Assembly: GCF_003669015.1 (NCBI RefSeq) | Contig: NZ_CP033069.1 | Coordinates: 124,001 to 188,000, forward strand | Origin: Acidovorax sp. 1608163 | Lineage (GTDB): Bacteria; Pseudomonadota; Gammaproteobacteria; Burkholderiales; Burkholderiaceae_C | Direction: 5' to 3' | Length of the DNA stretch: 64,000 nt | Shown here: in pieces, positions 1 through 64,000 of the stretch | How positions within the stretch are numbered: the stretch's first letter is position 1 | How the letters are laid out: every line of letters begins with the position of its first letter | Program-made: the position numbers and the translations under genes | The notes under the pieces: generated by a model | Seen by the model: only the letters and a program-made list of their open reading frames with translations | Databases searched by the model: none | What the model was told of the DNA's origin: nothing

Positions 1-1089
1 ACCCCCCAAACACACCTCCCCGTCATACAGCACCGCACTCTGGCCCGGTGTCACGGCCCATTGCGCATCGGCAAAGTCCAGGGCAAAGCCCTCGGGGGCG
101 GCGGTCAGCGTGCAGGCCGCATCCTGCTGGCGGTAACGGGTTTTGGCGGCATAGGCACCTGGCGTGGGCGCGTGGCCTGCGCACCAGCTCACGTCTTGCG
201 CGACCAGCCGGTGCGACAGCAGCCAGGGGTGGTCGTGCCCCTGCACCACGCGCAGCGTGTTCTTCTCCAGGTCTTTGCGGGCCACAAACCAGGGCTCGTG
301 CGCGCCGCCTCCACGCTGGGCACCCTTCTCCTTGATACCGCCAATGCCCAGGCCCTGGCGCTGGCCCAGCGTGTAGAAGGACAGGCCCACATGCTGGCCC
401 AGCTTGCGCCCCCGGTCGTCCAGGATGGGGCCGGGCGCGTGGCTGATGTAGCGGTTCAAAAACTCGCGGAAGGGTCGCTCGCCAATGAAGCAGATGCCGG
501 TCGAATCCTTCTTCTTGGCATTGGGCAGGCCAATCTCTTCGGCAATGCGGCGCACCTCGATCTTGTGCAGCTCGCCCACGGGGAACAGCGTCTTGGACAG
601 CTGCGCCTGGTTCAGCCGGTGCAAAAAGTAGCTCTGGTCCTTGCTCGGGTCCAGCCCCTTGAGCAGCTCATGCAGGCCCGTGGCCGGGTTGTGGCGCACG
701 CGGGCATAGTGCCCGGTGGCAATCTTCTCGGCGCCCAGCCGCATGGCGTGGTCCAAAAAGGCCTTGAACTTGATTTCGGCATTGCACAGCACATCGGGGT
801 TGGGCGTGCGGCCCGCCTGGTATTCGCGCAAAAATTCGGCAAACACCCGGTCCTTGTAGTCGGCCGCGAAGTTGACGTGCTCGATCTCGATGCCAATCAC
901 ATCGGCCACGGCGGCGGCGTCCACAAAGTCGATGTTGGACGAGCAGTACTCACTGTCGTCGTCATCTTCCCAGTTCTTCATGAAGATGCCGACCACTTCG
1001 TGGCCCTGTTGTTTGAGCAGATAGGCCGTGACGGCGGAGTCCACGCCACCACTGAGACCGACCACTACGCGCTGATGTTGATTACCCAT
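1..1089 (-). CDS. mnmA: tRNA-specific 2-thiouridylase MnmA (3' end cut by window edge)
   Basis: This cytoplasmic enzyme activates U34 of Lys, Glu and Gln tRNAs with ATP and inserts sulfur to give 2-thiouridine. The ATG at 1089 opens 363 in-frame codons that run off the left edge without a stop, which suits a family length of about 360-380. The N-terminus has the PP-loop SGGVDS (residues 13-18). The two catalytic cysteines are C102 in NPDVLCN and C200 in [12 protein letters not shown]. Families of this length have a C-terminal beta-barrel, which here begins after about residue 215. The long open frame on the opposite strand over 61-1575 is a high-GC shadow. No partner gene is visible upstream; the next gene is divergent. 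Confidence 0.95.
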
Positions 1090-1426
1090 AGGGTCACGAT
1101 TGTATTTTTGGAGCGGCCTTGTCGCCCTTCCTCTCCGCAAAGACCGTGCGGATGTATGACGACGGAGTCATTTTGTGCCCATCAACGCGCCTTCCGACAA
1201 AAGCGCAAACACGTTCTAAAGGCGCCATCGCTTCTAGGGCGCAGCGACCACGGCCACCGCCACGGGCGTCGCCGCAGGGCTGCCGCGTTGGTTCTGAATC
1301 TGGTATCGGTAGACGTAACCCTGTACATTGGTCGCGCCCTGCAATTGCTAGCGGATTGCATGGTTTTTTGCGTTGGTATTACCCCTTTGGATATGCAGAA
1401 CCCGCCCAGGGCCGGAGAAGATGTTG
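1090..1426. other. intergenic region between mnmA and the chemoreceptor; possible gene remnant
   Basis: About 340 bases separate the divergent mnmA and chemoreceptor genes and must hold both promoters, but I see no convincing sigma-70 or flagellar sigma-28 boxes. On the minus strand, roughly 1348 to 1238, a stop-to-stop stretch of about 35 codons reads like ordinary protein (YRYQIQNQRGSPAATP, then VAVAVVAAP and a stop) with no start codon. It could be the decayed 3' end of a lost gene. This is weak evidence. Confidence 0.3.
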
Positions 1427-3034
1427 ATGAAAAACTTGTCGATTGGAAAACGGCTGGCACTGGTTTTAGGTGCCATCCTTGCGCTGCTAGTCATTACCAG
1501 TGGCTTAGCTATGGTCATGTTGCAGCAGCTCGGCCAGGAGGTGGAGGTGATGCTGGAGCGCAACACCCGCACTGAGCGTTTGGCAGTTGACTGGAGCATG
1601 AATCTGAACGCTGCGGTGCAACGGCGCGCAGCCATCTCCAAAAGCCAGGACCCTGGCCTCAAAGCCTACTTTGCGGAGGCCAATGCCCAAAGTGTGCGCG
1701 TGACCGGAGAGTTTCAAAAGCAGATCGACGAGCAGCTTAATTCGTCAGGTGACCGCGCCGCCTTGGAAGAAGTCAACGCCCGCCGCAAGGCCTACCAGAT
1801 CGTGCGCGATGAAGTCACCAAACTCAAGGATGCGGGCGATGAAGCGGCAGCGGGCCGGCTCTTTGACGAGAAGTTCGATCCCGCCGCCCGCGCCTACCAA
1901 GAGGCTGTGCAAAAGGTGGTGAGCATGCAGCGTCAACAGTTGGATGCACGGGGCACGCAGGTGCTGGCGCTGCGCTCGCGCACGCTGTGGCTCCTGTCGG
2001 TCAGCGCTGGCGTCGGGCTGGTCCTGGGCGTTGTGCTTGCGTGGTTGCTGTCACGCAGCATCGTTGGTCCCGTGCGCCAGTCGCATGCGATCGCCGTAGA
2101 AATTGGATCGATGGACCTGCGGGGGCAGCCCCAGCCCGCCTATAGCAGGGACGAAACCGGCGCTCTTTTGCAGGCGCTGGACCGCATGCGTGCCGCATTG
2201 CGCAATACGCTGCTGGAGGTCCGTGGCGTTGTGGATGGCGTACACACCGCCAGCCAGGAAATTGCAGCGGGCAACATGGACCTGAGCGCCCGCACCGAGA
2301 GCACTGCCGGCAGTCTGGAAGAAACTGCCAGTGCCATGGAGGAGCTGACCAGCACCGTTCGGCAAAGCGCTGACGCGGCTTCACAGGCTAGCCAGCTTGC
2401 GTTGACTGCAGTGGATGTGGCTCAGCGCGGAGGCCAGCTCATGGGCACGGTCGTACAGACCATGGATCGCATCCACACCTCTTCTGGTCGCATTGCCGAC
2501 ATCATTGGCGTGATCGATGGCATCGCCTTCCAGACCAACATCCTTGCGCTGAATGCTGCCGTGGAAGCGGCCCGAGCGGGCGAGCAAGGCAGGGGCTTTG
2601 CCGTAGTGGCCAGCGAAGTGCGGGCGCTGGCGCAGCGCTCTGCCGCTGCCGCCAAGGAGATCAAGACGCTGATCGACGACAGCGTGGGCGAGGTTGGAAC
2701 AGGCTCAACACAAATCAAGGAAGCCGGAGCTACGGTGGGGCAAATCGTCGACAGCATCCAGAAAGTGCGGGATATCGTTAGCGAAATCAGCGTTGCTACC
2801 CGTGAACAGAGCCAGGGTATTGCCCAGATCAATGTTGCCATTAACCAGCTGGACCAGATGACCCAGCAGAACTCAGCGCTGGTGGAGCAGTCGGCTGCAG
2901 CGGCGGGCAGTCTCAACGAACAGGCGCAGCGGCTCTCGCGTGCGGTGGCCGCCTTCCAGTTCGAGGATGGAGTCCATGCGGGAGCCGCCAGACTGCCCCA
3001 CACCCAACCTGTGCAGCAAGCCTTGCGCGCTTGA
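1427..3034 (+). CDS. methyl-accepting chemotaxis protein
   Basis: A 535-residue inner-membrane chemoreceptor that signals through CheA/CheW. The protein begins MKNLSIGKRL, has TM1 at about 8-31, a periplasmic four-helix-type sensor at about 35-185 and TM2 at about 187-208. A HAMP linker and the methylated/signalling coiled coil follow. The conserved hairpin tip EAARAGEQGRGFAVVASEVR is intact. No C-terminal NWETF-type CheR/CheB tether is present; the protein ends QQALRA. The start at 1427 is preferred over the ATG at 1421 because GGAG at 1414-1417 is well spaced for it. No che genes adjoin, so it is an orphan receptor. The ligand cannot be told from sequence. Confidence 0.93.
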   Translation: MKNLSIGKRLALVLGAILALLVITSGLAMVMLQQLGQEVEVMLERNTRTERLAVDWSMNLNAAVQRRAAISKSQDPGLKAYFAEANAQSVRVTGEFQKQIDEQLNSSGDRAALEEVNARRKAYQIVRDEVTKLKDAGDEAAAGRLFDEKFDPAARAYQEAVQKVVSMQRQQLDARGTQVLALRSRTLWLLSVSAGVGLVLGVVLAWLLSRSIVGPVRQSHAIAVEIGSMDLRGQPQPAYSRDETGALLQALDRMRAALRNTLLEVRGVVDGVHTASQEIAAGNMDLSARTESTAGSLEETASAMEELTSTVRQSADAASQASQLALTAVDVAQRGGQLMGTVVQTMDRIHTSSGRIADIIGVIDGIAFQTNILALNAAVEAARAGEQGRGFAVVASEVRALAQRSAAAAKEIKTLIDDSVGEVGTGSTQIKEAGATVGQIVDSIQKVRDIVSEISVATREQSQGIAQINVAINQLDQMTQQNSALVEQSAAAAGSLNEQAQRLSRAVAAFQFEDGVHAGAARLPHTQPVQQALRA

Positions 3035-3183
3035 CGCACTGAGCGGCGTAAGCCTCTAGCCGCTGGGTGTAGTTGCTGCCGACTTGGCCTATCAGCACAG
3101 CAGCCCATTGACTGTGGGACGCTGAGCAAGAGTTCTTGCCCAGGGACTGAAAGACAGATCCACAACTGTGCCACCATCCCCCC

Positions 3184-4116
3184 ATGGAACTCCGCCAACT
3201 CCGCTACTTCGTCCGCATTGTCGAACTCGGCTCCATGGGCCGGGCGGCGGCCGATCTGGACATAGTGCAGTCGGCGCTGAGCCAGCAGATCAGCCGGCTG
3301 GAGGGTGAGCTGAGCACCCGGCTGCTGCAGCGCACCTCCAAAGGTGCCGTGCCGACCGAAGCCGGGCTGGCGTTTTTTCGCGAGGCGCAACTGGCCCTGC
3401 GCCATGCCGATCAGGCGGCGCGGGCGGCGCAGCAGGCGCGGCTGACGGGCAGTGTGAGCGTGGGCCTGTCGCCCACCACGGCCTCGGTGCTGGGCGTGCC
3501 GCTGATGCGCGCCATGCACGAGCGTTACCCCGATGTGCGGCTGCACATGGTGGGCAGTTTGTCGGGCCACCTCTCCAACATGCTCAATGCGCGCCAACTT
3601 GATTTGGCGGTGCTGTTCGACACCCAGCCCGCGCGCCGCTGGAGCGTGCTGCCGCTGCTGGAAGAGCGGTTGTTCCTCATCCGCTCGGCCCAGCGCGGCG
3701 TGCGCAAGCCAGCGCTGCGGCGCAAGGTGGCGCTGGCGCAGCTGGCCGATGAACCCCTGATCTTGCCCACCGGCCCGCACGGCCTGCGCAGCCGGCTGGA
3801 TGCGGCCTTTGCCCAGGCGCGTGTGGTGCCGCGCATGGCCATGGAGATTGACTCGCTGGCGCTGTTGATGGACGCGGTGGACATGGGCCTGGGCAGCACC
3901 ATCCAGCCCTGGGCGGCGGTGGGACGCTATGCCGATGCGGCAGAGCGCTTTGTGCTGGCCGAGATTGCGGACGGCCCCGCCTTTCGGCCTGCGGCGCTGT
4001 GCAGCTTGTCGGACGATGAACTCTCGCCCGCCGCCCTGGCTGCGCGCGTGGTGCTGGGCGACTGCGTGCGCGAGCTGGTGCAGTCGGGCCGGTGGATCGG
4101 CGCCACGTTGGCGTAG
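3184..4116 (+). CDS. LysR-family regulator, probable TcuR
   Basis: A 310-residue LysR-type regulator. The winged helix-turn-helix lies at about residues 1-60 (MELRQLRYFVRIVELGS, then ALSQQISRLE), followed by the two-lobed effector-binding domain. It reads in the same direction as tcuA, which starts about 235 bases downstream. The LysR-tcuA-tcuB arrangement matches the tricarballylate (tcuRABC) loci of enterobacteria, where TcuR with bound tricarballylate controls the catabolic genes. The family assignment is firm; the TcuR role and the ligand are inferred from position only, and a related tricarboxylate such as citrate is possible. Confidence 0.88.
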   Translation: MELRQLRYFVRIVELGSMGRAAADLDIVQSALSQQISRLEGELSTRLLQRTSKGAVPTEAGLAFFREAQLALRHADQAARAAQQARLTGSVSVGLSPTTASVLGVPLMRAMHERYPDVRLHMVGSLSGHLSNMLNARQLDLAVLFDTQPARRWSVLPLLEERLFLIRSAQRGVRKPALRRKVALAQLADEPLILPTGPHGLRSRLDAAFAQARVVPRMAMEIDSLALLMDAVDMGLGSTIQPWAAVGRYADAAERFVLAEIADGPAFRPAALCSLSDDELSPAALAARVVLGDCVRELVQSGRWIGATLA

Positions 4117-4152
4117 GCCCGCAGAAGCTTCTGACCTTCTCTATAAGCACCA

Positions 4153-4214
4153 ACCGTTCACGCTGAGCCCGTCGAAGCGCGGCGCAAGGCTTCGACAGGC
4201 TCAGCCCGAACGGT
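4153..4214. repeat. long inverted repeat, REP-like (GTTCG..GCTGAGCC..GTCGAAG family)
   Basis: Two 26-base arms (4153-4178 and 4189-4214) are near-perfect inverted copies around a 10-base spacer: CCGTTCACGCTGAGCCCGTC on the left against GACAGGCTCAGCCCGAACGG on the right. A second member of the same family sits at 32637-32695. It lies between the LysR gene and tcuA. The transcript would fold into a strong hairpin, but no T-run follows, so I read it as a dispersed repeat and not a terminator. Confidence 0.85.
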
Positions 4215-4352
4215 GGGAGCATGGCAAGAAGCACCGGAGCCATCACCCAACCCATCACGATCCGTGATGGGGCCATGCCTGTGCAGCCCCTGCACAAGCA
4301 GCGGGGTTCTTCCTACATTCAGGCCACCCATGAATGCAAAGAAGAACTGCAA

Positions 4353-5825
4353 ATGCACCCCGATGTTTTGGTGATTGGCGGCGGCAATGCTGCCCTGTGC
4401 GCTGCGCTGATGGCCCGCGAGGCCGGGGCCAGCGTGCTGTTGCTTGAATCGGCCCCGCGCGAGTGGCGCGGCGGCAACTCGGGCCACACGCGCAACCTGC
4501 GCTGCATGCACGATGCGCCGCAAGACGTGCTGGTCGATGCCTACCCCGAAGAAGAGTTTTGGCAAGACCTGCTCAAGGTGACGGGCGGGCTGACCAACGA
4601 ACACTTGGCGCGCCTGGTGATTCGTGAATCGAGCACCTGCCGCGACTGGATGCGCAGCCACGGCGTGCACTTTCAGCCGCCGCTGTCGGGTGCGCTGCAT
4701 GTGGCGCGCACCAACGCCTTCTTCATGGGCGGGGGCAAGGCGCTGGTCAATGCCTACTACCGCAGCGCGGAAAAGCTGGGCGTGCAGATTCGCTACGAAT
4801 CGCCGGTGGACCGCATCGAGGTGGAGAACGGCCGCTTTGTGGCCGCGCATTGCACCGTCAACGGCCAGCGTGAGCGCATCACGGCCAAGGCCTGTGTGCT
4901 GGCCGCAGGCGGGTTTGAATCCAACCGCGAATGGCTGCGCGAGGCCTGGGGCCAGAACGAGCGCGGCGAGTGGCCTGCGGACAACTTCCTGATTCGCGGC
5001 ACGGCCTACAACAAGGGCGTGTTACTCAAGCACCTGCTCGACGACCACGGCGCCGACCGCATTGGCGACCCCACACAGGCGCACATGGTGGCCATCGATG
5101 CGCGTGCCCCGCTGTACGACGGCGGTATCTGCACGCGCATCGACTGCGTGTCGTTGGGCGTGGTGGTCAACCGCGAGGGCGCGCGCTTTTACGACGAGGG
5201 CGAAGACTTCTGGCCCAAGCGCTACGCCATCTGGGGCCGCCTGGTGGCGCAGCAGCCGGGGCAGATTGGTTATTCGATCATCGACAGCAAGGCCATCGGC
5301 CGCTTCATGCCGCCTGTGTTTCCGGGCGTCAAAGCCGACACGCTGCCCGAGCTGGCGCAAAAGCTGGGTCTGCCGGTAGACACGTTCACCCGCACGCTCG
5401 ATGCCTACAACGCCGCCTGCCGCAGGGGCACGTTCGATCACACCGCGCTGGACGACTGCCACACCGAAGGCGTGGTGCCTGCCAAGACGCACTGGGCCCG
5501 CCCCATCGACACCGGGCCGTTCTATGGCTACGCGCTCAAGCCCGGCGTCACCTTCACGTACCTCGGCCTGCACACCGACGACACCGCCGCCGTGCGCTTC
5601 AACGACCAGCCCAGCCCCAACCTGTTTGTGGCGGGCGAAATGATGGCGGGCAACGTGCTGGGCAAGGGCTACACCGCCGGGGTGGGCATGAGCATTGGCA
5701 CCGCGTTTGGCCGCATTGCCGGTACGCAGGCGGCCCGTGCAGCTTTGAACTCAAAACAGCCTCCAGCGCTTATCCATAAAGCGCAAGCAGCTACAAATAC
5801 AGGAGCAACTCATGCAAACGCTTGA
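4353..5825 (+). CDS. tcuA: FAD-dependent tricarballylate dehydrogenase TcuA
   Basis: A 490-residue flavoprotein of the fumarate reductase/succinate dehydrogenase superfamily. TcuA oxidises tricarballylate to cis-aconitate with FAD. The Rossmann motif is [18 protein letters not shown] (residues 4-21), with GGNSGHTRN for FAD pyrophosphate contacts and a C-terminal [20 protein letters not shown] segment typical of the family. I start at the ATG at 4353, where the dinucleotide-binding strand begins at once; an in-frame ATG at 4221 would add 44 unrelated residues. The last 25 or so codons run through a dispersed palindromic repeat (5759-5793), giving an atypical tail. The gene overlaps tcuB by 14 bases. 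Confidence 0.92.
5759..5793. repeat. AGCGCTTAT palindromic repeat, inside the 3' end of tcuA
   Basis: A degenerate copy (CCAGCGCTTATCC, then ATAAAGCGC, then AGCAGCTA) of the palindrome seen intergenically at 14229, 18285, 32744 and elsewhere. Here it is translated as the C-terminal tail of TcuA and ends just before the tcuB ribosome-binding site AGGAG (5801-5805). Confidence 0.75.
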
Positions 5826-6993
5826 AGCCCTGACCTGCGACGCCAAGGCGCTGGCCAACGGCGACATCGTGCTGTCGGCCCCCGAGTCTGAAGTGGCCCG
5901 CCAGCTGCAGATCTGCAACGCCTGCCGCTACTGCGAGGGCTTTTGCGCCGTCTTCCCCGCCATGACGCGGCGGCTGGAGTTTGGCAAGGCCGACATCCAC
6001 TTCATCGCCAACCTGTGCCACAACTGCGGTGCCTGCCTGCACGCCTGTCAGTACGCGCCGCCGCACGAGTTTGCGGTGAACGTGCCGCAGGCCATGGCCC
6101 AGGTGCGTGGGCAAACCTATGCCGACTATGCCTGGCCCCCAGCGCTGGGCCAGCTCTACCAGCGCAACGGCTTGACCCTGGCGCTGGCGCTGGTGGCGGG
6201 GCTCACGCTGTTCCTGCTGCTGGCGGTGGGGCTGCATGGCCAGGGCGTCAGCGCGCTGTGGCAATCGCCAGCGGGCGGCTTCTACGGCATCTTCCCCCAC
6301 AACCTGCTGGTGGGCCTGTTTGCGCCGGTGTTCCTGTTTGCCGTGCTGGCCCTGGGCCTGGGCGTGCGCCGCTTCTGGCGCGACGTGACGCCCGCCACCA
6401 GCGGCGCGCCGCTGAGCACGCCCGCAACGGCCGAGGCCACTGGTGCGGTACTGCGCCTCAAATACCTGGACGGCGGCCACGGCGACGGTTGCCACAACGA
6501 GGACGATGCCTACACCCTCTCGCGCAGGCGCATGCACCACCTCACGTTCTACGGCTTCATGCTGTGCTTTGCGGCCACCAGCGTGGCCACGCTGTACCAC
6601 TACCTGCTGGGCGTGCCTGCTCCGTATGACCTGCCCAGTTTTCCGAAGCTGCTGGGCGGCGTGGGCGGCATCAGCCTGGCGCTGGGCACCGCAGGCCTGT
6701 GGCGGCTGAACCTGCGCCGCCACTCCCAGCATGGCGATGCGGCACAAAAACCCATGGACCGCGCCTTCATTGCGCTGCTGTTCCTCACCGCCACCAGCGG
6801 CCTGGCCTTGTGGGCGGCCCGCGGCAGCGCGGCCTTGCCCCTGCTGCTGTGCCTGCACCTGGGCGCGGTGATGGCGCTGTTTGCCACGCTGCCCTACGGC
6901 AAGTTTGCCCACGGCATTTTCCGCACCGCATCGCTGCTGCGCCACGCGGTGGAAAAGCGCCAGCCCAACCCCATCGGGCTTGGTGCGGACTGA
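5812..6993 (+). CDS. tcuB: tricarballylate/citrate utilisation protein TcuB (Fe-S, membrane electron carrier)
   Basis: A 393-residue integral membrane iron-sulfur protein. In Salmonella TcuB re-oxidises the FADH2 of TcuA and passes electrons to the membrane. The N-terminal domain has two ferredoxin-type cysteine sets: C35, C38, C41, C45 ([11 protein letters not shown]) and C69, C72, C75, C79 ([11 protein letters not shown]), each ready for a [4Fe-4S] cluster. At least five hydrophobic helices follow between about 120 and 375, with histidines that could hold heme. AGGAG at 5801-5805 serves the ATG at 5812, and the start overlaps the tcuA stop, indicating translational coupling. Confidence 0.92.
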
Positions 6994-7016
6994 AGTGCAG
7001 TGCGCAACCCCCTGTG

Positions 7017-7075
7017 GCGCTGCGCGCCTTCCCCCTTCTCTCGCGCTGCGCGCGGGAAGGGGGACGCCACCGGTG
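7017..7075. repeat. GC-rich hairpin element (CGCCTTCCCCC..GAAGGGGGACGC family)
   Basis: CCCCCTTC (7031-7038) pairs with GAAGGGGG (7056-7063), with an inner CGCG/CGCG stem. The flanks CGCGCCTTCCCCC and GGGGGACGC recur in reverse orientation at 29395-29462. It fills the gap between tcuB and the Bug receptor gene and looks like a dispersed intergenic element. Confidence 0.6.
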
Positions 7076-7206
7076 CGGCGGGGCGGCCGGCTCAGGCCCT
7101 TGCACGGTGGCACTCGCACAGGCGCCACTGTTGACGAACGCCAGCGCTGCGCAATCGCAATCACTTTCCAACCACACCCCAATAACCCACGATGAAGGAG
7201 ACCCCG

Positions 7207-8181
7207 ATGAACAAACGCACCTTGCTGCACTGCGCCCTGGCGCTGGCAACCGTTCCCCTGGCCTTTGGCGCTGCGGCGCAAGACTTTCCGCCCAAAAAGC
7301 CCGTCACGCTGGTCGTGGGTTTTGCGGCAGGCGGTGCGGCCGATGCGGCGGCGCGCCTGATTGCCAAGAAACTGGGCGAGAACATCGGCCAGCCGGTGGT
7401 GGTGGACAACAAGGGCGGCGCGGGTGGCAACATCGCCCACCAGTTTGTGGCCAATGCGGCGCCCGATGGCACGGTGCTGCTGCTCGGATCGGTCGGGCCG
7501 CTGACCATTGCGCCGCACCTGATGAAGGTGACCTACGACCCCTTCAAAGACCTGGCCCCGGTCTCGGGCGGGGTGAACTTTCCGAACGTGCTGGTGGTGC
7601 ACAAAGGCGCGGGCGTGAAGACGCTGGCCGAGTTTGTGCAGCTGTCCAAAAAGAAACCCGGCAGCGTGGACTTTGCCTCCACCGGCGCGGGCTCGGCATC
7701 GCATTTGGCGGGCGAGTTGTTCAACCAGCGTGCGGGCATCGACATGACCCACGTGCCCTACAAGGGTGGTGCCCCGGCGCTGCAGGATTTGCTGGGTGAG
7801 CGCGTCACCTCGTACTTTGCCGCGCCGCCCACGGCGCTGCCGCACATCGAGGCGGGCAAGCTGATCCCGCTGGCCACCACGGGGCTCACCCGCCCGGCCT
7901 ATTTGCCCAACATTCCCACCGTGGCGGAGTCGGGCTTTCCGGGCTTTGAGGCGCTCAACTGGTATGCCTTTGTGGCCCCGGGCAAAACGCCTGCACCGCT
8001 GCTCGAGCGCTGGAACCAGGAGATCGTGAAGGTGCTGAACGACCCCGGCGTGAAAGAGGCGCTGAACAAGCACGGCCTCACGCCCCAGCCCACCACGCGG
8101 GCAGAGCTGGCGGCCTTCATGAAGAAAGAGTCGGCGCAGTGGGCCGCCACCATCAAGGAGCGCAAGATTTCGATGGACTGA
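7207..8181 (+). CDS. Bug/TctC-family periplasmic solute-binding receptor
   Basis: A 324-residue periplasmic binding protein of the tripartite tricarboxylate transporter family. The signal peptide is about 1-25 (MNKRTLLHCALALATVPLAF, cleavage near AAA/Q). The mature start KPVTLVVGFAAGG and the segment HVPYKGGAPALQDLLGERV are standard for Bug receptors, which bind small carboxylates. AAGGAG at 7195-7200 fixes the start at 7207; an upstream ATG at 7192 precedes it. No TctA or TctB membrane subunits are in the window, so it either shares a distant transporter or acts as a sensor. Its place next to tcuAB suggests tricarballylate or citrate as ligand, taking the place of TcuC. Confidence 0.92.
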   Translation: MNKRTLLHCALALATVPLAFGAAAQDFPPKKPVTLVVGFAAGGAADAAARLIAKKLGENIGQPVVVDNKGGAGGNIAHQFVANAAPDGTVLLLGSVGPLTIAPHLMKVTYDPFKDLAPVSGGVNFPNVLVVHKGAGVKTLAEFVQLSKKKPGSVDFASTGAGSASHLAGELFNQRAGIDMTHVPYKGGAPALQDLLGERVTSYFAAPPTALPHIEAGKLIPLATTGLTRPAYLPNIPTVAESGFPGFEALNWYAFVAPGKTPAPLLERWNQEIVKVLNDPGVKEALNKHGLTPQPTTRAELAAFMKKESAQWAATIKERKISMD

Positions 8182-8702
8182 GCCGCTCTGAGCGCAGCCC
8201 CTAAGGTCTTTGCGCAGGGCCTACCGGGGGTTGTCACAGAGGGGTCGGTGTGTACCAGCGTGAGCGGGTGGCGCTGGCCTGCCAGGTAGTCCTCCAGACA
8301 CGCCAGCAGCAGCGGGCTGCGGTGGCGCTCGGGGCATGCGCGGATTTCGTCGGGGGTCATCCACAGGGTGCGGACGATGCCCGCGTCCAGCGAGCGCCAG
8401 CCGTGGTGGGTGCCCAGCGTGCCGGCAAACGCAAAGCGCATGTAGGTCAGGTCGTCGCCCGTGCGGGTTTTGGTGAATCGGTTGAGGTACACGCCGATGA
8501 GGGCGGTGGGCACAAAGTCGTGCGCAGTTTCCTCCAGCACTTCGCGGGCACAGGCCTGTTCGGGCGATTCGCCGGGGTCCAGGTGGCCTGCGGGGTTGTT
8601 GAGTTTGAGACCGTCCGTGGTCTCTTCTTCCACCAGCAAAAAGCGCCCATCACGCTCGATGAGGGCGGCCACGGTGACGTTGGGTTTCCAGCGGTTTGGC
8701 AT
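7899..8702 (-). CDS. NUDIX hydrolase, with an apparently read-through C-terminus
   Basis: A NUDIX pyrophosphohydrolase of unknown substrate. The N-terminus MPNRWKPNVTVAALIERDGR and the Nudix box GHLDPGESPEQACAREVLEE carry the catalytic RE..EE residues; the family normally has 150-165 residues and ends near LVHTDPSV. Here the frame continues about 107 codons further into the antisense of the Bug receptor gene, giving 267 residues. Adding one G to the G5 run at 8226-8230 would put a stop at 8221-8223 right after SVTTPR, so the long tail is probably an artefact of a one-base deletion. The start at 8702 is chosen over the ATG at 8711 on homology; neither has a clear ribosome site. Confidence 0.8.
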   Translation of the reverse strand: MPNRWKPNVTVAALIERDGRFLLVEEETTDGLKLNNPAGHLDPGESPEQACAREVLEETAHDFVPTALIGVYLNRFTKTRTGDDLTYMRFAFAGTLGTHHGWRSLDAGIVRTLWMTPDEIRACPERHRSPLLLACLEDYLAGQRHPLTLVHTDPSVTTPGRPCAKTLGAALRAAQSIEILRSLMVAAHCADSFFMKAASSARVVGWGVRPCLFSASFTPGSFSTFTISWFQRSSSGAGVLPGATKAYQLSASKPGKPDSATVGMLGK

Positions 8703-8758
8703 GGCACCCATTATGACCACGGGCCGTGACAACTGCCTGTCGCGCTGGCCCCGTGGCG

Positions 8759-9688
8759 CTAGCGGCGCAGGGCGGCCGAGGGCGCCGTGGCTGGCGCCGC
8801 CACCGGGCGCAACACCAGCCACAGCGCCAGCCCGATCAGCACCCCGCCCGCCACATGCGCACCCGTGGCCACTTCGTCCAGAAACAGCCAGCCCCAGGCC
8901 ACGCCGAACAGCGGGATCAGGAAAGTGACGGTGAGCGCCTTCAGCGGCCCCACATCGGCGATGAGCCGGAAATACAGCACGTAGGCCAGTGCCGTGCACA
9001 GCAGGCCCAGTGCCAGAAGCGCCCCCCAGACCGGTGCCGGCGCGGCCAGCCAGGCCGTGGCGACGGCAGGCTGGCGCCACAGCTCCCACGCCACGCAGGG
9101 CACCAGCACCAGCACTGCGCCCATCTGGCTGCCCAGGGCCACGGTGCGGCTGTCCAGGCCACCCCGATTGGTGATCCAGCGCCGTGTGAGAAAGCCCGCC
9201 AGCCCGTAGCACGCAGTGGCCACCAGGCAAGCAGCCATGCTGGCCAGCACCTCGGGGGTGAGCGCCACCGGCCCCGCCTGGGCCAGCACCCCCACCCCCA
9301 CCATGCCGAGCACCACCCCGCCCACGCGGGCCGCTGTGATGCGTTCGCCAAACGCCAGCGCACCCACAAGCACGCCCATCAGCGGCGTGGTGGCATTGAG
9401 GATGGCGCTGTAGCCCGCGGGCAGGCTGCGTGCTGCCATGGCAAACATGAGGAACGGGATGCCCGAGTTCACCACCCCCAGCGCCAGCGTGGCGCCGAGC
9501 TTTCCTTCAAAACGGGGGCGCAGGCGCAGCACCACCAGCAGCAACCCCAGCCCCGTGGCACCCAGCAGCACCCGGGCGAAGGTGGTGGGCAGGGCGCCCA
9601 GCACCGGTGCAGCCACGCGCATCAGCAAAAAGCTGCCGCCCCACAGGGCCGCAAGAAGCATCAGTCGCAAGAAGCTGGGCAATGGCAT
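8759..9688 (-). CDS. DMT/EamA-family transporter
   Basis: A 309-residue inner-membrane permease of the drug/metabolite transporter superfamily, with ten predicted hydrophobic helices arranged as two EamA repeats. The N-terminus FLRLMLLAALWGGSFLLMRV is the usual first helix, and PTTFARVLLGATGL and GYSAILNATTPLMGVLVGAL are family hallmarks. The protein ends in a short Ala/Arg tail. It is divergent from the LysR gene at 9818 with about 130 bases between, the usual layout for an exporter controlled by its neighbour. The substrate is unknown; amino acids or metabolites are typical. Confidence 0.9.
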   Translation of the reverse strand: MPLPSFLRLMLLAALWGGSFLLMRVAAPVLGALPTTFARVLLGATGLGLLLVVLRLRPRFEGKLGATLALGVVNSGIPFLMFAMAARSLPAGYSAILNATTPLMGVLVGALAFGERITAARVGGVVLGMVGVGVLAQAGPVALTPEVLASMAACLVATACYGLAGFLTRRWITNRGGLDSRTVALGSQMGAVLVLVPCVAWELWRQPAVATAWLAAPAPVWGALLALGLLCTALAYVLYFRLIADVGPLKALTVTFLIPLFGVAWGWLFLDEVATGAHVAGGVLIGLALWLVLRPVAAPATAPSAALRR

Positions 9689-9817
9689 GGCGGCACCTGT
9701 GAGGTTCGGTAAGAGGCATTAAAAACGTGCTGCTATTGTTGAAAATACGTTGAGCCATGGCAAACGATTTATCCTCTACAACCGTTTAGCCCAGCTGAAC
9801 ACCTGGAGCACATCATC

Positions 9818-10711
9818 ATGAAACTACCGCCCTTGATTGCCGTGCGATTCTTTGAGGCCACAGCGCGCCACCGCAGCGTGCGCGAGGCGGCACGCGAGCT
9901 GCATGTCACGCCCGGTGCGGTGTCGCAGCAGGTGCGGCGGCTGGAGTCCTTCCTGGGCTGCGCGCTGTTTGAGCGCCTGCCGCGAGGGCTTGCGCTCACG
10001 CACGCTGGCATGGACTACCAGGCTGCCTGCGGCGAGGCCCTGGCCCGCATTGGCCACGCCACGGCGCGGCTGGCGGCTGGCGCGCGCCGCGTGGTGCGGG
10101 TGAGCTGCACCCCCAGCTTTGCTGCGCAGTGGCTGGTGCCGCGCCTGCAGCTGTTTTTGCAGAGTGCCCCCGAACTCGACGTGCATGTGAACAGCACGCA
10201 CCGCGCCGTGGACCTGCTGGCCGAGGACATGCACTTTGCGGTGCGCCACGGCCTGGGGCCCTACCCCGGCTTGCACGCCGAGTGGTTGCTGGACGATGAC
10301 CTGATCCCCGTGTGCAGCCCGCGCCTGGTGGCGCCGCGCCTCTGGGCGGGGCTGGAAGACATTACCGGCCCCCGGCTGCTGCACGATGGCCACCGCGACG
10401 ACTGGCGCATGTGGTGCCAGGCGCAGGGGCTGGGGCGGGTGGACTCTGGCCAGGGTGTGGTGTTTGCAGGGGCCAACGGCGCGGTCGAGGCGGCCCTGGC
10501 TGGGCAGGGCTTTGCGCTGGTGACCCGGGCCGTGGTGGAGCGCGAACTGGCCACCCGGGCCCTGGTCGGCCTGCAGGCCCCCGCCGTGCAGGCGCCGCTG
10601 GGCTACCGCCTGGTGTACCGGCCTGAGGCACTGATCGACCCGGCGCTGCGGCGCTTTCGCGACTGGGTGGTGGGTGAGGGCCTGCTGGCCGGGCACATCC
10701 GTGTGGGCTGA
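9818..10711 (+). CDS. LysR-family regulator, GcvA-like
   Basis: A 297-residue LysR-type regulator. The helix-turn-helix is at about residues 15-45 (RHRSVREAARELHVTPGAVS), with the start LPPLIAVRFFEATARH and a substrate domain typical of the GcvA subgroup (FAVRHGLGPYPGLHAEWL, PVCSPRLV). It is divergent from the DMT transporter, which it probably regulates from the shared 130-base promoter region; this is inferred from layout only. The inducer cannot be told. Confidence 0.9.
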   Translation: MKLPPLIAVRFFEATARHRSVREAARELHVTPGAVSQQVRRLESFLGCALFERLPRGLALTHAGMDYQAACGEALARIGHATARLAAGARRVVRVSCTPSFAAQWLVPRLQLFLQSAPELDVHVNSTHRAVDLLAEDMHFAVRHGLGPYPGLHAEWLLDDDLIPVCSPRLVAPRLWAGLEDITGPRLLHDGHRDDWRMWCQAQGLGRVDSGQGVVFAGANGAVEAALAGQGFALVTRAVVERELATRALVGLQAPAVQAPLGYRLVYRPEALIDPALRRFRDWVVGEGLLAGHIRVG

Positions 10712-10744
10712 GCCGCGAAGCGACGGAGTCCCAGGCCCCGCGCA

Positions 10745-11266
10745 TCAGTGGCCTGGGGCGAGGCGGCGCACCATGTACGTGGCGCCCTCGCCGTAGGTGG
10801 CCAGGCGCTGGCGCTGCACTGCGTCCTGCAGCGCGTGTTCGGCATACCCGTGGCGCGCCCAGTAGCCCTGCGAGCCTTGCACCGATACCAGTGCCGTGTG
10901 GCGCAGGCCGTGTTGCTGGGCACGCTCCCACAGGGGCTTGAGCAGGGCCTGCGCCAGCCCCCGGCCCGCCATGCCGGGCAGCACGGCCATGTCGTGCAGG
11001 TACAGCGTGTCGGGCGCGGTACCTGCAGGGGGCTCAAAGTCGCCGTGCAGCGGGGTGACCTTGCCCTGCACTGAGTGGTAGGCGGCCAGGTAGGCGCACA
11101 GCTGCCCATCGGCCAGCAGCGCCAGCGAGCAGTTCACCGGGCTGGCCAGGCGGCGGGTGAAGACCTCGGCGCTTTCCATGAAGCCCTCGCCATAGGCGGC
11201 GCGTTGCACCGCCATCAGGGCAGGCAGGTCGTGGGTTTGCAGGGGGCGGACTTCAAGCGCAGGCAT
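10745..11266 (-). CDS. GNAT-family N-acetyltransferase
   Basis: A 173-residue acyl-CoA-dependent acetyltransferase. The acetyl-CoA loop is LPGMAGRGLAQALLKP after the strand TLYLHDMAV, and the C-terminal part QGSQGYWARHGYAEH matches the end of the GNAT fold. I choose MPALEVRPL at 11266 over an upstream ATG at 11320, since the family starts within a few residues of the first beta strand. It converges with the LysR gene at 9818. The substrate is unknown. Confidence 0.85.
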   Translation of the reverse strand: MPALEVRPLQTHDLPALMAVQRAAYGEGFMESAEVFTRRLASPVNCSLALLADGQLCAYLAAYHSVQGKVTPLHGDFEPPAGTAPDTLYLHDMAVLPGMAGRGLAQALLKPLWERAQQHGLRHTALVSVQGSQGYWARHGYAEHALQDAVQRQRLATYGEGATYMVRRLAPGH

Positions 11267-11526
11267 GGGGGTGAGAGAAGGGATTGGAGAAGGCAAACAC
11301 CACAGTGGTGTGCGATCCATCGGGATGATCCGGATTCAGGAGGATATGAGGAAATGGCCCGTTGCCAAGGCGTTTCCATCCCTGCAATCGCATTGAGCCA
11401 TCTGGCCTTGGATGCCTATTGCCCGCGCAAATCAGCCTACCCGGGCGGCTTCGTCTCTGTTCGCCGTGAGGCAGAATTCGGCCAACTGCGGACATTCAGA
11501 CCAGCCGCCCAATTTGAAGGAAGAAG

Positions 11527-12111
11527 ATGGGGTACGACCTAAGTCTGTGCATCGTCAGTGATGAGCAATTGGATTACCTTCGGAAAAACACGATATACAC
11601 ACGCGATTACATCAATGGTCGGTGCCCAAAGGTGACCACAACTGAAAAAGTCGGCTCTTGGCTTTCGAAGCGCGAGGTTACAAGAGAGGTCGATGTCGAA
11701 GTTGGATGTGTATGGCCAAACACTGAAGTCGCCTGCACGACGCTCTATTCAAGGGGCTGTCTGTATTTCGTTCTCAATGGAACTACTGCGAATGTCGACG
11801 GTGTCGTCACGAACTTTCCTAATGTTGGAGGCCGGTACCGCGGAGAGATGCTAGGGCTTGCGATTGAACTCGGAGAGGTGCAACTCGGGCATGCTCACGC
11901 GTTTCGTGCAGCGCAGGTCCTTAAGCTTCGAGCAGCGTTGCTCGACCTGGATGTGGCCACGGTGGAACAGCGATCCCGTACCTACGCTGCAGAGACGGGC
12001 GATGACGAGCAAGAGCTTGTTAAGTATGCGCTTGCCGATGTCAAAGCTCTGCACGAATTCCTTGACCATGCTTGCGGCGCGGGCCTTGGCATGATTTGGT
12101 TCTGGGGATAG
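11527..12111 (+). CDS. unrecognised protein, 194 aa
   Basis: I do not recognise this protein. It begins MGYDLSLCIVSDEQLDYLRK, has no signal peptide or membrane helix, and ends GLGMIWFWG. AAGGA at 11517-11521 gives a good ribosome site. Base composition and codon use differ clearly from the neighbours: AT-ending codons are common, whereas flanking genes are very GC-rich. It is followed after 28 bases by another unrecognised gene of like composition, so the two look like one transferred unit. Size and context would suit an orphan immunity protein, but nothing in the sequence proves that. Confidence 0.75.
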   Translation: MGYDLSLCIVSDEQLDYLRKNTIYTRDYINGRCPKVTTTEKVGSWLSKREVTREVDVEVGCVWPNTEVACTTLYSRGCLYFVLNGTTANVDGVVTNFPNVGGRYRGEMLGLAIELGEVQLGHAHAFRAAQVLKLRAALLDLDVATVEQRSRTYAAETGDDEQELVKYALADVKALHEFLDHACGAGLGMIWFWG

Positions 12112-12139
12112 CTCTGAAAGTTTTCAATTAGGAATTAAG

Positions 12140-12652
12140 GTGTTCGGTCTGTTCAAAACCAAGCCCCCTATGGTCAAGCTCAACGCCCTTGATCATCCGA
12201 TTCTCGGAAGACTAGAGCCGCATGAAAAACTCTCCGGAGTCCTTCGCTCAGTCGTAAACATGAACGGTGCCGATGTAGAAGTCTGGATAGTTCCTGACGG
12301 CGGGCCGCTGGAAGCTACCTTGCGTTTGGCGACGGATGCTGCATCAGTACTTAGCGAACTGGACGCTCGCTGTCGAAAGTTCATCGCAAATGACAGCTTG
12401 GCCGCGTACAACAGTGACTGGCGTTTTGGCGGGGAAGTTCAGGCCGATGGCTCGACAAAGACATTCGAGAAGCCTCCTTTTAACGAGGAGCAGTTCGCAT
12501 CGATGCTCACTCCTACTACGCTCGAATTCACAGGGGACAACACTATTGCGCTCTCGTATTCCGATGGGGACATGTTCTGGGGACACTACCTTTGCCTGAC
12601 ATCGTTCGATGGTTTGGCCTTGACTGACCTGACGGTCGAAATGCTGGGCTAG
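12140..12652 (+). CDS. unrecognised protein, 170 aa (GTG start)
   Basis: A soluble 170-residue protein beginning FGLFKTKPPMVKLNALDHPI; the start codon is GTG at 12140 with AGGA about seven bases upstream. The first half reads like a beta-rich domain (LGRLEPHEKLSGVLRS, ADVEVWIVPDGG). The end, TIALSYSDGDMFWGHYLCLT, resembles the C-terminus of DUF2262/DUF6985-type proteins, which I suggest only tentatively. It shares the lower GC content of the preceding gene and lies 28 bases behind it. There is no signal peptide. Function is unknown; a polymorphic-toxin immunity role would be compatible but is unproven. Confidence 0.72.
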   Translation: MFGLFKTKPPMVKLNALDHPILGRLEPHEKLSGVLRSVVNMNGADVEVWIVPDGGPLEATLRLATDAASVLSELDARCRKFIANDSLAAYNSDWRFGGEVQADGSTKTFEKPPFNEEQFASMLTPTTLEFTGDNTIALSYSDGDMFWGHYLCLTSFDGLALTDLTVEMLG

Positions 12653-12724
12653 TCGAACGTCGGCTTCTGGTTTCCGCGTACTTCCGGTATGGACCCAAAA
12701 CGGTCTCTCAACCAAGACACGCCC

Positions 12725-14212
12725 CTACAGCCCCAGCCCCCGCATCAGCGCCTCAGCCCGCGCGCTCACTTCCGGTGTCATGTGCATCGGCCTACCCCAC
12801 TCGCGCTGCGTCTCGCCGGGCCATTTGTTGGTGGCGTCCATGCCCATCTTGCTGCCCAGGCCGCTCACGGGCGAGGCGAAGTCCAGGTAGTCTATGGGCG
12901 TGTGCTCCACCATCATGGTGTCGCGCGCCGGGTCCATGCGGGTGGTGATGGCCCAGATCACTTCCTTCCAATCGCGCACGTCCACGTCGTCGTCCACCAC
13001 CACGATGAACTTGGTGTACATGAACTGGCGCAGGTGGCTCCACACGCCCATCATCACGCGCCGTGCGTGGCCTGCGTAGGCCTTGCGGATGCTGACTACC
13101 GCCATGCGGTAGCTGCAGCCTTCGGGCGGCAGGTAGAAGTCCACGATTTCGGGGAACTGCTTTTGCAGCAGGGGGATGAACAGCTCGTTCATTGCCAGGC
13201 CCAGCACGGCGGGCTCGTCGGGCGGCTTGCCGGTGTAGGTGCTGTGGTAGATCGGGCCCCGGCGCAGGGTGATGCGGTCCACGGTGAGCACGGGGAATTC
13301 GGCGCATTCGTTGTAGTAGCCGGTGTGGTCGCCGTAGGGGCCTTCCAGCGCGTGCTGCCAGCCGCTCGCATGGTTGGCGTCGGGCCGGATGTGGCCTTCG
13401 AGCACGATCTCGGCGGTGGCGGGCACTTGCAGCGGCACGCCTAAAGCAGCAGTCACTTCGGTGCGCGCACCGCGCAGCAGGCCAGCGAACTGGTATTCGC
13501 TCAACCCATCGGGCACGGGCGTCACGGCGCCCAGCAGTGTGGCCGGGTCGGCCCCCAGCGCCACGGCCACGGGGTAGGGCTGGCCAGGGTGCTGGGCGCA
13601 GTGGTCGGCAAAGTCCAGCGCGCCGCCCCGGTGGGCCAGCCAGCGCACGATGATCTGGTTGCGCGAGAGCACCTGCTGGCGGTAGATGCCCAAGTTTTGC
13701 CGGGCCTTGCGCGGGCCGCGCGTGATGGTCAGCCCCCAGGTGATGAGCGGGGCCACATCGTCGGGCCAGCAGTGCTGCACGGGCAGGCGCGCCAGGTCTA
13801 CATCGGGCCCTTCCCACACCTCTTGCTGGCAAGGGGCGTTGCGGCCCACGGTGTGCGGCGCCATGTTCCACAGGGTCTTGAGCAGCTGGCCCATGCCCAG
13901 CATGTCTTTGAAGCCTTTGGGGGCTTCGGGTTCTTTGAGCGTGGCGAGCAGCTCACCCAGGGCGCGCACGCCGCGCAGGTCGGGCACGCCCATGGCGCGG
14001 GCCACGCGCTCGGGTGTGCCAAACAGGTTGGTCAGCACGGGCATGCGGTGGCCTGTGGGCTGGGTGAACAGCAGCGCCGGGCCGCCCGCGCGCAGCACGC
14101 GGTCGCTCAGCGCGGTTATCTCCAGGTGGGGCGACACGGGCTCCGCCACGCGGCGCAGCTCGCCTGTGGCTTCGAGCTGGGCCATGAAGTCGCGCAGGTC
14201 TTGGTAGGCCAT
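12725..14212 (-). CDS. ubiD: UbiD, 4-hydroxy-3-polyprenylbenzoate decarboxylase
   Basis: A 495-residue decarboxylase that uses prenylated FMN to remove the carboxyl group of 4-hydroxy-3-polyprenylbenzoate in ubiquinone synthesis. Full family length is present, from [20 protein letters not shown] to the C-terminal [17 protein letters not shown]. Conserved parts include the [11 protein letters not shown] loop with the catalytic Glu-Arg-Glu region and [19 protein letters not shown]. It is the last gene of a minus-strand block after ubiX, which makes its cofactor; a palindromic repeat lies between the two. Confidence 0.96.
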
Positions 14213-14228
14213 GGTTTTGAGTAAAAAA

Positions 14229-14275
14229 GGCCTCTAGCGCTTGATGGGTAAGCGCTAGCAGCTATGAAATTGATA
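14229..14275. repeat. AGCGCTTAT palindromic repeat between ubiX and ubiD
   Basis: An intergenic copy: CCTCTAGCGCTTG, spacer, TAAGCGCTAGCAGCTATGAA, then a TATGAAATTGATAG tail. The transcript would fold into a hairpin within the ubi operon; no T-run follows, so transcription probably continues. Confidence 0.85.
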
Positions 14276-14276
14276 G

Positions 14277-14906
14277 TTAAGAGGCGGTGGCCAGTGGGGC
14301 GGGCAGCCCGGCCCAGCGTGTGGCCAGGGTGTGGGGCACGTCGATGAGGTCGAGCACCCGGGCCACGCTGGCGTCCACGATGTCTTGCACGCTGCGCGGG
14401 TGCTGGTAGAAGGCGGGCAGGGGCGGGCAGCAGATGGCGCCCATCTCCGTCACGGTGAGCATGTTGCGCAGGTGCACCAGGTGCAGCGGGGTTTCGCGCA
14501 CCATCAGCACCAGTTTGCGGCGCTCTTTGAGCACCACGTCGGCCGCGCGGGTGAGCAGGTTGTCGCTCAGGCCGTGGGCAATGGCGGCCAGGGTGCGCAT
14601 GGAGCAGGGCGCTACCACCATGGCGTGGCTGCGAAAGGACCCGCTGGCAAGTAGGGCGCCCACGTTGCGCACATCGTGCAGCTGGTGGCCGGGGGCCAGG
14701 GCCTGCAGCGCGGCGGGGCTGTCCACACCGCATTCATGCTGCAGCGTGCGCCAGCCTGCGTCTGACACCACCGCATGCGCTTCGATGCCGGGCTGGCCGT
14801 GCAGGGCCTGCAGCAGCCGCACGCCGTAGGTGGCACCGCTGGCGCCCGAGATGCCGACGACGATGCGAGCCACGGTGCTGCAGGGGGCGGCTTCGGCATC
14901 AGCCAT
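14277..14906 (-). CDS. ubiX: UbiX, flavin prenyltransferase
   Basis: A 209-residue enzyme that joins dimethylallyl phosphate to FMN to make the prenyl-FMN cofactor of UbiD. The flavin-binding motif RIVVGISGASGATYGVRLL sits at the N-terminus, with the conserved MVVAPCSMRTLAAIAHGLSD segment and the C-terminal PAFYQHPRSVQDIVD loop. The start at 14906 gives MADAEAAPCSTVARI; an upstream ATG at 15134 would add 76 residues that are out-of-frame reading of the preceding gene. The start overlaps the end of the DGC gene by 8 bases, indicating coupling. Confidence 0.95.
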   Translation of the reverse strand: MADAEAAPCSTVARIVVGISGASGATYGVRLLQALHGQPGIEAHAVVSDAGWRTLQHECGVDSPAALQALAPGHQLHDVRNVGALLASGSFRSHAMVVAPCSMRTLAAIAHGLSDNLLTRAADVVLKERRKLVLMVRETPLHLVHLRNMLTVTEMGAICCPPLPAFYQHPRSVQDIVDASVARVLDLIDVPHTLATRWAGLPAPLATAS

Positions 14907-15372
14907 GGGCGGTCTCTGGGCGGGGCTGTGGGTGGTGGGGCGCGCCCGCCAGCGGCTCGTAGTGCAGGTCGTCCAGCACGCGCTCCAGCACCAGGGCGGC
15001 CTGGGCGGGGTCGAAGTCTTCATGGGCGCGCTTTTTGACGCCGTACTGCTGCAGCTGGTAGTGGCGTCCGGGGTCAATGCCGTGGCGGGCCAGGGTGCTT
15101 TTGACGCACACCAGCGGGCAGCCATCGAGCGCAATGATGGGGCGGCCCGAGCGCACGGTTTTCATGAGGTGGGGCACATCGCCGCCCACGCCCGCAATGC
15201 ACGACATCTCGGCCGCACCGCAGCGGTCCAGCCGCAGGGCAACGTGGTTGGCCAGCTGCGCTGCGCTGGAGCAACCCGAGCACGAATACACGAGCGGCAG
15301 GGGGGCGTTGGCGTGGGGGCTTGCGTGGGTGGGGGGATTGGGCGGGCGCAGGTCGCCGGGTTCGGTGTTCAT
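14899..15372 (-). CDS. putative zinc-binding DGC-domain protein
   Basis: A 157-residue protein of the putative zinc-binding family with a DGC motif (PF08859-type). Cysteines are at C31 and C34 (CSGCSSAAQLANHVA), C51, C58 (AEMSCIAGVGGDVPHL), C85 and C89 (LDGCPLVCVKSTL). The biochemical role is not known. It sits inside the anaerobic ubiquinone block between ubiT and ubiX, overlapping ubiX by 8 bases, so it is surely co-transcribed. This suggests, but does not show, a link to metal handling or regulation under low oxygen. The family assignment rests on the Cys pattern. Confidence 0.85.
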   Translation of the reverse strand: MNTEPGDLRPPNPPTHASPHANAPLPLVYSCSGCSSAAQLANHVALRLDRCGAAEMSCIAGVGGDVPHLMKTVRSGRPIIALDGCPLVCVKSTLARHGIDPGRHYQLQQYGVKKRAHEDFDPAQAALVLERVLDDLHYEPLAGAPHHPQPRPETAHG

Positions 15373-15385
15373 ACGGCAGGCCTCC

Positions 15386-15967
15386 TCAGGGCTTGGGGAA
15401 CAGGCGCGCCAGCACGGCGCGCGGGGCCCATTGCGCGGGGTCGAGCACGGGCAGCTCCAGGGCGTCGAGCGCGTTCTTCACCACCAGGCCCAGCTCGGTG
15501 TCGCCCTGCATGGACAGGCGGCGGCTGAAGAACAGTGTGTCCGGGTCTTGCTGGCGCTGGGCCAGCAGCACAAAGTCGTGCGCGCTGGCGCTGATGGTGA
15601 GGTCGGGCGCGTTGGGTGTAGTGGGTGCGTTGGTCGCTTGGGACGCACTGGGGGCTCCGGCCGCTTCGGCCGCGCCGCCGGGGCGGGCGGGGCTGCAGGG
15701 GGCAAAGCGCTGGCCGTTCCAGGCAAAGTCAAAGGCCACGCGGGCATCGCGCACCTCAATGCGCAGCTTGCGGTGCAGCAGCAGGGCCAGCACGTCGGCG
15801 GGCAGGTGGCGGGCCAGCGCCAGGTTCAGCGCGGTGACGAGCAGCACCGAGCCGGGGTAGGCCGGCAGGCGCGAGAGCACGGCGCCCACGGGCGCGGGCA
15901 GTTGCCGGGGGCGGGCGGTGTGGTGCTTGGCGGACGGGTGCGTTGTGGGGTGTGCGGGCGGGTACAT
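15386..15967 (-). CDS. ubiT: UbiT, SCP2-domain ubiquinone accessory factor
   Basis: A 193-residue protein with an SCP2 (sterol carrier) lipid-binding fold. UbiT is needed with UbiU and UbiV for oxygen-independent ubiquinone synthesis, probably holding the hydrophobic intermediates. Family marks are ADVLALLLHRKLRIEVRD, the DLTISASAHDFVLLAQ strand and a C-terminal DTELGLVVKNALDALELP. An Ala/Pro-rich insert of about 25 residues in the middle is unusual. The start MYPPAHPTTH at 15967 removes a low-complexity extension from an upstream ATG. It follows ubiV by 32 bases. Confidence 0.9.
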   Translation of the reverse strand: MYPPAHPTTHPSAKHHTARPRQLPAPVGAVLSRLPAYPGSVLLVTALNLALARHLPADVLALLLHRKLRIEVRDARVAFDFAWNGQRFAPCSPARPGGAAEAAGAPSASQATNAPTTPNAPDLTISASAHDFVLLAQRQQDPDTLFFSRRLSMQGDTELGLVVKNALDALELPVLDPAQWAPRAVLARLFPKP

Positions 15968-15999
15968 GGCGGTCCAGAAAAGGGTGTGCGGCGGGCCGT

Positions 16000-16932
16000 T
16001 CAGGCGGCCGAGCGTTGGGCGGTGTGCTGTGCCTGGTGCAGGTCGCTGCGGCCTTGCTCCAGCCCGGGGCGGCCGTGCCAGAAGCCGTTGCATGGCCAGT
16101 CGGGCATCAGCGCCAGGATGCGGTTTTGGGCGTGCGCGGCGTTGGCGGGTTGGCGGCGCACTTCGTCAAACAGGGCAATCACCTGTTCCATGTGCTGGGG
16201 CTGGGGGCTCAGGCGCACCAGGTCCACGCCCAGTGCTTGCATCTGTGGCAGTTCTTCGATGAGGTTGTAGACGCGGGCTGACTGTGTTTGTGTGCCGTTG
16301 AGCACGAGGAAGCCTTCTTTCTCGCGCGTGCGCAGGGGCAGGCCTTCGGGGTGTTCCATGCAGCTGAAGCGGCAGTCGTCCTTGGGCTGGTTGTAGTGCC
16401 GCGCCGTGAAGCAGCGGGCCGAGTACGCCAGCGGCAGCCGCCCGTAGGCGAAGACCTCGGTCTGCAGGCCTGCGGGGCGTGCGGCCTGCACCACGGCCAG
16501 GTCCTGGTGGCGCATCTCCAGCGGCATCACCCAGCGGCTGGCGCCGAGCTGGGCCATCCATTGCACGGCCTGGGGGTTGTAGAGGTTCAGGTGCGGCCCG
16601 GCCACAAAGGGCTGCTTGCCCGCCAGGCAGTGCACGGCGCCCATGTCGTTGGCCTCGACGGTGAATTCGCCGTTGGCCGCCAGCTTGTGCAGCCAGGCCA
16701 CGTCCGAGCCCGATTCGAGCAGCACCTGGCTGGACATGACGACCCGCTTGCCCTTGCCCTGCAGGTGGCGGGCCAGCCCGAGCCAGTCGGACAGGCGCAG
16801 TTCGTGGCGGCGCGAGCACACGGTCTCGCCCAGGTAGACCTCGTCCACGGCCGTGTCGGCCATGGTTTCGTAGAACGCAAAGACGGTGTTGCGCGGCCAG
16901 TAGTACTGCAGGGGGCCCAGGGTGATTTTCAT
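16000..16932 (-). CDS. ubiV: UbiV, oxygen-independent hydroxylation factor (U32 family)
   Basis: A 310-residue U32-peptidase-like protein. UbiU and UbiV form a heterodimer, each with a [4Fe-4S] cluster, and hydroxylate ubiquinone precursors without O2. The four cluster cysteines are present: C39 (GETVCSRRHE), C174 (SARCFTARHY), C187 and C191 (DDCRFSCMEH). The length is typical and MKITLGPLQYYWPRNTV is a usual start. The gene lies between ubiU and ubiT on the minus strand. Confidence 0.94.
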   Translation of the reverse strand: MKITLGPLQYYWPRNTVFAFYETMADTAVDEVYLGETVCSRRHELRLSDWLGLARHLQGKGKRVVMSSQVLLESGSDVAWLHKLAANGEFTVEANDMGAVHCLAGKQPFVAGPHLNLYNPQAVQWMAQLGASRWVMPLEMRHQDLAVVQAARPAGLQTEVFAYGRLPLAYSARCFTARHYNQPKDDCRFSCMEHPEGLPLRTREKEGFLVLNGTQTQSARVYNLIEELPQMQALGVDLVRLSPQPQHMEQVIALFDEVRRQPANAAHAQNRILALMPDWPCNGFWHGRPGLEQGRSDLHQAQHTAQRSAA

Positions 16933-17017
16933 GGTGGGGGACTCCGTGTGGGGGAAGAGCGGGCGCTGTGCACCTCTGTGCTCCGGGTCTTGTGTGGTGT
17001 GCCTCGCTGGCGCAGGT

Positions 17018-18070
17018 TTATTTCCAGGGGCGGTGGTAGGCGCCCAGCGTGTGTTGCTGGCCCTCGGCCACCTGGTCCAGCTGGGCCATCCAGTGGGTTT
17101 TGGGGGCGTAGCGGTGGGGCTGGGCCATGCAGTGGTCGATGGCCTCGCGCCACACCCGCGTCACGTCGGTCACGTAAGCGGGGCTGCGCTGGCGGCCTTC
17201 GATCTTGATGGCGCGCACGCCGATCTTGACCAGCTGGGGCAGCAGCTCCAGCGTGTTCAGGCTGGTGGGCTCTTCGATGGCGTAGTAGTTTTCTTCATCG
17301 GCCACGTCAAAGCGGCCCTTGCACAGCGTGGGGTAGCCCGCGTTCTCGCCGGGGGCGTAGCGGTCAATCAGCACGCCGTTCAGGCGCGACTCCAGGCCCT
17401 GCGGGGTTTCTTGCCAGCGCACGGCTTTGGGCGGCGAGCACACGCCGTGGGTGTTGGGCGATTCGCCCGTCACGTACGACGACAGGGCGCAGCGGCCCTC
17501 CACCATCACGCACAGGCTGCCGAAGCCGAAGACTTCGATCTCGACGGGCGTGCGCTCGATCACCTGGCGCACCTGCTCCATCGACAGCACGCGCGGCAGC
17601 ACGGCGCGCACCACGCCAAACTGCTCACGGTAGAAGTTGATGGCCTCGAAGTTGGTGGCCGAGCCCTGTACCGACAGGTGCAGCCGCAGCTGTGGGTGGT
17701 GCTGGGCGGCGTACTGCATGAGGCCGGGGTCGGCCAGGATGACGGCGTCCAGCCCCATGTCCACGGCCTTGTCCACCGCGCTGCGCCAGGGGCCGGGGTT
17801 GGAGGCCTGCGGGTAGGTGTTGAGCGCCATGAACACCTTGCAGCCGCGCTGGTGGGCGTAGGCGATGCCGTTGGCAATGGCGGCTTCGTCGAAGTTCAGC
17901 CCCGCAAAGTTGCGGGCGTTGGTGGCGTCGCGCAGGCCCAGGTAGACGCAGTTGGCGCCGTGGTCTACGGCGGCTTTGAGCGCGGGCAGGCTGCCTGCGG
18001 GGCAGACGAGTTCGGGGGCAACGGAGGCAGGGGCTGCGGAGGTGGCTGCAGCGGGGGTCAAGGGTTCCAT
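17018..18070 (-). CDS. ubiU: UbiU, oxygen-independent hydroxylation factor (U32 family)
   Basis: The first gene of the anaerobic ubiquinone block and partner of UbiV. In the 350-residue form the cluster cysteines are C187, C194, C211 and C250; their spacing (7, 17, 39) equals that of E. coli UbiU. The U32 signature EVFGFGSLCVMVEGRCALS is intact, and the domain opens at PELVCPAGSLPALKAAVD. I start at 18070 (MEPLTPAAAT). An in-frame ATG at 18112 has TAAGGT nearby, but that hexamer fits better as the -10 box of the FNR-type promoter at 18121-18162, which would put the transcript start near 18114. Confidence 0.93.
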   Translation of the reverse strand: MEPLTPAAATSAAPASVAPELVCPAGSLPALKAAVDHGANCVYLGLRDATNARNFAGLNFDEAAIANGIAYAHQRGCKVFMALNTYPQASNPGPWRSAVDKAVDMGLDAVILADPGLMQYAAQHHPQLRLHLSVQGSATNFEAINFYREQFGVVRAVLPRVLSMEQVRQVIERTPVEIEVFGFGSLCVMVEGRCALSSYVTGESPNTHGVCSPPKAVRWQETPQGLESRLNGVLIDRYAPGENAGYPTLCKGRFDVADEENYYAIEEPTSLNTLELLPQLVKIGVRAIKIEGRQRSPAYVTDVTRVWREAIDHCMAQPHRYAPKTHWMAQLDQVAEGQQHTLGAYHRPWK

Positions 18071-18120
18071 GGCAAGCGTTTCATCGCCAGCACCGGTAGG
18101 GTGCCAAGGCATTGGCCGCC

Positions 18121-18162
18121 ACCTTAGTCAGCCCTGCGTGCGCAGCCGCTGATCTTCATCAA
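18121..18162 (-). promoter_or_regulatory. candidate FNR/Anr-dependent promoter of the anaerobic ubi operon
   Basis: On the minus strand TTGATGAAGATCAG (18162-18149) matches the FNR consensus TTGAT-N4-ATCAA at nine of ten bases. TAAGGT (18126-18121) fits a -10 box. If transcription starts at 18114, the FNR box is centred at -41.5, the position used by class II FNR promoters. This agrees with the oxygen-independent job of ubiUVT. Confidence 0.75.
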
Positions 18163-18284
18163 CCGGGCTGCAGAATGCCAGACAAATTTGATCGGGATTT
18201 GACGCGCCTGCCGGTCCAGCGTCTGCGCTGTGGCGCCGGGGGCACGGGCTGTGCTGCCAGCGGACCGGATCGGCTGGTTAAGTG

Positions 18285-18336
18285 TGCTATTGAAAATATA
18301 GCTGTTAGCGCTTATTGGATAAGCGCTAGAGGCATT
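18285..18336. repeat. AGCGCTTAT palindromic repeat
   Basis: A full intergenic copy: GCTATTGAAAATATAGCTG, then TTAGCGCTTATTGGATAAGC and GCTAGAGGC. It lies between the ubi promoter region and the 3' end of the alpha/beta hydrolase gene. Confidence 0.88.
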
Positions 18337-18354
18337 TTTCTATCAAAACCGGGT

Positions 18355-19224
18355 TCAGTATTTCACGCCAAAGCGCGCCAGCAGCCAGTCCTGCAGCATC
18401 TGCAGCACGGGCGTGGCGTACTCGGGGGTTTCGTTGAACAGCTCGTGGAAGGCGCCCTCAAAGCAGTGCGACTGCACCACGGCTGGCGGCGCTGCCTGCG
18501 CAAAGGCGCGGCTGCCTGCGGGGTTGACCAGCCGGTCGGCCCCCGCCCACATCAACAGGGTGGGCACGGCCCAGGAGGGGGCGGTGGCCACAGTGGCGGG
18601 GCCTGCGTCGGCTATGAAGCGGGCCAGGCGGGCGCTGATGCGGTCATGGCACTGGGGGTCGGCCCGGTAGTCGGCCACCACCTGCGCGTCGTGCGAGAGG
18701 TAGTGGGCGTCCAGCCCGTTGCCCACGCGCAGGTTGGGGGCGATGCGGGGCAGGGTGGACACCAGCAGCTTTTGCACCGTGCCCAGGCCTGCATCGAGCG
18801 CGGGGGACGACAGCACCAGCGCATCCACCGGGCACAGGTTGAGCGATACCAGCCGCGCGGCCACCAGGCCGCCCATGCTGTGGCCCAGCAGCACCAGCGG
18901 CAGGCCGGGCGGCAGGCGGGCGCGGGTGCATTCGACCATGTCGGCCAGGTCGTCCAGCAGGCGTGTGTCGCTGCTCAGGCCACCGCGCGGCCCGGCCGAC
19001 GCGCCGTGGCCGTAGTGGTCGTAGCCGCGCACGGCAAAGCCCCAGGCGTTGAGCTGCTCGGCCAGCGCGCCGTAGCGGCCCGCATGTTCGCCCAGGCCAT
19101 GCACCAGCACCACCAGGCCACGCAGCGGTGTGTTGGCGGCCACGGGCCATTCGTGCAAGGCGAGGTTTTCCCCATCGGCAGCAGTGAAGGGGCTGAGGGT
19201 GGAGGGTGAACAGTGCTGGGGCAT
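18355..19224 (-). CDS. alpha/beta hydrolase, monoacylglycerol lipase-like
   Basis: A 289-residue serine hydrolase of the S33/monoacylglycerol lipase group. VVLVHGLGEHAGRYGALAEQ forms the oxyanion region and LLGHSMGGLVAARL carries the nucleophile Ser in GHSMGG. The Asp (WAGADRLVNPAGS) and His (FEGAFHELFNE) of the triad are present. The lid region lies between about 150 and 220. The start at 19224 (MPQHCSPSTL) is preferred; the upstream ATG at 19323 lies inside the neighbouring peptidase gene. No secretion signal. The substrate is probably a lipid ester, by family. Confidence 0.88.
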   Translation of the reverse strand: MPQHCSPSTLSPFTAADGENLALHEWPVAANTPLRGLVVLVHGLGEHAGRYGALAEQLNAWGFAVRGYDHYGHGASAGPRGGLSSDTRLLDDLADMVECTRARLPPGLPLVLLGHSMGGLVAARLVSLNLCPVDALVLSSPALDAGLGTVQKLLVSTLPRIAPNLRVGNGLDAHYLSHDAQVVADYRADPQCHDRISARLARFIADAGPATVATAPSWAVPTLLMWAGADRLVNPAGSRAFAQAAPPAVVQSHCFEGAFHELFNETPEYATPVLQMLQDWLLARFGVKY

Positions 19225-19270
19225 ACCGGGGCGCAGGGTGGCGGGGGTGGGCGCGGTCAGCGCAAGGGGT

Positions 19271-20767
19271 TCAGGGGGCTGCGGTTGCGCTGGTGGCCAC
19301 CTGGGCCTGCGCCATCGTGGCAATCACATGCGCCACCGAGGCCGTGAGGCGCTTGGCGTAGGGCACATGCAAAAACTCGTTGGGGCCGTGCGCGTTGCTC
19401 TTGGGGCCGAGCACGCCGCACACCATCATCTGCGCGGTGGGAAAGCCTTCGCTGAGCATGTTCATCAGCGGAATGGTGCCGCCCTGGCCGATGTAGCCGC
19501 AGGGCGCGCCAAAGTGCGCCTGCGAGGCTTCGTTGAGCGCCTGCTCGAACCAGGGCGTGGTGGCCGGGGCGTTCCAGCCCGTGGCGCCGCTCAGGCTCTG
19601 GAAGGTGACCTTGGCCTGGTAGGGCGCATTGTCTTCGAGCAGGGTTTTGAGCTCTTGCACCGCCTGGGCCGCATCCACCAGCGGGGGCAGGCGCAGGCTG
19701 AGCTTGAAGGCGGTGTAGGGGCGCAGCACGTTGCCCGCGTCTTGCAGGGCCGGAAAGCCCTCGGCGCCGGTCACGGAGAGCGTGGGCTCCCAGGTTCGCT
19801 TGATCAGCGCCTGCAGCGGGTCGGTGGTGGTGGGCAGCGCAAAGGTGGTAGAGCCGCCGCAGTCGTAGTACGCCCACGGAAAGCGCCGGTACACCTCTTC
19901 GCCCAGGATGGCGGCGGTGGCTTGCGCCTGGGCCAGCCGCTCGGCGGGCACTTCGCAGTGAAAGCTCTGGGGCAGCAGGCGGCCGGTGGCGCTGTCTTCC
20001 AGGCGGTCGAGCACCTGGCGCATGATGCGAAAGGACGAAGGCACCAGGCCCGAGGCGTCGCCCGAGTGGATGCCTTCGGTGAGGATTTCGACCTTGAGCG
20101 TGCCGCTGGCCATGCCGCGCAGGCTGGTGGTGAGCCACAGCTGGTCGTAGTTGCCTGCGCCGCTGTCCAGGCAGATCACCAGGCCCACATCGCCCAGGCG
20201 GGAGCGCAGGGCGTCGATGTAGGGCATCAGGTCGCGCGAGCCACTTTCTTCGCAGGTCTCGATCAGGCCCACGATGCGGGGGTGGGGCACGTTCTGGCGC
20301 TTGAGTTCTTGCACGGCGGCGATGCTGGCGTACACGGCGTAGCCGTCGTCTGCGCCGCCCCGGCCGTAGAGCTTGCCGTCCTCGTACTTGGGCGTCCAGG
20401 GCCCCAGGTCGTTGCGCCAGCCGCTGAATTCGGGTTGTTTGTCCAGGTGGCCGTACATCAGCACCGTTTGCGGGGCGTGGGCCTGGGTGGCTTCGATCTC
20501 AAAGAACAGCACGGGGGTGCGGCCGGGCAGGCGCACCACTTCCAGGCGCAGGCCCGCCACTTTTTGCGCTTCGACCCAGGCAGCGGCGTTGCGCACCACG
20601 GTGTCGAGCAGCCCTTGCTCGGCCCAGTCGGCTGCAAACATGGGCGACTTGGCGGGGATGGCGATGTAGTCGGTGAGCTGGCCCACGATGTCGCTGTCCC
20701 ACGCCTGGCTCACCCGCTCCAGTGCCAGGGTGGGTTCAAGGGCTTGGGTGGGGACACGGGCGTTCAT
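19271..20767 (-). CDS. M20-family metallopeptidase (dipeptidase-like)
   Basis: A 498-residue cytoplasmic dinuclear-zinc exopeptidase. Metal and catalytic residues appear in order: YGHLDKQPE (H107 and the catalytic Asp), YGRGGADDGYAVYAS (bridging Asp), IETCEESGSRDL (catalytic Glu-Glu) and CLDSGAGNYD. The dimerisation domain with GIHSGDASG is also intact. AGGAG about seven bases upstream fixes the start at 20767. Related proteins split small peptides; the substrate is not specified by sequence. Confidence 0.93.
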   Translation of the reverse strand: MNARVPTQALEPTLALERVSQAWDSDIVGQLTDYIAIPAKSPMFAADWAEQGLLDTVVRNAAAWVEAQKVAGLRLEVVRLPGRTPVLFFEIEATQAHAPQTVLMYGHLDKQPEFSGWRNDLGPWTPKYEDGKLYGRGGADDGYAVYASIAAVQELKRQNVPHPRIVGLIETCEESGSRDLMPYIDALRSRLGDVGLVICLDSGAGNYDQLWLTTSLRGMASGTLKVEILTEGIHSGDASGLVPSSFRIMRQVLDRLEDSATGRLLPQSFHCEVPAERLAQAQATAAILGEEVYRRFPWAYYDCGGSTTFALPTTTDPLQALIKRTWEPTLSVTGAEGFPALQDAGNVLRPYTAFKLSLRLPPLVDAAQAVQELKTLLEDNAPYQAKVTFQSLSGATGWNAPATTPWFEQALNEASQAHFGAPCGYIGQGGTIPLMNMLSEGFPTAQMMVCGVLGPKSNAHGPNEFLHVPYAKRLTASVAHVIATMAQAQVATSATAAP

Positions 20768-20920
20768 GGCGGGCTCCTGTGGGCGGTGGAAAAAGCACCA
20801 TTCCAACACAAGCGCGCGGGGGCTGCCATCGAATTTGGCGTATTCCGACCATGGGCCGGGGTGCATGGTGGGGCCGCTGAAAGGGGGCGCTGCCGTGGCG
20901 GCCGCCCCGACCTGCGGGCC

Positions 20921-22144
20921 TTAAAAAAGCCCGGGCTGTGTCTCGGGGCCCGAGGCTGCGGCCGCCTGCGATGCGGGGCGGCGCAGCACCTCGCCCACCT
21001 CCACGCGGTTGCGCCCACGGTTTTTGGCTTCGTACAGGGCGCGATCTGCGGCAGAGATCAGCATGTCCCAATGGTCGCCAGGCTGCAGCGTGCCGCCAAA
21101 GACGCCAATGCTCACCGTGATCGGGATTTCGTGGCCCTCGTGGATGAAGCTGGAGGCCTCGACCGCCTCGCACAGCTGCAAGGCCAGCAGGTAGGCGCCC
21201 TTGATGGTGGTGTCGGGCAGCACCACCAGGAACTCTTCGCCGCCGTAGCGGCCCACCAGGTCTTGCGAGCGCACCCGCTCGCGCAGCACGTTGACCACGC
21301 TGCACAGCACCTGGTCGCCCACGGGGTGGCCGTAGCGGTCGTTCACGGCCTTGAAGTGGTCAATGTCCACCATCATCGCGGCGATGGGCTCGCGGGTGCG
21401 GATGGAGCGGGCCACGTCGCGGTCCAGCGCCGCAATCACGGCACGCCGGTTGGCCACACCGGTGAGCGAGTCCACCGCTGCCATGCGCCGGTTGCCTGCA
21501 TCGGCCCGGTCGCGCGCCATGAAGACAAAGCCCATCGAGGCCACCAGCACCACGGCAAAGGTGGTCATGAACGTCATGGTTTGCACTGCGCTGGACTGCA
21601 GCAGCTCGCTGCCCGCCAGCGGGCTCACGCCCACCAGGGCCACGCGCAGCAGCAACACCAGGGTTTGAAAGCCCAGGGCCCCCACCACCAGCCAGGCGCC
21701 GCGCCCCCCCACGGTACGCCAGCGCACCAGCAGGCTGCCCAGCAGCCACAGGTTCAGCGCGCACAGCAGCAGCCCTGCCACCACCACGCGGGCCGAGTAG
21801 CTGCCCAGCAACAGGGCCATGCAGCCCGCCATCAGCAAAGGCAAGGCGAGTGTCAGCCGGCGCGGCAGTGCACGCCCCTGGAACTGCAGCACCGCAGCCA
21901 GCATGGACAGGTACACGCCCACCAGCACAGCGTTGCCGACCACCACCGACAGCAGGTCAGGAATGCGGCCGCGCAGGGCAAACAGCAGGTGGGTGACCGC
22001 ATTGAGCAGCAGCCCCAGCGCCCACAGCCGCACGCCGTCGTCCTGGCGCCCCCAGCCCACCACGGCCATGCCCCCGGCGGTGACGAGGGATGACAGGATG
22101 ATCATCACCAGCATCGTGGGAACGTCGGCGGCGGCAAGGAGCAT
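20921..22144 (-). CDS. membrane diguanylate cyclase (GGDEF)
   Basis: A 407-residue membrane protein that makes c-di-GMP. Six or more hydrophobic helices fill residues 1-235 (TMLVMIILSSLVTAGGMAVV onward). The GGDEF domain (about 245-390) begins AAVDSLTGVANRRA and has an active GGEEF site in RYGGEEFLVVLP. The product-inhibition site RSQD lies five residues before it, so feedback control is likely. The start at 22144 is chosen because the upstream extension from 22303 is not membrane-like. The input signal is unknown. Confidence 0.9.
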   Translation of the reverse strand: MLLAAADVPTMLVMIILSSLVTAGGMAVVGWGRQDDGVRLWALGLLLNAVTHLLFALRGRIPDLLSVVVGNAVLVGVYLSMLAAVLQFQGRALPRRLTLALPLLMAGCMALLLGSYSARVVVAGLLLCALNLWLLGSLLVRWRTVGGRGAWLVVGALGFQTLVLLLRVALVGVSPLAGSELLQSSAVQTMTFMTTFAVVLVASMGFVFMARDRADAGNRRMAAVDSLTGVANRRAVIAALDRDVARSIRTREPIAAMMVDIDHFKAVNDRYGHPVGDQVLCSVVNVLRERVRSQDLVGRYGGEEFLVVLPDTTIKGAYLLALQLCEAVEASSFIHEGHEIPITVSIGVFGGTLQPGDHWDMLISAADRALYEAKNRGRNRVEVGEVLRRPASQAAAASGPETQPGLF

Positions 22145-22308
22145 GGGGCGGGCGAGATGGCTGGTGTTGGATGGCGCAAGCCTTGTGCATGGCGCACCCA
22201 CGGCCAGTGGGGCGGTGCAGACAGGCGGGCAGGCGGACAAAGGTCGGCCCGGGTCAGGCCGCTGTGGTGTTTCATGTTGGCATGAAATCCGCACCCAGGG
22301 CAATAGGC

Positions 22309-22340
22309 AAAAGCGCTAGAAGCTATTATTTTAATAGCAT
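22309..22340. repeat. partial AGCGCTTAT repeat
   Basis: A half copy: AAAAGCGCTAGAAGCTATTA with the TTTTAATAGC tail, upstream of the flavodoxin-fold gene. The left arm of the palindrome is missing. Confidence 0.7.
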
Positions 22341-22474
22341 GCGACGGGGTTGCTCCTGTGGCGCCTTGGGGCTTGGGGGTGCATCCCGCAGAATGGCCCA
22401 CCGCACGGCGCCGCAAGTGCGCAGCGGTCTGCACCATGCGGCCGTGGATTTGTGCGGTTCCAAGGAGGTATCAG

Positions 22475-23056
22475 ATGTCTCGCCAAGTGTTGGTGGTGCT
22501 TGGGCACCCTTGTTCTGACAGCCTGTGCGCGGGTTTGGCCACGGCCTATGCCGACGCCGCCCGTGCCGCCGGGGCCCAGGTGCGTGTGCTGCGGCTGGGC
22601 TCGCTGGCGTTTGACCCGCTGCTGCATGCGGGCTACCGCCAGGTGCAAACGCTGGAGCCAGATCTGGTGGCGGCGCAGCAGGACATCCTCTGGGCCCAGC
22701 ATCTGGTGTGGGTGTACCCCATCTGGTGGGGCGCCATGCCTGCGCTGCTCAAGGGCTTCATCGACCGGGTGTTTTTGCCCGGCTTTGCCTTCAAGTACCG
22801 CGAGGGATCGTCCCTGTGGGACAAGCTGCTGGCCGGGCGCACCGCCGAGCTGTTGGTCACCATGGATTCGCCGCCCTGGTACTTCCGCTGGGTGACCCGC
22901 ATGCCGGGCCACCAGCAGATGAAGCGGGCCATCCTCGAGTACAGCGGCATCCGGCCGGTGCGGGTGCACAGCTTTGGCCCGGTGCGCAGCGCCAGCCCCA
23001 CGCGCATCGCCCAGTGGCTGGAGAAGGCGGGGCAGCTGGGCTCGCGCCAGTCTTGA
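22475..23056 (+). CDS. NAD(P)H oxidoreductase, flavodoxin-like fold
   Basis: A 193-residue quinone reductase-type flavoprotein (NQO/MdaB-like). The FMN/FAD phosphate loop is VLVVLGHPCSDSLCAGLA, and WVYPIWWGAMPALLKGFIDRVF is the family hallmark. It probably reduces quinones or nitro compounds with NAD(P)H. AAGGAGGT at 22462-22469, five bases before the ATG, is one of the best ribosome sites in the window and predicts strong translation. It stands alone and converges with metW. Confidence 0.9.
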   Translation: MSRQVLVVLGHPCSDSLCAGLATAYADAARAAGAQVRVLRLGSLAFDPLLHAGYRQVQTLEPDLVAAQQDILWAQHLVWVYPIWWGAMPALLKGFIDRVFLPGFAFKYREGSSLWDKLLAGRTAELLVTMDSPPWYFRWVTRMPGHQQMKRAILEYSGIRPVRVHSFGPVRSASPTRIAQWLEKAGQLGSRQS

Positions 23057-23083
23057 GGGGGCGGACGGACTGGTGGGGGCGGC

Positions 23084-23668
23084 TCAGGCGTTTTCGAAGC
23101 GGAACACCGCCGTGCCTGCCAGTGCATTGGGCAGCCAGCGCACTTCCTGCCCGTCTTGTAGCCCGAAGGAGTCGAGGATGCGCAGGCGGTTCTTGTGCGC
23201 CAGCACCTCAAAGTCTTTGTACGTGCCCACGCGGATGTTGGGCGTGTCGTACCACTGGTAGGGCAGGCGGCGCGTGACGGGCATGCGCCCTTGCAGGATG
23301 GACAGCCGGTTGGGCCAGTGCGCAAAGTTGGGGAAGGCCACCACACCGGTGCGGCCCACGCGGGCGGTTTCGCGCAGCATCACTTCGGCGTTGCGCAGGT
23401 GTTGCAAGGTGTCGATCTGCAGCACCACGTCAAAGCTGTTGTCTCCAAACATCGCCAGGCCTTCGTCCAGGTTGAGCTGGATCACATCGACCCCGCGCTG
23501 CACGCAGGCCAGCACGTTGGCGTCGTCAATCTCCACGCCATAGCCGGTGCAGCCGCGCTCGCGTTGCAAATACGACAGCATGGCCCCGTTGCCGCAGCCC
23601 AGGTCCAGCACGCGCGAGCCCGCTGGCACTAGGCGCGCCAGAGCTTCCAGGGTGGATTGTTCGCTCAT
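23084..23668 (-). CDS. metW: MetW, methionine biosynthesis protein
   Basis: A 194-residue class I methyltransferase-fold protein. SAM-site motif I reads [16 protein letters not shown], and the segment [19 protein letters not shown] is diagnostic for MetW. MetW is encoded with MetX and is required for full homoserine acylation activity in proteobacteria that use MetX as a succinyltransferase. The ATG overlaps the metX stop by four bases, so the pair is translationally coupled and shares the SAM-II riboswitch upstream. Confidence 0.94.
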
Positions 23669-24846
23669 GCAAACTCCTTTGCAATGCTATCGAAATAAGA
23701 GCGCATCACGCTCATGTAGCGGGCGTCATCGAGCAAAAAGGCATCGTGCCCGTGGGGGGCGTCGATCTCGGCATAGCTCACGCGGCGGCGGTTGTCGAGC
23801 AGGGCCTTGACGATCTCGCGGCTGCGCTGGGGCGAGAAGCGCCAGTCGGTGGTGAAGCTCACCAGCAGAAACTTGGCCTGGGCGCGTGCCAGCGCCAGGG
23901 TGAGGTTGTTGGCGTGCGCGCGGGCCGGGTCAAAGTAGTCGAGCGCCCGGGTGATCAGCAGGTAGGTGTTGGCGTCAAAGTACTCGCTGAACTTGTCGCC
24001 TTGATAGCGCAGGTAACTTTCGATCTGGAACTCGATGTCCTGCGTGCTGTAGAGATAAGCCCCCACGCTCTGCGCTGGCGCGTCATCGCTGCCCCCCAAG
24101 GGGGCTTTTTCGAGCACCTGGTGCCTCAATTGGCGGCCAAACTTCTCGTTCATCACGTCGTCGCTCAGGTACGTGATGTGGCCAATCATCCGCGCAATGC
24201 GCAACCCGCGTTTGGGGATGACGCCGTGGCGGTAAAAGTGCCCGCCGTGGAAGTCTGGGTCCGTCACGATGGCGCGGCGGGCCACTTCGTTGAAGGCAAT
24301 GTTCTCGGCCGTCAGGTTGGGGGCGCTGGCCACCACCACAGCGTGGCGCATGCGCTCGGGGTGCTGCAGCGTCCAGCTCAGGGCTTGCATGCCGCCCAGG
24401 CTGCCGCCCAGTACGGCGGCCAGTTGTGCGATGCCCAGGCGGTCAAGCAGGCGGGCCTGGGCGTTGACCCAGTCTTCCACCGTCACCACCGGAAAGTCCG
24501 CGCCGTAGATCTCGCCCGTGTCGGGGTGCGCATGCATCGGGCCGGTCGAGCCGAAGCACGAGCCGAGGTTGTTGACGCCAATGACGAAAAAGCGGTTGGT
24601 GTCCACCGGCTTGCCGGGGCCGATCATGTTGTCCCACCAGCCCTCGCTCTTGGGCTGGCCCTCGTACACACCCGCGACGTGGTGCGAGGCATTGAGGGCA
24701 TGGCACACCAGCACGGCATTGGACTTGTCGGCATTGAGCGTGCCGTAAGTCTCAAAGGCCAGGTGGTAGTCGCGGATGGACGCGCCGCTTTGCAGCGGCA
24801 GGGCCTCCGGAAAATGCATGGATTGGGGCGTGGCAATGAACGACAT
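23665..24846 (-). CDS. metX: MetX, homoserine O-acyltransferase
   Basis: A 393-residue alpha/beta hydrolase-fold enzyme that acylates homoserine in methionine synthesis. The nucleophile S149 is in [13 protein letters not shown]; the Asp/His end is near [12 protein letters not shown]. With MetW present, succinyl-CoA is the likely donor. Residues 245-262 ([14 protein letters not shown] region) look like an insertion in the lid, coded by a GC-rich repeat-like stretch. The start is ambiguous: ATG at 24846 ([10 protein letters not shown]) or 24861 (MPGFF); neither has a clear ribosome site, and 24846 follows the U-run of a terminator hairpin directly. Confidence 0.93.
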
Positions 24847-24880
24847 AAAAAAACCCGGCATCGCTAAAAACGAGGCCGGG
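24847..24880 (-). terminator. terminator hairpin, expression platform of the metX riboswitch
   Basis: Read on the minus strand, CCCGGC (24880-24875) pairs with GCCGGG (24859-24854), extended by CGA/TCG, and is followed by seven U residues (24853-24847) that end at the metX ATG. It is a good intrinsic terminator placed in a leader. Its 5' arm overlaps CGCCCG (24882-24877), which can instead pair with CGGGCG of the aptamer (24924-24919). Confidence 0.8.
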
Positions 24881-24895
24881 CGGGTATGTCGGACG

Positions 24896-24948
24896 GGTCT
24901 TTAGCAGGATTTATAAAGCGCCCGCAAGCTGTGGCAAATCGGCGCGTT
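24896..24948 (-). promoter_or_regulatory. SAM-II riboswitch aptamer upstream of metX
   Basis: The minus-strand leader reads GCGCCGAUUUGCCAC, then AGCUUGCGGGCGC, then UUUAUAAAUCCUGCUAAAGA. This reproduces the SAM-II (metA leader) order of conserved blocks: P1 strand, GAUUUG, GCUUGC, P1 return strand GGCGC, UAAA and GCUAAA. P1 GCGCC/GGCGC pairs perfectly. The ligand in this family is S-adenosylmethionine, so excess SAM should switch metX-metW off. The class is best known from alphaproteobacteria. Confidence 0.88.
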
Positions 24949-24953
24949 CGGTA

Positions 24954-24962
24954 AATATACCA
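24954..24962 (-). promoter_or_regulatory. extended -10 promoter of metX
   Basis: TGGTATATT on the minus strand is an extended -10 (TGn plus TATATT). No good -35 is seen, as is usual for this type. The predicted start near 24947 coincides with the first base of the SAM-II aptamer. Confidence 0.6.
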
Positions 24963-25006
24963 AAAGCCCCCCCGCCTGCGCTACCCGATTCGGCCTGCTG
25001 TCTGGC

Positions 25007-25573
25007 TTAACCTGCAGGAGCAAAGATCGCCAGCAAGCCCAGCACCAGGAAGATCACCGCAGAGACCATGTGCACTGCGCGGATCGGCACCTTGCGCGTG
25101 ATGCGGTCGCCCAGCCACACCACGGGGGCGTTGGCCAGCATCATGCCCAGCGTCGTGCCGGCCACCACCCACAGGTAGGCGTTGTACTGCGCTGCCAGCA
25201 TCACGGTGGCGATCTGAGTCTTGTCGCCCATCTCGGCCAGGAAGAACGCCACCACCGTGGTGCCGAACACCCCCCAGCGCGGTTTGCCATCGGCATCGCC
25301 CTCGTCGAGCTTGTCCGGGATCAGCATCCACACCGCCATGGCGATGAACGATGCGCCCAAAATCCAGCGCAGCACCTGCGGGCCGATGAAGGTGGTGACC
25401 CAGGCGCCGACGGCACCCGCCAGGCCATGGTTGACCAAGGTGGCGACCAGAATGCCCAGAACAATGGGCCAGGGTTTGCGGAAACGGGCTGCCAATACCA
25501 ATGCGAGCAGCTGGGTCTTATCGCCCATCTCGGCCAAGGCGACGATGGCGGTTGAAACAAAAAAAGCTTCCAT
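25007..25573 (-). CDS. GDT1/TMEM165 (UPF0016) family manganese exporter
   Basis: A 188-residue inner-membrane protein with two repeats, each holding the cation motif EMGDKT (residues about 15-20 and 112-117), in VALAEMGDKTQLLALVLAAR and FLAEMGDKTQIATVMLAAQ. Six helices are expected. Bacterial members such as MneA export Mn2+. The yybP-ykoY riboswitch directly upstream supports manganese as the substrate. The start at 25573 is directly before the first repeat and lacks a strong ribosome site, consistent with control at the leader. Confidence 0.93.
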   Translation of the reverse strand: MEAFFVSTAIVALAEMGDKTQLLALVLAARFRKPWPIVLGILVATLVNHGLAGAVGAWVTTFIGPQVLRWILGASFIAMAVWMLIPDKLDEGDADGKPRWGVFGTTVVAFFLAEMGDKTQIATVMLAAQYNAYLWVVAGTTLGMMLANAPVVWLGDRITRKVPIRAVHMVSAVIFLVLGLLAIFAPAG

Positions 25574-25611
25574 GGTGGGGGGTCAATCCGGCCGGATTGT
25601 GTTGAGACGCA

Positions 25612-25770
25612 CATTGACTGCACCCCGACTCCGGCCATTGGATCGGCATGCAGTCAATGGTCTCGCCCAGCATTCAAGCCGCATACGCCATAGGTTTTCA
25701 AGAAACCCAAGTGTGTTGACGTATGCCCCGGCGCATTGCGCAACCGGCGGGCTACTCCCCAAAGACCCGT
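25612..25770 (-). promoter_or_regulatory. yybP-ykoY manganese riboswitch with competing hairpin
   Basis: The minus strand has the conserved GGGGAGUAGC (from 25760), then GUCAACACACUUGG, and GCGAGACC closing P1 (GGUCU 25766-25762 with AGACC 25662-25658). This is the Mn2+-sensing yybP-ykoY family. Directly after, CATTGACTGCA (25659-25649) pairs perfectly over 11 bases with TGCAGTCAATG (25622-25612). The hairpin begins at the last bases of P1, so the two folds should compete. A -10 box TAAAAT (25778-25773) fits a start near 25766. Confidence 0.92.
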
Positions 25771-25966
25771 GAATTTTAGCGCAATGCAATGCCTATTTTC
25801 CCGAACAAGAAAAACGCGGGTACAAATAAAAAGCCACAACACCCATAAAGTGATTAATAATGGATCGGTCCTTATGTCGAGCTTTGCGCGGCACGAGGGC
25901 GCCGAAGTAAGCGGTGATTGGTCAGTTTCGCGTCTTTGAAGTCGTCACAGGTTTGTTGATTGCGTC

Positions 25967-26002
25967 GGGCTCCATCGCGTTTTCATGTTTTTTGAGGAGT
26001 CC
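25967..26002 (+). promoter_or_regulatory. ribosome-site-masking hairpin ahead of the first RRM gene
   Basis: GGGCTCC (25967-25973) pairs with GGAGTCC (25996-26002), which contains the Shine-Dalgarno of the gene at 26007; one pair is G-U. The 22-base loop is U-rich. The second RRM gene has the same hairpin with a true A-U pair at that place. Confidence 0.65.
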
Positions 26003-26006
26003 CTCC

Positions 26007-26399
26007 ATGGGCAACAAACTTTACGTGGGCAACCTGCCCTATTCTTTCCGCGACCAAGATCTGGAACAAACCTTCAGCCAGTTCGGCTCCGTGGGCAGCG
26101 CCAAGGTCATGATGGAACGTGACACCGGCCGTTCCAAGGGTTTCGGCTTTGTCGAAATGGGCAGCGATGCCGAAGCACAAGCCGCCATCCAAGGCGTGCA
26201 TGGCCAAAACTTTGGCGGCCGTGACCTCGTGGTCAACGAAGCCCGTCCTATGGAACCCCGCGCTCCACGCAGCGGTGGCTTCGGTGGCGGCAATGGTGGT
26301 GGCGGCTACGGCGGCGGTGGCCGCAGCGGTGGCGGCGGCTACGGCGGTGGCCGTGAAGGTGGTGGCGGCGGTTACGGCGGTGGCCGTGGCGGCTACTAA
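26007..26399 (+). CDS. RRM-domain glycine-rich RNA-binding protein (first copy)
   Basis: A 130-residue single-RRM protein. RNP2 is KLYVGNLP (residues 4-11) and RNP1 is SKGFGFVEM; the RRM spans about 2-80. A Gly-rich tail with GGYGGGG, GGREGG repeats follows and ends in GGY. Such proteins resemble cyanobacterial and plant cold-induced RNA-binding proteins and may act as RNA chaperones. GAGGAG (25994-25999) serves the ATG at 26007. It is a close paralogue of the next gene, including the leader, so the pair arose by tandem duplication. A terminator at 26461-26484 makes it a separate transcript. Confidence 0.93.
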   Translation: MGNKLYVGNLPYSFRDQDLEQTFSQFGSVGSAKVMMERDTGRSKGFGFVEMGSDAEAQAAIQGVHGQNFGGRDLVVNEARPMEPRAPRSGGFGGGNGGGGYGGGGRSGGGGYGGGREGGGGGYGGGRGGY

Positions 26400-26460
26400 G
26401 CACTTCGCTGCTTAAAAGCACCCCGTTCGGGCAGGCATTCAGTCTGGTCCGCAACAATCA

Positions 26461-26484
26461 AGGAGCCTTCGGGCTCCTTTTTTT
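26461..26484 (+). terminator. intrinsic terminator after the first RRM gene
   Basis: AGGAGCC, loop TTCG, GGCTCCT, then a run of T residues. Stem of seven pairs with a stable UUCG tetraloop. Confidence 0.92.
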
Positions 26485-26530
26485 ATGCCTGAGACTTTGC
26501 CGCCACACTGGCTGGCTCCCATGCATCGGC

Positions 26531-26560
26531 TTGCTTTTTTTTAATTTTGTGGCGCATAAT
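26531..26560 (+). promoter_or_regulatory. promoter of the second RRM gene
   Basis: TTGCTT (26531-26536) and CATAAT (26555-26560) with an 18-base spacer fit sigma-70. The predicted start near 26567 gives a leader of about 125 bases. Confidence 0.5.
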
Positions 26561-26649
26561 GCCAAAGCGAGTTTTCCTCGCTTTTGGTTTGCGGTGATCC
26601 GTCAGTTTCGCGCTGAGAGCGTCATTGAGATTAGCTGGCTGCGTTTTCG

Positions 26650-26687
26650 GGACTCCATCGCTTTATTCATGTGTTTTTGAGGAGTCC
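26650..26687 (+). promoter_or_regulatory. ribosome-site-masking hairpin ahead of the second RRM gene
   Basis: GGACTCC (26650-26656) pairs perfectly with GGAGTCC (26681-26687), which holds the Shine-Dalgarno of the gene at 26692. The loop of 24 bases is U-rich. Further upstream, GCGGTGAT..GTCAGTTTCGCG (26591-26612) is almost the same as 25909-25930 of the first copy. Confidence 0.65.
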
Positions 26688-26691
26688 TTCG

Positions 26692-27246
26692 ATGGGCAAC
26701 AAACTGTACGTCGGCAACCTGCCTTACTCGGTGCGCGACAGCGATCTGGAACAGGCCTTTGGCCAATTCGGTGCCGTGACCAGTGCCAAGGTCATGATGG
26801 AGCGCGACACAGGCCGCTCCAAGGGCTTCGGCTTTGTCGAAATGGGCAGCGATGCCGAAGCACAAGCCGCCATCCAGGGCATGAATGGCCAGCCTTTGGG
26901 TGGTCGTGGCATTGTGGTCAATGAAGCACGCCCCATGGAGCCGCGTCCTCCACGCAGCGGTGGCTTCGGCGGCGGCGGTGGCGGCTTTGGCGGTGGTGGT
27001 CGCAGCGGTGGCGGCGGCTACGGCGGTGGTCGCGAAGGCGGCGGCGGTGGCTACGGTGGTGGCCGTGAAGGCGGCGGCTACGGCGGCGGTCGTGAAGGCG
27101 GCGGCGGTGGCTACGGTGGCCGTGGTGATGGCGGTGGTCGTGGTGACGGCGGCTTCCGCAGCCCCTACGGCTCGGGCCCACGCAACGGTGGCGGCGGTCG
27201 CAATGGCGGCGGCGGTGGCTACGGTGGCGGCAACAGCGGTTACTGA
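26692..27246 (+). CDS. RRM-domain glycine-rich RNA-binding protein (second copy)
   Basis: A 184-residue paralogue of the preceding protein. The RRM (about 2-80) keeps RNP2 KLYVGNLP and RNP1 SKGFGFVEM. The tail is longer, with four or so repeats of GGYGGGREGGG, then GDGGGRGDGGFRSPYGSGPR and an Asn/Gly end. The tail is RGG-like and may add RNA contacts. The internal repeat number could vary between strains. It has its own promoter, leader hairpin and terminator, so it is a separate transcript from the first copy. Confidence 0.93.
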   Translation: MGNKLYVGNLPYSVRDSDLEQAFGQFGAVTSAKVMMERDTGRSKGFGFVEMGSDAEAQAAIQGMNGQPLGGRGIVVNEARPMEPRPPRSGGFGGGGGGFGGGGRSGGGGYGGGREGGGGGYGGGREGGGYGGGREGGGGGYGGRGDGGGRGDGGFRSPYGSGPRNGGGGRNGGGGGYGGGNSGY

Positions 27247-27282
27247 TCCCATCCAGGGCTATCTGGCCCCAAGATACGCAAA

Positions 27283-27304
27283 AAGCCCCTTCGGGGGCTT
27301 TTTT
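27283..27304 (+). terminator. intrinsic terminator after the second RRM gene
   Basis: AAGCCCC, loop TTCG, GGGGCTT, then T residues to 27304. Strong stem and U-run. The minus-strand SDR gene ends at 27336. Confidence 0.92.
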
Positions 27305-27335
27305 GTTGCCTGTGCGCGGTGGAATGCGGAGCTTG

Positions 27336-28121
27336 TCAGCGTCCGGTTTTGGTTTGGCGGCGTTTGCGCGGCCGGCCGGCCAGCAGTTTGTCAAACACGG
27401 CATTGGGCAGGGCGCGCAGCAGTTTGGCCACCACACCCATTTGCCAAGGGATGACGCGGTAACTGTCTGCTTTGTCGATGGCCCGGAAGGCCTGGTCTGC
27501 AAAATCCTGGGGCTGCATCAAAAACGGCATGCTGTACCGGTTTTCGCGGGTCAATGGGGTGTCGATGTAGCCGGGCGACAGGGTGACCACACGCACGCCA
27601 AAGGGCCGCATTTCGCCGCGCAGGCTTTCGCAGTAGCTGATGACCGCGGCTTTGCTGGCGCAATACGCGCCGTGGCCGGGCAGGCCCCGGATACCGGCCA
27701 CGCTGCCAATGCCCACCAAGGTGCCGCTTTTGCGCTCTGTCATGCCCTGCACAAAGGGGTGGAAGGTGGCGGCCATGCCGATGTTGTTGGTGGCAAAGGT
27801 GCGGGCCATGACGTCCAGGTCGTCGCGGTCGGCGGTGTCCATGCCCACGCTGATGCCCGCGTTGGCGATCACCACATCGGGCAGGCCCTGGCGCGCAAGG
27901 CAGTCTTTGCCAGCGGCCACGATGCTGTCGGTGATGGCCACATCGGCACTATAAATTTCATAGCTGCTAGCGCTTATTCCATTGGCCTCAGCCCATGATT
28001 TGACTTCGGCTGTGCGCCGCGCTACCAAGGCCAGGCGGTAGCTCGCCCGGTGAAAGCGCAGTGCCAGGGCTTGTCCGATGCCGCTGGAGGCGCCGGTGAT
28101 GAATGCGAGGGGCTGGGTCAT
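27336..28121 (-). CDS. short-chain dehydrogenase/reductase
   Basis: A 261-residue NAD(P)-dependent oxidoreductase. The cofactor loop is FITGASSGIGQALALRF, NAG follows in VVIANAGISVG, and the catalytic Tyr-Lys is in AYCASKAAVISY, with the Ser in IGSVAG. The Arg-Arg after strand 2 suggests NADPH. Residues about 47-60 (ANGISASSYEIYSADV) are coded by a palindromic dispersed repeat lying in frame. The gene follows lptC by 36 bases, a place where lptA is often found. The substrate is unknown. Confidence 0.92.
   Translation of the reverse strand: MTQPLAFITGASSGIGQALALRFHRASYRLALVARRTAEVKSWAEANGISASSYEIYSADVAITDSIVAAGKDCLARQGLPDVVIANAGISVGMDTADRDDLDVMARTFATNNIGMAATFHPFVQGMTERKSGTLVGIGSVAGIRGLPGHGAYCASKAAVISYCESLRGEMRPFGVRVVTLSPGYIDTPLTRENRYSMPFLMQPQDFADQAFRAIDKADSYRVIPWQMGVVAKLLRALPNAVFDKLLAGRPRKRRQTKTGR
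27949..27982. repeat. AGCGCTTAT repeat inside the SDR gene
   Basis: The minus strand reads GGAATAAGCGCTAGCAGCTA then TGAAATTTATAG, an exact half of the intergenic repeat (compare 14250-14275). It is in frame and coded as part of the SDR between strands 2 and 3. Confidence 0.85.
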
Positions 28122-28157
28122 GGCGTTTGCTTGTGCGGTGGCGCGATGGCGCTGGGG

Positions 28158-28790
28158 TTACTTGGGCGCCGCCGTGCCGCCGGGCATGAGCATGCCGCGC
28201 ACCCTGCCGCTCAGTTGCAGCACCTGGTCGAGGTTGTTGTACTCCATGGCGTCTGCCGTGAAGCGGTCGCTGCCCCGGGTGAGCTGAACGGGCTGATTGG
28301 AACGCACCTTCTCCTCCTGGGTAAAAGCGTGCAGAAATTCGCCACGGAACTCCAGCCGGGGCTGCGCGGATGCGCCCTGGCGCGCGGGCACGGCCTCGCG
28401 CGTCACGATGGCGTTGCCAAACAGTTGCACTTCGGAGCCGTCGGCGTTGCTCAGGGCCCGGTCCGATGTGGCGAAAGTCAGACGCCCGTCGAGGGCAATG
28501 GAGCGCATGCGGGCTTTGTCGATTTCCAGGGTGTCGGTGGCGGGGAAGTGGCGAGCCGTGTCGCCCTGCACCTCGCTTTGCAGCCGCCCCTTGGCATCAA
28601 AACTTTTGACGGCAAAGGTTTTCATGGAATAGTCCGGCTGGTCTGGCGCCACCTTGGGGGCGGTGGCCGCCAGTGGGGTGGGGGCATTGCGCACCAGCCA
28701 CCAGGTGCCCAGGGCCAGCAGGCCCATGAGGAGCACCGGCAGGTACAGCGAGAGCCGGTCTACGGCTTGCAGCATGCGGCGGCGCATCAT
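28158..28790 (-). CDS. lptC: LptC, LPS export protein
   Basis: A 210-residue single-pass inner-membrane protein that connects LptBFG to LptA in the lipopolysaccharide bridge. One N-terminal helix (LYLPVLLMGLLALGTWWLV, about residues 14-32) is followed by the periplasmic beta-jellyroll (FAVKSFDAKGRLQSEVQGD). The tail ends MLMPGGTAAPK. The start at 28790 overlaps the kdsC stop by four bases (ATGA). The start MMRRRM is directly before the helix; a longer frame from 28904 is a reading of kdsC. lptA and lptB are not adjacent. Confidence 0.9.
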   Translation of the reverse strand: MMRRRMLQAVDRLSLYLPVLLMGLLALGTWWLVRNAPTPLAATAPKVAPDQPDYSMKTFAVKSFDAKGRLQSEVQGDTARHFPATDTLEIDKARMRSIALDGRLTFATSDRALSNADGSEVQLFGNAIVTREAVPARQGASAQPRLEFRGEFLHAFTQEEKVRSNQPVQLTRGSDRFTADAMEYNNLDQVLQLSGRVRGMLMPGGTAAPK

Positions 28791-29281
28791 GCGGCGTAGT
28801 CCGAGAGCAGGCGGGCGTAGGCGCCCGTGGCCACCAGCAGCAGGTCGCAAAATTCGCGCGCTGCCCCCTCGCCTCCGCGGGCCTGGGTGGTGTGGTGCGC
28901 GCATTGGCGCACCTCCACATGGGCGTTGTGCGGAGCGCAGGCCAGTGCGCTGCGCCGCATCACGGGCAGGTCGGGCCAGTCGTCACCCATGGCCGCTGCT
29001 TGCGACCAGTCCAGCCCCAGGCTGGCGAGCACTTGCTCGGCGGCGGGGCGCTTGTCTTCGGTGCCGTAGATGGCGTGCTCCACCCCCAGGGCCTTCAGGC
29101 GCAGGCGCAGCGGGGCGGAGTCTCGCCCGGTGATGATGGCGGGGGTGATGCCTGCCTTTTGCAGCAGCTTGATGCCGTGGCCGTCCAGGGTGTTGAAGCG
29201 CTTGAGAGTTTCGCCCGCTTCGCTGAACAGCAGGCCGCCGTCGGTGAGCACCCCGTCCACATCAAAAAAGGCCACGCGCAC
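28787..29281 (-). CDS. kdsC: KdsC, KDO-8-phosphate phosphatase (N-terminus probably cut by a frameshift)
   Basis: A HAD phosphatase that removes phosphate from KDO-8-P in lipopolysaccharide core synthesis. The open frame from a GTG at 29281 gives 164 residues starting VRVAFFDVDGVLTDGG, with the catalytic Asp pair and the MGDDWPDLPVM loop intact. The usual N-terminal 22 residues are missing from this frame but are coded just upstream in another frame (ATG at 29344-29346, MTSDATFPVLQFPP). One extra C in the C6 run (G6 on the plus strand, 29306-29311) would join them as FPPELLLRAQSVRVAFFD. The gene sits between kdsD and lptC. Confidence 0.88.
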   Translation of the reverse strand: MRVAFFDVDGVLTDGGLLFSEAGETLKRFNTLDGHGIKLLQKAGITPAIITGRDSAPLRLRLKALGVEHAIYGTEDKRPAAEQVLASLGLDWSQAAAMGDDWPDLPVMRRSALACAPHNAHVEVRQCAHHTTQARGGEGAAREFCDLLLVATGAYARLLSDYAA

Positions 29282-29394
29282 GCTCTGGGCGCGCAGCAGC
29301 AGCTCGGGGGGAATTGCAGCACGGGAAAGGTTGCGTCAGAGGTCATTACACAGCATTTGAACAGGCACGGCCAAAGCCAGTGCACCCGTGGAAC

Positions 29395-29462
29395 CGGCTT
29401 CGCCGGGCCGGGGGGTGCGTCCCTCTTGGGGGGAAGGCGCGAAGCGACTCAGGGGGGTCATA
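29395..29462. repeat. GC-rich dispersed element between kdsD and kdsC
   Basis: The minus strand reads CCTGAGTCGCTTCGCGCC, TTCCCCCC, AAGAGGGACGCACCCCCC, and resembles the element at 7017-7075. It overlaps the kdsD stop and fills most of the gap to kdsC. Confidence 0.55.
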
Positions 29463-30459
29463 TCACTTTTGCCCGCATCAGATCGCCAATGTGCACCACG
29501 CCGGTCAGTGCGCCGCCCGCGTCCACCACCAGCACGCTGGTGATGCCATGGGCTTCCATCATCTCGGCAGCGTCCACTGCCAGCGCATCGGCCGCAATGC
29601 GGCGTGGCGAGGGGTGCATGACCTGGGCCGCCGTGGCGGTGCGCAAATCGGCTCCCGCCTCGATGCGGCGGCGCAGATCACCATCGGTGAAGATGCCCAG
29701 CACCTGGCCGCCTGCATCCACGATGGCCGAGGCGCCCAGGCCTTTGGCACTCATCTCGCGCATCAGGTCGCTGAACGACGCGTCTGGCGCGACACGGGGC
29801 ACCTGGCTGCCGCTGCGCATGACATCGCTCACGTGCGTGAGCAGTTTGCGGCCCAGCGAGCCGCCCGGGTGCGAGCGCGCAAAGTCTTCCGGGCGAAAGC
29901 CGCGGGCGTCCAGCAAGGCCACGGCCAGGGCGTCGCCCATGGCCAACTGGGCGGTGGTGCTGGCCGTGGGGGCCAGGTTCAGGGGGCAGGCTTCGCGCTC
30001 CACGCTGCAGTCCAGCACCAGATCGGCATGGCGAGCCAGGGTGGATTGCAGCCCGCCGGTCAGTGCGATCAGGGGGGCTCCCAGGCGCTTGAGCACGGGC
30101 AGGATGGCGGTGAGTTCGCCGCTTTCGCCGCTGTTGGAGATGGCCAGCACCAGGTCTGCGCCAGTCACCATGCCCAGGTCGCCGTGGCTGGCCTCGGCGG
30201 GGTGCACAAAAAACGCCGGGGTGCCGGTGGAGGCCAGTGTGGCGGCAATCTTGCGGCCCACATGGCCGCTTTTGCCCATACCCATCACCACCAGGCGGCC
30301 GGTGGTGCGCAGCACCATCTGCACAGCCTGGGCAAAGCGCTCGTCCACGCGCGCGGCCAGCCCGGTCAGCGCGGCGGCCTCGATGTCAAAGGTCTCGCGG
30401 GCCAGTCGCAGGGCTTGCTCTGCGTCGAAATGGGGGAGCGTGGAGGGGCTGACGGTCAT
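29458..30459 (-). CDS. kdsD: KdsD/KpsF, arabinose-5-phosphate isomerase
   Basis: A 333-residue enzyme that converts ribulose-5-P to arabinose-5-P, the first step to KDO. The SIS domain (about 40-175) has GRLVVMGMGKSGHVGRKIAA and the sugar-phosphate loop ISNSGESGEL; HPAEASHGDLGM holds the conserved His. Two CBS motifs (about 205-333) follow. First gene of a kdsD-kdsC-lptC set on the minus strand, divergent from the antiporter at 30539. Confidence 0.94.
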   Translation of the reverse strand: MTVSPSTLPHFDAEQALRLARETFDIEAAALTGLAARVDERFAQAVQMVLRTTGRLVVMGMGKSGHVGRKIAATLASTGTPAFFVHPAEASHGDLGMVTGADLVLAISNSGESGELTAILPVLKRLGAPLIALTGGLQSTLARHADLVLDCSVEREACPLNLAPTASTTAQLAMGDALAVALLDARGFRPEDFARSHPGGSLGRKLLTHVSDVMRSGSQVPRVAPDASFSDLMREMSAKGLGASAIVDAGGQVLGIFTDGDLRRRIEAGADLRTATAAQVMHPSPRRIAADALAVDAAEMMEAHGITSVLVVDAGGALTGVVHIGDLMRAKVI

Positions 30460-30538
30460 GCCGGGATTCTATCGACCGGGGCGCCATTGCTGGGCGATAG
30501 GCGTCTCAACGCCCCTGTGCCTCGTATAGCATCACCCT

Positions 30539-32524
30539 ATGTCTTCACTCGCCCTGACTTTGCTGTACCTGCTGGCCGCCGTGCTGGGGGTGGTCGTCTG
30601 CCGCAGCCTGAAGCTGCCGCCCATGTTGGGGTATCTGGCGGCCGGGGTGTTGATCGGGCCCCACGCCATGGCGCTGGCCCAGAACTCCGAGGGCGTGCGG
30701 CACCTGGGCGAGTTTGGGGTGGTGTTCCTGATGTTTGCCATTGGGCTGGAGTTCAGCCTGCCCAAGCTGCGGGCTATGCGCCGCCAGGTGTTTGGCCTGG
30801 GGCTGATGCAGGTGCTGCTGACCATGGCGGTGGTGGCGGGCGGCGGGATTTTGCTGTCTTACGCGGTGGGCGGTATCTGGGACATGGGCTGGCAGACGGC
30901 GCTGGCATTGTCGGGCGTGCTGGCCATGAGCAGCACGGCCATCGTGGTCAAGCTGATGGCCGAGCGCGCCGAGCTGGAGAGCGAGCATGGGCGCCGCGTG
31001 ATGGGGATCTTGCTGTTCCAGGACCTGGCCGTGGTGCCGCTGCTGGTGCTGATCCCAGCGCTGGGCTCGTCGTCTGACCAATTGCTGGTGGCGCTGGGCT
31101 GGGCGCTGCTCAAAGCGATGGTGCTGGTGGGGGTGCTGCTCACCGGCGGGCAGCGGGTGATGCGCTGGTGGCTGACCCTGGTGGCGCGCCGCAAGAGCGA
31201 AGAGCTGTTCATGCTGAACCTGCTGCTCATCACCCTGGGGTTGGCCTGGCTGACCGAGCTGGCCGGGCTGAGTCTGGCGCTGGGCGCCTTCATCGCCGGG
31301 GTGCTGGTGTCCGAGACCGAATACCGCCACCAGGTGGGCACGGACATCCGGCCCTTTCACGATGTGCTGCTGGGCCTGTTTTTCATCACCATCGGCATGA
31401 TGCTGGACTGGCACATCCTGGTAGACCGCTGGAGTTTGGTGCTGGCGCTGCTGGCCGTGCCGCTGCTGGTCAAGCTGGTCATCATCATGGTGCTGGCCCG
31501 GCTGATGGGCGCCACCACGGGCGTGGCGCTGCGCTCGGGCCTGTTTTTGGCGCAGGCGGGGGAGTTCGGGTTTGTGCTGCTGTCGCTCACGCAAGACCAT
31601 GGCCTGGTGCAGCCTGCGCTGATGAACCCGATCCTGGCGGCCATGGTGCTGTCGATGCTGGCCACGCCCTTCCTCATCATGCACAGCAACCGCATCGTGA
31701 TGAAGCTGGTGGCCAGCGACTGGTTGCAGCAGTCGCTGCAGATGACCACGATCGCCCGCAAATCCATCAACACCAGCAAGCACGTCATCATTTGCGGCTA
31801 CGGCCGGTGCGGCCAGAACCTGGCGCGCATGCTCGAGCGCGAGAACATCCCCTACATGGCGCTGGACCTGGACCCCGACCGTGTGCGCCAGGCTGCAGCG
31901 GCGGGCGATTCGGTGGTGTATGGCGACGCCACCCGGCTGCAGGCGCTGATGGCCGCGGGCCTGGTGCGCGCCAGTGCCGTGGTGGTGACCTACATCGACG
32001 TGCCTGCAGCCCTCAAGGTGCTGGCCAACACCCGCTCGCACGCACCGCAGGTGCCCGTGGTGGTGCGCACGCAGGACGACGCGCACCTCGACAAGCTGCA
32101 GGACGCCGGGGCCACCGAAGTGGTACCCGAGGCCATCGAAGGCTCGCTCATGCTGGCCAGCCACGCCCTGGCGCTGGTGGGCGTGCCCATGCGCCGGGTG
32201 CTGCGCGTGGTGCAGGACCAGCGCGACGCGCGCTACAACCTGCTGCGCGGCTACTTCCATGGCGCCGACGACGACACCGTGAACGAACGCGACCAGGAGC
32301 GCATGAGCACCGTGAGCCTGCCGCTGGGCGCCAAAGCCCTGGGCAGCCCGCTGGGTGACCTGGCCCTGCCCGCCGTGGGCGTGCGCGTGGTCAACCTGCG
32401 TCGCGCCAACGGGCACCAGTCCAGCGTGGTGGACAGCGCCGTGCTGCAAGAGGGCGACACCCTGGTGCTGTCGGGCCACCCCGCCGCCCTGGCGTTGGCC
32501 GAGGACAAGCTGCTGCGCGGTTGA
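30539..32524 (+). CDS. KefB/KefC/YbaL-type monovalent cation:proton antiporter
   Basis: A 661-residue CPA2 antiporter. Twelve or more helices occupy residues 1-385 (LALTLLYLLAAVLGVVVCRS onward, with FLMFAIGLEFSLPKL and SLALGAFIAGVLVSETEYRH typical of the family). An RCK/TrkA-N domain begins at about 415 with HVIICGYGRCGQNLARMLE, a Rossmann nucleotide loop, and a TrkA-C domain closes the protein. It probably exports K+ in exchange for H+. No KefF/KefG subunit adjoins. KefB versus YbaL cannot be decided from sequence alone. Confidence 0.92.
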   Translation: MSSLALTLLYLLAAVLGVVVCRSLKLPPMLGYLAAGVLIGPHAMALAQNSEGVRHLGEFGVVFLMFAIGLEFSLPKLRAMRRQVFGLGLMQVLLTMAVVAGGGILLSYAVGGIWDMGWQTALALSGVLAMSSTAIVVKLMAERAELESEHGRRVMGILLFQDLAVVPLLVLIPALGSSSDQLLVALGWALLKAMVLVGVLLTGGQRVMRWWLTLVARRKSEELFMLNLLLITLGLAWLTELAGLSLALGAFIAGVLVSETEYRHQVGTDIRPFHDVLLGLFFITIGMMLDWHILVDRWSLVLALLAVPLLVKLVIIMVLARLMGATTGVALRSGLFLAQAGEFGFVLLSLTQDHGLVQPALMNPILAAMVLSMLATPFLIMHSNRIVMKLVASDWLQQSLQMTTIARKSINTSKHVIICGYGRCGQNLARMLERENIPYMALDLDPDRVRQAAAAGDSVVYGDATRLQALMAAGLVRASAVVVTYIDVPAALKVLANTRSHAPQVPVVVRTQDDAHLDKLQDAGATEVVPEAIEGSLMLASHALALVGVPMRRVLRVVQDQRDARYNLLRGYFHGADDDTVNERDQERMSTVSLPLGAKALGSPLGDLALPAVGVRVVNLRRANGHQSSVVDSAVLQEGDTLVLSGHPAALALAEDKLLRG

Positions 32525-32636
32525 TGGTGGTCTGCCCTGGGACGCAGTGCGCCGTCTCCTGTGGCCCGGATCTTCGGCTTTGGGGTCGGGCGATGGCCCG
32601 TGGGATGTTGGGTCGGCCTCTTTGAACTTGAAAGAT

Positions 32637-32695
32637 CCGTTCGGGTTGAGCTTGTCGAAACCTTGCGCGGCGCTTCGACTGCGCTCAGTGAACGG
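32637..32695. repeat. long inverted repeat, second REP-like member
   Basis: CCGTTCGGGTTGAGCTTGTC (left arm, 32637-32660) faces TTCGACTGCGCTCAGTGAAC (right arm, 32674-32695). It is the same family as 4153-4214 with more mismatches. It lies in the 270-base gap after the antiporter gene. Confidence 0.8.
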
Positions 32696-32743
32696 TTCAA
32701 GTAGGTTCGTGCCGGATTAGTAGCAAAATATTGAATGAAATCA

Positions 32744-32792
32744 GGCCCTAGCGCTTATTGATAAAGCGCTAGCAGCTATATTTTCAATAGCA
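32744..32792. repeat. AGCGCTTAT palindromic repeat
   Basis: A clean full copy: CCCTAGCGCTTATTGATAAA, GCGCTAGCAGCTATATTTTC, AATAGC. It ends just before the stop of the minus-strand GGDEF-EAL gene. Confidence 0.9.
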
Positions 32793-32794
32793 AA

Positions 32795-35700
32795 CTAGAG
32801 CAAGTCGGCAGGCCCAGGCCGCCCGAACAGGTAGCCCTGGAACTGCTGGCAGCCGTTGCGCAGCAAGAACTCGCGCTGGCCTTGCGTCTCCACGCCCTCG
32901 GCCACCACGTCCAGCCCCAGGCTCTGGGCCAGGGTGACGATGGTGCAGGCAATGGCGGCGTCGTTGGGGTCGGTGAGCACGTCGCGCACAAAGCTCTGGT
33001 CGATCTTGAGCTGGTCCAGTGGCAGGCGCTTGAGGTAGCTCAGCGACGAGTAGCCGGTGCCAAAGTCGTCCAGCGAAAATCCCACGCCCCGCTGGCGCAG
33101 GGACTGCATCTTGGCAATGCTGTCTTCCACATCGTGCAGCAGCAGGCTCTCGGTCAGTTCGATCTTGAGCTGCTGGGGGGGCGCGCCGGTTTCCTTCAAG
33201 GCCTGCCACACCTGGGCGACAAAGTCCGGGTCGCGGAACTCCTGTGCACTCACGTTCACGGCCACCGTCCAAAAGCGGGTGGCGGGCTGCTGGTGCCAGT
33301 GCGCCAGTTGGGTGCAGGCCATGCGCAGCACCTGCTGGCCCAGTGGCAGGATCAGCCCGGTTTGCTCGGCCAGGGGGATGAATTCGCCCGGCGACACCAT
33401 GCCGCGCTGCGGATGGCGCCAGCGCACCAGCGCCTCGGCGCCCAGCACCTGCCCGCTTTCATTGACCACTGGCTGGTAGTGCAGCAAAAACTCGTTGCGC
33501 TCAATGCCCCTGCGGATATCGCCCTCCAGGGCCGAGCGTGCCGAGGCCGCTGCCTGCATGGCCGGGTCAAAAAAGCACAGGGTGTTGCGGCCCTGGGCCT
33601 TGGCCTGGTACATGGCCAGGTCGGCGCGCTTGAGCAGCTCTTGCACCGGCTGCGCCTGGTCGCGAAACAAGGTGATGCCAATGCTGGGTGTGCTGTGCAG
33701 CACCGAGCCCTCCAGCGCGTAGGGCTTGTTCAGCTCCAGCCGCACCTTTTGCGCCACCAGCTCAGCCTCCACCGCCGCCTGCGTGGGGTCTTCGTGCAGG
33801 TCCTGCAGCACCAGCACAAATTCGTCGCCCCCCAGGCGGGCCACGGTGTCGCTGGCCCGCACGCTGGCGGTGATGCGCTGGGCCACTTGCACCAGCAGCT
33901 GGTCGCCCCACTCATGGCCCAGGGTGTCGTTGATGCCCTTGAAGTTGTCCAGGTCCAGAAACAGCAGGGCACCGTGCTTGCCGTCGCGCGCGCTGGTGGC
34001 CACGGCGCGCTCCAATCGGTCCGTCAGCAGGCGCCGGTTGGGCAGGCCGGTGAGTTCGTCGTAAAACGCCAGGCGCTGGATTTCAGCCTCGGCCCGCTTG
34101 CGCTCGGTGATGTCGCGGGCAATGCCCCGGTAGCCAGCGAACTGGCCCTGTTCGTCATAAAAAGGCTCGCCGCTGACCGACACGCACATCATCTCGCCCG
34201 AAGGGGTCTGGCGCTGGATTTCAAAGTCGTGGAACACCTCGCGGGCCTGCAGCTGGGCCCGGTGTTCCACCCACAGCGTGTCGTTCACAAAGGTGTTGTC
34301 CAGCTCCCAGCGGGTGCGGCCATAAAAGGAATTGTCCTGGATGCCGACGGCGTCGCTCGATCGCCCGTCCAGCCGCACAAAGCGCAGCTGCGCGTCCTGC
34401 TCCCAGTACCAGTCCGACGACAGGTGCGTGAGGCTGCGCCAGCGGGCTTCGCTCTGGCGCAGGGCCTCGACCGTGCTCAGGTAGTCCGTCACATCGGTGA
34501 AGGTGCGCACCCGGCCGCCGTCGGGCATGGTGCAGGTGCGCACCTCCAGGTAGCGGCCGCCCCGTGTGCGCCGCACATAGCTGTCGGGCACGCTGTGGCC
34601 GCGCCCCTGGGCGGCGTATTCGGCCTGCACATAGGCGCGGGCCGTGGCCTCGATCAGCTCAAACCCCATGCCAAAGTCCCCGCGCTCGGTCTGAAACCGC
34701 ACGATGTCTTCGTGGCTGGGCTGGGTGGCCAAAAAGGCCTCGGGCAGCTCCAGCAGCTCCAGGTAGCGCTGGTTGTAGACGCGGATCTTGCCGTCGGCAT
34801 CGACCTTGACGATGCCCTGCGACACGCTGGCCAGCGTGGCGTGCAGGGCGTTGGATTTTTCGCGCAGCAAGGCGCTGGTGCGCAGCAGCTCGGCGTCCAG
34901 CTGGCGCCGGTCTTCCTGGGCACGGCGCGCCATCTCCAGCTGCCCCACGGTGTTGAGCAGCGGCTGCATGAACGGCACATCCTCGGCGGCATAGCCGTGG
35001 TGGCTGTTGGCCAGCAGCACCATGGCCACCATGTCCTGGGCGGCGTGGATGGGCAGGCACAGGCAGGTGCGCAATGCGGGCAGGCCAGGGGGGGCGTTTT
35101 GGCAGCGTGGGTCGGTGGCTGCGTTGTCTGCGATCAGGGGCTGCTCGCTGGCCAGCACCGTCCCAATCAGGGAGTTTGGCTCGTCAAAGACCAGGGCGTC
35201 TTGCGAGCGCCGCACGGTTTGCATGCGCGCGGCCTCATCCCAGCGGATGTCCGTCATCGCGTGCACATGCAGGGCCGGGGCGCGGTCGGGGTGGTGTTGC
35301 ACATGGCCCACCATGCCAAAGCTGCTGCGGGTCAGCTCCATCAGCTCTTCCAGCAGGGCGTCAAACGCCGCCTGGGGCCGGGCGCTGGCAATGAACACCG
35401 CCTGTGCCCGCGAAATGGCCTGCAGCAAACGGTGCTGGCGGTTCAGCATGGCCTCGGCAGAGCGGCGCGCGCGCGCGCTGGTGCTGCGCTCCAGCACGGC
35501 TTCAATCTGCGCGGGCAAGGCCAGCAGGTAGTTCATCCCGGGGTCCTGCACCGCAAAGTCAGCAAAACCGTGGCGCATGGCGTGGGCGGCATGGCCCTCC
35601 TGGCCAGGCCGCACCAAGATCAGGGCCGGCACGCCGTGCAGGGTTTCCAGTACGTCAAACGCACCGCCGTCGTCCACCTGCTGGGTGCACACCACAATGT

Positions 35701-35848
35701 CCACCGCCTGCTGGCGCAGCCGTTCGCGGGCGGCCTGCACACTGCTGGTCACGTCCACCCGCCAGCCCAGCCAGGGGTCTGCCAGCGCAGAGACCAGCGC
35801 TTGGGCGTGTTCCCTATCGTTGTCAATCAAAAGGACGGTGATGGGCAT
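32795..35848 (-). CDS. c-di-GMP cyclase/phosphodiesterase with pseudo-receiver, GAF, PAS, GGDEF and EAL domains
   Basis: A 1017-residue cytoplasmic signalling protein. Order: receiver-like domain (1-115), GAF (about 140-310), PAS domains (about 335-450 and 465-585), GGDEF (about 595-760, site RLGGDEFVLVLQ) and EAL (about 775-1015, GAEALVRWRHPQ, with DDFGTGYSSLSYLK and EGVETQ). Both enzyme motifs look intact, so it may make or degrade c-di-GMP. The receiver has the acidic pocket LLIDND but T55 where the phosphorylated Asp should be, so it cannot be phosphorylated there in the usual way. No partner kinase adjoins. Confidence 0.92.
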   Translation of the reverse strand: MPITVLLIDNDREHAQALVSALADPWLGWRVDVTSSVQAARERLRQQAVDIVVCTQQVDDGGAFDVLETLHGVPALILVRPGQEGHAAHAMRHGFADFAVQDPGMNYLLALPAQIEAVLERSTSARARRSAEAMLNRQHRLLQAISRAQAVFIASARPQAAFDALLEELMELTRSSFGMVGHVQHHPDRAPALHVHAMTDIRWDEAARMQTVRRSQDALVFDEPNSLIGTVLASEQPLIADNAATDPRCQNAPPGLPALRTCLCLPIHAAQDMVAMVLLANSHHGYAAEDVPFMQPLLNTVGQLEMARRAQEDRRQLDAELLRTSALLREKSNALHATLASVSQGIVKVDADGKIRVYNQRYLELLELPEAFLATQPSHEDIVRFQTERGDFGMGFELIEATARAYVQAEYAAQGRGHSVPDSYVRRTRGGRYLEVRTCTMPDGGRVRTFTDVTDYLSTVEALRQSEARWRSLTHLSSDWYWEQDAQLRFVRLDGRSSDAVGIQDNSFYGRTRWELDNTFVNDTLWVEHRAQLQAREVFHDFEIQRQTPSGEMMCVSVSGEPFYDEQGQFAGYRGIARDITERKRAEAEIQRLAFYDELTGLPNRRLLTDRLERAVATSARDGKHGALLFLDLDNFKGINDTLGHEWGDQLLVQVAQRITASVRASDTVARLGGDEFVLVLQDLHEDPTQAAVEAELVAQKVRLELNKPYALEGSVLHSTPSIGITLFRDQAQPVQELLKRADLAMYQAKAQGRNTLCFFDPAMQAAASARSALEGDIRRGIERNEFLLHYQPVVNESGQVLGAEALVRWRHPQRGMVSPGEFIPLAEQTGLILPLGQQVLRMACTQLAHWHQQPATRFWTVAVNVSAQEFRDPDFVAQVWQALKETGAPPQQLKIELTESLLLHDVEDSIAKMQSLRQRGVGFSLDDFGTGYSSLSYLKRLPLDQLKIDQSFVRDVLTDPNDAAIACTIVTLAQSLGLDVVAEGVETQGQREFLLRNGCQQFQGYLFGRPGPADLL

Positions 35849-36189
35849 GGACTGTGGTGGAGGGCAGGCAGCCAGGGGCGCGAAAACATCCGTTAGGACT
35901 TAGAACAGGGTCTTACGCAAATCAGGAGGCAACAGCCGCCTTTGCTTTGGGCTGAACGGCTTGCTTGTGCCCTGTTTTGCGTCAGTCATGTCCGGTATCC
36001 GCGCATCGTGCCTGCCATTGTGCAGAGAACTGGCCGACATCGCACACAATTTGGAACAATACGCCCCCTTCGTTGTGGCGCAGCGCCGCACAGCGGCTTT
36101 TCGATAGCGCCCTGGCGCCGGGTCCGCCCGGCCGGGGCGCTTTTTCCCGTGTTTCAGGATTCACCTTGCGGCCCCAGGCCGTTTTTGCC
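35849..36189 (+). promoter_or_regulatory. apt leader region with two terminator-like hairpins
   Basis: About 340 bases without a gene. AGCGCCCTGG (36106-36115) pairs with CCGGGGCGCT (36132-36141), with an inner CCGGG/CCCGG stem, followed by five T residues (36141-36145). A second, small hairpin CGGCC-CCA-GGCCG (36169-36181) is followed by five T residues and then the apt ATG. No gene upstream reads in this direction, so the hairpins are in the leader of apt. No ribosome site is visible between the last T-run and the ATG. Confidence 0.55.
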
Positions 36190-36744
36190 ATGCAGTCATT
36201 CAGCGTCAACCAGTACCTTCGTCAACACATCCGCACGGTGCCCGATTGGCCCGCGCCGGGCGTGCAGTTCCGCGACATCACGCCGCTGCTGCAAGACCCC
36301 AAGGTGTTTCGCGTGTTGATCGACGCCTTTGTGCACCGCTACATGGACAAGGCGCTGCGCCCCGATGTGGTGGCTGGGCTGGACGCGCGGGGCTTCATCC
36401 TGGGCGCCGTGGTGGCCTACGAGCTGAACGTGGGGTTTGTTCCCATCCGCAAAAAGGGCAAGCTGCCCTTCACCACGGTGGAGGAAACCTATGAACTGGA
36501 ATACGGCAGCGCCACCGTGGAGTTGCACACCGATGCCGTAAAGCCTGGTGACCGCGTGCTGTTGATCGACGACCTGATCGCCACCGGCGGCACCATGATG
36601 GCCGGGCGCCGCCTGCTGGAGAAGCTGGGCGCCACGGTCACCGAGGGGGCCGCCATTGTCGATTTGCCCGAGCTGGGTGGCTCGGATCGGCTCAAAGCAT
36701 CGGGATTGCCGCTGTTTACCTTGGTGGATTTCGCGGGCCATTGA
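36190..36744 (+). CDS. apt: adenine phosphoribosyltransferase
   Basis: A 184-residue purine-salvage enzyme that makes AMP from adenine and PRPP. The PRPP loop is [18 protein letters not shown], and [14 protein letters not shown] plus [20 protein letters not shown] are typical of the family. I start at 36190 ([10 protein letters not shown]); earlier in-frame codons belong to the hairpin leader. A terminator follows at 36767. The gene is alone in its transcript. Confidence 0.95.
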
Positions 36745-36766
36745 TGTCCGTTACCGCCTGCATCTG

Positions 36767-36787
36767 GCCGCCTTCGGGCGGCTTTTT
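36767..36787 (+). terminator. intrinsic terminator after apt
   Basis: GCCGCC, loop TTCG, GGCGGC, then TTTTT. Lies 23 bases after the apt stop. Confidence 0.92.
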
Positions 36788-36830
36788 CGTTTTATTGCGC
36801 GCGAATACCATTTTTGTAAAACCCCGTGTT

Positions 36831-36859
36831 TTGACTTTGAGGGTGTGAATCCGTAGACT
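36831..36859 (+). promoter_or_regulatory. sigma-70 promoter of proVWX
   Basis: TTGACT (36831-36836), 17-base spacer, TAGACT (36854-36859). This is one of the clearest promoters in the window; a start near 36866 leaves a leader of about 360 bases before proV. Confidence 0.7.
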
Positions 36860-36865
36860 TTCCCC

Positions 36866-37226
36866 GTGTTTCACTACCTGCCACGCAGGTGTTCAACCCT
36901 TGAGTGAAGTGCCGCCGGGAGTCGTGCATGCGACTCTGTATTGCCAACGCATTGGCAATGGCAGCACCCGGAGCGGGCATGCGTCCGCTCCAACCATGTC
37001 GAGCGAGCTGGTCTCGCGCAGCGGCCCGTCCGCTTCTCGACCCTTGCGCACGTCTGCCGCGTGCCATCCGGGTCGGTCTCTGTAAATCCCACGTTTTTTC
37101 GTGCTGCTGTGCACGCCGCAAGGCGCTGCCTGGCTGCTGCATCGCCAAGGCGTGGGCTTGTCGCCCTCCTCGGACCCTGCGCTCGTGTGGGGCGGCTTGT
37201 GTCGTTCAACCGGGAGGAGAAAGTCC
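36866..37226 (+). ncRNA. long structured leader of proV, candidate cis-acting RNA
   Basis: Five perfect hairpins stand in a row within 116 bases. They are GAGTCG/CGACTC (36919-36936), ATTGCCAA/TTGGCAAT (36940-36959), GGAGCGG/CCGCTCC (36970-36991), GCGAG/CTCGC (37003-37017) and AGCGG/CCGCT (37020-37034). Two small CGCC/GGCG stems follow before the ribosome site GGGAGGAG at 37212-37219. No convincing protein is coded in the region. I know no RNA family that matches. It may sense osmotic or ionic state or betaine, by gene context only. Confidence 0.55.
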
Positions 37227-38483
37227 ATGGCAAAACAAATCGTTATTGATCACGTGTTCAAGGTCTTTGGAGACGATCCACAAGAGGCCCTGGCGCTGGT
37301 CCGCCAAGGCCTGAGCAAGCAGGAGGTCCTGGCCCGCACGGGGCAGTCCATCGGGGTGTTTGATGCCCACTTGTCGATCGAGGCGGGCGAGATTTTCGTG
37401 GTCATGGGCCTGTCGGGCTCTGGCAAATCCACCCTGGTGCGGCTGCTGAATTTGCTGATTGAGCCCAGCGCCGGCCGCATCCTGGTGAACGGGGTGGACA
37501 TCGCGCAGTTGCCCGATGCGCAACTGCGGGCGCTGCGCCGCAAAGACATCAGCATGGTGTTTCAGTCGTTTGCCTTGATGCCCCATATGACGGTGTTGGA
37601 CAACACGGCCTTGGGCCTGGAGTTGGCCGGTGTCGATCGGGTTCAGCGCCAGGCGCAGGCAGCCCAGGCGCTGGAGCAGGTGGGCCTGGCCGGGTGGGGC
37701 GATAGCTACCCGGACGAACTCTCCGGCGGGATGCAGCAGCGCGTGGGGCTGGCCAGGGCGCTGGCATCGGACCCCTCGATCCTGTTGATGGACGAGGCGT
37801 TTTCGGCGCTGGACCCGATCATCCGCACCGAAATGCAGTCAGAGCTGCTGCGCCTGCAAAAGGTGCGCCGGCGCACCATCGTCTTCATCTCGCACGACCT
37901 GGACGAGGCCATGCGCATTGGCGACCGGATTGCCATCATGAAAGACGGGCAGGTGGTGCAGGTGGGCACGCCCGACGACATCCTGCGCAACCCCGCCAAC
38001 GACTACGTGCGCAGTTTCGTTCGGGGTGTGGACGCGGCTGCCGTGTTCAAGGCCGCGGACATCGCGCGAAAGCCCCTCACCGTGGTGGCCGAGCATGCCG
38101 ATCGGGGCTCGCGCGCGGCGTTGAGGATGCTGCAGGACCAAGACCGTGAGTACGCGTATGTGGTCAGCCCCGCGCAGCAGTTCCTGGGCGTGGTGTCGGT
38201 GGAGTCGCTTCGCTCGGCTTTGGCGGGGCACCAGGGGCCACTGGGGTTGGTGCACGCCTACCTGCCAGGGGTGCAGCCCGTTGTGGCCGACGAGCCCGTC
38301 AGTGAGTTGTTTGGTCGTGTCGCCCATGCGCCGTTTGCCATGCCCGTGGTGCAGGCCGATGGCCGCTTCGGCGGCGCCATCAGCAAGACCACCTTGCTCA
38401 AGTTTTTGGACCGGGACACCCCGCCAGTGCCTCCTTCGGGGCCTCCCTCTGGGGCCGATGTGGCGTCTGCGCCAGTGCGTTGA
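37227..38483 (+). CDS. proV: ProV, glycine betaine/proline ABC transporter ATPase
   Basis: A 418-residue ATPase of the quaternary-amine uptake system. An N-terminal family extension ([20 protein letters not shown]) precedes Walker [10 protein letters not shown] (61-69), the signature [15 protein letters not shown], Walker [12 protein letters not shown] and a C-terminal CBS pair (about 285-400), the part thought to sense ionic strength in OpuA/ProV systems. The start at 37227 has GGGAGGAG at proper distance. proW follows after 46 bases. A tail [14 protein letters not shown] is unusual. Confidence 0.93.
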
Positions 38484-38529
38484 CGGCCGACGAAACGCTC
38501 CGATTCCAGAACTTGAAAGAACCTGACCC

Positions 38530-39831
38530 ATGTCTGACCTGACGCTTGAAAAGAACCCCTACGACAACACCCCACTGAGCGCCGCGCCGTCCACACCACC
38601 ACCCTCCAACGACGCACCGGTGGCAGACAACCCCTGGACCAATGCCGACGCGGCGTCTGTGCAGGCGCCGTCCCTGGCATCGCCCGATGTCGCTGCCGAC
38701 GCGGCATCTGCCAACCCCTGGGGCGAGACTGCGGCCGTGCCCGATGCCGGGGGAGATTGGCTGGGGGCGGCCCCAGCAACCTCCACGGGCGCCCTGGACG
38801 CACCGGCGGGTATTGACGGTGCCGACCCAGGGTTTGCGCTGCACGCGCTGTGGGATGGCAGCCTGCCGGTGGAGTCCTGGATCAACCAGGGGCTGGGCTG
38901 GGTGGTCCAGCACTTTCGACCATTTTTCCAGACCGTGCGCGGTCCGATCGACAGCACGCTGACCGCAATGGAAGGGCTGCTGCAAAGCGTGCCCACCTTG
39001 TGGATGGTGGCGCTGCTGAGCCTGTTGGCCTGGCAATGCGCAGGCCGTGGCGTAGCCATCGGCGCGATGGTGTCCTTTCTGCTGGTGGCCCTGCTGGGCA
39101 TCTGGTCTGAAGCCATGGTCACCCTCTCTCTGGTGCTGACCTCGCTCGCGTTTTGTCTGGCCATCGGGCTGCCGCTGGGGATTGTGCTGGCCCGCAGTGA
39201 CCGGGCCCAGCGCTGGATGCGGCCCTTTTTGGATGCGATGCAAACCACTCCGGCGTTTGTGTACCTGGTCCCCGTCGTGATGCTCTTTGGCATCGGCAAC
39301 GTGCCCGGCGTGGTGGTCACCATCGTCTTTGCGCTGCCTCCGCTGGTGCGGCTGACCAATCTGGGCATCCGCCAGGTGCGCCCTGACCTGATCGAAGCGG
39401 CCCGCGCCTATGGGGCATCGCCCTGGCAGATGCTGGTGAAGGTGCAACTGCCGCTGGCCATGCCCTCCATCATGGCGGGCATCAACCAGTCGCTGATGCT
39501 GTCGTTGTCCATGGTGGTGATCGCTTCCATGATTGCCGTGGGTGGTCTGGGCCAAATGGTGCTGCGCGGCATCGGGCGGCTGGACATGGGGCTGGCCACC
39601 GTGGGTGGCCTGGGCATCGTGCTGCTGGCCATCACCCTGGACCGGATCACCCAGGCCATGGGCCAAGCGCGCCGTGGTGCGCGCCACTGGTGGCAGGTGG
39701 GCCCGGTGGGTTGGGTGGTCCGGCTGTGGGCGCGTTTGCGCAGGGCTCCAGCGCACCGAGCCACCACCGCGCCTGCAAACACAGACACCGCTGGCGCGCA
39801 CCCGCTGCCTGCAGCCCAGGCTGCGGCGTGA
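38530..39831 (+). CDS. proW: ProW, glycine betaine/proline ABC transporter permease
   Basis: A 433-residue membrane permease. Residues 1-105 are an Ala/Pro/Asp-rich extension of low complexity (NPWTNADAASVQAPS, NPWGETAAVPDAGG, with a doubled NPW motif). Helices begin at about 155, and the permease loop EAARAYGASPWQMLVKVQLP with the ATPase-docking Glu-Ala-Gly pattern is present. The C-terminus is again Ala/Thr-rich. The protein is longer than E. coli ProW (about 350) mainly through these ends. It couples with ProV and ProX. Confidence 0.93.
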   Translation: MSDLTLEKNPYDNTPLSAAPSTPPPSNDAPVADNPWTNADAASVQAPSLASPDVAADAASANPWGETAAVPDAGGDWLGAAPATSTGALDAPAGIDGADPGFALHALWDGSLPVESWINQGLGWVVQHFRPFFQTVRGPIDSTLTAMEGLLQSVPTLWMVALLSLLAWQCAGRGVAIGAMVSFLLVALLGIWSEAMVTLSLVLTSLAFCLAIGLPLGIVLARSDRAQRWMRPFLDAMQTTPAFVYLVPVVMLFGIGNVPGVVVTIVFALPPLVRLTNLGIRQVRPDLIEAARAYGASPWQMLVKVQLPLAMPSIMAGINQSLMLSLSMVVIASMIAVGGLGQMVLRGIGRLDMGLATVGGLGIVLLAITLDRITQAMGQARRGARHWWQVGPVGWVVRLWARLRRAPAHRATTAPANTDTAGAHPLPAAQAAA

Positions 39832-39947
39832 ATGGGGCGCGCCAGCCTGCGCGCCTTTCCCTTTTTCCTCTTCCCCACCGTGCGTGCCCGTTGCCACAAC
39901 GGGAACGCAGGCCTTTTGCATTCATTCACCCGTGAAGGAGCTATTTC

Positions 39948-40994
39948 ATGCACCCCCAAAATTTGATGACAGGTGTGTACCGCCTAACCCGTAACCGCCT
40001 GGCGGCGGCGCTGTCTGTGGGTGTTCTCTCGCTGGGCTTGGCGGGTGCGGCGCAGGCCCAGGAGCTGCTGCCTGGTATGGGCACCACGGTCCAACCCATT
40101 CAGAGTTCTATCGCAGAGGAGGCCTTTCAAACCATGCTGGTTTCCAAAGCGCTAGAGACGCTGGGCTACACGGTGAAAGCCCCCCAAGAGACCGAATACG
40201 CAACCGGGCATCTGGCCCTTGCCAACGGCGATGCGACCTTCATGGCCACCCATTGGGACCCGTTGCATGCCGACTTCTATCGCAACGCGGGGGGCGATGA
40301 CAAACTGTGGCGGCAGGGGGCTTATGTGCGCAACTCTTTGCAGGGCTATCTCATCGACAAGAGGACCGCCGACCAATACAAGATCACCCACATCTCACAG
40401 CTGTCCGATCCGGCGCTGGCCAAGCTGTTCGACACCAATGGCGACGGCAAAGCCGATTTGACCGGGTGCAACCCTGGCTGGGGTTGCGAGCTGGTCATTG
40501 AGCACCAACTCACGGCCTACAAGCTGCGCGACACCGTCACACACAACCAGGGCAGCTACGCCGCGCTGATTGCGGACACCATCGCGCGCTACAAGCAAGG
40601 CCAGCCCATCCTGTACTACACCTGGACGCCCTACTGGGTCAGCGGTGTGCTGCAGCCTGGCAAAGATGTGGTCTGGCTGCAGGTGCCGCACTCCTCCTTG
40701 CCGGGCGATCAAGCCAAGCTCAGCACCAGGCTGCCGGATGGGAAGGACTTTGGCTTCACGGTCAACACCCAGCGCATCGTGGCCAACAAGGCGTTTGCTC
40801 AAAAGAACCCCGCTGCGGCCAAGCTCTTTGAAGTCATGCAATTGCCGGTGTCGGATGTCAACGCACAGAACCTGCGCATGCGCGATGGCGAGAACAAACC
40901 CCAAGACATTGAGCGCCATGTGAAGGGGTGGATCCAGGCCCACCAAAAAACCTATGACGGGTGGGTGGCGCAGGCGCTGGCGGCGGCGCGGTAG
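39948..40994 (+). CDS. proX: ProX, glycine betaine-binding periplasmic protein
   Basis: A 348-residue substrate-binding protein. The signal peptide is about 1-37 ([23 protein letters not shown]). The mature start [20 protein letters not shown] and the tryptophans in [11 protein letters not shown] and [21 protein letters not shown] are typical of ProX-type choline and betaine sites. AAGGAG at 39934-39939 supports the start. It is the third gene of proVWX. Confidence 0.94.
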
Positions 40995-41096
40995 GCGGAT
41001 TCAAGCGCCGCAGCGCGCCTGCTCGGCCAGACGTTGCGTGAGCCAGCCTGCAAAGTCATTCCAGTGGGTGCGTGCCATGGTGGTGCTCCGCACGGG

Positions 41097-41351
41097 TCAG
41101 GCTGCTGCTGGGGCGGTTGGGGCGGCTTGCGTCATTGGCGCGTTCTGCCTGCGTGCCCAGGCCTTTTCGTGAAAGAAGAAGGCCACCGCCTGCACCGTAG
41201 GCTCCAGCAAACTCAGCGTGAGCGACGCGAGCAAATTGCCCGTGACGGCATAGGCGACCATGGCTGCGACACCAATGTGGATGAGGTAGTAGCTGCCCGT
41301 CTTCATGAGCATGGTCTTGTTCTGGCGGGCGATGCGGCGGATGTGGGACAT
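41097..41351 (-). CDS. DUF2061 small membrane protein
   Basis: An 84-residue protein with two hydrophobic helices (TGSYYLIHIGVAAMVAYAVT and SLTLSLLEPTVQAVAFFFHE), ending EKAWARRQ and a Ala/Pro-rich tail. The helix arrangement and the EPxxQxxxFFxHE motif fit DUF2061. Function is unknown. AAGGAG lies before the ATG at 41351. It stands alone, between proX and the SPFH operon, reading the other way. Confidence 0.85.
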   Translation of the reverse strand: MSHIRRIARQNKTMLMKTGSYYLIHIGVAAMVAYAVTGNLLASLTLSLLEPTVQAVAFFFHEKAWARRQNAPMTQAAPTAPAAA

Positions 41352-41602
41352 GGCGGGCTCCTTGAGGGATGGTGTGCTGTGGGGACTGGCTCAAATGGTA
41401 GGCATTCTCAATAGCAAACACCAATTGGCATTGGCTAAACAAAAGATAGCCACTATGAATAAGCGAGCGTGATGGCCCTGCAATGCCGTGTTGCCGCCTG
41501 CCCTAAATCCATACGCCGCGTGCTCTTTCTTCGCAACACCCCCGTTGCTATGATGGTTGTCTTTTCAACAGCGCAGGCGCGCAAGCGCTACTGGGAGCAC
41601 AC

Positions 41603-42643
41603 ATGGCCCTGATGGACTTCATCAAGAAACAGTTCATTGACATCATCCAGTGGACTGAAGACAGCGACGGCACCCTGGCGTGGCGCTTCCCGATGCGCGA
41701 CATGGAAATCCAGAACGGGGGCACGCTCATCGTTCGCGAGTCGCAGATGGCGCTCTTCGTCAACGAAGGCAAAGTGGCCGACGTGTTTGGCCCCGGCACG
41801 CACAAGCTCACCACGCAGACGCTGCCCGTCCTGACCTACCTGAAGAACTGGGACAAGCTCTTTGAGTCGCCCTTCAAGAGCGATGTCTACTTCTTCAGCA
41901 CCCGCCAGCAGATCGACCAGAAGTGGGGCACGCCCCAGCCGATCACCATCCGCGACAAGGACTTCGGTGCCGTGCGCCTGCGCGCCTTCGGTAACTACGC
42001 CTTCCGCGTGGCCGACCCCAAGCTGTTCCACACCGAAATCTCCGGCACCCGCGAGGAATACACCGTGGCCGAAGTGGACGGCCAACTGCGTGGCCTGGTG
42101 CTGCAAAACATCAGCAACGCCATCGCCAGCAGCGGCCTGCCGTTCCTGGATTTGGCGGCTAACCAGATTGCGTTTGCCGACGCGCTGGCCAAAGAGCTGC
42201 AACCCGCCTTTGCCAAGATCGGTCTGCTGCTCGAAGCCATGACCGTGCAGAACGTGTCGCTGCCCGAAGAGCTGCAAAAGATCCTCGACCAGAAGATCGG
42301 CATGGGCATGGTCGGCAACGACATGGCCAAGTTCATGCAGTACCAGACGGCGCAAGCCATCCCCAAATTTGCCGAAGGTGCGGGCAATGGCGGTGGCATT
42401 GCGGGCGACGCCATGGGCCTGGGTGCGGGCGTGGCGCTGGGCCAGGTGCTGGCGCAAAACCTGCAGCAGGGCCTGCAAGGCGGCGGCGCCCAGGCCGCGC
42501 CAGTGCCCGCAGCACCCGCAGGCGTGCGCCCTGACGAGGTGATGGCCACGCTGGAAAAGCTGGGCGACCTCAAGGCCAAGGGCATCCTCACGCAGGAAGA
42601 GTTCGACGCCAAGAAGGCAGAGCTGCTGAAAAAGCTGGTCTGA
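41603..42643 (+). CDS. SPFH-domain protein (YdjI/virion-core-like) with C-terminal SHOCT
   Basis: A 346-residue protein of the COG4260 SPFH group. The SPFH/band-7 region covers about 20-240 (GTLAWRFPMRDMEIQNGGTL, FGPGTHKLTTQTLPVL, QKWGTPQPITIRDKDFGAV). A Gly/Ala-rich linker follows and a SHOCT-type end (ATLEKLGDLKAKGILTQEEF, DAKKAELLKKL). Members oligomerise on membranes and occur with DUF4178, DUF350, PspA-like and spermidine-synthase-like proteins. It is the first of three genes in a row on the plus strand. No membrane helix is needed. Confidence 0.92.
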   Translation: MALMDFIKKQFIDIIQWTEDSDGTLAWRFPMRDMEIQNGGTLIVRESQMALFVNEGKVADVFGPGTHKLTTQTLPVLTYLKNWDKLFESPFKSDVYFFSTRQQIDQKWGTPQPITIRDKDFGAVRLRAFGNYAFRVADPKLFHTEISGTREEYTVAEVDGQLRGLVLQNISNAIASSGLPFLDLAANQIAFADALAKELQPAFAKIGLLLEAMTVQNVSLPEELQKILDQKIGMGMVGNDMAKFMQYQTAQAIPKFAEGAGNGGGIAGDAMGLGAGVALGQVLAQNLQQGLQGGGAQAAPVPAAPAGVRPDEVMATLEKLGDLKAKGILTQEEFDAKKAELLKKLV

Positions 42644-42649
42644 CCGGAT

Positions 42650-42718
42650 TTGCTATTGAATCAATAGCTGCTCGCGCTTGTTGAATGAGGGCTGGAGGCA
42701 TTTTTTGCCTTCAGCCCT
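42650..42718. repeat. AGCGCTTAT-type repeat with long hairpin
   Basis: TGCTATTGAATCAATAGCTG and CTCGCGCTTG represent a degraded copy. It runs into a 13-base hairpin, AGGGCTGGAGGCA (42688-42700) with TGCCTTCAGCCCT (42706-42718), one G-T pair, loop TTTTT. There is no T-run after the stem, so I do not call it a terminator. It lies between the SPFH and DUF4178 genes. Confidence 0.7.
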
Positions 42719-42766
42719 TGTTCGCAGGTGACGCCTACTCGCTCACCGCCTTCCCATCGCCTGCCC

Positions 42767-44278
42767 ATGGCCACAGACCCAACCCAGCGCGCCTACCGCG
42801 CCCCTTGCCCCGGCTGCGGCGCGCCGGTGGAATTCAAGAGCGCGCAATCCACGCATGCCGTGTGCGGCTACTGCCAAAGCACTGTGGTGCGCAGCGGCGA
42901 CGTGCTCACGCGCCTGGGCAAGATGGCCGAGCTGTTCGACGACCACAGCCCGCTGCAGCTCATGGCCAGCGGGCGCGCCAAGCTCGATGGCAAAGAGCAG
43001 CCCTTCACCCTGATCGGGCGGCTGCAGTACAAAACCGAGGCCGGGGTCTGGACCGAGTGGGTGGCGTTTTTGCAAGACGGCACCATGGCCAGCCTGGGCG
43101 AAGACAACGGCGCCTACGTCTTCACCCGCAAGATCAACCCGGGCCGTGAGCTGCCCGAGGCCAGCCGCTTTCGCCTGGGGGCCACCACGGCCATCAACGG
43201 CAAAAGCTACAGCGTGGCCTTCAGTGGCAGCGCGCAGCTGCTGTCCGCCCAGGGCGAGCTGCCCAAACTGCCGCCCCTGGGCCAGCCGTTTGACATGGTG
43301 GAACTGCGCAGCGCCGATGGCGAAGTGCTCAGCATCGACTACGGCCACACGCCGCCCAATGTGGAACGCGGCACCTCGGTGCTGCTCGAAGACCTGCAAC
43401 TGCAAGGCCTCAAGGACGAATCGGCCAAAGAAGAAAAAGGCCGCCAGTTCAACTGCCCGCATTGCGGCGCGCCGGTGCAGGTGCAGCTGTCCACCACCAA
43501 AAGCCTCACCTGCGGCTCGTGCGCCAGCCTCATCAACCTGGACAGTGGCGTGGGCGGCGAGCTGCGCGCTGCCGTGCAGGACGAGCCCGTGCAGCCCATC
43601 ATCCCACTGGGCACCAAAGGGCAGCTGCAGGGCGTGCACTGGCAGGTGGTGGGCTTTCAGCACCGCATGGGCGTGGAGCCTGGCGACGACGAGCACTTTG
43701 GCTGGAGCGAGTACCTGCTCTACAACCAAAAGCGCGGCTTCGCGTTCCTGGTCGACTCCGAAGAAGGCTGGAGCATGGTGCGCCCCACCACCGGCGCGCC
43801 GCAGCTGGCCTCCAGTGGGCGCTCGGCCACGTACATGGGCACCAAGTACGACCTCAAATACACCTACGAGGCTGAAACCACCTACGTGCTGGGCGAGTTC
43901 TACTGGCAAGTGAGCCGGGGCCAGAAAACCTCCAACCGCGACTTCGCCAGCAGCAAAGGCCTGCTGTCGCTGGAGCAAAGCGCCAACGAAATCACCTGGT
44001 CGTCGGGCGACAAGCTCAGCAGCGACACGGTGGCCAAGGCCTTCAAGCTCGACGACAAGAAGGACGTGCTCCAGCGTGACGACACCGGCCCTTTTGTGGC
44101 CAAGTCGGGCATGGGCTGCGGCACCATCATCCTCATCGCGGTGGTCATCATCATCGTGCTCATCCTCATGAGCCGCTGCTCCAGCTGCGACCCACGGGTC
44201 GAGAACTGCTCCTCATCGGGTTACCGCAGTTCGGGCGGCTCGTACGGCGGGTATTCCTCCGGCGGCGGGCACAAGTAG
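42767..44278 (+). CDS. DUF4178 protein with zinc ribbons and a C-terminal membrane helix
   Basis: A 503-residue protein. A zinc ribbon opens it (CPGCGAPVEF, CGYCQS, residues about 14-40), then a beta-rich DUF4178 domain (GRLQYKTEAGVWTEWVAFLQ). A second ribbon (CPHCGAPVQV, CGSC, about 240-265), another DUF4178 domain (QVVGFQHRMGVEPGDDEHFG) and a helix CGTIILIAVVIIIVLILMS (about 455-475) follow. The end is Ser/Gly/Tyr-rich. The start at 42767 is preferred over 42728. No enzymatic motif is seen. It belongs to the membrane-stress/polyamine neighbourhood. Confidence 0.9.
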   Translation: MATDPTQRAYRAPCPGCGAPVEFKSAQSTHAVCGYCQSTVVRSGDVLTRLGKMAELFDDHSPLQLMASGRAKLDGKEQPFTLIGRLQYKTEAGVWTEWVAFLQDGTMASLGEDNGAYVFTRKINPGRELPEASRFRLGATTAINGKSYSVAFSGSAQLLSAQGELPKLPPLGQPFDMVELRSADGEVLSIDYGHTPPNVERGTSVLLEDLQLQGLKDESAKEEKGRQFNCPHCGAPVQVQLSTTKSLTCGSCASLINLDSGVGGELRAAVQDEPVQPIIPLGTKGQLQGVHWQVVGFQHRMGVEPGDDEHFGWSEYLLYNQKRGFAFLVDSEEGWSMVRPTTGAPQLASSGRSATYMGTKYDLKYTYEAETTYVLGEFYWQVSRGQKTSNRDFASSKGLLSLEQSANEITWSSGDKLSSDTVAKAFKLDDKKDVLQRDDTGPFVAKSGMGCGTIILIAVVIIIVLILMSRCSSCDPRVENCSSSGYRSSGGSYGGYSSGGGHK

Positions 44279-44335
44279 CCTGCGGCTGTCATTCCAAAAC
44301 TCTCAGTCTTTCCCTCTTTTCAAGGAGCAACCACC

Positions 44336-44557
44336 ATGGTCGGAATCGAATGGCTCAAGCCCGCAGCGTTCCTCGGGTCCATCCTCTACGCACTCATCGG
44401 CGTCGTCATCTTCTGGGTCTGCTTCATCGTGGTGGACAAGATCACCCCCTATGACCTGTGGCGCGAAATCGTGGAAAAGCAGAACCAGGCCCTGGGCTTG
44501 GTGGTGGCCGCCATGTGCCTGGGCATCAGCATCATCGTGGCGGCCGCGATCCATTGA
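44336..44557 (+). CDS. DUF350 small membrane protein (YjfL-like)
   Basis: A 73-residue protein with two helices (FLGSILYALIGVVIFWVCFIV and ALGLVVAAMCLGISIIVAAA), typical of DUF350. The sequence DKITPYDLWREIVEKQNQAL between them is the usual conserved loop. AAGGAG at 44322-44327 precedes the ATG. It completes the SPFH-DUF4178-DUF350 set. Function unknown; it often occurs with PspA-like or spermidine-synthase-like genes. Confidence 0.9.
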   Translation: MVGIEWLKPAAFLGSILYALIGVVIFWVCFIVVDKITPYDLWREIVEKQNQALGLVVAAMCLGISIIVAAAIH

Positions 44558-44620
44558 TGTGTCGTTGGCGCGCAGGCCTGTGCGCTGTGTGGCTTCAATG
44601 TGTCGCTTTGGTAAATTATT

Positions 44621-44640
44621 AAATAATAATTGTTCTCATT
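44621..44640. promoter_or_regulatory. Fur box upstream of the TonB receptor
   Basis: AAATAATAATTGTTCTCATT resembles the Fur consensus (overlapping heptamers of the TGATAAT/ATTATCA type) and the common upstream sequence of siderophore receptor genes. It is about 70 bases before the ATG at 44710. Confidence 0.78.
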
Positions 44641-44709
44641 TGCATTAAAATGTGACGTTCAGTATTTGGCGCCTCCTGCAAAGAAGCGCGCGCTATTTAG
44701 GACGTTGAC

Positions 44710-46869
44710 ATGGCAATCGATTCCAGCACGGGCAGCAAGGCTGCCCGTTTTCCTTTGGGCCGCATGGGCGCAGCCCTTTTAGTGGGTTTTGGCTCTTGGG
44801 GCGGCCAGGCCTTGGCGCAAGACACTCTGCGCACGGCCGCAGAACTGCCGGCTGTGCAGGTCACGGGTGCGCAATATGACCCCGACGATGTGCGCCCCGA
44901 AGGCGTGACCACCGCCACCAAAACCTACATGGCGCCCAAGGACATTCCGCAAACCATCGACACGCTGGAAGTCAACAAATACAAAAGCTATGGCATCAAC
45001 GACCTGGCCACCATGCTCGACGGCGTGCCGGGCGTCAACACCAGCTATGACATGCGCGGCGAGGGCGTGATGATCCGGGGCTTTGCAGCGGACTCGGGCG
45101 ATATCTACCGTGACGGCGTGCGCGAAAGCGGCCAGGTGCGCCGCAGCACCGCGAACGTCGAGCGCATTGAAATCCTCAAGGGCCCCGCATCGGTGCTGTA
45201 CGGCCGCAGCGCAGGCGGTGGGGTGATCAACATGGTCAGCAAACAGGCACGCTTTGATGCCAAGAGCAGCCTGACCCTGCGAGGTGGCTCGTGGGACAAC
45301 TACGGCGGCACGCTGGACATCAACAAAGTCATCAACCCCAACGTGGCCGTGCGCGTGACCGCGGACCGCGAGCAGGCGCACAGCTTTCGCAGTGGCATCC
45401 GCAACAAGAACGAAATGGTTTCGCCCAGCATCACGGTGGACACGCGCACAGGCTTGCGTTGGACGGGTCAATACACCTATGACAACGTGTGGCGTGTACC
45501 CGACCGTGGGCCTGCATACGATCAATTGCCAGCGGGGGTGTCCATTCGGCAGGGGTTTGCGCAGCCTGGAGACTACGTGGAAGACCGCCTGCGTGTGCTT
45601 CGTTCGGACCTGAGCTACGACTTCAACGCGGCCTGGAGCCTGCGCTGGGTGGCAAGCAAGCGCGAGGCCAGTCAAGACTTTGACCACTACTTTGCGGGCA
45701 CGTACTGCAATGCGCAGGGGCGTACATCCGCGGGCGTGGCGTGCGCCAACCCCGGTCGCGTCCGCCAAAGCTACGCTTGGCAGCAGACCAGTAACAAGAC
45801 GACGAATCACACCCTGGACCTCACTGGCCGGGTTGATCTGGCGGGCATGCGCCATGAGTTGTTGGTGGGACTGGAACACAGTGAAGAGGTGCGTAACCCC
45901 CGCTTGTTCTCAACGGCCAACAGCAATGGGTCGATCGATCCGTTCAATCCGGTGCTCAACGCCGTGCGCCCCGTGCAAGGCGCGCCGTCGCAGCAAAACC
46001 TGCATGAAGCGCAAGCCAAAGCGCTCTACGCCCAAGATCTCATCCACTTGGCTCCGCAGTGGAAGTTGCTGCTTGGCGGGCGTTACGACAGCTTTGACTT
46101 CACCACCTTGAACCAACTCAGTGGAGTCCAGCGCTCGTCCAGCGGGGATTCTGTGAGCCCGCGTGTTGGGCTGGTCTGGCAGCCTGTGCGTGACCACAGT
46201 CTCTACACCTCTTACAGCAAGAGCTTTTCTCCCTACGGAGGGCGTGGGTTGCTGGGGGTATCCGTGGTTCCCAATGCTGTGTTCGATGCAGAACCTCAGC
46301 ACTCACGTCAGATGGAGGCCGGTATCAAGAGCGACTGGCTGGATGGCAAGTTGTCTACCCAGCTGGCTGTGTACCAACTGGAGCACTACAACATTCGCTA
46401 CCAGCCGGAGCCCGTGAACAACCCTCTGCTTTACATGGTGCGAGGGAAGGAGCGCTCGCGCGGCATTGAGTGGAGTGCAGCAGGTCGCTTGGCGCCTTCG
46501 TGGTATGTGCGTGGTGGCGTTGGCCTGATGAGCGCCAAGGTAGTGGAGGACCGCAGCGTGCCAGCCAACGAAGGCAAAAACCTGCGTGACACCGCCAAGC
46601 GCAACGGCAATCTGTTCGTGCGCTACGCACCCGATGGCGCCTGGTATGGCGAACTGGGCGTGACGCACACCAGCAGCCGCTACACCAACGAGGCCAACAC
46701 CACCCGCCTGCCCGGCTACACCCGCTGGGACGCCCTGGTCGGCTGGCGTGCTGCCCCCTGGAGCGCCACACTGGCTCTGTCCAACCTGTTGGACAAGGAG
46801 TATTGGCGCTCGTCCAGCATGCCGGGTGCTCCCCGCAGCGTGCTTCTGAGTGTGAACTACCAGTTCTGA
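44710..46869 (+). CDS. TonB-dependent siderophore receptor
   Basis: A 719-residue outer-membrane receptor. The signal peptide is about 1-36 (GAALLVGFGSWGGQALAQ). The plug domain (about 60-170) has APKDIPQTIDTLEV as the start, VMIRGFAADSGDIYRDGVRE, ERIEILKGPASVLYGRSAGG and GVINMVSKQ. The 22-strand barrel ends LLSVNYQF with the terminal Phe. The plug resembles FhuA/FcuA and catecholate types; the ligand is unclear. No ABC import genes or biosynthesis genes adjoin. It breaks the SPFH-SpeE neighbourhood and reads in the same direction. Confidence 0.93.
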   Translation: MAIDSSTGSKAARFPLGRMGAALLVGFGSWGGQALAQDTLRTAAELPAVQVTGAQYDPDDVRPEGVTTATKTYMAPKDIPQTIDTLEVNKYKSYGINDLATMLDGVPGVNTSYDMRGEGVMIRGFAADSGDIYRDGVRESGQVRRSTANVERIEILKGPASVLYGRSAGGGVINMVSKQARFDAKSSLTLRGGSWDNYGGTLDINKVINPNVAVRVTADREQAHSFRSGIRNKNEMVSPSITVDTRTGLRWTGQYTYDNVWRVPDRGPAYDQLPAGVSIRQGFAQPGDYVEDRLRVLRSDLSYDFNAAWSLRWVASKREASQDFDHYFAGTYCNAQGRTSAGVACANPGRVRQSYAWQQTSNKTTNHTLDLTGRVDLAGMRHELLVGLEHSEEVRNPRLFSTANSNGSIDPFNPVLNAVRPVQGAPSQQNLHEAQAKALYAQDLIHLAPQWKLLLGGRYDSFDFTTLNQLSGVQRSSSGDSVSPRVGLVWQPVRDHSLYTSYSKSFSPYGGRGLLGVSVVPNAVFDAEPQHSRQMEAGIKSDWLDGKLSTQLAVYQLEHYNIRYQPEPVNNPLLYMVRGKERSRGIEWSAAGRLAPSWYVRGGVGLMSAKVVEDRSVPANEGKNLRDTAKRNGNLFVRYAPDGAWYGELGVTHTSSRYTNEANTTRLPGYTRWDALVGWRAAPWSATLALSNLLDKEYWRSSSMPGAPRSVLLSVNYQF

Positions 46870-47006
46870 GACTCGGTATCGGCAGCACCCCGTCTGTGCA
46901 GGGACGCCATACCGGTCTTTGGCTCCGGGGTTTGTTGCAGAGGGACAAGGCATTCACCCCCACAATACTGGGCTGATTTGTCAGGGCATTGCCCGGTCTC
47001 CTTCGC

Positions 47007-48578
47007 ATGTCTTCCATCCCCCACTCCATTGCGGGCGCTACGGCGCCCGAATTGCCCTCCCCAGGCCCCCGCCCCATCGACATCGCCCTGCTCATCAGCG
47101 TCTTCGTGGTGGCGGCCTGTGGCCTGCTGTACGAGCTGGCGGCGGGGGCGCTGGCGTCGTATGTGCTGGGCGATTCGGTGCTGCAGTTCTCCACCATCAT
47201 CGGCACCTACCTGTTTGCCATGGGCGTGGGGTCGTGGCTGTCGCGGTACTTTGAGCGGCAGCTGCCCGCGCATTTTTTGCGCATTGAGCTGCTGGTGGCG
47301 CTGATCGGCGGGGCGCTGCCCGCCACGCTGTTCCTGGCCAATGCGTATGCGCCGGGGGCCTTTCGGTTTTTGCTGTACGGCATGGTGCTCATGGTGGGCA
47401 CGCTGGTGGGGTTGGAGATTCCGCTGGTCATGCGCATCTTGAAGCGCAACACCGCCCTCAAGGACCTGGTGTCGCAGGTGCTCACGTTTGACTACCTGGG
47501 CGCACTGGCCGTGTCCATGGCCTTTCCGCTGCTGCTGGTGCCGCACCTGGGACTCATCCGCACAGGGCTGCTGTTTGGGTTGATGAATGCGGCCGTGGCG
47601 CTGTGGGCAGTGTGGTTGTTCCGTGCCGAGCTGCGGCGGCTGCGCGCGCATGCGGTGGCCTGCGTGATGGTGCTGCTGGCGCTGCTGGCGGGCTTTGCCG
47701 GGGCCGACCACATCACCACCCTGGCCGAAGACAAGTTCTACCAGGACCGCGTGGTCTACAGCACCGCATCGCCCTACCAGCGCATTGTGGTCACCCACGG
47801 CAAGGCGGGGCACCGGCTGTTCCTCAATGGCAACCTGCAGTTTGCCGAGCGTGACGAGTACCGCTACCACGAGGCCCTGGTGCACCCAGCCATGGCGGCG
47901 CACAGTCGTCCGAAGCGCGTGGCCGTGCTGGGCGGCGGGGACGGCATGGCGGTGCGCGAGATTCTCAAATACCCCTCGGTCGAATCCGTCACGCTGGTCG
48001 AGCTGGACCCGGCCATGACCCGCACCTTCACCGAGCACCCCACGCTGGCGCGGCTGAACGGCGGCGCGCTGAAGAACCCCAAGGTGCACATCGTCAACAC
48101 CGACGCCTTTCAGTGGCTGCAGCAAGGGGAAGACACTTTTGACGTGATCGTGGTGGACTTTCCAGACCCGACCAATTTTTCGATTGGCAAGCTCTACACC
48201 AACAGTTTCTATTCGCTGCTGGACAAGCGCCTGTCGGCCAGCGGTTACGCCGTGGTGCAAACCACCTCGCCCCTGGTGGCGCGCCAGAGTTTTTGGACGG
48301 TGGTGAGCACCATCGAATCGGTGGGCCTGCGCACGGCCCCTTACCACGCCCATGTGCCCAGCTTTGGCGAGTGGGGCTACGTGCTGGCCAGCCGCCGCCC
48401 CTGGCGCATGCCCGATGCGCTGCCCGGTGGATTGCAGTTCCTGAGCCCGCAAACGTTGCCGCTGCTCTTTGACTTTCCGCTGGACATGGCGCGTGTGCCT
48501 GCCGAGGTCAACCGCCTGTCCAACCAGGTGCTGGTGCACACCTACGAGCGTGAGTGGGGCAAGGTGGTGGCGCACTGA
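47007..48578 (+). CDS. membrane-bound spermidine-synthase homologue
   Basis: A 523-residue protein. Seven or so helices fill residues 15-230 (IALLISVFVVAACGLLYELA; STIIGTYLFAMGVGSWLSRYF). The C-terminal spermidine-synthase fold (about 240-500) has the decarboxylated-SAM loop VAVLGGGDGMAVREILKY, TLVELDPAM and VVDFPDPTNFSIGKLYT. The usual catalytic Asp of aminopropyltransferases, in a D-S/P-D-P type motif, is VDFPDP here. Whether it makes spermidine or another product in the membrane is not known. I start at the ATG at 47007; a TTG at 46989 is in frame. The gene commonly clusters with DUF4178 and DUF350. Confidence 0.9.
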   Translation: MSSIPHSIAGATAPELPSPGPRPIDIALLISVFVVAACGLLYELAAGALASYVLGDSVLQFSTIIGTYLFAMGVGSWLSRYFERQLPAHFLRIELLVALIGGALPATLFLANAYAPGAFRFLLYGMVLMVGTLVGLEIPLVMRILKRNTALKDLVSQVLTFDYLGALAVSMAFPLLLVPHLGLIRTGLLFGLMNAAVALWAVWLFRAELRRLRAHAVACVMVLLALLAGFAGADHITTLAEDKFYQDRVVYSTASPYQRIVVTHGKAGHRLFLNGNLQFAERDEYRYHEALVHPAMAAHSRPKRVAVLGGGDGMAVREILKYPSVESVTLVELDPAMTRTFTEHPTLARLNGGALKNPKVHIVNTDAFQWLQQGEDTFDVIVVDFPDPTNFSIGKLYTNSFYSLLDKRLSASGYAVVQTTSPLVARQSFWTVVSTIESVGLRTAPYHAHVPSFGEWGYVLASRRPWRMPDALPGGLQFLSPQTLPLLFDFPLDMARVPAEVNRLSNQVLVHTYEREWGKVVAH

Positions 48579-48841
48579 GCCTGGCTGCCCGGCGTGTACA
48601 CCGCGCCGTGTTCACGTGGGGCGCTCAGGCTTTGTCGATGCGGTGCAGTTATTCCCGCTACCATGCCAAAAAACAGGCGGTAACCGCTGGAAACAAGCGC
48701 CTTGGGCGCGGTTCACAAAACGCCCTTGGCGCCATGGCGCCGCTCTGCTGCGCAGGACTGGCCGGCTACTGAGCGCTTGGCCCAGGCTGCCTTGCTGGGT
48801 TTTGTTCACCGCACCAGGCTCCGATCACACAGGTGGATTCC

Positions 48842-51800
48842 ATGCTGGACCAATTTTTCATCAGCAAAGCGCAGGCCTACCCCTTGCTATGGGCGCAGCA
48901 CAACCCCTGGCTGGTGGCGCTGTCGGTGGCGATGGCGATGCTGGCCTCGGTGCTGGCGCTGCAAATGGCCGCCCTGGCGCGCCGGGCCGATGTGGGGTTC
49001 ACCCGGCAACTGGCCCGGGGCTCGGGGGCCCTGGCGCTGGGCGGAGGCATCTGGTCCATGCACTTCATTGGCATGCTGGCCTTTGCGGTGTGCGCCCGGG
49101 GGCGGTTCGATGCAGTGACCACCGTGCTGTCCATGTTGCCCAGCGTGCTGGCTTCGTGGGTGGCGCTGGGGCTGTTGATGCGCCGTGAGGTGGGCCGCAT
49201 GGCGCTGGTGGCGGGTGGGGTGTTTGTGGGTGCGGGCATTGGGGCCATGCACTACATCGGCATGGCGGCATCGGAGTGGGCCCCCGTCATGCGCTATGAC
49301 CCTTGGGGCTTTGCCGCATCGGTGCTGGTGGCGGTGCTGCTGGCCATTGTGGCGCTGTGGGTGCGCTTTGGGCTGGAGCGCGCGGTGCGCTGGCGCAGGC
49401 AGCGCCTGAACTGGGCGGCGGGCGCGGTGATGGGCCTGGCGATTGCGGGCATGCACTACACCGGCATGGCCGCCCTGCGCTTCATCGATGCCCCGGACGA
49501 ACCCGAGCTGCTGGCAGCCTCTGCCGGAAGCACGCCGCTGGCGCTGGCCATTGCGGGCGTGGCGGTGGTCATCGGGCTGCTGGTGGTCGCCATCAACGCT
49601 GGCCTGCGCTACCGCCAGATGTTCATGAAGGTGCGCCAGAGCGAATCGCGCCTGCGGGCCATTGCCGACACCGCAGCAGACGGCATCGTGATGATCGACG
49701 CGCGGGGGCTGGTGCAGTCGTTCAATGCGGCGGCCGAGCGCATCCTGGGCTGGCACCCCAGCGAAGTGGTGGGGCAGAACGTGTCCATGCTCATGCCCGA
49801 GCCCGACCGCTCGCGCCACGATGGGTACCTGCAGCGCTACCTCCGCGGCCAGGGCGGCAGCATTGTGGGCTCCAGCAGCCGCGAGGTGCAGGCCCTGCGG
49901 CGCGATGGCAGCACCGTGCCCATCCGCCTGTCGGTGGGGCGTGTGCGGCTCGATGGTGACCCGGTGTTTGTGGGCTTCATCGGCGATCTGAGCCAGCGCC
50001 GTGCCATGGAGCAAGAGCTGCAACGCAGCGAACAGCGCCTGCGCTCCTTGATGGGCAACATCCCCGGGGTGACGTTTCGCTGCAGCTACGACGCGGACTG
50101 GACCATGCTGTTCATCAGCGATGCCGTGACGGCCCTGACCGGCTGGCAGCCGCAGGACTTTCTGGAGGGGCGCGTCAACTTCACGCAGCTCACCTTGCCC
50201 GAAGAAGTGCCCCGCCTGTGGGAAGAAGTGTCGGCCGCCATCGCGCAGCGCCGGCCCTACCACGTTGAATTTCGCCTGCTGGACCGCCAGGGCCGTGTGC
50301 GCTCGGTGTCTGAAAGCGGTCGCCCCGTGGTGGGCGACGATGGCGAGGTGCAGTGGATCGACGGCGTGATCATGGACATGACGGTCTTCAAAGAGCGCAA
50401 CGCCGAGTTTGAAAGCACCGTGCGCGCCATTGACCGCGCCCTGGCGGTGGTGGAGTTCGACCTGCAAGGCAACGTGCTCACGGCCAATACCAATTTTCGC
50501 GAACTCATGGGCTACCGGCTGGACGAAATCGTGGGCCAGCACCACCGCATGTTCTGCGAGCCGGCCTATGCGCAAAGCGCCGCCTACACCGAGTTCTGGC
50601 AGCAACTGCGCGATGGCAAGCTGGACGGTGGCGAATACCAGCGCCTGGGCAAAGGCGGGCGGCGCATCTGGATCCAGGCCACCTACAACCCCATCTTCGA
50701 CGCGCAGGGCCAGCCCTTCAAGGTGGTGAAATTTGCCACCGACCTGAGCGAGCGCCGCGCCATGGAGCAAGAGCTGCGCGCCGCCAAAGAGCGTGCCGAA
50801 CAGGCCGCTGCCGCGCGCAGCACCTTCCTGGCCAACATGAGCCACGAAATCCGCACGCCCATGAACGCCATCATCGGCTTCACCGAAGCGCTGCTCGACA
50901 CCCCCATGGAACCCCAGCAGCGCCGCCACCTGGGCACGGTGCAGCATGCGGCGCGCTCCATGCTGCGTTTGCTCAACGACATTCTGGACACCGCCAAGCT
51001 CGAAAAAGGTGCGGTCGAGCTGGAGATTGCCGACTTCTCGCTGCAGGAGGTGTGCGAGCAGATTCTGGCTTCGCTGCGCATCCATGCCGCCAAGAAGCAG
51101 CTGGAGCTGCAGTGCCTGGCCACCGAGCAGGTGCCTGCCTACCTGCGTGGTGACGCGCTGCGGTTGCAGCAGGTGCTGCTGAACCTGCTGGGCAACGCGC
51201 TCAAGTTCACCCAGCAAGGCCATGTGCTGCTGCGGCTGGACTACCAGGACGGCTCGCTGGTGATGGAGGTCGAGGACACTGGCATTGGCATCGCAGCCCA
51301 GCACCTGGACCGCATCTTCGACCCCTTTGCGCAGGCCGATGCGTCCACCACCCGCCAGTTTGGTGGCACCGGGCTGGGCACCACCATCTCCCGCCAACTG
51401 GTCGAACTGATGGGCGGCACCATCGGCGTGCGCAGCACCCTGGGCGTGGGCACCACGTTCACCGTGCGCCTGCCCTTGCCCACCGGCCAGGCCACCGAGG
51501 CCGTGGCCACCCCCAGCCATGCGGCGCAATTGCCACCACTGCGCGTGCTGGCCGTGGACGACGTGCCCGCCAACATCGAACTGCTGCAAATCCAGCTCCA
51601 CCGTGGCCGCCACCAGGTCACCGTGGCGCGTGACGGCGAAGAGGCTGTGCAGGCGTATGCACAGGGGCGCTTTGATGTGGTGCTGATGGACCTGCAAATG
51701 CCCGGCATGGACGGCCTGGAGGCCACGCGCCGCATCCGCACGTTTGAGCAGGCGCGGCGCCGCAAGCCTGTGCCGGTGATCGCCTTGTCGGCCAGCGTGC

Positions 51801-52597
51801 TGGAGCAAGACCGCCGCAACGCCCGCGCGGCGGGCATGGACGGCTTTGCCAGCAAGCCCCTGGAGCCCGCGCGGCTGTTCCGCGAGATCGCACGGGTGCT
51901 CAACCTGCAGCCCGATGCGGCCTCGGACTGGGGCGCACTGACCGCAGCGGCTGCGCTCAGCAGCCCTGCCGTGGCGCCTGCCCCCCAGGCGCAGGGCGTC
52001 ATCGACTGGGAGCGCGGCACCCGCCTGTGGGGCCAGCGCGCGCTGCTGCGCGATGCCATTGCGCGCCTGGTGGGCGAGCACGAGGCCACCCCCGCAACAC
52101 TGCAGGCCCTGGTGGCCCAACGCGACCTGGACAGCGCCCGGGCCCTGGCCCACCGCCTGCGCGGGGCCGCGGCCAACCTGGCGCTGGTGCCGCTGCAAAC
52201 CTTGGCCCAGCGCATTGAGGAAGCTGCCCGCGCGCTGGACCGCACCGCCCTGGTCCCGCTGGTGGCCGCTCTGCCCGCCGCCATGCGGGCTGTGCAGCAG
52301 GCCCTGGCCAGCGAGGCCGATGCCGCCGCCGCACCCGCCCCCGGCGTGGGCCAGCACGCGCCGCTGGCGCCTGCGCAGCGCGCGCAGGCCCTGGCGGCGG
52401 CGCAGGCCTTGGCACAGGCTTTGGCACGATCGGAATTGGCCCAGCCGCCTTTGGACGTGCTGGCACAGCTGCTGCCCGGCGATGCCATGGAGCGGCTGCA
52501 GGAAGCGATCGATACTTTTGACTTTGACCAGGCGCTGGTGCAACTGCAGCAGCTGCGCACCCACTGGATCGACGAGCCCACGGAGACCCCCGCATGA
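48842..52597 (+). CDS. MHYT-domain hybrid sensor histidine kinase (PAS, HisKA, HATPase, REC, HPt)
   Basis: A 1251-residue membrane kinase. The MHYT sensor (about 1-250) has three copies of its motif, MHFIGM, MHYIGM and MHYTGM, each in a helix; these are proposed to bind copper and sense oxygen, CO or NO. Three PAS domains follow (about 280-400, 400-525, 530-645). The HisKA box is MSHEIRTPMNAIIGF (H near 667), with a HATPase (DTGIGI, GGTGLG). REC has the Asp in VVLMDLQMPGMDG (near 949), and HPt has HRLRGAAAN (near 1103). AGGTGG before 48842 argues for that ATG. It overlaps the next gene by four bases. Confidence 0.93.
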   Translation: MLDQFFISKAQAYPLLWAQHNPWLVALSVAMAMLASVLALQMAALARRADVGFTRQLARGSGALALGGGIWSMHFIGMLAFAVCARGRFDAVTTVLSMLPSVLASWVALGLLMRREVGRMALVAGGVFVGAGIGAMHYIGMAASEWAPVMRYDPWGFAASVLVAVLLAIVALWVRFGLERAVRWRRQRLNWAAGAVMGLAIAGMHYTGMAALRFIDAPDEPELLAASAGSTPLALAIAGVAVVIGLLVVAINAGLRYRQMFMKVRQSESRLRAIADTAADGIVMIDARGLVQSFNAAAERILGWHPSEVVGQNVSMLMPEPDRSRHDGYLQRYLRGQGGSIVGSSSREVQALRRDGSTVPIRLSVGRVRLDGDPVFVGFIGDLSQRRAMEQELQRSEQRLRSLMGNIPGVTFRCSYDADWTMLFISDAVTALTGWQPQDFLEGRVNFTQLTLPEEVPRLWEEVSAAIAQRRPYHVEFRLLDRQGRVRSVSESGRPVVGDDGEVQWIDGVIMDMTVFKERNAEFESTVRAIDRALAVVEFDLQGNVLTANTNFRELMGYRLDEIVGQHHRMFCEPAYAQSAAYTEFWQQLRDGKLDGGEYQRLGKGGRRIWIQATYNPIFDAQGQPFKVVKFATDLSERRAMEQELRAAKERAEQAAAARSTFLANMSHEIRTPMNAIIGFTEALLDTPMEPQQRRHLGTVQHAARSMLRLLNDILDTAKLEKGAVELEIADFSLQEVCEQILASLRIHAAKKQLELQCLATEQVPAYLRGDALRLQQVLLNLLGNALKFTQQGHVLLRLDYQDGSLVMEVEDTGIGIAAQHLDRIFDPFAQADASTTRQFGGTGLGTTISRQLVELMGGTIGVRSTLGVGTTFTVRLPLPTGQATEAVATPSHAAQLPPLRVLAVDDVPANIELLQIQLHRGRHQVTVARDGEEAVQAYAQGRFDVVLMDLQMPGMDGLEATRRIRTFEQARRRKPVPVIALSASVLEQDRRNARAAGMDGFASKPLEPARLFREIARVLNLQPDAASDWGALTAAAALSSPAVAPAPQAQGVIDWERGTRLWGQRALLRDAIARLVGEHEATPATLQALVAQRDLDSARALAHRLRGAAANLALVPLQTLAQRIEEAARALDRTALVPLVAALPAAMRAVQQALASEADAAAAPAPGVGQHAPLAPAQRAQALAAAQALAQALARSELAQPPLDVLAQLLPGDAMERLQEAIDTFDFDQALVQLQQLRTHWIDEPTETPA

Positions 52598-53586
52598 ACC
52601 AGGCCCCTGACCAGCGCCCCCGTCTGCTGCTGGTGGACGACGAGCCCACCAACCTGCAGGTGCTGCGCCATGTGTTGCAGGCCGACTACCGCCTGCTGTT
52701 TGCCACCGACGGCGAGCGCGCACTGCAGGTGGCGCGCGAGCAGCAGCCCGACCTGGTGCTGCTGGACATCATGATGCCCCACATGGACGGCTACGCCGTG
52801 TGCCACGCCCTCAAGGCCGACGCCGCCACCGCCCACATTCCCGTGATCTTCATCACCGCGCTGAGCGACAGCCAGGACGAGACGGCGGGCTTTGACGCGG
52901 GGGCGGTGGACTACATCACCAAGCCCGTCAGCCCGCCCGTGGTGCGCGCACGGGTGCGCACGCATTTGTCGCTGGTGCGCATGGACGAGCTGCGCCAGAC
53001 CCGCCTGCAGATCGTGCAGCGCCTGGGCCGCGCGGCCGAATACAAGGACAACGAGACCGGCCTGCACGTCATCCGCATGAGCCACTTTGCCCAGCGGCTG
53101 GCGCTGGCGGCGGGCTGCAGCCCCGCCTGGGCCGAAGACCTACTCAACGCCGCGCCCATGCACGACGTAGGCAAGATCGGCATCCCCGACGCCGTGCTGC
53201 GCAAGCCCGGCCCGCTGGACGCCAGCGAGTGGGACACCATGCGCCGCCACCCCGAGATCGGGGCCGAGATCATTGGCCAGCACCCCTCAGGCGTGCTGCA
53301 ACTGGCCCGCGAAATCGCCCTGGCCCACCACGAAAAATGGGACGGCAGTGGCTACCCCAACGGCCTGGCGGGCGAGGCGATTCCGCTGTCGGCCCGCATC
53401 GTGGCCGTGGCCGATGTGTTTGACGCCCTCACCACCCGCCGCCCCTACAAAGAGCCCTGGCCCGTGCAAGAGGCCATGGACCACATCACCGCCCAGGCGG
53501 GCAAGCACTTTGACCCGGCCCTGGTGGCGCTGTTCATCCCGCTGCTGCCCCAGCTGCTGGAGATCCGCGCCCAGTGGGCCGACTGA
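52594..53586 (+). CDS. response regulator with HD-GYP domain
   Basis: A 330-residue protein. The receiver (about 8-125) has VDDEPTN and the phosphorylated Asp in LVLLDIMMPHMDGY; the HD-GYP domain (about 145-320) has MHDVGKIGIPD, the HHEKWDGSGYPNGL motif and ENETGLHVIRMSHF-like binding residues. It should hydrolyse c-di-GMP on phosphorylation. The start overlaps the preceding hybrid kinase by four bases, so kinase and output are paired. The next gene follows after two bases. Confidence 0.94.
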   Translation: MNQAPDQRPRLLLVDDEPTNLQVLRHVLQADYRLLFATDGERALQVAREQQPDLVLLDIMMPHMDGYAVCHALKADAATAHIPVIFITALSDSQDETAGFDAGAVDYITKPVSPPVVRARVRTHLSLVRMDELRQTRLQIVQRLGRAAEYKDNETGLHVIRMSHFAQRLALAAGCSPAWAEDLLNAAPMHDVGKIGIPDAVLRKPGPLDASEWDTMRRHPEIGAEIIGQHPSGVLQLAREIALAHHEKWDGSGYPNGLAGEAIPLSARIVAVADVFDALTTRRPYKEPWPVQEAMDHITAQAGKHFDPALVALFIPLLPQLLEIRAQWAD

Positions 53587-53588
53587 CC

Positions 53589-55289
53589 ATGCAACGACGC
53601 CACTTTGTGACCGGGGCTGCGGCCTCGGTGGCCAGCCTGTCTGCAGCCTCGCTGCTTAGCGGCTGCCAGAGCCCGCCGCCCGCGCTGGAATACGCCTTTG
53701 CAGGCATCGACATGGAGCGTGGCCACGCGCTGCGCGACCTGCTGGCCCGGGGCACCTTGCCAGAGCCCGCCGTGGTGCGCCGTGCCCAGGTCATCATCGC
53801 CGGGGGCGGTGTGGCGGGGCTGGCCGCCGCGCGCAGCCTGCGCCTGGCCGGGGTGCACGACTTTGCCCTGCTGGAGCTGGAAGACACCGCAGGCGGCAAC
53901 AGCCGGGGCGGCGCCGTCAACGGCGTGGCCTGCCCCCTGGGCGCGCACTACCTGCCCGTGCCCGGCGACGATGCGCCCGAGGTGCAAGACCTGCTCGAAG
54001 AACTGGGCCTGCGCCAGCGCGTGGCCGGGCGCTGGGAATACGGCGGCGAGGGCGGCCGCCACCTGTGCCACAGCCCGCAAGAGCGCCTGTACTTCGAGCA
54101 CGAGTGGCAAGAAGGCCTGCTGCCCGTGCAAGGCGTGGGCGAATCCACCCTGGCCCAATACCGCAGCTTTGCCCAGGCGGTAGACGCCGCCAGCCGCGCC
54201 GCCCGCTTCACCATGCCGCTGTTTGCCGCATTGAATACAAAAACCGGCCTGACGCCCGCCCATCAAGCGCTAGACGCTATGACTTTGGAAGCATGGCTGC
54301 AGCAGCAAGGCCTGGACGATGCGCACCTGCGCTGGTACCTGGACTACTGCTGCCGCGACGACTACGGCGCAGGCATCGCCCGCGTGTCGGCCTGGGCCGG
54401 GCTGCACTACTTTGCCAGCCGCCACGGCTTTCACGCACCCGGCGAGGCCGTGGCCGAAGACCGCGAAGGCGTGCTCACCTGGCCTGAGGGCAATGGCTGG
54501 CTCACCCAGCAGCTCGTCGCACCGCTGAAGGCGGCAGGCCAGCTGCGCACCGCCACCAGCGTGCTGCGCATTGCCGAAACCCGGCGTGGCGTGGAGGTGG
54601 ACGCCTACAACCACCAGACGGGCAACGTAGAGCGCTGGCAGGCGCCGCGCTGCGTGGTGGCGCTGCCCGTGTTCGTGGCCGCCCGCGTGGTGCAAAGCCC
54701 CCCCGCGTTTTTGGCGCAAGCCGCCCAGCGCCTGCAGTGGGCGCCTTGGGCCGTGACCAACATCCACCTGAATGCGCCGCTGACCGACCGCCCCGGCGCC
54801 GCCCCGGCGTGGGACAACGTCATCTACGGCGACACCAACCCCGGTGGCCTGGGCTACGTCGATGCCTCCCACCAAAAGCTCGATCCCCGCCCCGGCCCCA
54901 CCGTGCTCACCTGCTACCAGGCCCTGGGCGACGTGGCCGATGCGCGCCAGCAACTGGCCACCCACAACGCCGAACATTGGGGCAGGGCGGCCCTGGCGTC
55001 GCTGGCGGGCCCGCACCCCGACGTGCTGCAGCGCGCCACCCGCGTGCAGGTCACCCGCTACGGGCATGCCATGTCCATCCCCGTGCCGGGGGTACAGCAG
55101 TTTTTAAGCCAAATCGGGCTGCAGGGCGCACAGGGTAAGCGCAAGCTGCTATTGAATGGAGAGCGCCAGCGCCCCATCCCCACCCCGGCCACCGCGCGGC
55201 TGGCCTTTGCGCACAGCGACTGGTCGGGCTACTCGGTGTTTGAAGAGGCTTTTACGCGGGGGCACGCGGCGGGGCTGTGGCAGGGATGA
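53589..55289 (+). CDS. Tat-type lipoprotein FAD-dependent oxidoreductase (amine-oxidase-like)
   Basis: A 566-residue flavoprotein. The N-terminus MQRRHFVTGAAASVASLSAA is a twin-arginine signal, and LLSGC is a lipobox, so it probably becomes a lipoprotein outside the cytoplasm. The FAD motif is VIIAGGGVAGLAAARSLRLAG (about 72-92) with the Glu in ALLELEDTAGGNSRGG, typical of the flavin amine oxidase/desaturase group. The substrate is unknown; homologues near membrane spermidine-synthase genes suggest polyamine chemistry. About residue 215, the stretch ALNTKTGLTPAHQALDA may come from a dispersed repeat. It starts two bases after the HD-GYP gene. Confidence 0.88.
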   Translation: MQRRHFVTGAAASVASLSAASLLSGCQSPPPALEYAFAGIDMERGHALRDLLARGTLPEPAVVRRAQVIIAGGGVAGLAAARSLRLAGVHDFALLELEDTAGGNSRGGAVNGVACPLGAHYLPVPGDDAPEVQDLLEELGLRQRVAGRWEYGGEGGRHLCHSPQERLYFEHEWQEGLLPVQGVGESTLAQYRSFAQAVDAASRAARFTMPLFAALNTKTGLTPAHQALDAMTLEAWLQQQGLDDAHLRWYLDYCCRDDYGAGIARVSAWAGLHYFASRHGFHAPGEAVAEDREGVLTWPEGNGWLTQQLVAPLKAAGQLRTATSVLRIAETRRGVEVDAYNHQTGNVERWQAPRCVVALPVFVAARVVQSPPAFLAQAAQRLQWAPWAVTNIHLNAPLTDRPGAAPAWDNVIYGDTNPGGLGYVDASHQKLDPRPGPTVLTCYQALGDVADARQQLATHNAEHWGRAALASLAGPHPDVLQRATRVQVTRYGHAMSIPVPGVQQFLSQIGLQGAQGKRKLLLNGERQRPIPTPATARLAFAHSDWSGYSVFEEAFTRGHAAGLWQG

Positions 55290-55291
55290 AA

Positions 55292-55342
55292 TAGCCCTCT
55301 GGCGCTTGCTAATAAAGCGCTAAAAGCTATTAAAAATATAGC
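55292..55342. repeat. AGCGCTTAT palindromic repeat
   Basis: CCCTCTGGCGCTTGCTAATA, AAGCGCTAAAAGCTATTAAA and AATATAGCAA, directly behind the stop of the FAD oxidoreductase gene. Confidence 0.88.
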
Positions 55343-55495
55343 AATTTGTTTGCAACTTCCCTGTTGCGATGCCGGCGCTCCAGTGGCGTAGCTAGCACCC
55401 ATGGTGCGCCTGCGAACAGACGGCGGTGCCCCCGCGTGAGACAGTGACTGCAGAGGCTGCCGCCCGGTGGCTTTTACCTTCTGAGGGTCTGTTCC

Positions 55496-56083
55496 ATGCG
55501 CCGCCAAAAAAACCATATCCAACGCCTTCGCCGCACGCGCAGACGCGCGCGCTCTGTTGCCCTTTGTGGTGGCGTGCTGGCTTTGCTGGCCTTGCAGGGC
55601 TGCCAGCACGTGGACACCACCACCTCCTGGGCGCTGGTGAGTCCGGCGCCCAGCGCCTACCTGGAAGACAGCGTGCTGACCTCGCGCGTGAAGGCTGCGC
55701 TGCTGCTGTCGCCCGTGCAAAACAGCATCTACATCGGCGTGGATGTGCGCCAGGGCGTGGTGTTGCTCAGTGGCCGGGTGGACGATGCCACCCAGCGCGA
55801 CCTGGCCGTGTTTGTGGCCCAAAGCGTGCGCGGCGTGCACAAGGTGGACAGCTTCATCTTCATGCCGGGCGTCGCCTACGCCGCGATGGACTATGGCAGG
55901 CCCGATGAAGGGTTGGAAGCCGCGCAGTCCACCCCTGACGAGCTGCCCACACTCAGCAGCCCGTTGGCTGCCGACGATGCTGGCGGACGGCCGTACAGTC
56001 CCACGGTCTCGCCCATGAGGGCCTTGGCCTACCGTGTTTTGGGTATCGGCAGCATCCAGGACGAGTTGCTCATCAAGCCTTGA
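55496..56083 (+). CDS. BON-domain lipoprotein
   Basis: A 195-residue envelope protein. A basic N-terminus (RRQKNHIQRLRRTRRRAR) precedes a hydrophobic stretch ALCGGVLALLALQGC with the lipobox LQGC. One BON domain (about 55-120) shows DSVLTSRVKAALLL and the strand IGVDVRQGVVLLSGRVDD. BON lipoproteins (OsmY, DolP types) bind phospholipids or stabilise the outer membrane. GAGGG before the ATG. It converges with the Crp/Fnr genes. Confidence 0.9.
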   Translation: MRRQKNHIQRLRRTRRRARSVALCGGVLALLALQGCQHVDTTTSWALVSPAPSAYLEDSVLTSRVKAALLLSPVQNSIYIGVDVRQGVVLLSGRVDDATQRDLAVFVAQSVRGVHKVDSFIFMPGVAYAAMDYGRPDEGLEAAQSTPDELPTLSSPLAADDAGGRPYSPTVSPMRALAYRVLGIGSIQDELLIKP

Positions 56084-56210
56084 GTGTGAAAAAGAGGCTG
56101 CGCGGGGCAAGGGGGAGGCATTGGCCCTTTCCATGCTGTGCCTCCTGCAAGCTCTTCCTCATCGCGTCCCTTCCCATTCAACGTGTTCAGCCCGCCATCC
56201 CCTCCAGCGC

Positions 56211-56912
56211 CTACGCACCCACGTGCATCAGGCGCTGGTAGATGTCTTTGTCTGCCGCATAGCAACTGCAGGCCTCGGCTTCCAGGGCCTTGCGGTTGAG
56301 CACGGTGAGTTCTCCCCGGTGGTACGAGATCAGCCCGCTGTCCTGGAACAGGCTGGCGGCCTCCGTCACCCCTACGCGGCGCACGCCCAGCATCAGGGCC
56401 ATGAACTCTTGTGTGAGGTGAAAGCTCTCGGTGCGTGAGCGGTCCTGGCTCATCAGCAGCCAGCGGGCCAGGCGCGGTGCAATCAGGTGGTAGCGCTGGC
56501 ACGCCGCAGCCAGCGTTTGCTGGTGCAGCCGCACCAGCAGGCAGGCCTGCAGCAGCTTTTGCAGGGAGGGCAGGGCATCGCATTGCGCACGCAGGTCGTT
56601 GGTCCCAATGCGCCAGCCAGCCCCCGCGCCCTGCACCAGCGCCCGCCAGGGGGTAGCGGCCAGCCCCAGCACCAGCTCTGAGCCCAGCATGCTTTCGGCC
56701 CCCAGCATGCCCACCTCCAGCGCGGGGTGGCTGTCCACATCAATCACCAGTGACAAAAACCCCTCGGTCGGAAAGTAAGCGTGGCGCAGCGGCTGCCCGC
56801 GCACACTCAGCTCGGTGGACAACGACAGTTCACACAGCTCGCAGTGGCCCAACAGTTGTTGGCGTGCCGCCTGCGGCAGCTGGCGAAGGAGTTTGTTTTC
56901 AGGGCGGTGCAT
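56211..56912 (-). CDS. Crp/Fnr-family regulator (first of two)
   Basis: A 233-residue regulator with an N-terminal cyclic-nucleotide-binding-like fold (about 20-140; AYFPTEGFLSLVIDVD, EVGMLGAESMLGSELVLG) and a winged helix (FMALMLGVRRVGVTEAASLF, about 165-195). It lacks the four cysteines of FNR and the full cAMP pocket of Crp, so the signal is unknown. The recognition helix VRRVGVTEAA is almost the same as in the next gene, so both may bind the same operator. A palindrome TGTCTGATACCGCACA lies 140 bases upstream. Confidence 0.9.
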   Translation of the reverse strand: MHRPENKLLRQLPQAARQQLLGHCELCELSLSTELSVRGQPLRHAYFPTEGFLSLVIDVDSHPALEVGMLGAESMLGSELVLGLAATPWRALVQGAGAGWRIGTNDLRAQCDALPSLQKLLQACLLVRLHQQTLAAACQRYHLIAPRLARWLLMSQDRSRTESFHLTQEFMALMLGVRRVGVTEAASLFQDSGLISYHRGELTVLNRKALEAEACSCYAADKDIYQRLMHVGA

Positions 56913-57053
56913 GCAGTGCGCTTCACAAAGGAATCAGCGCAGTCCGAAGGGGCCGCAGCCTGAGGACTGCACGGTGGCCTGCCCCTTCCATGATGGGGTG
57001 GCAGCACGCCGTGCCAGTCTGCGTTCAGTGTGGGCGCTTGTGTTGGGTGTGAC

Positions 57054-57069
57054 TGTCTGATACCGCACA
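57054..57069. promoter_or_regulatory. candidate operator, second Crp/Fnr site
   Basis: TGTCTGATACCGCACA matches the right half and the centre of the palindrome at 57928-57943 (ACCGCACA exact). It lies between the two Crp/Fnr genes, upstream of 56211-56912. Confidence 0.4.
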
Positions 57070-57090
57070 CAGCGCAGTGCGCACAGCGGT

Positions 57091-57885
57091 CTAGCTGGCG
57101 ACTCCCTTGGGCAGCAGCCGGTCGTATTCTTTTTTCACCACCTCGTAGCACTCGCAAGTGCGTGCCTCTAGGCCAGGGCGGTTGCGCACGTTGATGTGCC
57201 CCCGGGCGTAGCTGATGAGGCCTGCCTTTTGCAGCTTCATGGCAGCTTCGGTCACCCCTTCTCGGCGCACGCCCAGCATGTTGGCGATCAGCTCTTGCGT
57301 CATCACCAGTTGGCTGCTTGGCAGCCGGTCCAGGCTCAGCAGCAGCCAGCGGCACAGTTGCTGGTCAAGTGAGTGGTGGCGGTTGCACACGGCGGTTTGC
57401 GCCATCTGGGTGATGAGGGCCTGGGTGTAACGCAGCATCAGGTGCATGACGGGCCCCGAGCGCTCAAATTCCGCCTTGATGGCCTGGGCGCTGAGCCGGT
57501 AGCCCCGTCCGGCGCTTTGCACCACGGCCCGGCTAGGGGTCGAGCCGCCGCCCATGAAAATCGACACGCCCACCACGCCTTCAAAGCCCACCACAGCAAT
57601 CTCTGCCGATGCGCCGCTCTCCAGCACATACAGCAGCGACACGATGGCACTGGTGGGAAAGTACACATAAGGCATGTGCGCGCCGGACTCGTACAGCACC
57701 AGCCCGAGCGACAAATCCACAGGCTCCAGCAGTGGCAGCCAGCGTTGCATATCGGCTGGGGGCAGGGCGGCCAACAGCCGGTTGTTCAGGGGGTTATCGG
57801 TGGCGTGAATGGCGGGCCCCTTCGTCGTCGTGAGGAGGCGTGGCAGCACCCCGGGGGGACGGCACGCCTCCCCGGGTGCCGCCAC
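57091..57885 (-). CDS. Crp/Fnr-family regulator (second of two)
   Basis: A 264-residue reading frame; the conserved protein begins near residue 30 (NPLNNRLLAALPPADMQRWL). The sensor domain (VYFPTSAIVSLLYVLESGAS, AVVGFEGVVGVSIFMGG) and the winged helix (ELIANMLGVRREGVTEAAMKL) are intact; the end ARTCECYEVVKKEYDRLL is typical of the group. It lacks FNR cluster cysteines. The start is uncertain: the ATG at 57885, a GTG at 57849, or a rare ATT after AAGGGG near the family start. A 9-base hairpin (57834-57842 with 57863-57871) lies over the 5' end. Confidence 0.86.
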   Translation of the reverse strand: MAAPGEACRPPGVLPRLLTTTKGPAIHATDNPLNNRLLAALPPADMQRWLPLLEPVDLSLGLVLYESGAHMPYVYFPTSAIVSLLYVLESGASAEIAVVGFEGVVGVSIFMGGGSTPSRAVVQSAGRGYRLSAQAIKAEFERSGPVMHLMLRYTQALITQMAQTAVCNRHHSLDQQLCRWLLLSLDRLPSSQLVMTQELIANMLGVRREGVTEAAMKLQKAGLISYARGHINVRNRPGLEARTCECYEVVKKEYDRLLPKGVAS

Positions 57886-57927
57886 GCTGCGCGAAGCTCA
57901 GTGTGCGATGCTGGGCCGCGCGCAGTC

Positions 57928-57943
57928 TGTACGGTACCGCACA
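57928..57943. promoter_or_regulatory. candidate operator, first Crp/Fnr site
   Basis: TGTACGGTACCGCACA is a 16-base inverted repeat with a single mismatched pair (TGTnCGGTACCGnACA). It lies about 45 bases upstream of the 57091-57885 gene, in its promoter region. A related site lies at 57054-57069 ahead of the second regulator. It is unlike the FNR (TTGAT-ATCAA) or CRP (TGTGA-TCACA) half sites. Confidence 0.5.
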
Positions 57944-57984
57944 TAGGGTACGCCCCCCGCAAAAAAGACGGTGCAGAGGCTTTG

Positions 57985-59985
57985 CTAGGCCGAAAACGAC
58001 CCCGCTTCGTCCACCCGAGGGGGCGTGGGCTGGGGGGCTGCGCCAGGTGCGCGGGGATCCTGGGAGGCAAGGGGCGCCATGGCTGGGGCATACAGGGGGA
58101 CTACAAAGCACGCGCTGCCGGGCAGGTCGGCCCAGCGCAGGGGCTCGCCGGCCTGCAGCAGGCGCGCGCCAGCGGGTGCGTTGGGCGGCAGCAGGTACAG
58201 CGCCATGGCCGACGTCACCCGCACCAGCAGCAGCCGCAGGGTGCGCGGGCCGCGCACCAGGGTGATTTCGGCGCTCGGCCAGTCGTGCGGCATGCAGGGC
58301 GCCACAAACAGCTCGTGGGCGCTCATCTGCAGGCCCAGGATGGATTCCACCGCCGCCCGGTGCAGCCAGCCTGCGGCGCCGGTGTACCAGCTCCAGCCGC
58401 CGCGCCCCACATACGGTGGCTGGCTGTAAACATCTGCCGCCATCACATAGGGCTCCACCCCGTACTGCGCGCCCCACACGGGGTGCTGCGCGCGGTGGGC
58501 GGGGCTCAGGTAGGTGAAGTAGCGGTAGGGCACCCGGGCTGCCTCAGCGTTGCGGGGGTCTTGCACGCCCAGTGTGGCAGCGGCCATCAGCGCCCACACG
58601 CCTGCGTGGGCGTACTGGCCCCCGTTTTCGCGCACGCCCGGTGGGTAGGCCTGGATGTAGCCTGCGCTGGGCTGTGCATGCACCAGCGGCGGCTCCAGCA
58701 GCTGGATCAGCCCGGCACCAGGGTCAACCAAGTGCGTCTGCACGGCCAGCATGGCGCCATGCTGGCGCACTTGGCTGGCCTCGCCAGAGAGCACTGCCCA
58801 GGCCTGTGCAATGAGGTCAATGCGCCCCTCGGCCCGGGTGTGCGTGCCCAGGGGGGTGCCGTCGTCAAAAAAGGCGCGCAGGTACCAGTCGCCGTCCCAC
58901 GCGGTGGTGGCCAGCGCTGCACGCCAGCCGGCCAGGGCATCGCCCCAACGCTGCACGCGGGCTAGGTCGCCCTGCTGGCGGGCCAGCGCAATCCAGGCGC
59001 GGGTGATGGTGCACAAGAACCAGCCCAGCCACACCGATTCACCCTGCCCGCCATCGCCCACGCGGTTCATGCCGTCGTTCCAGTCGCCGCCCCCCATCAG
59101 CGGCAGGCCATGGGCGCCCACGTTCAGGCTGTGATCGATGGCGCGGGCAGCATGCTCGTAGATGCTGGCCGTGGTGGCGCTGGTGTGCGGGGTTTCGTAC
59201 ACATCTTCTGCCCCTTCGGGGATCTCGGCGCCTTGCAAAAAAGGCACCTGCTCGCCTAGCAGCTCACTGTCTGCGGTGTGCTGCAGGTAGTGCGCGCAGG
59301 CAAAAGGCAGCCACAGCAGGTCGTCGGAAAAGTGCGTGCGCACGCCCGCGCCGCCCGGCGCGTGCCACCAGTGCTGCACGTCGCCCGCCTCAAACTGGCG
59401 CGATGCGCACAGCACGATCTGCGAGCGCAGCAGGCCGGGCTGCGCCCAGACCAGGGCCATGGCATCTTGCAATTGGTCGCGGTAGCCCGTGGCGCCGCCC
59501 GCCTGGTAAAAGCCCGCCTTGGCGTACAGGCGCGATGACACGGTCTGGTACAGCAGCCAGCGGTTGACCAGCACATCGAGCAATGGGTCAGGGGTGCGCA
59601 CCTGGGTGGCACCCAGCAGGGCGTTCCATTGCGCCAGGGTGGCGTGCTCGCGCTCGGCCGCAGCCACGCCAGCGGCCTGCTGGGCGAGCGTGCGGGCAGC
59701 GGCCTCGGTGGCGGCATAGCCCAGCAGATACACCCGCGCAAACGAGGCCCCCGGGCGCAGCGTGACCAGGCGGGACAGCGCGGCGCACGGGTCCAGCCCA
59801 AAGCCGCTGCGCTGGCCCAGTTGCAGCGGCAGCACCAGGCGGCCCTGCGCATCCCAGAACTCGCTGCGGTCACAGGTCCAGTCGGTGCTGTCGTTGGACC
59901 GCTCCTCCTCTCCCGCCCCAACCGATGCTTCGCAGAAAAACGCCGTCCCCCGCCCAGCCCTGCGCCCGCTTCGGTCTGGGTGCAC
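57985..59985 (-). CDS. ndvB: cyclic beta-glucan synthase/GH94-type protein, C-terminal fragment after a frameshift
   Basis: A 666-residue open frame coding the C-terminal part of the gene at 59256-64000. It holds the GH94 phosphorylase core: GLPLMGGGDWNDGMNRVGD with the catalytic Asp, TGYRDQLQDAMALV, and a beta-sheet C-domain (GWSWYTGAAGWLHRAAVESI). In NdvB this domain trims and sets the length of cyclic beta-1,2-glucans. The true junction with the first part is at the C5 run 59947-59951: one more base gives a continuous GLGGGTAFFCEASVG. The reading frame's own start (59985) is an artefact of overlap. Confidence 0.85.
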   Translation of the reverse strand: MHPDRSGRRAGRGTAFFCEASVGAGEEERSNDSTDWTCDRSEFWDAQGRLVLPLQLGQRSGFGLDPCAALSRLVTLRPGASFARVYLLGYAATEAAARTLAQQAAGVAAAEREHATLAQWNALLGATQVRTPDPLLDVLVNRWLLYQTVSSRLYAKAGFYQAGGATGYRDQLQDAMALVWAQPGLLRSQIVLCASRQFEAGDVQHWWHAPGGAGVRTHFSDDLLWLPFACAHYLQHTADSELLGEQVPFLQGAEIPEGAEDVYETPHTSATTASIYEHAARAIDHSLNVGAHGLPLMGGGDWNDGMNRVGDGGQGESVWLGWFLCTITRAWIALARQQGDLARVQRWGDALAGWRAALATTAWDGDWYLRAFFDDGTPLGTHTRAEGRIDLIAQAWAVLSGEASQVRQHGAMLAVQTHLVDPGAGLIQLLEPPLVHAQPSAGYIQAYPPGVRENGGQYAHAGVWALMAAATLGVQDPRNAEAARVPYRYFTYLSPAHRAQHPVWGAQYGVEPYVMAADVYSQPPYVGRGGWSWYTGAAGWLHRAAVESILGLQMSAHELFVAPCMPHDWPSAEITLVRGPRTLRLLLVRVTSAMALYLLPPNAPAGARLLQAGEPLRWADLPGSACFVVPLYAPAMAPLASQDPRAPGAAPQPTPPRVDEAGSFSA

Positions 59986-62900
59986 AGCAGGCCCAGCAGC
60001 CGCTCTGGGCTCGGTTCGGTGTCATCGGCCGGTTCAAAGCAGGGCCGGGTGGCCAGCGTGGCGCGGTCGCTGCGCTTTTCGCCCAGCATCCACTCCACCA
60101 TGGCCACGGTGCGCAAATGCGCGCGCTGCGTGCCCAGGTTGGTCACCTGCACATGCACCTGTTTGACGGCGGTGGCAGCGTCCACACACCAGCGCACCAC
60201 CACCTGCAGTGGCCCACGGCGGTGGGTGATGGTGGTGGTGCCCTGCGCATGTTCCACGCGGTAGGGCACGCCCGCGCCCCAGGCCGAAGGCGTCAGGCTC
60301 CACACCTCGCGGGTGCGGCGGTCTTGCAGCAGCAGCCACTCGGCGGTGGGGTCTGCCACGGGGTCGTTAGACCAGGCCGTGAGCTGGTTCAGGCGGCTGT
60401 TGCCCGCCCAGGTGTTGCCCCCGCCCGTTTCCGACACCAGGGTGCCCAGGTGCGGGTTGGCCAGCACATTCACCCAGGGCCGGGTGGGCCGCAGCTGCGG
60501 CGACACCTCAAACCCGAACGTGCCTGTGCCAGGCGCAAACTGTCCCACTGGCGCGGGCACGGTGGTGTGCGCTGCGTGGGTGGGCACGTCGTCGGTAGCG
60601 CCGCCGCGCCAAGGGCTGGCACCCGCGCCCCCCCGCGCGGCGCCGTGCGCGGCCACCCAGGCCTTGACCTGGTGCATGAGGGCATGGCCATCGGCCTGCA
60701 GTGTGATGCGTGCCAGGCTGGCCAGGGTGCCCAGTTGCTGGGCCGATAGCTCCTCCAGCCGCAGCACCCGCAAGCTGGTCACCGCCGGGCCGCTGTGGGC
60801 GAGCAGGTCGGTGTCGTGGTGCTCGCGCAGCAGCGTCAGCTCGCGCTGCAGCGGCATCAGGTAAGAGTGGGGCTCGCTGCTGAGCACCACCAGGTCGCAG
60901 GCCACACCGCCGTGCGCCCATTCGCGCAGGGCCTGGGCCAGGGTGCGCAGCAGTCCCATGCCTTGGGGTGGCCCGGCGGTGACCAGCACCAGCGGCCGCT
61001 CGCCCGACAGGCCCAGCTGCCACAGCACGCGCCGGTCACACACGCGCGAGGGCGCTGGCGGCACGGCCAGCACGTGGGTGCCGGGCGCATCCACCTTGGG
61101 CAGCGTCAGCACCAGGGCGGTGGTCAGCATTTGCAGGGCGGGCAGGTAGTCGCGGTGCGGGCGGTGCGATGCCCATTGGATGCTGGCCAGCGTGGCCGAC
61201 ATGGCCGAAGCGCGCTCCACATAGCTGGGCTGGCGGTATTTGTCCACGATGGCGCGCAGCGTCACCGCGTTGGGCGAGGCCGCCGTGCCAAAGGTGATGC
61301 ACGCCTGCCCGCCGGGCTCCAGGCGCAGGCGCACCCCCAGCGCCGCCACAGGGTCCAGACCCGTGTCCAGCACAGTGGGCTGGTTCGGTTCATTCGGATC
61401 TGTGGGCACGGGCTGCAGGTACGCCAGGGGACGGGCAGGCGTGTGGTTGCGCCCCAGCCAGTGCTGGCGGTCGGTCTGGTAGAGCAGGCCCAGCACCTGG
61501 CCCTCGGCATGGGCCACAAAGTGGGCGGCGTGCAGCGTGGCTTCGGTTTGCAGGCGTGGGGTGCGCTCAAAGTGCAGCGCCTGCTCGGCAGGCAGCCAGT
61601 GTGCGGTGACGAAGAGGTTGGAGAAGGTCGGGTGGGCCTCGTCGGCAGCATGGCTGGTCAGCGTGATGTCCAGCGCCGAGATCAGCTCCAGCTCCAGCGT
61701 CTCCGTGCCCAGGTTGCTCACCTCCACGCGGCGCAGCTCGATGTCGTCCTCCGGGCTCACCCACACGGTGGTGTGCACTTTCAGGCCGGGCCACAGGGCG
61801 TCAAAGCACACGCGGTCGGTGTGGAACACGCTGCGGTACACCGCTTGCGCATCGGGTGCGGGGTGGCTGGTGGTGGACACCGGCACGCCCCCGGCGGCGC
61901 GCACGTAGATGAAGCTGCCATGCGCGTCGCGCAGGGCGTCGTCGCGCCAGCGGGTGATGCCGGTCTGGTGCCAGCGGCTCCAGCCCGCGCCGTTGGGGCG
62001 CAGCGTCACGCTGTAGCGGCCGTTGCCTAGCAGGTGGGTGGGCTCCAGCGCCTGTGCACCGGGCACTACGGCGCGCACATGGTCGGGCGCTTTTTGCTGG
62101 CGGGTGTGCAGCGGCAGGCGGGGCGGCGCCAGGCGCAGTGAGGGCAGCTCGCGCGGTGCACGCTCTTGCAGCAGCGGCAGCACGGCTTCGATGCGGGCAT
62201 GCGCCATGCCCCAGCGCTGGGCCACCCCGTCCAGCAGCACATTGGCCAGCGCCACGATGGTCATGCCCTGGTGGTGGGCCATGTAGGTGTGCACCAGCGT
62301 GTAGGGTGCGCCGTGCGTCTGGCGTTCGGGGGTGAAGTCCAGCGCTTCGTAAAAGCCATAGCGCCCGCGTGCCGACAGGGCGGCCAGGGTGCGCAGGTTG
62401 CTGCAAGCCATGCCCGCATCCACCTGCGTGGCCAGGGCCGTGGCGTAGGGGGCAATCACCAGCTCGCCCACTGGTGCGCGCCGCAGCGCAAGGCGCGGCA
62501 CGCCCTGCGGGGCGTACTGGTAGGCCAGCGTGTGGTCGCGCCCGGCGTACGCGCACTCTGAAATGCCCCAGGGCATGGGCAGGGCGCTGCCCGTGGCGGG
62601 GTGCCGCAGGGTTTCGGCGCTGTGGGCCTGGGCTTGCGCCTGCACGTAGTCGCGGTGCTCGCGCAGGGCCGATCGGCCCGCCTCGCCCAGCGCGCTCAGG
62701 TGGGGCTCGGCCATCACCAGCGTGGGCATGAGGTACTCGAACATCGAGCCCGACCAGGACCGCAGCACGGCGCGGTGCCCGCTGGCAAAGAACGGGCGGC
62801 CCAGCGCGGCCCAGTGGCGCACGGGCACGTCGCCCTTGGCCACGGCCAGCAAGCTGGTGGTGCGCGACTCAGACGCCAGCAGGTCATAAAACGATGCGTC

Positions 62901-64000
62901 CAGTTGCTGCTCTTCCACCCGGTAGCCAATGTGCAGCAGATGCCGCCGTGGGTGGTACAGAAACCGGAAATCGGCCTGCCACGCCAGCGCATCCAGCGCC
63001 TCGGCCACCGCCATCAGGCGCTGGGCGGCCGCCTGCGCGCCGCCGGGCTGCTGGGCGGCAGCGCGGTCGCGCTCGGCCGATTGCAGCGTGGCCAGGTGGT
63101 CTGCCAGCAGCCACTGCAGCTCGTCGTGCGCGGTGGGCGGGGTCTGCACGATGGCCGGGTAGTGCGGCAGCGCCATGCTGTGCAGCTCTTGCTGGGCGCG
63201 CGCCAGCAGGGCGGCGTAGGCGTCGCTTGAGGTGGGGTCGGGTGTCGGGTCGGACGCTGGTTGCAGGGGCTCTGCATTGGGCATGCCCAGCAACTGGCAC
63301 AGCGCGCTTTGGTGCAACAGGCTGCGGGTGCCGTGCTGCAGCGAATCCAGCCAGGGCTGCAGCCGCGCCCGAGAGGCGCGCACGGCCAGCACGCTGGCGG
63401 CGGGGTTCAGCGGGCCTGATGGGCTCAAGGTGTTGTGCGCCAAGGCGCTGCAGGCCTGGGCCACGGCGACCAGGTGGGCGCTGAGGTTGCCGCTGTCCAC
63501 GGTGGAGACGTAGCGCGGCAGCAGGGGCTGCAGCGTTTCGGTGTCGTACCAGTTCAAAAAGTGCCCCCGGTGGCGTTCCATGCCTTGCAACGTGGCCAGG
63601 GTGGCCTCCAGGCGCAGCAGCAGGTCTTGCGTGCCAATCCATCCAAACTCACGTGCGCAGGTGGCGCTGAGCAGGTACAGCCCGATGTTGGTGGGTGAGG
63701 TGCGGTGCGCCAGCATTTCGTAGGGGGCGGTCTGCAGGTTGTCGGGCGGCAGGTGGTGGTTGGCAGCGTCCACGCAGCGCTCAAACAGCCGCCAGGTGTC
63801 GCGCACCACACCTTCGAGCAGCAGACGGTCTGGCGCCGTCAGCGCCTGTGCGCTGCCGCGTTGGCGGGCGGCGTTGGCACCCCACACCAGCAGCGGCGCC
63901 AGGGCCCACAGTGCCAGCACCGGCCACGCCAGTGCGGGCGGCACGCTGTCCCCACCCCAGGCCCACAGCACAGCCGCAGTGGCCAAGGCCAGCCAGGGTG
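59256..64000 (-). CDS. ndvB: cyclic beta-glucan synthase (NdvB-like), N-terminal part, cut by window edge
   Basis: The open frame enters at the right window edge with no start and keeps coding until about 59950, where it shifts out; the reading from there to 59256 is nonsense. The part seen includes hydrophobic helices at the edge (PALAWPVLALWALAPLLVWG), then the glucoamylase-like region (DRLLLEGVVRDTWRLFERCV; YAGRDHTLAYQYAPQGVPRL), and the GH94 N-domain (NGRYSVTLRPNGAGWSRWHQ). Upstream GT84 sequence must lie outside the window. NdvB proteins are about 2,800 residues long and make periplasmic glucans. With one added base at 59947-59951 it continues into 57985-59985. Confidence 0.87.
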   Translation of the reverse strand, partial: PWLALATAAVLWAWGGDSVPPALAWPVLALWALAPLLVWGANAARQRGSAQALTAPDRLLLEGVVRDTWRLFERCVDAANHHLPPDNLQTAPYEMLAHRTSPTNIGLYLLSATCAREFGWIGTQDLLLRLEATLATLQGMERHRGHFLNWYDTETLQPLLPRYVSTVDSGNLSAHLVAVAQACSALAHNTLSPSGPLNPAASVLAVRASRARLQPWLDSLQHGTRSLLHQSALCQLLGMPNAEPLQPASDPTPDPTSSDAYAALLARAQQELHSMALPHYPAIVQTPPTAHDELQWLLADHLATLQSAERDRAAAQQPGGAQAAAQRLMAVAEALDALAWQADFRFLYHPRRHLLHIGYRVEEQQLDASFYDLLASESRTTSLLAVAKGDVPVRHWAALGRPFFASGHRAVLRSWSGSMFEYLMPTLVMAEPHLSALGEAGRSALREHRDYVQAQAQAHSAETLRHPATGSALPMPWGISECAYAGRDHTLAYQYAPQGVPRLALRRAPVGELVIAPYATALATQVDAGMACSNLRTLAALSARGRYGFYEALDFTPERQTHGAPYTLVHTYMAHHQGMTIVALANVLLDGVAQRWGMAHARIEAVLPLLQERAPRELPSLRLAPPRLPLHTRQQKAPDHVRAVVPGAQALEPTHLLGNGRYSVTLRPNGAGWSRWHQTGITRWRDDALRDAHGSFIYVRAAGGVPVSTTSHPAPDAQAVYRSVFHTDRVCFDALWPGLKVHTTVWVSPEDDIELRRVEVSNLGTETLELELISALDITLTSHAADEAHPTFSNLFVTAHWLPAEQALHFERTPRLQTEATLHAAHFVAHAEGQVLGLLYQTDRQHWLGRNHTPARPLAYLQPVPTDPNEPNQPTVLDTGLDPVAALGVRLRLEPGGQACITFGTAASPNAVTLRAIVDKYRQPSYVERASAMSATLASIQWASHRPHRDYLPALQMLTTALVLTLPKVDAPGTHVLAVPPAPSRVCDRRVLWQLGLSGERPLVLVTAGPPQGMGLLRTLAQALREWAHGGVACDLVVLSSEPHSYLMPLQRELTLLREHHDTDLLAHSGPAVTSLRVLRLEELSAQQLGTLASLARITLQADGHALMHQVKAWVAAHGAARGGAGASPWRGGATDDVPTHAAHTTVPAPVGQFAPGTGTFGFEVSPQLRPTRPWVNVLANPHLGTLVSETGGGNTWAGNSRLNQLTAWSNDPVADPTAEWLLLQDRRTREVWSLTPSAWGAGVPYRVEHAQGTTTITHRRGPLQVVVRWCVDAATAVKQVHVQVTNLGTQRAHLRTVAMVEWMLGEKRSDRATLATRPCFEPADDTEPSPERLLGLLCTQTEAGAGLGGGRRFSAKHRLGRERRSGPTTAPTGPVTAASSGMRRAAWCCRCNWASAAALGWTRAPRCPAWSRCARGPRLRGCICWAMPPPRPLPARSPSRPLAWLRPSASTPPWRNGTPCWVPPRCAPLTHCSMCWSTAGCCTRPCHRACTPRRAFTRRAAPRATATNCKMPWPWSGRSPACCARRSCCAHRASLRRATCSTGGTRRAARACARTFPTTCCGCLLPARTTCSTPQTVSC

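Follow-up and report, generated by a model that had tools for sequence, protein, structure and literature searches.

SAM-II riboswitches were defined in 2005, with a promoter directly ahead of P1, a terminator following P2 and a member from Bordetella (Corbino 2005, PMC1273637). Two years later, transcriptional SAM-II was described as the common arrangement among alpha- and beta-proteobacteria (PMC2258182), and SAM-II leaders with terminators have since been described in Sinorhizobium (Scheuer 2022, PMC9373788). The survey of Leyn (2014) reports SAM_alpha from Rhizobiales and Rhodobacterales only and describes, before metXW of beta-proteobacteria, an element of 10 of 11 Comamonadaceae with a possible pseudoknot and a terminator, which its authors considered novel and called metXZ (PMC4239095). 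As summarized in a review, P2 and L1 of SAM-II are exposed without SAM and protected with SAM, and P1 is protected in both conditions (PMC10907184). Structural work on SAM-II, as presented in these sources, centres on a translational example, and metX leaders constitute many natural variants with terminators.

We analyzed a stretch of 64,000 nucleotides from Acidovorax sp. 1608163 (hereafter, the window) which carries such a leader. A preliminary description of the locus had proposed a SAM-II riboswitch with a terminator before metX and had considered a transcriptional version unusual here. The earlier reports from alpha- and beta-proteobacteria (PMC2258182, PMC1273637, PMC9373788) contradict this last point, so that the original reason for interest falls while the observation itself stands. 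Our analysis suggests, with a probability of about 0.74, that the leader is a SAM-II riboswitch controlling the transcription of metXW with an antiterminator formed by GCUAAAGAC and GUUUUUAGC. The type of element is known; the useful part is the antiterminator, which is better supported than the one first proposed.

Layout of the metX leader

All features described here lie on the minus strand. The leader before metX and metW (24962-24847) presents, in this order, an extended -10, the aptamer core, a 15-nt linker, a terminator and a U-tract that reaches the AUG. The aptamer homology, the terminator, the promoter position, the alternative helix and the energies were all computed here. The gene metX (23665..24846, start ATG 24846-24844) has homoserine O-succinyltransferase MetX as its best NCBIfam model, and metW (23084..23668), which overlaps the end of metX, matches TIGR02081 with 238.6 bits (cut-off 189.5). 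The aptamer is thus found in the leader of methionine genes, the context of SAM-II members, and the placement before metXW in Comamonadaceae with a terminator after it is that of metXZ.

Homology to SAM-II

When the leader region (601 bases) was searched against 4227 Rfam families, RF00521 (SAM-II) was matched at 24955-24882 with 24.6 bits (E 0.0022) over all 79 model positions. The preliminary description had named this model as a check, and the outcome is divided: the match is the best in the source genome (5.05 Mb; E 0.0043, runner-up 16.3 bits), but it is below the curated gathering cut-off of 36 bits and is unlisted at gathering. Weak matches to RF00521 were also obtained in 14/14 control genomes at E 10 and in 7/14 at E 1, and the genome E-value alone is therefore modest evidence. 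At the cut-off, RF00521 was detected in 50/200 genomes of the same family, counting matches anywhere in the genome, whether before metX or elsewhere, versus 0/14 control genomes. Across the phylum, 83/398 genomes presented a match at E 0.001, including 69 above the cut-off; the source genome is absent at E 0.001. SAM-V, described as a related pseudoknot that lacks the last 3' pairing element usually present in SAM-II (PMC2704228), is similar in this respect, but the leader gave no match to SAM-V up to E 10; the match is to RF00521.

The conserved blocks were then considered directly. GAUUUG, UUGC, AAAU and GCUAAA are all present in the window copy and in this order in the RF00521 alignment, and the pattern GATTTG-TTGC-GCTAAA occurs a single time in the 5.05-Mb genome. 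For comparison we used a sample of 200 genomes of the family, 194 of which have metX at E 1e-60; the 150 best-listed leaders were retained, one from each of 149 genomes plus a second copy, and these represent the closer relatives of this metX. The core was present in 137 of these 150 leaders picked by metX alone. Six leaders found via RF00521 only were added, for a total of 156 leaders from 155 genomes, and the strict motif was found in 143/156; three others (L067, L077 and L158) carry, by eye, the motif with one altered base. A profile built from 139 family metX leaders, with the window's genus excluded, yielded one match in the 64-kb window, at 24946-24897 (the aptamer core), with an E-value of 1.9e-16. 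In a second set of named genomes (the 80 top-ranked among 582 confirmed matches), 70/80 metX leaders present the core, many of them from Acidovorax, Comamonas and relatives. At the level of sequence, the leader-profile match and the widespread presence of the core ahead of metX in the family settle the homology to SAM-II, in agreement with the preliminary description. The contrast between 50/200 genomes passing RF00521 and 137/150 metX leaders with the core suggests that the Rfam cut-off misses many members of the family.

Judging by gene, clade and description rather than by alignment, it is very likely that the metXZ element is SAM-II. Both precede metXW in the same clade, with a pseudoknot fold, a terminator after it and mostly one copy per genome (PMC4239095). 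The authors' section on the element makes no mention of a helix between GCUAAA and UUUAGC. If this assignment is true, a family-wide metX leader, in 2014 a novel element of unknown effector, can be assigned to SAM-II.

Some loci depart from this pattern. Ten of the 156 metX leaders are without the core in the ~300 nt examined (L049, L057, L060, L061, L106, L108, L113, L132, L136 and L151). Some of these seem to begin directly after a neighbouring gene, as if the element had been lost or relocated. In genome G132 (L029, 1501-1578), a second match to SAM-II, of 40.6 bits, was observed before a frame (1606-2868) which, by eye, looks like an enzyme of the MetZ/MetY type and not metX. Finally, genome G121 presents, away from metX, two RF00521 matches of 29.8 and 28.6 bits (G121:C1:1655340-1655416 and 1657257-1657333), one on each strand and with about 1.8 kb between them.

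Structure of the aptamer

The stem P1 is present in the window copy as GCGCC (24941..24945) paired with GGCGC (24918..24922). We tested six pairs of P1 in the leaders: three of the six changed on both sides, and 91.4% of the cells of the helix were paired. In 31/60 leaders, and in the window, the outermost pair is open. The sequence GCGGGCGC at P1 is nearly invariant in the leaders of the family. The loop L1 (24924..24940, GAUUUG...CUUGC) is conserved in the RF00521 alignment and in the leaders of the relatives, and its UUGC is presumably one side of the pseudoknot, as in the structure of the SAM-II family. The distal pairs of P2 are not supported: the window presents a run of 2, and runs of 3 between L1 and the tail were barely above random tails across the leaders (0.34 versus 0.28, and 0.56 versus 0.51). 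The GC x GC core of P2 is invariant and thus uninformative about covariation. The unsupported distal pairs may be the reason for the low Rfam score.

The leader resembles RF00521 as originally described in its blocks GAUUUG, UUGC, AAAU and GCUAAA, its P1, its methionine gene, its promoter just before P1 and its terminator behind (PMC1273637). It differs in its score of 24.6 bits versus the cut-off of 36, in the undetected distal P2 and in the near-invariant GCGGGCGC at P1 of the window's family. These differences make it possible to imagine a relative of SAM-II without full function, in which the clade of the window has lost the distal P2 pairs and now binds SAM weakly, binds another ligand or is read by a protein. 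We consider this quite unlikely. The score under the cut-off and the unsupported distal pairs speak for it, but the relatives retain the SAM-II core blocks almost without variation, and metX is among the listed targets of SAM-II (PMC4239095).

An additional hairpin (CCGGAACC...GTTCCG type) was observed between the 3' strand of P1 and GCUAAA in 19 of the 143 motif-bearing leaders (L048, L054, L056, L063, L065, L066, L069, L071, L075, L086, L089, L094, L096, L099, L102, L105, L109, L116 and L118). By eye, its arms vary complementarily across species.

Promoter and terminator

The leader starts with an extended -10 (TGG-TATATT, 24954..24962) from which the RNA is expected to begin near 24948-24947; no two-hexamer sigma-70 site was found by a promoter scan at the metX leader. 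A -10-like hexamer is located within 45 nt before GATTTG in 140/141 leaders (TATACT in 92), and 127 of these 140 are at 11 to 17 nt. A control stretch 100 nt further upstream presents such a hexamer in only 13/130 leaders. From this difference, a transcription start at the foot of P1, as the preliminary description had it, is well supported by sequence comparison, though not proven.

The aptamer is followed by an intrinsic terminator hairpin (24853..24881, GCCCGGCCTCGTTTTTAGCGATGCCGGGT) of -18.5 kcal/mol, whose upper part is CTCG-TTTTTAGC-GA, and by a U-tract of 7 T (24847..24853) ending at the start codon (ATG from 24846), as previously noted. The window hairpin was unlisted in an automated terminator scan, probably because its stem rule disallows a 1x1 mismatch. 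A terminator is found within 120 nt of GCUAAA in 130/143 motif-bearing family leaders, with the wrong hairpin chosen by our finder in at least L044, and behind the aptamer in 69/70 motif-bearing leaders among the 80 named genomes. The leader thus has a terminator between aptamer and start codon, the arrangement of riboswitches that terminate transcription.

It is also conceivable, although unlikely, that translation is the target of the switch, alone or together with transcription, with the terminator hairpin and the U-tract abutting the AUG hiding the ribosome site and termination being partial. The U-tract does end at the AUG, no good Shine-Dalgarno sequence is found ahead of the AUG, and the Sargasso metX SAM-II is usually viewed as translational in the sources that discuss it (PMC10907184, PMC9373788). 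Against this, the distance from GCUAAA to the start of metX homology is 40-119 nt in 135/143 leaders, with extremes of 12 and 228 (the value of L165 being 69 nt too small, with its motif count unaffected). This distance is variable while the terminator is kept in 130/143 leaders, which places the position of the AUG outside the conserved device. Termination of metXW transcription in the presence of SAM, as the preliminary description predicted, is the likely output under our model.

An alternative helix between aptamer and terminator

The 3' strand of P2, GCUAAA (24905-24900), together with its tail forms GCUAAAGAC (24897..24905), which can pair with GUUUUUAGC (24863..24871) in the upper stem-loop of the terminator through nine consecutive pairs, including one G-U. 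We propose GCUAAAGAC as the switch strand and 5' half of the antiterminator and GUUUUUAGC as its 3' half. A second short helix was predicted between CCG (24890..24892) and CGG in the 5' arm of the terminator (24878-24876). Since GCUAAA also serves as the 3' side of the pseudoknot that binds SAM, the antiterminator and the SAM-bound fold would be mutually exclusive. The helix overlaps both the 3' strand of P2 and the upper stem of the terminator, it is favoured in the growing transcript, and its covariation is partial.

With GCUAAAGAC x GUUUUUAGC forced, the best fold was -28.4 kcal/mol, versus -30.9 kcal/mol for the fold with the terminator. Taken by themselves, the nine pairs of the antiterminator amount to -7.8 kcal/mol, or -17.0 with P1; the fold of -28.4 includes further pairs, among them six between AAAUCC and GGGUUU of the terminator 3' arm. 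In the growing transcript, the antiterminator had a probability of 0.89 to 1.00 when the exposed 3' end was at 24864-24856 and the terminator was incomplete, and the terminator prevailed (0.90 or more) once the free end reached 24854. As a stand-in for SAM, we forced P1 and blocked GCUAAAG and L1: the upper stem of the terminator then reached 0.41 at 24862 and 0.95-0.98 from 24860. The minimum-energy fold at full length is the terminator, so antitermination depends on the order of folding. The decision would be kinetic and go to whichever partner is the first to capture UUUUUAGC; since the pseudoknot and the polymerase are both outside the ViennaRNA model, this folding result is a plausibility argument.

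The preliminary description had assigned the role of antiterminator to a different pairing, between the 3' strand of P1 (CGGGCG, 24924-24919) and CGCCCG (24882-24877) at the 5' arm of the terminator. These six pairs do exist in the sequence, GCGGGCGC is nearly invariant, and the pairing is close to a proposal of 2014, in which GC-rich regions 3 and 4 were speculated to act on the terminator stem (PMC4239095). As an antiterminator, however, it appears very unlikely. It requires a broken P1, a stem reported as protected with and without the ligand (PMC10907184), its forced fold has -19.1 kcal/mol versus -28.4 and -30.9 kcal/mol, and for all transcript lengths that we folded it had a probability of 0.00. 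Covariation in related leaders, the other proposed check, was found for P1. For the pairing of GCGGGCGC with the 5' arm of the terminator, we recorded the longest run in each of the 69 terminator-bearing leaders from named genomes: it was 4 bp in 46 and at least 6 bp in 11.

Comparative evidence for the proposed antiterminator

We then compared the helix between GCUAAA and the terminator across relatives. The helix reaches at least 6 bp in 65 and at least 9 bp in 38 of the 130 family leaders with a terminator; among the 69 named leaders, these numbers are 63 and 50. The background consisted of 311 other terminator-like hairpins, of which 15 allowed at least 6 bp and 5 at least 9 bp, the window's own strand being used throughout for these hairpins and each leader being paired with its own tail. 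A looser count of hexamer complements near T-runs was rejected as a test: GATTTG scored 95/155 and GCTAAA 68/155, which proves nothing. The rate of its shuffle control (0.20 versus 0.43) was too high because the T-run of the loop had been left unshuffled; the 311 hairpins were used as background instead.

The tails fit their own terminator loops better than re-dealt ones, with a mean extension of 2.28 versus 1.52 and 0/5000 shuffles as high (50 unique combinations). When 86 leaders were placed on a metX tree, the two partners of a tail pair both changed on only three branches, one of which ends paired; with so few independent double changes, much of the significance of the shuffles reflects relatedness. 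Matched duplexes are also stronger than re-paired ones, with 0/60 re-pairings as low in both classes of leaders (62 and 68 leaders). We aligned the 62 leaders with a TTT[AG]GC partner, a selection to which the 100% of helix 2 is due. In this alignment, 92.5% of cells were paired versus 28 to 45% with slid partners, and at all three tail pairs both partners vary. The alignment misplaces some GAGG-type loops, which undercounts their pairing. When the partner was shifted by 2 in an anchored slide test, tail positions +1 and +2 were as good or better (0.87 and 0.89 versus 0.87 and 0.69) and position +3 was much worse (0.24 versus 0.71).

Individual leaders present compensating changes. In seven leaders the tail is GAGG instead of GAC and the terminator has CTTCTTTGGC, TCTCTTTGGC or CCTCTTTGGC, for a helix of 10 bp. 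Farther lineages show CAG x CTG (L224 and L229, from one genus) and GCG x CGT (L231), and in L112 and L080 the tail is, by eye, one base shorter and the loop one T shorter. The helix is shorter than 6 bp in 65/130 family leaders. Many of these (with tails like GAGGGACGCC) have the alternative of a pairing between the tail and GGTGTCC in the 5' arm of the terminator (seen in the best 40 of 68 listed). In this class, too, matched duplexes beat re-paired ones. At alpha-type loci, matched duplexes were no better than re-paired ones, with 27/200 as low (17 unique; 41 of 58 loci recognised by pattern, the other 17 being left out, and 37 with a terminator), a difference without significance. Overall, the comparative support for the helix between GCUAAA and the terminator is good but not complete, as judged from these alignments.

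These results lead us to favour, somewhat more tentatively, a broader interpretation. In beta-proteobacteria, the strand which closes the binding pocket (GCUAAA with 3 to 6 tail bases) would also be the antiterminator, pairing UUURGC in the terminator, such that the bases that sense the ligand are also those that operate the switch. This subtype of SAM-II would be the metXZ element of 2014, and a second subtype would pair its tail with the 5' arm of the terminator. If true, this would represent a short, testable switch with one conserved hexamer for both ligand binding and antitermination. The helix between GCUAAA and UUURGC was not found in our literature search of open-licence PMC papers.

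Proposed mechanism

SAM binding by this copy, the direction of its response and a role of the helix in vivo are inferred. The RNA would begin at the foot of P1. In the presence of SAM, the pseudoknot would keep GCUAAA (24905-24900) in P2, the downstream terminator would fold, and RNA polymerase would halt at the U-tract before the AUG. In the absence of SAM, the free GCUAAAGAC (24905-24897) would pair with the emerging GUUUUUAGC (24871-24863) and remove the upper stem-loop of the terminator. The pairing of CCG with CGG would meanwhile occupy part of the terminator 5' arm, and the polymerase would continue into metX.

A similar output is predicted for the SAM-II leader of metZ in Sinorhizobium, where a SAM-dependent terminator gives a short RNA (PMC9373788). 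That leader, unlike ours, belongs to an alphaproteobacterium and to metZ, and the likeness is drawn from the description of the platform in that paper. The same study offers a further alternative: as discussed for metA of Sinorhizobium, the terminator could be constitutive, a fixed attenuation, with the aptamer acting on RNA stability or translation. The metA SAM-II also has a terminator, and its authors were unable to predict a SAM-II-driven antiterminator (PMC9373788). In the window, by contrast, an antiterminator that uses the switch strand can be predicted and shows partial covariation, and fixed attenuation appears highly improbable.

Other features of the window

The metX leader is accompanied by a Mn2+ riboswitch (RF00080, 25590-25772 minus, 74.8 bits for a cut-off of 45) located before a gene at 25573-25007; two riboswitch leaders are thus found within about 0.8 kb. 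This gene had no match in an NCBIfam search, and we take it to resemble a family of small membrane exporters. Finally, the window contains a dispersed palindrome (TAGCGCTT...AAGCGCTA) in three exact copies (14235-14257, 18306-18328 and 32749-32771) versus 0 in 100 shuffles. Hairpins like this palindrome are also found among the terminator-like hairpins that we used as background.
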